Part shown: in pieces, positions 1-22,193 of the stretch
How positions within the stretch are numbered: position 1 is the stretch's first letter
How the letters are laid out: the number at the start of each line of letters is the position of its first letter
Virus record (IMG/VR): IMGVR_UViG_3300024518_004182
Span: 1-22,193 of that record
DNA length: 22,193 bases
Direction: 5' to 3' (one strand)
DNA from: a virus
The notes under the pieces: generated by a model
Databases searched by the model: none
Seen by the model: only the letters and a program-made list of their open reading frames with translations
Told to the model about the DNA's origin: nothing
Position numbers and translations under genes: made by a program

Positions 1-288
1 AGATAATCCTGTAATAACTACACATTCTATTTTGGGAACCATGTAAATTGTTCTGACCCAGAACTTGCCATCAAATTTTTCTACCCTTTTGTCAAGAGAG
101 TGGAAAATATAGGCAAACCTGATTGCACCTATGTCTTCCTTCAATCCCCCAGTAAAATATGAAACCACCTCAGTGGCCATCTCTTCAGAGTGGAGTTCGG
201 TGGATTTTAAAGGGAAGTATCTTCTCATACCCCTTTTGTGCTCTTTGAGGATTGAACTATCCATTAATTTATCAAGAATCTTGTTCAT
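1..288 (-). CDS. Hypothetical protein, 3' end cut off by window edge
   Basis: An open minus-strand frame runs from an ATG at 288-286 to the left edge without a stop, giving the first 96 residues (MNKILDKLMDSSILKEHKRG at the start). The reading is soluble and mixed-charge, with no signal peptide or membrane segment, and I do not recognise a domain. A plus-strand open frame across the same bases (131-343) is shorter and starts in the middle of it. The minus reading is favoured because the next four genes also lie on this strand. Codons are ordinary for this genome. A second possible start is the ninth codon (MDSS). It follows a 218-nt leader with a strong hairpin. Real gene likely, function unknown. 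Confidence 0.6.
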   Translation of the reverse strand, partial: MNKILDKLMDSSILKEHKRGMRRYFPLKSTELHSEEMATEVVSYFTGGLKEDIGAIRFAYIFHSLDKRVEKFDGKFWVRTIYMVPKIECVVITGLS

Positions 289-506
289 GATGTATAAATT
301 TTTTAAATTAAACAATACCAATACAATCTATGTGTACTGGTGAAAAAAGAGTGGTCAAATGTAAGGCAAGACCAGACCTCCAAATCTTTTAACCAACCTT
401 CAGTAGCCACAGGGTTTCATCCCCGCATAACGTGACTACTTAAATTGGCAAGACCCTGCAACCCCATCCAACACCACATGATGATGGATAGTGTAAGACT
501 TGCGTC
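289..506 (-). other. Structured leader between two minus-strand genes
   Basis: This gap of 218 bases holds no convincing gene. Read on the minus strand it contains a hairpin at 440-402, two direct copies of GGCAAGACC (plus-strand 365-373 and 447-455) flanking that hairpin, and an imperfect ATCCA/TGGAT hairpin near the stop of the upstream gene. An AT-rich stretch of about 50 bases leads to the start codon at 288. I found no clear Bacteroidota promoter here. Confidence 0.4.
402..440 (-). other. 39-nt hairpin, 9-bp closing stem
   Basis: On the minus strand AGTAGTCAC (440-432) pairs with GTGGCTACT (410-402), nine pairs with one G-U. The inside holds a second small stem, GGG with a 7-nt loop and CCC, offset by a one-sided bulge of about eight bases. 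No T-run follows, so it is not an ordinary terminator. It lies in the leader of the gene ending at 1. Confidence 0.5.
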
Positions 507-689
507 CTACTTTCTACCTTTTCTGGCAGTTGGGGTTTTTTTCTTAAGCAGGTTTGGGAAACACCCTTCGGTGAGTGTTTCAGATTGAGGAGAGACTATG
601 TAAACAATAGTCATTTCCTCTGTCTTCTGTATTTGTTCAGACTGGATATAGTCTGCAACAAACTGCTTATATGCTTTATCATCACTCAT
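507..689 (-). CDS. Small hypothetical protein, 60 aa
   Basis: The chosen start is the ATG at 689-687, giving MSDDKAYKQFVADYIQSEQI and a basic C-terminus (KKKTPTARKGRK). The frame stays open upstream to an ATG at 746, but that extension would run back through the terminator-like hairpin at 725-765 and adds a hydrophobic stretch unlike the rest, so the shorter form is preferred. The protein is soluble, helical in its first half and positively charged at the end. No family is recognised. It is the fourth of five consecutive minus-strand genes. A plus-strand frame at 585-824 overlaps both this gene and its neighbour and is taken as a shadow. Confidence 0.5.
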   Translation of the reverse strand: MSDDKAYKQFVADYIQSEQIQKTEEMTIVYIVSPQSETLTEGCFPNLLKKKTPTARKGRK

Positions 690-724
690 GATAAAATAAT
701 TTATGTGTTTCCTAAAAAGAATAA

Positions 725-765
725 ACCACCATGTTGCTGGAAACACAGTAACACAGCATGGTGGT
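725..765 (-). terminator. Hairpin with U-rich tail after the 204-aa gene
   Basis: On the minus strand ACCACCATG (765-757) pairs perfectly with CATGGTGGT (733-725). CTG (756-754) and CAG (739-737) extend the helix across a three-base bulge. The hairpin begins six bases after the stop codon of the gene at 772-1386 and is followed by a T-rich run (TTTATTCTTTTT), as expected for an intrinsic terminator. Confidence 0.6.
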
Positions 766-771
766 GTTTGA

Positions 772-1386
772 TTAATATATTAGGTAATCATGATACATTA
801 TATGATTGTCACCCACAAAACTAAATTGCTTTATAGACTTCAAATTATAATCACCTTCTACCTGATAGAGAGTGTCTACCTTTCTGCCGTCTAATGTGAC
901 AACATCAGCAGTTAGAGTACCATTTTCTTGACCCCAGTTTTCAATAGCTAGAGCTGTAGTTTTTATAACATATTTTTTTCCTTCTTCTTCCATTCTAAGA
1001 TGTTGGAAGTTGATATAAATATCTCCTTCCCGATATGATGTAATCAAATAATTATCACAACACCTTTTTTCTGTAATAGTGTGTGCGGGAAAGTCTTCAT
1101 AAGACTCCCCATCTTGTTTAGCTTTAAGCAAAATTTTATAAATGTTAAAAAGCTCTTCTGAGCTTTCTTCTTTCCAAAACCTGTTCTTACCATACATCTC
1201 AATAACTGCCCACTCAATTGAGTGTTGATTATATAACCACCGACTTTCTTCATAACTGAAATATAATTCAAAGCAACTTTTCATATGCCCAATAGTATGA
1301 CTTGGGTTAGAAAATTCTGAGAATTCAGCAATTAGAAATCTAGTATTGTTGTTAGAAGTTTTAGAAAATACTTTTAAATTATTCAT
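772..1386 (-). CDS. Hypothetical protein, 204 aa
   Basis: The ATG at 1386-1384 is chosen because an A-rich leader (ACAAACCAAATTAACT) stands directly before it, like the leaders of several virion genes further right. An in-frame ATG at 1410 would add eight residues but lies inside a hairpin. The protein is soluble and mixed alpha/beta, with an N-terminal segment rich in Ser, Asn and Phe, a central acidic helix (EESSEELFNIYKILLKAKQD) and a C-terminal part that looks beta-rich (TTALAIENW, LTADVVTLDGRKVDTLYQV). There is no signal peptide or membrane segment and no motif I recognise. It is the longest gene of the left arm and the most secure of that group. Confidence 0.7.
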   Translation of the reverse strand: MNNLKVFSKTSNNNTRFLIAEFSEFSNPSHTIGHMKSCFELYFSYEESRWLYNQHSIEWAVIEMYGKNRFWKEESSEELFNIYKILLKAKQDGESYEDFPAHTITEKRCCDNYLITSYREGDIYINFQHLRMEEEGKKYVIKTTALAIENWGQENGTLTADVVTLDGRKVDTLYQVEGDYNLKSIKQFSFVGDNHIMYHDYLIY

Positions 1387-1408
1387 AGTTAATTTGGTTT
1401 GTACTACC

Positions 1409-1428
1409 ATACCCTATGAAGTATGGCA
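1409..1428 (-). other. Hairpin upstream of the 204-aa gene
   Basis: CCATAC and GTATGG are perfect complements around an 8-base loop (plus-strand 1409-1414 and 1423-1428). The hairpin covers the alternative ATG at 1410 of the next gene and would hide it, which favours the downstream start at 1386 or suggests translational control. Confidence 0.45.
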
Positions 1429-1448
1429 GGAGTTTAAGTAATAAATAG

Positions 1449-1500
1449 AACCCACAGCCCGACTTGAACAGGCAGCACACCTATAGCAGTGGTGTGGGTT
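1449..1500 (-). ncRNA. 52-nt tRNA-like three-way element, copy 1
   Basis: Minus-strand layout: AACCCACA (1500-1493) pairs with TGTGGGTT (1456-1449), eight perfect pairs. A 19-nt middle follows (1492-1474). Then GCCTG (1473-1469) pairs with CGGGC (1461-1457) around the loop TTCAAGT (1468-1462). The arm matches a tRNA T-arm: five pairs, G-C closing the loop, a TTCRANY loop, joined without spacer to the 3' acceptor-like strand. The D and anticodon arms of a real tRNA are missing; only 19 nt stand in for the usual ~40. It starts four bases after the stop codon of the gene at 1505-1693. It could be a tRNA relic, a tRNA mimic processed by RNase P, or an mRNA 3'-end element. Confidence 0.6.
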
Positions 1501-1504
1501 ATTC

Positions 1505-1693
1505 TTAGGCTACCAACTTAAAGTTCATACCGTCCCAATGTATGAACTTTCCGTTGAAGTAGAACACCTGATAGGTGTAGGTTGCCCCACCACCTGAGCG
1601 TTCTAACAACTCAGTAGAAATGGGCTGTAATCCACCCATTCTAGCTTTGTGGAAGCCATCCCACAAAGCCTTAAGAAATTTCTTCTTATCCAT
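1505..1693 (-). CDS. Small hypothetical protein, 62 aa
   Basis: The frame starts at the ATG at 1693 (MDKKKFLKALWDGFHKARMG) after an AT-rich leader and stops with TAA at 1507-1505. It has a basic amphipathic N-terminal helix and a C-terminal half rich in aromatics (TYTYQVFYFNGKFIHWDGMNF) that reads as a small beta-sheet. No signal peptide or membrane span is seen and the family is not recognised. It lies between two 52-nt tRNA-like elements, one following its own stop and one at the head of its leader. Confidence 0.5.
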   Translation of the reverse strand: MDKKKFLKALWDGFHKARMGGLQPISTELLERSGGGATYTYQVFYFNGKFIHWDGMNFKLVA

Positions 1694-1732
1694 AATAATA
1701 TATATTTAGGATTAAAGATTCCTATCAACACC

Positions 1733-1790
1733 AAGCCCTGATAGTATAGGCTTTCCTCCTACAAGCACTTACATCTTGATTCTCGGAGGA
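1733..1790 (-). other. Tandem hairpins in leader of the 62-aa gene
   Basis: Two hairpins abut. TCCTCC and GGAGGA (1785-1790 and 1754-1759) enclose a 25-nt loop, and AAGCC/GGCTT (plus-strand 1733-1737 and 1749-1753) closes an 11-nt loop. With the 52-nt element at 1797-1848 they form a chain of three structures in a 160-nt gap without a gene. Confidence 0.4.
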
Positions 1791-1796
1791 CTGTAG

Positions 1797-1848
1797 AACC
1801 ACCCAAGGGTTTTGCTCCCCTGCAAGTCAGCATCTAGCTGAGGTGGTT
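1797..1848 (-). ncRNA. 52-nt tRNA-like three-way element, copy 2
   Basis: Minus-strand layout: AACCACCT (1848-1841) pairs with GGGTGGTT (1804-1797), eight pairs with one G-U. A 19-nt middle (1840-1822) includes a CAGC/GCTG hairpin with a 5-nt loop and a 6-nt linker. AGGGG (1821-1817) pairs with CCCTT (1809-1805), with one G-U, around the loop AGCAAAA. Every segment has the same length as in the copy at 1449-1500, though the sequences differ, which points to a conserved fold rather than a simple repeat. TTGC in the linker can pair with GCAA in the 7-nt loop, a possible pseudoknot. It begins five bases after the stop codon of the gene at 1854-2168. Confidence 0.6.
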
Positions 1849-1853
1849 AAGGT

Positions 1854-2168
1854 TTAGAAGTCTATGGTGTCTACACAGACTTCTAAAGATTTTGTAGAAA
1901 ATGGTTTAGTGTCTGGTAGATATAGTGTATCTATCTGCCAATGAGGACCAAAAGCCCTGTTGGCAGCAGATAACTCAATCTTATTCATAGAAAAGACCAC
2001 AGTTGGCTGTGGCCAATGCAGATTAGGCTCATGCGCCTGCATTCCTACAGACACAATAGAACCAAATTTTGCAACCCACCCCTTAGAGGTAAGCTGCAAA
2101 TTGCTACAGTCTACTGATGTGCCACATTTCTTTGTGGCATATGTAGACATTCCTACTAATACTTTCAT
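1854..2168 (-). CDS. Hypothetical protein, 104 aa
   Basis: The start chosen is the ATG at 2168-2166 (MKVLVGMSTYATKKCGTSVD). The frame is open to an ATG at 2234, but that 22-residue extension reaches the edge of the structured region and reads as random hydrophobic sequence. The protein has an N-terminal glycine/serine part with two cysteines, a Trp/His/Pro-rich middle (MQAHEPNLHWPQPTVVFSMN) and a C-terminal beta-like segment ending VCVDTIDF. No family is recognised. A plus-strand frame at 1960-2214 overlaps it and cannot be fully excluded, but orientation and the structured gap after its stop match the other minus genes. It would be first in the leftward transcription unit. Confidence 0.5.
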   Translation of the reverse strand: MKVLVGMSTYATKKCGTSVDCSNLQLTSKGWVAKFGSIVSVGMQAHEPNLHWPQPTVVFSMNKIELSAANRAFGPHWQIDTLYLPDTKPFSTKSLEVCVDTIDF

Positions 2169-2234
2169 AACAATAAGGTTTTGTATCCCCTTATACACAT
2201 GTACAAGAGGATAGATTAAATAATAATTTAACAT

Positions 2235-2372
2235 AGATAGACAGGTTCAGAACCAGAGACTTCCTTTGTCTCTGTGCTCCCTTCCATCACAAGCACACAC
2301 ACATGCTAAGTACTTGTGCAAGACACAAGACTCTATGTATGCCCACTGACAGAAAAAAAACACTGTCTATCT
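2235..2372. other. 138-nt multi-hairpin domain at the strand switch
   Basis: AGATAGACAG (2235-2244) and CTGTCTATCT (2363-2372) are perfect 10-base complements closing a 138-nt domain. Inside are CAGAGAC/GTCTCTG (2254-2260 and 2268-2274, 7-nt loop) and CTTGTG (2313-2318), which can pair with CACAAG on either side (2288-2293 or 2324-2329). CTGTC at 2363-2367 can instead pair locally with GACAG at 2348-2352. Two mutually exclusive pairings suggest a switchable RNA, probably in the leader of the leftward unit, or a DNA replication or recombination site. The plus-strand frame at 2316-2519 crosses several hairpins and is not believed. Confidence 0.5.
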
Positions 2373-2378
2373 GCACCA

Positions 2379-2483
2379 GGTCCGCATGCTCTTCAGCATG
2401 GGGGGACCCACTACAAATTTTTTTACCGGGGATTAATTAATAGAATCCCCCACAGATTTCAACACATGCATTTGGGGGCATGT
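2379..2483. other. Three-hairpin cluster in divergent intergenic region
   Basis: Three strong inverted repeats follow each other. CATGCT-cttc-AGCATG (2385-2400) is flanked by GGTCC (2379-2383) and GGACC (2404-2408). GGGGATT and AATCCCC enclose nine AT-rich bases (2428-2450). ACATGC and GCATGT surround a G-rich loop (2464-2483). They lie where gene direction changes and where the plus strand becomes strongly G-rich, as at some phage replication origins or bidirectional control regions. No iterons are evident, so the role is open. Confidence 0.45.
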
Positions 2484-2532
2484 ACATTTCATGGCTTGCA
2501 TTATGTGGTATTCATATAAATAGTTTAGAGGG

Positions 2533-2564
2533 TTTGTGATATTGTTATTAAAGTGATATATTTG
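2533..2564 (+). promoter_or_regulatory. Bacteroidota-type promoter for the 2579 gene
   Basis: TTTG (2533-2536) and TATATTTG (2557-2564) are separated by 20 bases, matching the -33 TTTG / -7 TAnnTTTG form used by the Bacteroidota primary sigma factor. Only 14 bases separate the -7 box from the ATG at 2579, so the mRNA would have an extremely short leader. Confidence 0.75.
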
Positions 2565-2578
2565 TTAAAAATAAAGTT

Positions 2579-2863
2579 ATGGCAAAAAGGAAGAGTATAC
2601 GTGTTAGTGCAGAGGAGGCAGAGGAGATTATGCGTGAGGCATATGACAATAGTTACAGGTTATTGATGGGGGAGGTTAGTTACAGGGGATTAGAGCGGGA
2701 GTGCAAGGAGAGGGATGCAGATATGTATTTAACATATTACAGTGACGAGGGTGCTACATTGGAGGAGGTTGAGGAAATGTTAGAGTGGTATGAGAGCAAG
2801 GAGTGGTATGAGAGGTGTGGTGTTATAAAGAGGTATATAGAGAGGAAGTTTAAGAAAGGTTAA
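2579..2863 (+). CDS. Small charged hypothetical protein, 94 aa
   Basis: This is the first plus-strand gene after the strand switch, starting MAKRKSIRVSAEEAEEIMRE. It is almost entirely helical and highly charged, with a Tyr- and Glu-rich middle (SDEGATLEEVEEMLEWYES) and a basic C-terminus (RYIERKFKKG). No membrane segment, signal peptide or catalytic motif is seen and the family is not recognised. The coding strand is very G-rich: 24 G against 6 C in bases 2581-2640, with GAG, AGG and TTG codons preferred. The promoter directly upstream suggests expression by the unmodified host polymerase, hence possibly early. Size and charge would fit a small regulator or host-interaction protein, but that is only inference. 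Confidence 0.7.
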   Translation: MAKRKSIRVSAEEAEEIMREAYDNSYRLLMGEVSYRGLERECKERDADMYLTYYSDEGATLEEVEEMLEWYESKEWYERCGVIKRYIERKFKKG

Positions 2864-2869
2864 TAAACT

Positions 2870-2901
2870 TTTGGAGTTTAGATTTAAATTAATTATATTT
2901 G
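2870..2901 (+). promoter_or_regulatory. Bacteroidota-type promoter for the 2930 gene
   Basis: TTTG (2870-2873) and TATATTTG (2894-2901) are again separated by exactly 20 bases, the same -7 octamer and spacer as the promoter at 2533-2564. The ATG lies 28 bases after the -7 box. Confidence 0.75.
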
Positions 2902-2929
2902 AGATATTAAATAACAAAATAAGTTTATT

Positions 2930-3151
2930 ATGGAAAGCACACAGGTTGAAGAAGAAGTAAAGGAGTTAAGCAAGGAGGAGTTAAAGGAGCGGCGGGAGAA
3001 GGTTACTGCATATTATGAGGATCACATTCCACATTTGAAGGTACAGTTAGAGTATGAGCAGTTATTGACAGAGATAGAGGAAAACCGTGCAAAGCGTGCA
3101 CAGGCACAGAAGTTTTTGGCACAGATCATGGCACCTGAAGAAAAGGCATAA
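2930..3151 (+). CDS. Small coiled-coil protein, 73 aa
   Basis: A 73-residue protein starting MESTQVEEEVKELSKEELKE and ending FLAQIMAPEEKA. Nearly all of it is predicted helix: an acidic first third, then a central part around YYEDHIPHLKVQLEYEQLLT, then EIEENRAKRAQAQKF. The hydrophobic spacing fits a coiled coil. It reminds me of short helical proteins encoded close to lysis or packaging genes in other phages, but I cannot name a family. It has its own promoter and is followed by an intrinsic terminator at 3183-3216, so it may be a single-gene transcript. Codon use shares the G-rich, C-poor pattern of both neighbours. Confidence 0.7.
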   Translation: MESTQVEEEVKELSKEELKERREKVTAYYEDHIPHLKVQLEYEQLLTEIEENRAKRAQAQKFLAQIMAPEEKA

Positions 3152-3182
3152 TTACCGTGGGGGTAGTTATTTTTGCATAGTT

Positions 3183-3216
3183 AGGGGTGGGGAGTATTTC
3201 TTCACCCTTTTTTTTT
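3183..3216 (+). terminator. Intrinsic terminator before the endolysin gene
   Basis: AGGGGTG (3183-3189) pairs with CACCCTT (3203-3209), seven pairs with one G-U next to the end, and is followed by a T-run to 3216. The endolysin ATG is only 11 bases further on, leaving no room for a promoter between terminator and gene. Confidence 0.7.
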
Positions 3217-3227
3217 AAAATGTAATT

Positions 3228-4139
3228 ATGGAGACATTAAAGGTGGGTTCAAAGGGTATTAATGTAGTTAAGTTGCAGATTATTTTGAAGTTGAAGCAAG
3301 ATGGTTTGTTTGGCAGGAAGACAGAGGCAGCTGTAAAGAATTTTCAGATGTACCGGGAGTTGAAGGCAGATGGTATAGTTGGTATGGAGACATGGGCAAG
3401 TTTGTTATCACATGTTGGTCCTATAGAGGCAATAGATCAGGATTCAGATTTGCAATATTTTGAGACAAATTATAATCAGCGTATAGAGAAGTATTATTTA
3501 CCAAAGGGTGAGTATGTTGAGCATAAGTATGATAACAGGTATTGTTTTTTGCATCATACTGCAGGGAGGGAAAATCCTTATAGGGTTATAGATTCCTGGG
3601 GTAGGGATAGTAGGGGGAGAGTAGGTACTGAATTTGTGCTGGGGGGAGTGAGTCATACCACGGGGAATTCAGATAATGATGGAATTATGGTTCAGGCATT
3701 TCCTGAGGGGAATCATGCCTGGCATTTGGGGAAGACTGGTTCAGGATTAATGAATAAGGCTAGTGTTGGTATAGAGATATGTTCTATGGGTTATTTGGAT
3801 AGTAATTATAGGACTTATGTTAATAGTAGGTGTTTAGCATCACAGGTGTGTAAGTTGGTAGAACCTTTTAAGGGTAGGATATTCTGGCATAAGTATTCTG
3901 ACCGTCAGTTAGAAGAGATAGAGAAATGGATTAAGTATATAGGGGAGAGGGATCAGATAGATATGCGTTTGGGTTTGAAGCAATGGATTAAGAAGTATGG
4001 TCCTTCAAAGGCTTTTGATTTTCAGGAGGATGCTTATTATGGTAAGGTTGAAGGGTTGCTGACACACACAAATGTCAGGAAAGATAAATATGATTGTTTC
4101 CCGGATCCTGGTCTGGTGGATGTAATCATGAGTTTATAG
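3228..4139 (+). CDS. Endolysin: peptidoglycan-binding domain plus N-acetylmuramoyl-L-alanine amidase
   Basis: Residues 3-60 form a PG_binding_1 domain (VGSKGINVVKLQ, DGLFGRKTEAAVKNFQ, DGIVGMETWASLL). After a linker, residues 100-295 match the Amidase_2 / T7-lysozyme fold: FLHHTAG (H109 or H110 as first zinc ligand), NHAWHLG around H163-H166, VGIEI (180-184), and a C-terminal THTNVRKDKYDCFPDP with H280 as second ligand and K287, D289 or C290 in the positions of the catalytic lysine and third ligand. The enzyme would cut the amide bond between MurNAc and L-alanine. No signal peptide is visible, so release would need a holin or a spanin-assisted route. G-rich codon use matches the two preceding genes and differs from everything downstream. 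Confidence 0.92.
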   Translation: METLKVGSKGINVVKLQIILKLKQDGLFGRKTEAAVKNFQMYRELKADGIVGMETWASLLSHVGPIEAIDQDSDLQYFETNYNQRIEKYYLPKGEYVEHKYDNRYCFLHHTAGRENPYRVIDSWGRDSRGRVGTEFVLGGVSHTTGNSDNDGIMVQAFPEGNHAWHLGKTGSGLMNKASVGIEICSMGYLDSNYRTYVNSRCLASQVCKLVEPFKGRIFWHKYSDRQLEEIEKWIKYIGERDQIDMRLGLKQWIKKYGPSKAFDFQEDAYYGKVEGLLTHTNVRKDKYDCFPDPGLVDVIMSL

Positions 4140-4206
4140 GGCAGGCTTGGTATTAATTTATTAATAATCATATCGGGGTTTGATGGTTCTTTAATGTCAG
4201 CCTGTC
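4140..4206 (+). other. Stem closing immediately after the endolysin stop codon
   Basis: GGCAGGCT (4140-4147), the very next base after the TAG stop, pairs with AGCCTGTC (4199-4206), eight pairs with one G-U, around a 51-nt AT-rich interior with a weak ATCA/TGAT hairpin. No T-run follows directly. It belongs to the 182-nt gap before the next gene, which otherwise holds the structure at 4218-4309. Confidence 0.45.
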
Positions 4207-4217
4207 TTTAAGATATA

Positions 4218-4309
4218 GGGAAGGGGAGAAACTATTTTTACTTAATTTTATTATTTAATAATGGGTTAGAGTTTGTTGAGACTAAATTAAACTGCCCCCT
4301 TCTCTTTTT
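4218..4309 (+). terminator. Long-loop terminator or attenuator before the 4322 gene
   Basis: GGGAAGGGG (4218-4226) pairs with CCCCTTCTC (4296-4304), nine pairs with one G-U, followed at once by five T. The 69-nt loop is much longer than in ordinary terminators, so it may be a leader structure rather than a simple end point. The ATG of the next gene lies 12 bases downstream. Confidence 0.4.
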
Positions 4310-4321
4310 AAAATTTAAAAC

Positions 4322-4681
4322 ATGACAAAAGTAAGTAAGGTAGACAAGAAGGTTAGGTCAACAAGAGACAAAGTTATAAAGTATCAGATATTAACATATT
4401 GTTTTTTTAAAAACATCAAGGTTAGCACTACTGAGCTTGAGCTGTTAACAGAGCTATCCAAGAATAATGGTATAGAGGTAAATGAGCTGTGTCAGCAATT
4501 ATCTGTTAAAAGTGTGTATAGAACTAAGCAGTCGGCCAGGAATGCCATAACAAAAGCAGAGAAAAAGACGTTAATAATAAAGAATGGTGATGCCAGAAAG
4601 AAGAGGGTTTATATATCTGAAGATTTAAACATTCAGATAGATGGTATTATATTTTTAGATATAAAAGTATTGGGAGAATGA
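4322..4681 (+). CDS. Winged-helix-like protein, possible transcription regulator
   Basis: 119 residues, basic at both ends. Residues 36-95 read as a winged helix: helix STTELELLTELSKNNG, helix EVNELCQQLSV, a candidate recognition helix SVYRTKQSARNAITKAEKK, then a beta wing TLIIKNGDARKKRVYIS. This order resembles MarR-like or phage replication/regulatory wHTH proteins, but no specific family can be named. Its stop overlaps the next start as ATGA, so it is translationally coupled to the IHF/HU-like gene. It opens the long operon running to 13907, consistent with a DNA-binding role in late control or packaging, which is inference from position. Confidence 0.6.
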   Translation: MTKVSKVDKKVRSTRDKVIKYQILTYCFFKNIKVSTTELELLTELSKNNGIEVNELCQQLSVKSVYRTKQSARNAITKAEKKTLIIKNGDARKKRVYISEDLNIQIDGIIFLDIKVLGE

Positions 4682-5037
4682 ATCCAAAGAAGTCCAGTAA
4701 GTATAAAGAGGGTATAGCAAAGGAATTGGGTGTTCATGAAGATGTGGTAGATGCCTTTATAGGGTTTTACTATGATAAGGTCAGGCAGTCATTGTCGGAT
4801 TTAGTTTACCCTAAAGTATATTTGCATAACTTAGGGACTTTTGATTTAAGAAGGAGGAAGTTAGAACAAAACATAACCAGGCAAAAAGATATACTGGGAA
4901 ATTTAAAGAAGAGAACATATTATGGTTATGAGCAAAGCATGGTAATCCAGGGAAGAATAGAGCTGTTTGAGAGAGCTTTAAAAGATATGAACAAAATATT
5001 AGAAGAAAAGAAAAAGTTTAAAAATGGATCTAAATAA
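4678..5037 (+). CDS. IHF/HU-like DNA-bending protein with C-terminal extension
   Basis: 119 residues. The first ~60 match the HU/IHF fold in order: helix (YKEGIAKELGVHEDVVDAFI), helix (FYYDKVRQSLSDLVYPK), then the beta strand VYLHNLGTFDLRRR with the GTF-x-x-R signature. The long DNA-binding beta arm of bacterial HU is not obvious; instead a basic helical tail follows (TRQKDILGNLKKRTYYGYEQ and beyond). Proteins of this kind are a recurring member of the structural module in crAss-like phages. It probably bends or compacts DNA, perhaps at packaging. It overlaps its upstream neighbour by 4 nt and its downstream neighbour by 14 nt. Confidence 0.75.
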   Translation: MNPKKSSKYKEGIAKELGVHEDVVDAFIGFYYDKVRQSLSDLVYPKVYLHNLGTFDLRRRKLEQNITRQKDILGNLKKRTYYGYEQSMVIQGRIELFERALKDMNKILEEKKKFKNGSK

Positions 5038-5350
5038 ATATTTAGGGGCTTTCAAGAGCAGGAGGCAGATTCTTGAGGGTATTAAGAATAGGATATTTAA
5101 GAAGGAGCATGTGGAGGCAGAGGCTGCAAAGAGATGGGCAAAGTGTAAGCAATGTCCAAGTTTGGATGTCAAAGGTTCTAAATGCATGGCTGCCGGAACA
5201 CAACCTTGTTGCAGTGAATGTGGTTGTGCTCTATCTCTAAAAACAAGATCCTTGTCTTCTGACTGTCCTTTAGGAAAGTGGGGGGCTTTAATGGATGAAG
5301 ATTTAGAGGAAAAGCTTATGATAGAGTTAACAACTGAAAATAAAGATTAA
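5024..5350 (+). CDS. Zinc-ribbon protein, 108 aa
   Basis: A basic helical N-terminus (YLGAFKSRRQILEGIKNRIF) is followed by a cysteine cluster: CKQC, then a single Cys (KGSKC), then CCSECGC and a last Cys in SSDCPLGKWG. The spacing allows two zinc-binding knuckles or one compact treble-clef site. The CPLGKW ending recalls small zinc-ribbon proteins encoded near terminase genes in other phages (recollection, not a search). Its role is unknown; nucleic-acid or protein binding is likely. It starts inside the IHF/HU-like gene and its stop shares a base with the next start (TAATG). Confidence 0.75.
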   Translation: MDLNKYLGAFKSRRQILEGIKNRIFKKEHVEAEAAKRWAKCKQCPSLDVKGSKCMAAGTQPCCSECGCALSLKTRSLSSDCPLGKWGALMDEDLEEKLMIELTTENKD

Positions 5351-6156
5351 TGGGATTAATATTTATAGAAAAGGGTCACAAGTATGAAAGCCAGGATGGT
5401 ATCATCTGGACATCTGTTACATCTTTTATATCTAAGCTTAAATCTTCTTTTGACAAAAAGGGGGTGGCAAAAAAATGCTCAACAAAAAAAGGTTCTAAAT
5501 GGTATGGCTTAGATCCTCAGGTGGTAATGAACATTTGGGAGGGAGAAACACAAAGAGCTATAGACCTGGGAAACTGGTATCATAATCAAAGAGAAACAGA
5601 TATTTTAGATTTTAAAACCATTGAAAGAGAAGGTGTTAACCTACCAATTATTAAACCTATAATTGAAGATGGTATAAAACAAGCTCCTAAGCAAAAGCTG
5701 ATAGATGGTGTATATCCTGAACATTTTGTTTATTTGAAGTCTGCTGGATTGTGTGGGCAGGCAGACCTTGTAGAAATTGTTAATGGAAATATAAACATCA
5801 CAGACTACAAGACCAATAAAGAGATTAAAGAAAAGAGTTTTGTGAACTGGGAAGGAATATCTTCTAAGATGTATATTCCTGTAAACCATTTGGATGATTG
5901 TAATCTAAACCATTATAATTTACAAATGAGTATATATGCTTATATAATTAAAAAGCATAATCCTAAATTGAAAGTTGGAGCATTAAAAATACAACATGTA
6001 AAGTTTGAATCAGAAAGTCAGGATGAGTATGGATACCCGGTAACAAAGTATGTAAATGGAGATCCTGTGATTAAAGAAATAAAAATGTATAATCTTCCAT
6101 ATTTAAAAGAAGAGGTTACCAACTTAATAATGTGGATTAAAGACCAGAGACCATGA
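5350..6156 (+). CDS. PD-(D/E)XK nuclease, RecB/Cas4-like
   Basis: 268 residues with the full motif order of RecB-like nucleases: LGNWYH (G74, H78; GxxH motif), PEHFVY (E124), LCGQADLVEI (D139), ITDYKTNKE (D152, K154), and HYNLQMSIYAY (Q192, Y196; QxxxY motif). D139, D152 and K154 would form the metal site. Such enzymes trim or degrade DNA ends and in phages act in recombination, host DNA degradation or packaging. The length suits a single nuclease domain. There is no Cas4-type four-cysteine cluster, which argues for exonuclease rather than Cas4. Translationally coupled on both sides (TAATG in, ATGA out). Confidence 0.9.
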   Translation: MGLIFIEKGHKYESQDGIIWTSVTSFISKLKSSFDKKGVAKKCSTKKGSKWYGLDPQVVMNIWEGETQRAIDLGNWYHNQRETDILDFKTIEREGVNLPIIKPIIEDGIKQAPKQKLIDGVYPEHFVYLKSAGLCGQADLVEIVNGNINITDYKTNKEIKEKSFVNWEGISSKMYIPVNHLDDCNLNHYNLQMSIYAYIIKKHNPKLKVGALKIQHVKFESESQDEYGYPVTKYVNGDPVIKEIKMYNLPYLKEEVTNLIMWIKDQRP

Positions 6157-7460
6157 GGGTTGAAATATTTAGCATATTAGATTATTATGGCAATAAAAAT
6201 AATGGCTCTGAAATGCTCCCTCTTTATTTGGAGCATTACACTAATAGTTTCCCAGAGTCTAAAATAAATATTTACATGTCTAACTACCCAAAAAATTATA
6301 ATGGGTATGAAGTTCCTCTGCTGAATAAATATGGGTGTAATATTGATATTATAGAATTAGACAAAACAGAAAAATATTATGATTATAGATTAACAAAAGA
6401 AGTGAGAAACTATTTAAAAAAAGAAAAGGAATTTAGAGATAGTGTTTGGAAGGAGTCTAAAGCTGATTGGGTTATATTGTGTGACATAGATGAAATTTTG
6501 ATGATATCAGATGATGAGTTAAAAAATGAAGATGATGATATTATACAGTTTGAGGGATACTACATGAAAAGGTATAATAAAAAATCTAAGTTTAATCAAT
6601 TAACTTATGGGTTTTATGCTACTGTTTATGATAAGCCATGTATTTTTAGACCCAGTATAAAAGAAATGAATTTTAGCCTTGGTCAACATTCTTGTAAACC
6701 CACTACAAAAAAAATAAAAAAAAGCAATTATAAGCTATTGCACTATAGAAAAAAATTTTTTGATTTATCACCTATTTCAAGAAATATACCAAAAATTGAG
6801 TTGGTACGAACAGATATTAAAAAAGAAGTTGATGATAATTATATAACCTTATCTTTCTTTCAATCAAATATATTAATAGATGATAAATACGTTAATAAGA
6901 AAATAAACATAAGCAAGGAAGGCATATGGATTGATAATGTTTTAGAGGAACATCATTATACTGATTATCAATTATGTGAAGAGTTAGTAAAGTTTTTAAA
7001 TGAAGAAAATGCTCAGTCTATTGTAGATTTTGGTTGTGGTCTTGGTAGTTATGTTAATTGTTTTAGAGAAAATAATATAGAGGCAGATGGTTATGATGGC
7101 AATCCAAGAACTAATATGCACAATAAATATTGTAATACTCTTGATTTATCAAAACCAATTAATATTAAAAAATATAATTGGGTAATGAGCTTTGAAGTGG
7201 GGGAGCACATACCTAAAGAATGCGAAGATGTGTTTATAGATAATATGCACAGAAGCAATAAAGATGGAATTATTTTAACATGGGCACCAATTGGACAGCC
7301 TGGTTTTGGGCATATAAATTGTCAAGATATAAATTATATAATAAATAAAATAACAAAATTAGGTTATACCTTAGATGTAAAACAAACAAATGAGTTAAGA
7401 GAGTCATGTGAGTTGCCATGGATAGGTTTAACGTTAATAGTATTAAGAAAAAATAAATAA
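6153..7460 (+). CDS. Glycosyltransferase-methyltransferase fusion
   Basis: 435 residues in two parts. Residues 1-180 resemble a GT-A type glycosyltransferase: nucleotide-binding start (EIFSILDYYGNKNNGSEMLP), and WVILCDIDEIL at 106-116 with the metal-binding DxD (D111, D113). Residues 268-433 are a class I SAM-dependent methyltransferase: motif I VDFGCGLGSYV (291-301), an acidic ribose-binding GYDGNP (313-318), VMSFEVGEHIP (344-354) and a late strand WIGLTLIVLR. The gene uses AAT, ATA and AAA codons and long A-runs more heavily than its neighbours, suggesting separate acquisition. It overlaps the nuclease stop by 4 nt. The target may be a virion glycan, a host surface sugar or modified DNA; the sequence does not decide. 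Confidence 0.85.
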   Translation: MRVEIFSILDYYGNKNNGSEMLPLYLEHYTNSFPESKINIYMSNYPKNYNGYEVPLLNKYGCNIDIIELDKTEKYYDYRLTKEVRNYLKKEKEFRDSVWKESKADWVILCDIDEILMISDDELKNEDDDIIQFEGYYMKRYNKKSKFNQLTYGFYATVYDKPCIFRPSIKEMNFSLGQHSCKPTTKKIKKSNYKLLHYRKKFFDLSPISRNIPKIELVRTDIKKEVDDNYITLSFFQSNILIDDKYVNKKINISKEGIWIDNVLEEHHYTDYQLCEELVKFLNEENAQSIVDFGCGLGSYVNCFRENNIEADGYDGNPRTNMHNKYCNTLDLSKPINIKKYNWVMSFEVGEHIPKECEDVFIDNMHRSNKDGIILTWAPIGQPGFGHINCQDINYIINKITKLGYTLDVKQTNELRESCELPWIGLTLIVLRKNK

Positions 7461-7461
7461 A

Positions 7462-7980
7462 ATGTTAATTAAATTATTTGATATACAGAATGAGAAAGTT
7501 GTACCTACAGAACATTGCTACACCTTAAAATTTCTTAAAGATATCATGGAAGCATTTCCTGATACATATTTAAATGTATATCAGTATCTGTTTTATATGA
7601 CCTGTCCAAACCCGGATATGAATCCATTTTTTAATTTAAGGGAGCATGAAAAAGAAGATTTGATCCTTGAAGAGATAAACATGGAAGAATCTACAGAAGA
7701 TGAGCTTATCCAGGAAGCATTATATAAATGTGAAAAGCTTTATCAAACTCCTACCTATAGAGCATATAAAGGAATAAAAGGAATGATGGATAAGTTGGCA
7801 AAATACATGGAGACAACACCTATAGAGCATGGAAGGGATGGAAACATAAACGCTCTTATAAATGCAGCGTCTAAATTTGAAAATATCAGAAACTCTTACA
7901 AAGGTGCATTTAATGATATGAAAAAAGAGCAGCAAAGTGTTGTAAGGGGTGGGCAGGGATTAGCATATGATCAATTATAA
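7462..7980 (+). CDS. Pre-terminase helical protein, candidate small terminase
   Basis: 172 residues, mainly helical. After an N-terminal segment with a Pro-rich turn (TCPNPDMNPFF) comes an acidic helix (EHEKEDLILEEINMEESTED) and a conserved-looking block TPTYRAYKGIKGMMDKLAKY followed by GRDGNINALINAASKFENIR. It ends with a polar tail GGQGLAYDQL. I remember closely similar sequences just upstream of terminase in other Bacteroidota phages, but no established function. Position two genes before TerL and the helical make-up make a small terminase subunit possible; no DNA-binding helix-turn-helix is obvious. It begins two bases after the fusion gene's stop. Confidence 0.6.
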   Translation: MLIKLFDIQNEKVVPTEHCYTLKFLKDIMEAFPDTYLNVYQYLFYMTCPNPDMNPFFNLREHEKEDLILEEINMEESTEDELIQEALYKCEKLYQTPTYRAYKGIKGMMDKLAKYMETTPIEHGRDGNINALINAASKFENIRNSYKGAFNDMKKEQQSVVRGGQGLAYDQL

Positions 7981-7991
7981 AAACAAATACT

Positions 7992-8264
7992 ATGAAAATT
8001 AGACCATTAGGCAGTAAGGTGCTACTGAAAGAAAAAGAAGCACCAAAGTTTTTTAAAGGAACAGGAATCTTAATACCTCAGACAGCACAAGACAAAGAGT
8101 ACATGGGGTATGTTGTTAAAAAAGGTAAGAATGTAGCAAATGTAGAAGAAGGTGACCTTGTTAAATATGCAAAGCATATACAGATTATAGAAATGGAGCA
8201 TGAAGGAGAAGACCACTTTCTTATTGATGAAAAAGATATACACGCAATAATTGAAGATGATTAG
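7992..8264 (+). CDS. GroES-like co-chaperonin (Cpn10)
   Basis: 90 residues that follow the Cpn10 pattern throughout: N-terminal IRPLGSKVLLKEKE, a mobile-loop region ending in GTGILIP with the hydrophobic tripeptide ILI that docks on GroEL, then YMGYVVKKGKN, VEEGDLVKYAKH, and the C-terminal FLIDEKDIHAIIED strand. It should cap host GroEL and help fold a phage protein, as gp31 of T4 does for its capsid protein. Length is typical (about 95). Its neighbour TerL starts inside it with an 8-nt overlap, tying it to the packaging/head genes. The likely client is the major capsid protein or another large virion protein (inference). Confidence 0.9.
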   Translation: MKIRPLGSKVLLKEKEAPKFFKGTGILIPQTAQDKEYMGYVVKKGKNVANVEEGDLVKYAKHIQIIEMEHEGEDHFLIDEKDIHAIIEDD

Positions 8265-10440
8265 TATACCAACACACAAGGATGGCAATTGGCAAACTAC
8301 TGAATTTAGTGACGAATCAGAGTTTGCCATTTTTATTTTAGGTTTGTTTAAAGAGCCTGGTAACTACGAATTTGATGATACCTCATTTTTGTTTAATGAA
8401 CAAGCCAGGGCTTTTAATAAACAGAAATTTTATTGCAAGAGCCCATTCAGATCTAAAGACTTTATAAAGTACTGGGAAGAAGAAAAGAATAAGTGCAGGA
8501 AAGGGGTGCTTTATATAAATAAAGATAAATCCTGGTTTATCACCAGGGATTATTATATGTGGCTAAACTTCCTTCCTATATATGACAAGGAAGAAAAGAA
8601 GTATGGTTTTGCAAAAGTTAGAGATGCCCAATATCATATGGCTTTGTATGAATTGCTTGCAGAGTTAAATAATGAACACGCAGCCATTTTAAAGAAAAGG
8701 CAGATAGCTTCTTCCTATTTTCATATGGCAAAACTTTTAAATCAATATTGGTTTGAAGAAGGATCTGTATGTAAAATAGGAGCAAGCCTTAAAGATTATA
8801 TTAATGATAAAGGATCCTGGAAATTTTTGCAAGAATATAGAGATTTCCTAAATGAACACACTGCATGGTATAGACCAAGTAATCCTGAAAAGGTTTTGTT
8901 ATGGCAGCAACAGATTGAAGTAAGAATAGGTAATAGAAAAACAAATAAAGGATTAAAATCTAAAATCCAAGGTGCGTCTTTTGAAAAAAACCCCACTACA
9001 GGAGTAGGTGGACCTACAACATACTTTTTTCATGAGGAGGCAGGCATTGCTCCTAAGATGGATAAAACATATGAGTATCTACGTCCTGCAATGTCATCCG
9101 GTATGATGACAACAGGTATGTTTATAGCCGCAGGTTCTGTAGGTGACTTAGACCAGTGTAAGCCTCTAAAGGAAATGATTCTACATCCTAAAGCAAATGG
9201 TATAAGAGGTGTTGAGACAGATTTAATAGATGAAGATGGCAGAATAGGTATAGCTGGATTATTTATTCCTGAGCAGTGGTCCATGCCTCCATTTATAGAT
9301 GATTATGGAAACTCTTTAATTCAAAAAGCATTAGACGCTATATATAAAGAAAGAGCACAATGGAAAATTGATTTAAAGCCAGAGCAGTATCAACTAAGGA
9401 TTTCACAGAAACCTACAAACATTGCTGAAGCTTTTGCGTATAGAAAAGAAAGCATCTTTCCTCAGGGAATAATATCCAGGCAATTAAAAAAGATAGATGA
9501 TAAAGAATATAGTTACGAACATATTGAGCTTGATAGAACTCAAGATGGCATCCAGGCAAAAAGATCTAAAAAGATTCCTATAAGCACTTTTCCTATAAAC
9601 AGAAAGCTCCAGGACAAGTCCGGATGTCTTATTGTGTGGGAAAGGCCAATAAAAAATCCGGGGTTTGGAATGTATTATGCAGGTGTTGACCCTGTTTCTG
9701 AAGGAAAAACTACAACTTCTGATTCTTTATGTAGTATCTTTGTATATAAGAACCCTGTAGAAGTTATTAGAGAAACCATAGAAGGAGTGGAACATATTAT
9801 AGAACAAGATAAAATTGTTGCAGCCTGGTGTGGAAGATATGATGATATTAATAAAACACATAAACAACTTGAGTTAATAATAGAATGGTATAATGCATGG
9901 ACTGTTGTAGAGAATAATATATCTTTATTTATACAGTATATGATTGCTAAGAGGAAACAAAGATACCTTGTTCCTAAGAATCAGATATTATTTTTAAAAG
10001 ATTTAGGATCAAATAAAAGTGTATTCTCAGATTATGGATGGAAAAATACCGGGGTTCTATTTAAAAACCATTTAATATCTTATGCTATAGAGTTTTTAAG
10101 AGAAGAGATAGATGAAGAGTTTGACAAAGACGGAAATAGTATAAGTTGCACTTTAGGAATAGAAAGAATTCCTGATCCCATGTTATTAAAAGAAATGATA
10201 GCATATCAACCAGGGGTAAACGTAGATAGACTTGTGGCTTTTGCATCACTAATAGCATTTGCTAAAGTACAGCAATCAAACAGGGGTTTTGCAAAAAGAA
10301 AAGAAAGTGAATTAGACAATAAGTTTGACAATTCAAAAAATTTATATAAATTAAAATACAGCCCATTTAGAAATATAGGAAAAAATAAAGTTGTAAATGG
10401 GAAGAAGTTTAAAAAGTCAGCTTTTAAAAATCTTAAATAA
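8257..10440 (+). CDS. terL: Terminase large subunit (TerL)
   Basis: The ATG at 8257 is chosen (727 aa); an in-frame TTG lies two codons earlier. ATPase region: LKKRQIASSYF (145-155) takes the Walker A place and TTYFFHEEAG (254-263) the Walker B plus catalytic glutamate, with AAGSVGDLDQ (291-300) as coupling motif. The Walker A is degenerate, with no GKS/T. The nuclease half has an RNase H-like set: GVDP (D478), VVENN (E552) and NVDRLVAFA (D657). It translocates DNA into the prohead and cuts concatemers. It overlaps the GroES-like gene by 8 nt and shares the TAATG junction with the portal gene. The length is usual for crAss-like TerL. Confidence 0.92.
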   Translation: MISIPTHKDGNWQTTEFSDESEFAIFILGLFKEPGNYEFDDTSFLFNEQARAFNKQKFYCKSPFRSKDFIKYWEEEKNKCRKGVLYINKDKSWFITRDYYMWLNFLPIYDKEEKKYGFAKVRDAQYHMALYELLAELNNEHAAILKKRQIASSYFHMAKLLNQYWFEEGSVCKIGASLKDYINDKGSWKFLQEYRDFLNEHTAWYRPSNPEKVLLWQQQIEVRIGNRKTNKGLKSKIQGASFEKNPTTGVGGPTTYFFHEEAGIAPKMDKTYEYLRPAMSSGMMTTGMFIAAGSVGDLDQCKPLKEMILHPKANGIRGVETDLIDEDGRIGIAGLFIPEQWSMPPFIDDYGNSLIQKALDAIYKERAQWKIDLKPEQYQLRISQKPTNIAEAFAYRKESIFPQGIISRQLKKIDDKEYSYEHIELDRTQDGIQAKRSKKIPISTFPINRKLQDKSGCLIVWERPIKNPGFGMYYAGVDPVSEGKTTTSDSLCSIFVYKNPVEVIRETIEGVEHIIEQDKIVAAWCGRYDDINKTHKQLELIIEWYNAWTVVENNISLFIQYMIAKRKQRYLVPKNQILFLKDLGSNKSVFSDYGWKNTGVLFKNHLISYAIEFLREEIDEEFDKDGNSISCTLGIERIPDPMLLKEMIAYQPGVNVDRLVAFASLIAFAKVQQSNRGFAKRKESELDNKFDNSKNLYKLKYSPFRNIGKNKVVNGKKFKKSAFKNLK

Positions 10441-13196
10441 TGAGAGTATTTAACGCATTACAGATAAAGAAAGGAGCAAAGGCAGAAGGGTATCCTACCT
10501 CTTCAAGCCTTACGCAACCATTGCAGTTCTTACCAAAGAAAAAAAAAGATGATGATTGGTATGCATGGAATATGGATTGGCTTGAACTCCAGGGATTAGA
10601 ATTTATAAGGTTAAATTCCAGAAGATTGCTAAAAAACTACAAACTTGCAAAAGGGATTATAGATAAAACAGATTACATTATAGAAGAAGATAATGATATG
10701 AGAGATCTTGTAGATGTTCTCACAAAAGAAGATGAATCTGCTTTGGAGCTAAAGTTTTACCCCATCATACCAAATGTTATTAATGTTCTGTCAGGTGAAT
10801 TTTCTAAAAGGTTCTCTAAAGTGCAATTCAGAGCTGTTGATGACCTCTCATATAATGAGATGCTTGAGCAAAAAAGAGCAATGATTGAAGAAAACCTTCT
10901 TGCCGATGCTGAGAAAAAGCTTATCATGAAAATGATAGAAATGGGAATGGACCCAAGTAGTGAAGAAGCACAACAGCAATTAAACCCTGAAGCCATAAAA
11001 AGCTTACCTGAAATTGAAGATTTCTTTTCTAAAGACTACAGGTCATTAATAGAAGAATGGGCCTCACATCAATTAAATGTTGATGATGAAAGATTTAAAA
11101 TGCAAGAGATTGAAGAAAGAGCTTTCCGTGATATGCTGATTACAGACAGGGAGTTTTGGCACTTTAGAATGCTTGAAGATGATTATGACCTGGAGCTCTG
11201 GAATCCAGTATTAACATTCTACCAGAAATCTCCGGACACAAGATATATATCAGACTCAAACTTTGTAGGGAAGCTAGATCTTATGACCTCATCAGATGTC
11301 ATAGATAGATATGGATATTTAATGAATCAGGATCAGTTAGAATCTCTACAAAAAATATATCCTGCAAAATCTGCTCTGTATCAAGTTAATGGATACCAAA
11401 ACGATGGTTCATATTATGATGCTAGTAAATCTCATGAGTGGAACACAAACATGCCAGGTCTTGCTTACAGAAGATTTGTAAGCAATTGGTCTAATGATCC
11501 AGCTAAAGGAGGAGATGTTATCTCAGCAATTTTAAATGAGAGTGATGATCTAAAACTTTGGGGAGAAGGAGATTTAATGAGAGTTGCCACATGTTATTGG
11601 AAAACTCAAAGAAAAATAGGTCATCTAACAAGAGTAAAAGAAGATGGAGAAGTAATCCAGGAAATAATAGATGAAAGTTATAGAGTTACAGAAAAACCTA
11701 TTTATGATACATCTATATTTAGAAATAAAACAAAAGAGAATCTACTTCAGGGAGAACATATAGATTGGATATGGATAAATGAAGTATGTGGAGGAGTAAA
11801 AATTGGGCCAAACCTACCAGCAAACTGGAGGTCTAATATGGGTAATAATATTAATCCTATTTACTTAGGTGTTAATAGAAAAAAGCCAGGTAGGGTGCCG
11901 TTTCAATTTAAAGGTTCTAAAACTCTATATGGCTGTAAGCTTCCTGTGGAAGGAAGAGTGTTTTCTGACAGAAATACAAAGTCAGTTGCTCTTGTAGATT
12001 TAATGAAGGCATATCAGGTTGGATATAATTTAGTCAATAATCAGATTGCAGATATACTTATTGATGAGCTAGGAACAGTAATTATGTTTGACCAAAATGC
12101 TTTACCAAGACATTCAATGGGTGAAGATTGGGGAAAAGGAAATTATGCTAAAGCATATGTGGCAATGAAAGATTTTCAAATGCTTCCTTTAGATACATCT
12201 ATTACAAACACAGAAAATGCCACTAATTTTAATCATTATCAAGTTTTAAACATGGAGCAATCTCAAAGATTGATGTCCAGAATACAGCTTGCTAATTATT
12301 TTAAACAGCAAGCATTTGAAGCAATAGGAGTAAACCCACAAAGATTAGGAGCTCCAATAGGTCAACAAACAGCCACTGGTGTTACTCAGGCTCTTAATCA
12401 ATCTTATGCACAAACAGAAATATACTTCACTCAGCATTCAGATAATCTAATGCCGAGGATACATCAAATGAGAACAGACTTGGCTCAGTTTTATCACAGT
12501 ACAAACCCCAGTGTAAGATTATCCTACACTACAACAGAAGCAGAAAATGTTAATTTTATAATTAATGGCACAGATCTTCTTCTTAGGGATTTTAATGTTT
12601 TTGCTACAACAAGAACAAATCATAGGTCAATTTTAGATCAGCTTAAACAGTTGTCAATGACAAACAATACATCCGGAGCATCTATATATGATTTAGGAAA
12701 TATTATAAAAGCAGATTCTATTGCTGAGGTTACAGACATATTAAAAGACGCAGAAGCTAAACAGCAAGCTCAAAGACAACAAGAAATGCAACAGCAACAA
12801 CAAATGCAACAAGAGCAAATACAAGCTAAGATGCAGGAGGAGCAAATGAAATTGCAGTTTGAAGCTCAGGAAAATGATAAAGAAAGACAAAAAGATATTA
12901 CTGTTGCAGAAATTAGAGCTGCAGGTTATGGAGCAATGCAAGACATAAATGAAAATAAACAATCTGACTATATGGATGCAATGAAAGACATCCGTGAAAC
13001 TACAAAATATAGAGAGCAGATGGATATGAAAAGAGAGCAAAATATTAACAAAAATTCTATAGATAAACAAAAGATTGAAATTGAAAGAGAAAGGCTTCAA
13101 ACACAAAAGGATGTAGCAAATAAAAACCTAGAGATAGCCAGAGAGAATAAAAATAAATATGACGTAGAAGCAAAAAAGAAGAAAAAAGATAAATGA
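10440..13196 (+). CDS. Portal protein
   Basis: 918 residues directly after TerL. The N-terminal part (NMDWLELQGLEFIRLNSRRL, then FYPIIPNVINVLSGEFSKR) looks like the wing/clip of large phage portals. A QQTATGVTQALNQSYAQTE segment in the last third looks like the crown-proximal helix. Residues from about 785 to the end form a long charged, glutamine-rich coiled coil (MQQQQQMQQEQIQAKMQEEQ and on), ending in a lysine run. Such tails are seen in crAss-like portals. It would form the dodecameric DNA entry ring. Stop and start overlap both neighbours (TAATG before, ATGA after). Confidence 0.88.
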   Translation: MRVFNALQIKKGAKAEGYPTSSSLTQPLQFLPKKKKDDDWYAWNMDWLELQGLEFIRLNSRRLLKNYKLAKGIIDKTDYIIEEDNDMRDLVDVLTKEDESALELKFYPIIPNVINVLSGEFSKRFSKVQFRAVDDLSYNEMLEQKRAMIEENLLADAEKKLIMKMIEMGMDPSSEEAQQQLNPEAIKSLPEIEDFFSKDYRSLIEEWASHQLNVDDERFKMQEIEERAFRDMLITDREFWHFRMLEDDYDLELWNPVLTFYQKSPDTRYISDSNFVGKLDLMTSSDVIDRYGYLMNQDQLESLQKIYPAKSALYQVNGYQNDGSYYDASKSHEWNTNMPGLAYRRFVSNWSNDPAKGGDVISAILNESDDLKLWGEGDLMRVATCYWKTQRKIGHLTRVKEDGEVIQEIIDESYRVTEKPIYDTSIFRNKTKENLLQGEHIDWIWINEVCGGVKIGPNLPANWRSNMGNNINPIYLGVNRKKPGRVPFQFKGSKTLYGCKLPVEGRVFSDRNTKSVALVDLMKAYQVGYNLVNNQIADILIDELGTVIMFDQNALPRHSMGEDWGKGNYAKAYVAMKDFQMLPLDTSITNTENATNFNHYQVLNMEQSQRLMSRIQLANYFKQQAFEAIGVNPQRLGAPIGQQTATGVTQALNQSYAQTEIYFTQHSDNLMPRIHQMRTDLAQFYHSTNPSVRLSYTTTEAENVNFIINGTDLLLRDFNVFATTRTNHRSILDQLKQLSMTNNTSGASIYDLGNIIKADSIAEVTDILKDAEAKQQAQRQQEMQQQQQMQQEQIQAKMQEEQMKLQFEAQENDKERQKDITVAEIRAAGYGAMQDINENKQSDYMDAMKDIRETTKYREQMDMKREQNINKNSIDKQKIEIERERLQTQKDVANKNLEIARENKNKYDVEAKKKKKDK

Positions 13197-13546
13197 AGTT
13201 AACGGCTACACATATTATATTCATTGTGCAATCAGTTTTTATACTGATATTATTTTTAGTGGTAGTATTTAGAAAACCACCCTCACCAACGGTAGTGGAC
13301 TATAATAAAATAAAATCTCAAATAGAAGAATCTATAAATACGCTTAAATCTGAATTTGATTCTCTTAGTGGAGAAAATACACTCCTTTATAGAAAGATGG
13401 ATTCTTTAAAATATCAAATGCCGGATAATAAGAAAAGCCTAGATAAGATTAACAGAGAAATAAAAAGATTAAATGAAACATATATTATTAGTAATTATAG
13501 GGATAGTTCTGATGCTGCCCTCATCCGCAGACTGTCAGGAGGATAA
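13193..13546 (+). CDS. Membrane-anchored coiled-coil protein, inner-membrane spanin candidate
   Basis: 117 residues with one N-terminal membrane segment (about 8-26, HIIFIVQSVFILILFLVVVF), then RKPPSP and a periplasmic-type coiled coil (KIKSQIEESINTLKSEFDSL, KSLDKINREIKRLNE). This is the layout of an Rz-like i-spanin. Its end overlaps the next gene by 74 nt in another frame, recalling the nested Rz/Rz1 arrangement. Lysis genes between portal and scaffold are unusual, so an alternative is a virion-associated membrane protein. It overlaps the portal stop as ATGA. Confidence 0.55.
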   Translation: MKLTATHIIFIVQSVFILILFLVVVFRKPPSPTVVDYNKIKSQIEESINTLKSEFDSLSGENTLLYRKMDSLKYQMPDNKKSLDKINREIKRLNETYIISNYRDSSDAALIRRLSGG

Positions 13547-13907
13547 AGTTCTGATTGAAAGAGATGTGCTTATAAGAATAGCATCTCAACTGGATAGTTT
13601 TGAGGTTCTAAAAAAATTAGAGATTGAATATCTTTCTTTTAAAGACTCTTGTATTATACTAACAAATACTCAAATGGAGTATATAGGAACACAGGATATG
13701 TTAATCTTTAATAAGAGTAAACAAATAGAAAATTTACAAGATTCAGAAAGTGAGTACAAGGGATTAGTTGATATTAATGAAAATCTTGTAAAAGTATATC
13801 AGAAAAAAGCTAAAATTGGAAGACGTAATACTGTTATTAGTCTTGTAGGAGGAGGGGTTTTTACACTAGGATTAACAACAGCTTTAATTATAAGTATAAT
13901 TCAATAA
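13473..13907 (+). CDS. Secreted coiled-coil protein with C-terminal membrane anchor, spanin-like
   Basis: 144 residues. The N-terminus is a signal peptide (MKHILLVIIGIVLMLPSSAD) with a small-residue cleavage site at SSA and a cysteine two residues later. The sequence before this Cys is not a good lipobox, so lipidation is uncertain. The middle is helical (VLIRIASQLDSFEVLKKLEI; KQIENLQDSESEYKGLVDIN). Residues 119-142 form a second membrane segment (VISLVGGGVFTLGLTTALII) after basic RR. An exported protein with a C-terminal anchor resembles unimolecular spanins. It starts inside the preceding membrane-protein gene. Spanin pair, u-spanin or an unrelated envelope pair are all possible. Confidence 0.5.
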   Translation: MKHILLVIIGIVLMLPSSADCQEDKVLIERDVLIRIASQLDSFEVLKKLEIEYLSFKDSCIILTNTQMEYIGTQDMLIFNKSKQIENLQDSESEYKGLVDINENLVKVYQKKAKIGRRNTVISLVGGGVFTLGLTTALIISIIQ

Positions 13908-13972
13908 AAGCAGGTATTGGAGATTTTAAATCTATTCTTGGTAGGAAGGTTATTTTTCTCCTTTATCTGCTT
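13908..13972 (+). other. 14-bp stem beginning right after a stop codon
   Basis: AAGCAGGTA (13908-13916) pairs with TATCTGCTT (13964-13972). After a two-by-two T loop, GGAGA (13919-13923) pairs with TCTCC (13957-13961). The stem begins at the base after the TAA stop and encloses 33 nt. No T-run follows. The rest of the 190-nt gap up to 14098 is AT-rich with no gene and no clear promoter. Confidence 0.5.
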
Positions 13973-14086
13973 AATGAAATAAAAGATAAAAAATCTAGCT
14001 ATATACTGCAAAGATTAATAAATTTAATATAAACCTTAGAAAGTTTTAAGTATAAATATTGCGTATATTAACATAACAAATAACAA

Positions 14087-14098
14087 AAACCAACAACA
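14087..14098 (+). promoter_or_regulatory. AAACCAACAACA leader at scaffold start
   Basis: The A/C-rich leader directly abuts the ATG at 14099. Nearly the same sequence precedes the starts at 17274 and 21635. There is no Shine-Dalgarno site, as usual for Bacteroidota. It probably acts as an unstructured ribosome-loading sequence. Confidence 0.5.
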
Positions 14099-15340
14099 AT
14101 GAGTGAAGTAACAGAAAAAATTGAGACTAAAACAGAAACAGTAAACATTGACATAGATGAAATTTTTAACGGAGCACCTTCTGCTGAAGGAATAACATTA
14201 CCGGAAAGTGAACCTCAAAAACAAAACATCTTTAAGCAAAGAGAAAGTGTTGATATGTCTTTTTCTGAACCTGATGACTTGTCAAAAGAAGTAAAAGAGG
14301 AGTCTGTAGAAGAACCTGTAGAAGAACAGCCAAAAGAAGAAGCAAATGAGTTATTAGATAATATTGATGAAGAAAGAGAAGAAGATTTTCAATCTCCGGT
14401 AAATAGAAAAAGTACATCATATATTTTTCAAAAACTTATAGAAAAAGACAAGATAGTCCCTTTTGATGATAATAAATCACTAGATGATTATACTGCTAAA
14501 GATTGGGAGGAATTAATAGAAGCAAATTTTGAAGAAGTTGCTAATAAGGTTAGAAGAGAAACTCCTAAGCAGTTTTTTGAAAGCTTACCTCAAGAACTTC
14601 AGATAGCTGCAAGATATGTAGCAGAAGGAGGTGAAGACATGAAAGGCTTATTTCAAACATTAGCGGCTGTAGAAGAAACCAGATCTTTAGATATAAAAAA
14701 TGAAAAAGATCAACATGTTATAATTAGTGATTATTTGCAATCTACAGGATATGGGACTATAGAAGAGATAGAAGAAGAAATAGAAATATGGAAAGATTTA
14801 GGAAAGCTTGAACAGCAAGCAGCTAAATTTAAACCTAAGTTAGATAAGATGCAAGAAAAAGTTGTTGCAAGAAAACTTCAAGAACAGCAAATGAGACAGC
14901 AGCAACAGGAAAATGCATCAAAACAATATATGTCTAATGTATATCATACATTAAAAGATGGAAATTTAGGAGACATTAGGCTAAATAAAAAGACTCAATC
15001 TATGCTTTATAATGGATTGGTATCTCCAAGCTTTCCATCTGTAAGTGGTAAAAACACTAACCTGTTAGGTCATTTGCTTGAAAAATATCAATTTGTTGAA
15101 CCAAATTATACTATAATTGCAGAAGCTTTATGGTTGCTTTCAGATCCTGCTGGATATAAATCTAAGATTATGGAAAAAGGAGCACAACAATCAGTGGAGA
15201 AAACAGTGAGAAAACTTAAGACAGAACAATCAAATAATACTGGATCTTCTTTGGGTATTCAAAAAGCAGAGGAAGAAAACAATAGAGTATCAAGAAAAAG
15301 AAAGATCCCTAGATCTAACAATATATTTAAAAGATTTTAA
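14099..15340 (+). CDS. Scaffolding protein candidate
   Basis: 413 residues immediately before the major capsid candidate. The first ~100 residues are acidic and low-complexity (KEVKEESVEEPVEEQPKEEA). A helical middle follows (EELIEANFEEVANKVRRETP; EIEEEIEIWKDLGKLEQQAA) with a glutamine-rich coiled coil (KLQEQQMRQQQQENASKQYM). The C-terminus is strongly basic (RKRKIPRSNNIFKRF). An acidic, helical body with a basic tail that can contact the capsid protein is the usual make-up of internal scaffolds. No protease motif is seen. It begins after a 190-nt gap with an AAACCAACAACA leader, so it may open a separate translation unit. Confidence 0.7.
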   Translation: MSEVTEKIETKTETVNIDIDEIFNGAPSAEGITLPESEPQKQNIFKQRESVDMSFSEPDDLSKEVKEESVEEPVEEQPKEEANELLDNIDEEREEDFQSPVNRKSTSYIFQKLIEKDKIVPFDDNKSLDDYTAKDWEELIEANFEEVANKVRRETPKQFFESLPQELQIAARYVAEGGEDMKGLFQTLAAVEETRSLDIKNEKDQHVIISDYLQSTGYGTIEEIEEEIEIWKDLGKLEQQAAKFKPKLDKMQEKVVARKLQEQQMRQQQQENASKQYMSNVYHTLKDGNLGDIRLNKKTQSMLYNGLVSPSFPSVSGKNTNLLGHLLEKYQFVEPNYTIIAEALWLLSDPAGYKSKIMEKGAQQSVEKTVRKLKTEQSNNTGSSLGIQKAEEENNRVSRKRKIPRSNNIFKRF

Positions 15341-15370
15341 ACATTTATTAAATTCAATCAATAATTAATT

Positions 15371-16990
15371 ATGGCAACTCCAGTATTAAACAATGGAATT
15401 TTCCTTAGAGATACAAGCTATAAAGCGAGTTCACATGTTGATTCATATCACTTAACACAAATGTTAGGAAACACAGAACCTATGGATATGGGACCTGTAG
15501 ACATTTGGGCTATGACACAAAAAGTAGAAATGCCTTTGTATCAAATGGCTTCTTTTGGTGGTAAGAATACAATTTTTGTAGACAACGCCAGAGGTGAGTA
15601 TAAGTGGCAAACTCCTATTGCGCAAGACCTACCATACATTGTAGGTGACATTGAACCAGGTAATACTACAAAAGGTATTGACGGTCAAACATTTCAAATT
15701 AAATTGTCTAAAAGAACATTTGGGCATGGTGACATCATTACGTATGATAAATATAATGGCCTTGAGCTTTATATTACTGCTGATGATATTATCCCCGCAG
15801 GTGATGGGTCTATTTATACAGTCCAGCTTGTAAACAATGATAGTTCTGCTACATTAGACAATGCTTATCTAGCATCTGGAACTAAATTCTTCCGTAAAGG
15901 TTCTGCCAGGGGAGAATACGGTGAAAGATTCTCTGACATTGAAACAGGTTCTGGCTTTAGAGAATTCTACAACTATGTAGGTGGTGCTGAAGCTCATGTT
16001 CATTATTCTATTTCTAGCCGTGCTGACCTTATGATTAAAGGTGGTCTTAATGCCGATGGCACAGTACCAGTAACAGAAATTTGGAGAAACTTTAATCAAG
16101 ACCAGGGGAATCCTTCTGTTTCTTCTATTGAAGATCTTGTTCAAGGGATGGGCAAAGCAGGAGCAAGACAAGCTTTTGAAGACGGTTCTTTATCAAGAAC
16201 TTTCTTAACAAACCTTGAAGCTGCTCACCTTTCTAAAATTGCTAATGATATTGAAACTTACCTCATGTGGGGTAAAGGTGGTAGAATTAAGCAAGATGGT
16301 CCTGATGATATCAGACTTTCTGTAGGTCTTTGGTCACAGCTTGATAACTCTTTCAAAAGAGTTTATAACAAATCTACTTTTAACCTTGATATGTTCAAAT
16401 CTGAACTTTATAATTTCTACCAAGGTAAAGTTGAGTTTAAAGGCCCGGATCCACAAAGACAGCTTATTGTACAAACCGGTATTGGTGGTATGCAGCTGAT
16501 TAACAAAGCTATTGCTGATGAAGTATATGGTTCAGGTCTTGTACAAAATGCCACTGAAATTGGAGCTGTATCTGGAAAAGGTATGGATCTTGACTTTGGA
16601 TTTGCATATACAAGCTTTACAATTCCTTTCTTAGCAAATGTTAAGTTTGTTCTCAACCCTGCATTTGATAACCTCCATACAAATGATATTGAGAATCCTC
16701 TTATTGATGGAAGACCTCTAAGTTCATTTAGCTTTGTCATTTTTGATGTAACAGATGAAGGCAATGATAACATCTTCTTGTTGAAACTTAACTGGGACAA
16801 CCAATTAAAATGGTTCTATCAAAATGGAACTATGGACTATATGGGAAGAACTCAAGGGTTTGCATCTACCGGAAACTTCAACGGCTATAGAGTATTTATG
16901 ACTCAAACTATGCCAGCGATTTGGGTGAAAGATCCAACTAAAGTTTTGAAAATTGTTATGAGAAATCCTGTAACAGGAGGCTCATTCTAA
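15371..16990 (+). CDS. Major capsid protein (HK97-fold candidate)
   Basis: 539 residues, soluble and mixed alpha/beta. The assignment rests on position (after the scaffold, downstream of portal and TerL), size typical of crAss-like capsid proteins, and a strong intrinsic terminator right behind it. Early segments such as EMPLYQMASFGGKNTIFVDN and GEYKWQTPIAQDLPY look like an N-arm and E-loop region. The middle has a long helix around LEAAHLSKIANDIETYLMWG. Codons use more C (GAC, AAC, CTT, TTC) than other genes here, as expected for the most highly made protein. It is the likeliest client of the phage GroES. I cannot prove the HK97 fold from sequence alone. Confidence 0.8.
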   Translation: MATPVLNNGIFLRDTSYKASSHVDSYHLTQMLGNTEPMDMGPVDIWAMTQKVEMPLYQMASFGGKNTIFVDNARGEYKWQTPIAQDLPYIVGDIEPGNTTKGIDGQTFQIKLSKRTFGHGDIITYDKYNGLELYITADDIIPAGDGSIYTVQLVNNDSSATLDNAYLASGTKFFRKGSARGEYGERFSDIETGSGFREFYNYVGGAEAHVHYSISSRADLMIKGGLNADGTVPVTEIWRNFNQDQGNPSVSSIEDLVQGMGKAGARQAFEDGSLSRTFLTNLEAAHLSKIANDIETYLMWGKGGRIKQDGPDDIRLSVGLWSQLDNSFKRVYNKSTFNLDMFKSELYNFYQGKVEFKGPDPQRQLIVQTGIGGMQLINKAIADEVYGSGLVQNATEIGAVSGKGMDLDFGFAYTSFTIPFLANVKFVLNPAFDNLHTNDIENPLIDGRPLSSFSFVIFDVTDEGNDNIFLLKLNWDNQLKWFYQNGTMDYMGRTQGFASTGNFNGYRVFMTQTMPAIWVKDPTKVLKIVMRNPVTGGSF

Positions 16991-17003
16991 TAGTATACTT
17001 TAA

Positions 17004-17032
17004 GGGAGGGGCTAACACCTCTCCCATTTTTT
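17004..17032 (+). terminator. Intrinsic terminator after the capsid gene
   Basis: GGGAGGGG (17004-17011) pairs with CCTCTCCC (17018-17025) around a 6-nt loop, eight pairs with one G-U, followed by A and six T. It is the clearest terminator in the window. The next ATG is 18 bases downstream. Confidence 0.85.
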
Positions 17033-17050
17033 GATTTTAAAATAAAAGAT

Positions 17051-17251
17051 ATGTCTATTTATAAAAAAGCTCCGTTTAAAAAAACCACAGAATTCACCAA
17101 CAGTGATGTCTCTAAGATAATTGCATCAAAGAAAGTGGGGAAAGATATTTTGTCTAGAGATCACTTAGATAATGCTGCTGCAAAAACAGCAGGGTTAATA
17201 GATGGCGATATTTATCATACAGCAGGATTTATTAAAGTAGTTTATACATAA
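17051..17251 (+). CDS. Small structural protein candidate, 66 aa
   Basis: 66 residues starting MSIYKKAPFKKTTEFTNSDV. The second half, AAAKTAGLIDGDIYHTAGFI plus KVVYT, follows a pattern (AGL-x-x-GD-x-Y-x-T-x-G-x-(L/I)-KVVY) that I associate with the ends of small virion or fibre-tip proteins in several phages. This is recollection, not a search. It would be a small beta-rich module, perhaps a head or tail decoration. It lies between the capsid terminator and the 338-aa gene. Confidence 0.6.
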   Translation: MSIYKKAPFKKTTEFTNSDVSKIIASKKVGKDILSRDHLDNAAAKTAGLIDGDIYHTAGFIKVVYT

Positions 17252-17260
17252 TATTAAATA

Positions 17261-17273
17261 AAAACCAACAAAA
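17261..17273 (+). promoter_or_regulatory. AAAACCAACAAAA leader
   Basis: This is the second copy of the A/C-rich leader, ending at the base before the ATG at 17274. It matches the sequence before 14099 in its first ten bases and the one before 21635 almost completely. Confidence 0.5.
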
Positions 17274-18290
17274 ATGAGTGATTACACAATTGTAGAAAAG
17301 TACCAACAAGGTAAAGATACAACCGTTGCTATTAAGCCATATTTTAATCCTGATAAAGATAATATGGGATTGCAAAATTATGGGATGGCTTTACATGACG
17401 GTGTTTGGCACCAAGAAAGTTTAGCATGTTTAGAAATGAATGGTGTAAAAAGATATGTGACAGGGCTTAATGAATTTGCTCCAGAAGTTAAATTATTGCC
17501 TCCTGGAGAAAAAGAAATAAAAATAAAAGAAATAAGAAGAGTTGTAGCACAGCTTGAGCAAGAATTAGCAGCTAATGTTATTGATCTTGAAGATAAAGAA
17601 TTCTGGAACAAAGTTTCTTTGCTTAGACCTGACAATGATAAATTTTGGTCAAGAATAGAATTAAGATGTGGTAATGACCCTGTGTATCTTGATCCTGTAA
17701 AAGACCCATATGACTTAATCAAAATTTATGCTATTAACGCTGGCGGGTTTTCTATAGTAGCTAAATCTTTAAAAAAAGCTAAACACTCTAATAATAAATA
17801 TAAATTTTATTTAGATCAGCTAGAAGAAGCAATTAGCACCCGTACTGAATATTCAAAAATAAGAAACAAGGCTTTGTCTCAATTAGAAAGCATGTATAAT
17901 AAAAATGTTACAAAGCTAATGTATGTGGCTAAATGTGTAGATGTAGAAAGCACTCAATATACCAAATCAACATCTAATGATGTAATCTATGAAAACATGG
18001 ATTTGTTTATTAATGGTGAGGGAACTGAAAGAAATAAGAAAAAAGCCGCAGAGAAGTTTTTGTCAACAGCAAAAATGACAATGAAGGATTTAAAAATTTC
18101 TGCATTGGTTAAAGATGCTTTATACTATAGGTTTATAACAAGAAAGCAAAATGGCTGGATAGAGACTTTAGATACAGCGGTAAAATTAGGGAAGTCTCCT
18201 ACAGAAGTAGTTGCTTTTTTAAAAAACCCGGAAAATGAAGATTCTTTAGCTCATATAAAAGGCAAAGTAGAACAGTATTGGAATTCTTAA
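17274..18290 (+). CDS. Hypothetical head-module protein, 338 aa
   Basis: 338 soluble residues between the capsid gene and the connector candidate. The first ~70 residues look beta-rich (IVEKYQQGKDTTVAIKPYFN). A charged helix follows (EIKIKEIRRVVAQLEQELAA), then a mostly helical region with SLKKAKHSNNKYKFYLDQLE and RNKALSQLESMYNKNVTKLM. The C-terminus (GKSPTEVVAFLKNPENEDSL) is again helical. No enzymatic motif, signal peptide or membrane segment is seen. A head auxiliary or internal (cargo) virion protein is plausible from position, but nothing more can be said. Confidence 0.7.
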   Translation: MSDYTIVEKYQQGKDTTVAIKPYFNPDKDNMGLQNYGMALHDGVWHQESLACLEMNGVKRYVTGLNEFAPEVKLLPPGEKEIKIKEIRRVVAQLEQELAANVIDLEDKEFWNKVSLLRPDNDKFWSRIELRCGNDPVYLDPVKDPYDLIKIYAINAGGFSIVAKSLKKAKHSNNKYKFYLDQLEEAISTRTEYSKIRNKALSQLESMYNKNVTKLMYVAKCVDVESTQYTKSTSNDVIYENMDLFINGEGTERNKKKAAEKFLSTAKMTMKDLKISALVKDALYYRFITRKQNGWIETLDTAVKLGKSPTEVVAFLKNPENEDSLAHIKGKVEQYWNS

Positions 18291-18300
18291 ATATTGAAGA

Positions 18301-19005
18301 ATGTTAAATGAAACTTTACAGATAAAGCTAAAACAAAGGCTGAATAAATTGTCAAGCAATGATTTTGACAATATAGAAAACTGGCAAATTCTGGAAGCTT
18401 TTAATAAAGCTCAAATAGAATGGGCAAGAAGACAGCTTCATGGTAATAACATCTATAAAGAAGGTGATGAGCTATCTAAAAGAAGAGTTGATGACCTGCA
18501 AATATTGTTAGAAGAGTTAGATTTAACAGGTGTGGAAACAGATAGATATCTTGAAACAGATAATTTCCCTGTAGACACATATCTTGAATATAAAAGAGTT
18601 AGTACAAAGGCTACTAATGATTGTTGTTCTGATGCACGGTCTATGACTGTTTATTTAGCTGAAGAAGCTAATGTTGAACTTATATATAGAGATGAGTTGA
18701 AAAGACCAGACTTTGAATGGAGTGAAACATTCTGTACATTGATTGGTAATACAATTAGGATTTACAGAAGAGACTTCACAATTGTAGAGCCGGTATTGAC
18801 ATTTTATAGAAAACCTAGACTTGTTGAATTTCTTGGAGTTTTAAATCCTTATACTGCTACAACATCAACAGCAGATGTTCTTTGTGAGTTTAAAGATGAC
18901 ATTGTTGAACTTATAATTGATGAGACAGCAGCTTTAATAGCAGGGGATATAGAAAACATGATTCAAATGCAAAGAGAGCAGCAATCTGCTGAAAGAAATA
19001 ATTAA
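18301..19005 (+). CDS. Head-tail connector (adaptor/ring) protein candidate
   Basis: 234 residues. The N-terminal ~80 are helical (LQIKLKQRLNKLSSNDFDNI; WQILEAFNKAQIEWARRQLH). The middle is a beta region with alternating hydrophobics (MTVYLAEEANVELIYRDELK, then TLIGNTIRIYRRDFTIVEPV, LTFYRKPR). The end is another helix (DIVELIIDETAALIAGDIEN) rich in Gln/Glu. A helix-beta-helix order of about 230 residues, placed shortly after the capsid gene, fits connector or ring proteins below the portal, as in P22 gp4-like or crAss-like ring proteins. Two adjacent cysteines (DCC) are near residue 107. Starts 10 bases after the 338-aa gene. Confidence 0.55.
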   Translation: MLNETLQIKLKQRLNKLSSNDFDNIENWQILEAFNKAQIEWARRQLHGNNIYKEGDELSKRRVDDLQILLEELDLTGVETDRYLETDNFPVDTYLEYKRVSTKATNDCCSDARSMTVYLAEEANVELIYRDELKRPDFEWSETFCTLIGNTIRIYRRDFTIVEPVLTFYRKPRLVEFLGVLNPYTATTSTADVLCEFKDDIVELIIDETAALIAGDIENMIQMQREQQSAERNN

Positions 19006-19007
19006 TA

Positions 19008-19439
19008 ATGGAAAGATTATTGAAAAAACAAAACAGCAATTCTTTGCAAAGGCCTAATAGGGTTGATGAGATGACTGCAATGTTAGTTCAGGAATTAATG
19101 AATGCTGCAACAAGCTTTCATAAGTTGCATTTAAAAGTCACAGGGCCTGGTTCATATGCTCAGCATAAAGCACTGGGAGAGATATATGAAGTTTTTCCAA
19201 AATTTGCAGATGATATTGCAGAGGGTTTTCAAGGTGCCAATGAAGCTATATTACATTGTAATCCAAAGCCTTATGTTTATTTAAATGATGTTGACCATGC
19301 GTTAGAATACATGAGAGAAATATATAACGCCATTTCAGAGCTGCAATTAATAATGCCTTATTCTGAAATAACAAATCAACTTGATTTAGTGAAAGATGTA
19401 ATTAATTCAGTAAAATATAAACTTTTATTTCTGAGTTAA
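19008..19439 (+). CDS. Dps-like ferritin-fold protein
   Basis: 143 residues that align with the Dps ferroxidase region: FHKLHLKVTGPGSYAQHKAL, then EIYEVFPKFADDIAEGFQG. Residues H41, H53, D68 and E72 have spacings of 12, 27 and 31, the same as the iron ligands H31, H43, D58, E62 of Listeria Dps and H51, H63, D78, E82 of E. coli Dps. The second aspartate of that site (Listeria D47) is replaced by G57, next to E58. The C-terminal half has a helix DVDHALEYMREIYNAISELQ and a block PYSEITNQLDLVKDVINSVK that I recall from a phage protein family related to Dps (DUF5856, from memory). Its role in a head module is unknown: iron/peroxide handling, DNA protection or a structural reuse of the fold. It begins 2 bases after the connector candidate. 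Confidence 0.8.
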   Translation: MERLLKKQNSNSLQRPNRVDEMTAMLVQELMNAATSFHKLHLKVTGPGSYAQHKALGEIYEVFPKFADDIAEGFQGANEAILHCNPKPYVYLNDVDHALEYMREIYNAISELQLIMPYSEITNQLDLVKDVINSVKYKLLFLS

Positions 19440-19503
19440 AGAAAAAAGAATTATATTCTTTATATTGTATAGTAATTTATTTTGTAATTAAAAATTTTAA
19501 AAA

Positions 19504-21012
19504 ATGGCTTATTTTAATCATGCTTTTTGTAAAAGCTTTTTAGTAACTGATGTTGCTGGCACTCCTGGAATTTTGCCGCAAACATTAATAGCCGGGCAGC
19601 TTGGTGCTGCTGATGGCTCTTGGGGAGTTTTAGACCCCACTTCTTTTCCAGCAACTTTAGCTAAAAATATGTTTTATTTAGCACAGGGTAGCTACAGTCC
19701 AAGTGATTCAATTGGTACACACGGAGGATATCAAGAGTCTATTAAGACAAAAGGTATCAACCCTAGATATATAACAAGGCTATGGTCTTCAGTATGTCAA
19801 AATGCTACTGCATCAACGACTGAGATTTGTGTTGCTTCTAATTGTGCACCATGTGGTGAAAATCTTTTTCTAAGACTTGATGTTAAAGGTTCTCCTGCAT
19901 TACGCTTTCTGAATCACAATGCTTATGCAATTGGTGATAGCTCAGGTGATGCTGCTGCAAACGGAGGTCCACTTCCAGGACTTTGTTGTGCAGATACTCA
20001 GGAATTTCTTGACCCTGCAATGGCTTTAGCGGCTGCCGCTCAAATGGTATTAGCTGATCCAATTATCACCCCATTTGTTCAAGAAGCCGCAGCAGGTGGT
20101 ATTGTAATTTCAAAAACAAGTGGTGGCCCTGGCGCAGGTGGCCTTGATGCTGCTTCTGTATTAGGTGCTTTAGTGGGTGGTACAACTTATGTTGCAGATA
20201 ATGGAACAACAACTGGAACAGCTGTTAATGTTGCTACTACTGGTGGTACAGGAGCTGGCTTTACATTAGATATTACAATTGTTGCAGGAGTTGTTACAGT
20301 AGCAACAATTAATTCTCCAGGTTCTGGGTATACTAATGGCGATACAGTTACTATTGTTGGTGGTGCATCTGATGCAACTCAGGTTATAACCACTGTTGCT
20401 GATACAGCTACTTATACAATCACTCAGGTTCTTAATGGAGGATATACTCCTTCTATTGATCCTGTAGCTGACGGTGTTACTGCCTGTGTTACTTTTGAAG
20501 GTGCATATGTTGATACACAGTTTGGAACTTGTTCATTTGATACCAGAGATCATTATGAAATGGAACCTGTGCAAATTACCGGAGCTATTCTTGATGAAAC
20601 AGGTAATCCATGTAATGATTGTGGTGTTGTTACTTCAATTCCAGGTCAAATGGCACAGACTCATGGAGACACTGTAATAAGACACATTCTTTTACATGAA
20701 AGATATCTTCAAAATCCATATCATCAAGGTTCTGCTGATTCTGTAAGAATTAGAGAAATTGAAGGATTTGATGTTATTAAAGCAGCTGTTGCAGCTAATC
20801 CTTTTTATAAAACATATTATCTACAACATAGTATTCCAAGGCTTAATAACCCTACTGGAACATTTGATAATGATCAATATGTTTATGAATTCTTTGTTCC
20901 TTGTGGTTCTGGAGCAGAAGGTGAAATAGAATTACTGTTTGATCAAATAGCAGCATTATGTGTTGCGTATGGCAATCCAATAACATTTGATACAGATGTA
21001 GATCAATTATAA
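19504..21012 (+). CDS. Large glycine-rich virion structural protein
   Basis: 502 residues, neutral, rich in Ala, Gly and Thr, with about a dozen cysteines including CAPC and CC pairs. Residues 1-200 contain GINPRYITRLWSSVCQN and LFLRLDVKGSPALRFLNHNA. Residues 205-303 are a Gly/Thr-rich beta segment (GGTGAGFTLDITIVAGVVTV, then NSPGSGYTNGDTVTIVGG) of a kind common in phage fibres. Residues 320-502 return to the first style and include HGDTVIRHILLHERYLQNPY. The middle therefore looks inserted into a conserved core. A tail, sheath-like or fibre-related protein is likely; I cannot tell which. It follows a 64-nt AT-rich gap and is closed by a terminator. Confidence 0.65.
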   Translation: MAYFNHAFCKSFLVTDVAGTPGILPQTLIAGQLGAADGSWGVLDPTSFPATLAKNMFYLAQGSYSPSDSIGTHGGYQESIKTKGINPRYITRLWSSVCQNATASTTEICVASNCAPCGENLFLRLDVKGSPALRFLNHNAYAIGDSSGDAAANGGPLPGLCCADTQEFLDPAMALAAAAQMVLADPIITPFVQEAAAGGIVISKTSGGPGAGGLDAASVLGALVGGTTYVADNGTTTGTAVNVATTGGTGAGFTLDITIVAGVVTVATINSPGSGYTNGDTVTIVGGASDATQVITTVADTATYTITQVLNGGYTPSIDPVADGVTACVTFEGAYVDTQFGTCSFDTRDHYEMEPVQITGAILDETGNPCNDCGVVTSIPGQMAQTHGDTVIRHILLHERYLQNPYHQGSADSVRIREIEGFDVIKAAVAANPFYKTYYLQHSIPRLNNPTGTFDNDQYVYEFFVPCGSGAEGEIELLFDQIAALCVAYGNPITFDTDVDQL

Positions 21013-21020
21013 TAATAATT

Positions 21021-21054
21021 AGAAAAGGTGAGAATTTTCTTGCCTTTTCTTTTT
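21021..21054 (+). terminator. Intrinsic terminator after the 502-aa gene
   Basis: AGAAAAGG (21021-21028) pairs perfectly with CCTTTTCT (21043-21050), followed by four more T and a pyrimidine run. The next start codon is at 21065, about ten bases further. Confidence 0.7.
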
Positions 21055-21064
21055 CCTTTTAGCT

Positions 21065-21619
21065 ATGGCAGAAAAGCACATTTTAAGTTTAGAGGTTCCA
21101 CTTAATACAAATTGTGGGTTAATAACTATAACAGACACAAGTGTATATACTACTAACTTGCCTGTTGATTGTCCAGAGTTATTAATAACACCTCCCGGTT
21201 ACAACTCTCCCATCTTGTTTAAATTACAAGAAGGGTTTTCTATAAATATAACTGCTTGTGATTTAAGCTTGCAGTTAGCTGATTGTGGAAATACTTTAGG
21301 AATGATACCAGATGGTGTTTATGTACTTAGGTATAGTGTGTCTCCTAATGATAAAGTATATGTAGAGTACAATCATTTAAGAGTAACCAATATTACAAAC
21401 TTATATTATCAGGTATTATGCGAGATGAACATAAATGACTGTGAACCACATAGCGAAAGAAAAGATCTAACAAATGAACTTGAGTATATAAAACTTCTTA
21501 TTGATGCTGCGATATCAAATGTAGAATATTGTAGAAGTCCATCTAAAGGGATGGATTTATATAATTATGCTTATAAAAGATTACATAAAATATCCTGCAC
21601 ATATGGAGCCTGCATATAA
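21065..21619 (+). CDS. Structural protein candidate, 184 aa, cysteine-containing
   Basis: 184 residues. The first ~115 read as a beta sandwich with regularly spaced strands (HILSLEVPLNTNCGLITITD; GVYVLRYSVSPNDKVYVEYN). The last ~65 are helical (ERKDLTNELEYIKLLIDAAI; GMDLYNYAYKRLHKI). Ten cysteines are spread along the chain, as in the neighbouring 502-aa protein, which may reflect metal binding or disulphides in the mature particle. No signal peptide. Position between a large virion protein and a zinc-knuckle gene points to tail or fibre assembly; the family is not named. Confidence 0.65.
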   Translation: MAEKHILSLEVPLNTNCGLITITDTSVYTTNLPVDCPELLITPPGYNSPILFKLQEGFSINITACDLSLQLADCGNTLGMIPDGVYVLRYSVSPNDKVYVEYNHLRVTNITNLYYQVLCEMNINDCEPHSERKDLTNELEYIKLLIDAAISNVEYCRSPSKGMDLYNYAYKRLHKISCTYGACI

Positions 21620-21620
21620 A

Positions 21621-21634
21621 AAACCAACAAAATT
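21621..21634 (+). promoter_or_regulatory. AAACCAACAAAATT leader
   Basis: This is the third copy of the AAACCAACAA leader. It starts two bases after the stop codon of the 184-aa gene and ends at the ATG at 21635. Confidence 0.5.
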
Positions 21635-21763
21635 ATGGCAAACCATTCATTGTGTAGTTATTGCAAAAAGGCAATAACTTGCGGCTGTCAGAAAGCAAGA
21701 AATTCAAAAGGAGAGACAGTTCATAAATCCTGCTTAAAGAATTCTAATGTAAAAAAAAAGTAG
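21635..21763 (+). CDS. Zinc-knuckle miniprotein, 42 aa (possibly 63 by frameshift)
   Basis: ATG at 21635 after the AAACCAACAA leader; TAG stop at 21761-21763. The sequence includes LCSYCKKAITCGCQKARNSK followed by GETVHKSCL, so the ligands are CxxC, CxC and a further H-x-x-C, a compact zinc-binding module. I recall similar small proteins in tail-gene regions of other Bacteroidota phages. Just before the stop are nine A in a row. A -1 slip there would continue in an open frame (VVNKKLDTLTQAIQKANKRI and one more I) to a TAA at 21823-21825 that overlaps the next ATG as TAATG. The longer form would add a helical tail and restore the coupling typical of this genome. Confidence 0.75.
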   Translation: MANHSLCSYCKKAITCGCQKARNSKGETVHKSCLKNSNVKKK

Positions 21764-21824
21764 TAAATAAAAAACTGGACACTTTAACACAGGCAATACA
21801 AAAAGCAAATAAAAGGATTATATA

Positions 21825-22193
21825 ATGTTTAGTTTAGAACACAAAATTAATACAGAGCAAAGATTTGCAAATTTGGTATATAAGGATTTTCAAACAAAAA
21901 GATTTGGCCTTACACCTTGTTGCGATGTAGAGATTGATGAAATTAAACTAAAGAAATACCTTTGTGATTACCAGGAGCAAAAAGCTCATGATGACAATCT
22001 TCTACCTACTGAAGATTTAGACAGAACTATTATAGATTGTGATGACACACCTATAGTCCCAATCCCCACACCACCAGATGACATACCAATAGTAGAACCA
22101 ACTGAAGCTTGTAGAAGTATTCAAATAAATGGTTTTGACCAGCGTGTATTCCTTGACGGAACTACCAATGCTTATTCATTATTTAATTACCAG
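21825..22193 (+). CDS. Partial gene, probable virion protein (5' part only)
   Basis: An ATG at 21825 opens a frame of 123 codons that runs off the right edge. The N-terminus is helical and mixed-charge (MFSLEHKINTEQRFANLVYK). A CC pair and an acidic stretch come next, then a proline-rich linker (TPIVPIPTPPDDIPIVEPTE) around residues 75-95, then QINGFDQRVFLDGTTNAYSL, which looks like the start of a beta domain. A short helical head, flexible Pro linker and beta body suits a tail or fibre component, but only the first part is visible. Its start overlaps the alternative end of the zinc-knuckle gene. Confidence 0.65.
   Translation, partial: MFSLEHKINTEQRFANLVYKDFQTKRFGLTPCCDVEIDEIKLKKYLCDYQEQKAHDDNLLPTEDLDRTIIDCDDTPIVPIPTPPDDIPIVEPTEACRSIQINGFDQRVFLDGTTNAYSLFNYQ

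Follow-up and report, generated by a model that had tools for sequence, protein, structure and literature searches.

The window analysed here, the whole 22,193-nt stretch of the virus contig IMGVR_UViG_3300024518_004182, is, judged by its genes, a 22-kb fragment of an uncultured crAss-like phage. Its terminase, portal, and major head protein match phage families, and relatives of the terminase are found among phage records that include Flavobacterium, Cellulophaga, and Bacteroides phages together with crAssphage. Genes from position 2579 onward are transcribed rightward and include an endolysin and the structural genes, and positions 1-2234 hold a leftward cluster of small genes. In the Crassvirales, the virion RNA polymerase transcribes the early genes, which make up an operon of their own (PMC10136315, PMC8375218), and from this literature and the gene order we infer that the leftward cluster is the early operon. 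A second contig, IMGVR_UViG_3300024520_000797 (L082, also recorded as L106), is 99.8% identical to the window over 7.4 kb and carries the leftward cluster about 4.3 kb further. We note that ORF 6153-7460 (435 aa) has no match in 80 terminase-bearing loci and appears to be inserted, the genes on either side of it being conserved.

Three leftward ORFs are of concern here, lying at 1854-2234 (likely start at 2168, TAA stop), 1505-1693 (62 aa, TAA stop), and 772-1410 (likely start at 1386), all on the minus strand. All three are orphans: apart from the near-identical contig L082, neither viral contigs, phage records, nor 36 records of relatives contain a homologue, and positions 1-3000 of the window have no match at all among phage records. 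The cluster is headed, just before its first gene, by a conserved element of the form CCCCGG..ATTTG..GGG..CCCCC (CTCCCCGGCTAAATTTTGAGTTGGGGATACCCCC; 2395-2431, minus strand), of which there are 14 non-identical copies in the window and its relatives (L006, L015, L024, L057, L074, L079, L147, L148, and others); it is a candidate for an early promoter, used by the virion polymerase, or for an mRNA leader. Positions 2240-2400, also ahead of the first leftward gene, form a long structured stretch in which the inverted repeat AGATAGACAG/CTGTCTATCT surrounds about 100 nt.

Two 52-nt elements, e1 (1449-1500) and e2 (1797-1848), lie between these genes on the minus strand. The original prediction gave them the same segment pattern, 8-19-5-7-5-8, and placed each just after a stop codon, and both claims hold at those coordinates: e1 begins 4 nt past the TAA of ORF 1505-1693 and e2 begins 5 nt past the TAA of ORF 1854-2234. 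Each has eight nucleotides paired with eight in a closing stem, a 19-nt segment, and an arm of 5 bp with a 7-nt loop that directly abuts the 3′ strand of this stem. The 3′ arm of e1 reads GCCTG-TTCAAGT-CGGGC; that of e2 reads AGGGG-AGCAAAA-CCCTT, and the 19-nt segment of e2 holds a 5′ hairpin, CAGC-TAGAT-GCTG. A scan of both strands of the window for the 8-19-5-7-5-8 geometry returned two matches, e1 and e2. With any spacer of 8-40 nt allowed, and at least four G-C pairs required in the closing stem and at least three in the arm, no such element occurred in 300 dinucleotide shuffles of the whole window, and shuffles of the 2.6-kb early region, scanned for 15 arm shapes, gave 0.013 matches each and in no case two that shared one geometry. 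The shared geometry of e1 and e2 is real and beyond chance.

Predicted folding differs between the two elements. For e2 the minimum-energy structure is a three-way junction that includes the T-like arm, stacked on the closing stem, with an arm probability of 0.9. For e1 the tRNA-like form (-19.1 kcal/mol) lies 2.3 kcal/mol above a long irregular hairpin (-21.4 kcal/mol), and the pairing probability of its T-like arm is about 0.01; ViennaRNA leaves out coaxial stacking, so these two energies leave room for the tRNA-like form. The proposed stacking of the arm on the closing stem, in the manner of a T arm on an acceptor stem, is thus borne out as geometry in both elements and as the predicted minimum in e2, but not as the predicted minimum in e1. 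Compared with shuffles, e1 has z scores of -2.08 on the coding strand and -0.65 on the complement, and e2 has -2.88 and -2.18; because the coding strand folds better in both cases, an RNA is favoured over a DNA cruciform. Folding beyond the level of shuffles is also seen in coding stretches of the early genes, so part of this signal belongs to these mRNAs in general. The stretch that separates e1 from the next start codon (1386-1448, minus strand) contains a hairpin, GCCATAC...GTATGGT (z -2.74), and two further hairpins predicted between e2 and the next start codon (1710-1796, minus strand) do not exceed shuffles (z -0.58).

The two elements belong to a wider pattern. Among 12 intergenic gaps of the leftward cluster there are four that open, no more than 12 nt from the stop codon, with a stem of 8 bp or longer; the mean in shuffles is 0.18 gaps, and four is reached in none of 2,000. 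These are the gaps with e2, e1, the element at 725-765, and L082 11570-11644. The third closed element (725-765, minus strand; L082 6646-6686) follows the stop codon of ORF 772-1410 by 6 nt and has a 9-bp stem, ACCACCATG/CATGGTGGT, and a T-rich tail. The fourth is a predicted four-way junction at about L082 11561-11650, which starts 8 nt after a stop codon and has a closing stem of 11-12 bp (z -3.97). The expectation of structured elements directly after stop codons is thereby upheld: e1 and e2 are stable, closed structures on the transcribed, coding strand, they exceed chance, and they resemble intercistronic 3′-end structures in these respects. Several more of the L082 gaps hold simple hairpins. 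One hairpin, AGCCTGTTAGATCAGGCACAA, is near-identical in three consecutive gaps (L082 7667-7709, 7983-8029, and 8546-8590), with a G-C pair changed to a G-U wobble in one copy; the hairpins precede ..TTTATTATG or ..TATATTATG starts, and the repeat is possibly an operator or a shuffling cassette.

The original prediction had further reasoned that the paired segments of e1 and e2 differ yet stay complementary, and that this speaks for selection on the fold. The argument presumes that the two are homologous, and on that point it is unsupported. Inside the elements, 12 of 44 positions are identical where 11.0 are expected, and the sequence that they share is limited to an initial TAACC and a final GGTTCTA. 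When e1 is scored with a covariance model of e2, the result is 5.9 bits in the sense direction and 6.2 bits in the antisense direction, and these near-equal scores indicate that only the palindromic closing stem is detected. A joint MAFFT alignment of e1 and e2 was gapped and useless for a joint model, and each was therefore modelled alone with its identical second copy. Sequence comparison gives no evidence that e1 and e2 form one homologous family.

Homologues in related phages, which the prediction had proposed to seek by covariance search, were not recovered either: the e1 and e2 models each lack a covariation-supported homologue and give no other match in 1.4 Mb of relatives. Free geometry scans of 1.06 and 2.19 Mb of relatives found no sense-strand, post-stop match outside the window phage, and a search of all viral contigs for TAACC..GGTTCTA returned the window phage and otherwise chance, coding, or unrelated matches. 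Neither element matches Rfam (release 15) at gathering or lax thresholds. The sole second copy of each, in L082, is identical to that in the window. All 16 of the differences between the window and L082 in the 7.4 kb common to both lie outside e1 and e2, in 210 bp at the left end (window 88-296, L082 7115-7323), and the other 7.1 kb are identical. This distribution suggests that a patch was exchanged by recombination or that strains are mixed.

A fold-based scan of the sequences following stop codons in relatives found multibranched elements in 13.7%, slightly above the 10.0% in shuffles, and exposed one recurrent RNA of 70-90 nt (covariance model R1; for example, L043 18362-18441, plus strand). 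Its start coincides with the stop codon of a small late gene or lies within a few nucleotides of it; this gene is in most copies the orthologue of window ORF 17051-17251, and the RNA is followed by the orthologue of ORF 17274-18290, a gene with no match in cultured phages. The R1 model finds one match per phage at 28 loci, with E-values of 1e-8 or better, and the majority of the related phages have the RNA. The closing stem is of 7 bp. The 5′ arm is interrupted by a 2x2 internal loop in which most bases are T, and the 3′ arm, of 6 bp, adjoins the closing stem and carries a loop of about 4 nt, which is not a T-loop. No T run follows the structure.

The evidence for selection on the R1 fold comes from several sides. 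Of its 22 pairs, 13 have changed on both sides; covariation amounts to 63 cells compared with 15.8 in shuffles, with none of 500 shuffles matching, and in slid controls pairing drops to 27-42%, compared with 97%. A model-free MAFFT alignment of 16 sequences agrees, and RNAalifold, run on 21 sequences without a given structure, reports compensatory changes in 10 of 15 pairs. The R1 RNA has no Rfam match and, on the evidence of Rfam release 15, has not been described before. It is absent at the same junction in the window, where the spacer is 22 nt (17252-17273, plus strand), and in L001, L046, L047, and L076, the last three being more distant relatives. The R1 RNA demonstrates that closed RNA structures under selection are positioned right at stop codons in this phage group. 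Like e1 and e2, it starts at or near a stop codon and has a closing stem of 7-8 bp and a 3′ arm adjoining that stem; unlike them, it belongs to late genes and is missing from the window phage, and its sequence, arm sizes, and loop are different. To judge by sequence, it is not homologous to e1 or e2.

We propose that e1 and e2 are structural caps at the ends of cistrons in a leftward early polycistronic mRNA, a reading to which we give a probability of roughly 0.4. Closed structures that follow stop codons on the coding strand, with unrelated sequences and no consistent U-tract, fit cistron 3′-end caps best. Starting 4-5 nt past the stop codon and closed by a GC-containing 8-bp stem, with the arm of e2 stacked on that stem, the cap would refold once the last or terminating ribosome departs; the folded cap would then most likely block 3′-to-5′ exonucleases or mark a site at which the mRNA is cut, and each small cistron would acquire a stability of its own. 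The two elements would be two of at least four caps in the gene cluster. In relatives, the same position and general architecture would be used with unrelated sequences, so that what recurs would be the position and the closed fold, not the likeness to tRNA. Transcription of the cluster as one mRNA, the blocking or processing by nucleases, and a job shared by e1, e2, and the R1 RNA are all presumed in this proposal; covariation is seen for the R1 RNA and not for e1 or e2, and since the three are not homologous, a common role would be argued from position and architecture.

Intercistronic stem-loops in the mRNAs of phages and bacteria are known to block 3′ exonucleases or to be cut by RNase III, as in the early mRNA of phage T7. 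Such structures in phage mRNA are thus of a known kind, and e1 and e2 share with them their stability, their place after stop codons in a polycistronic phage transcript, and the combination of diverse sequences with a common position. They differ in that e2, and possibly e1, is branched and not a simple hairpin. Apparently, e1 and e2 are new, lineage-specific examples, and this phage group seems to make repeated use of post-stop structures. We speculate, as a rather doubtful extension, that an aquatic crAss-like lineage uses closed, branched RNA caps at stop codons throughout, so that every cistron in its long mRNAs has a 3′ end to itself, with one late-operon cap constituting an undescribed conserved RNA family and the early caps, such as e1 and e2, turning over fast with their genes. 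Little is known of how crAss-like phages, one of the commonest groups of phages, set protein levels from long mRNAs, and the R1 RNA and the cluster of post-stop structures offer concrete places at which such mRNAs may be processed or protected.

Caps at cistron ends have to be weighed against attenuators or terminators, at which the polymerase of the early genes, probably the virion enzyme in crAss-like phages, would sometimes stop after each gene and so grade expression along the cluster. We regard this as unlikely, and it ranks first among the rivals, since a T-rich tail is found on two of the four early elements: TTATTCTTTTT follows the element at 725-765 and TTTTCTTAT the one at L082 11561, with CTATTTATT after e1, and a position after the stop codon is typical of terminators. 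However, e2 is followed by CTACAGTCC, a terminator scan flagged neither e1 nor e2, and neither has the GC-rich stem and succeeding U-tract of an intrinsic terminator. The tract after e1 is weak and there is none after e2 or the R1 RNA, which argues against plain terminators.

Translation insulators, structures that keep ribosomes from sliding on or reinitiating at the next gene or that shape its start region, would also account for elements that lie between stop and start codons in a dense gene cluster, and most L082 gaps do consist of a hairpin and then an unstructured ..AACAATTTATTATG-like start region. The distances make this improbable for e1 and e2, since the next start lies about 62 nt past e1 and 103 nt past e2, far beyond the reach of a start-site effect. 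Stop-codon readthrough stimulated by the structures is ruled out, as a second in-frame stop follows after 1 codon at e1 and after about 9 codons at e2, so that readthrough would give no useful extension.

That e1 and e2 serve as operators of translation or decay, bound through the shared feature TAACC...GGTTCTA by an RNA-binding protein of the phage or host, would explain why their ends agree despite unrelated interiors, and the AGCCTGTTAGATCAGGCACAA hairpin in three L082 gaps is what an operator would look like. We nevertheless think it distinctly improbable, because the shared letters are few and half of them are fixed by pairing, and the TAACC...GGTTCTA motif otherwise occurs at chance level in viral contigs.

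The odds are poorer again for recombination or shuffling cassettes, in which stem-loops between variable early genes aid gene exchange. The comparison here is with the promoter-early stem-loops (PeSLs) of T4-type phages (Arbiol 2010 and Comeau 2014, as cited in PMC4503421), which likewise are stem-loops between small hypervariable early genes. The flanking genes are orphans even against the closest relatives, marking the region as hypervariable, and L082 has its repeated hairpin, but e1 and e2 are not repeats of one another, promoter sites in or next to them are at the level of shuffles, and the coding-strand bias in folding points to RNA.

tRNA-like structures are known in several forms, among them viral TLS, mascRNA-type RNAs, and bacterial Y RNA, and the original prediction counted processing by RNase P or RNase Z, 3′-end protection, and a new family of tRNA mimics among the possible roles of e1 and e2. 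Every position of the T-loop consensus TTCRANN with G53-C61 is present in e1, which thus has all the conserved T-arm bases (G53, TTCAA, C61) along with 8+5 stacked pairs, and e2 has an acceptor-like stem with its stacked 5-bp/7-nt arm and keeps the C56-R57-A58 pattern in its loop, although it lacks T54 and T55. In place of the D and anticodon arms, however, there are 19 nt with at most one 4-bp hairpin; both elements continue with CTA after the stem and have no 3′ CCA; no tRNA or tmRNA gene is called in the window, nor does ARAGORN match either element. With these gaps, no Rfam match, no conserved homologues in the relatives searched, a T-like arm that e1 does not prefer, and a covarying RNA in relatives that has no T-loop, we consider tRNA mimicry very improbable, and the analysis removes a tempting but unsupported reading. 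A link to Y RNA through TROVE was also considered and rejected, the TROVE gene being absent from 18 records of relatives; crAss001 has such a gene (PMC8375218).

A further structure, which speaks for the cap reading, was seen among the early genes of two relatives. An intergenic three-way junction at about 870-1010 of L147 (minus strand) and on the minus strand of L148, with the conserved core AAGTGCYAAGATTWMCGGGGGTTATACCAA found in those two records only, is closed by stems of 15-17 bp that differ in sequence.
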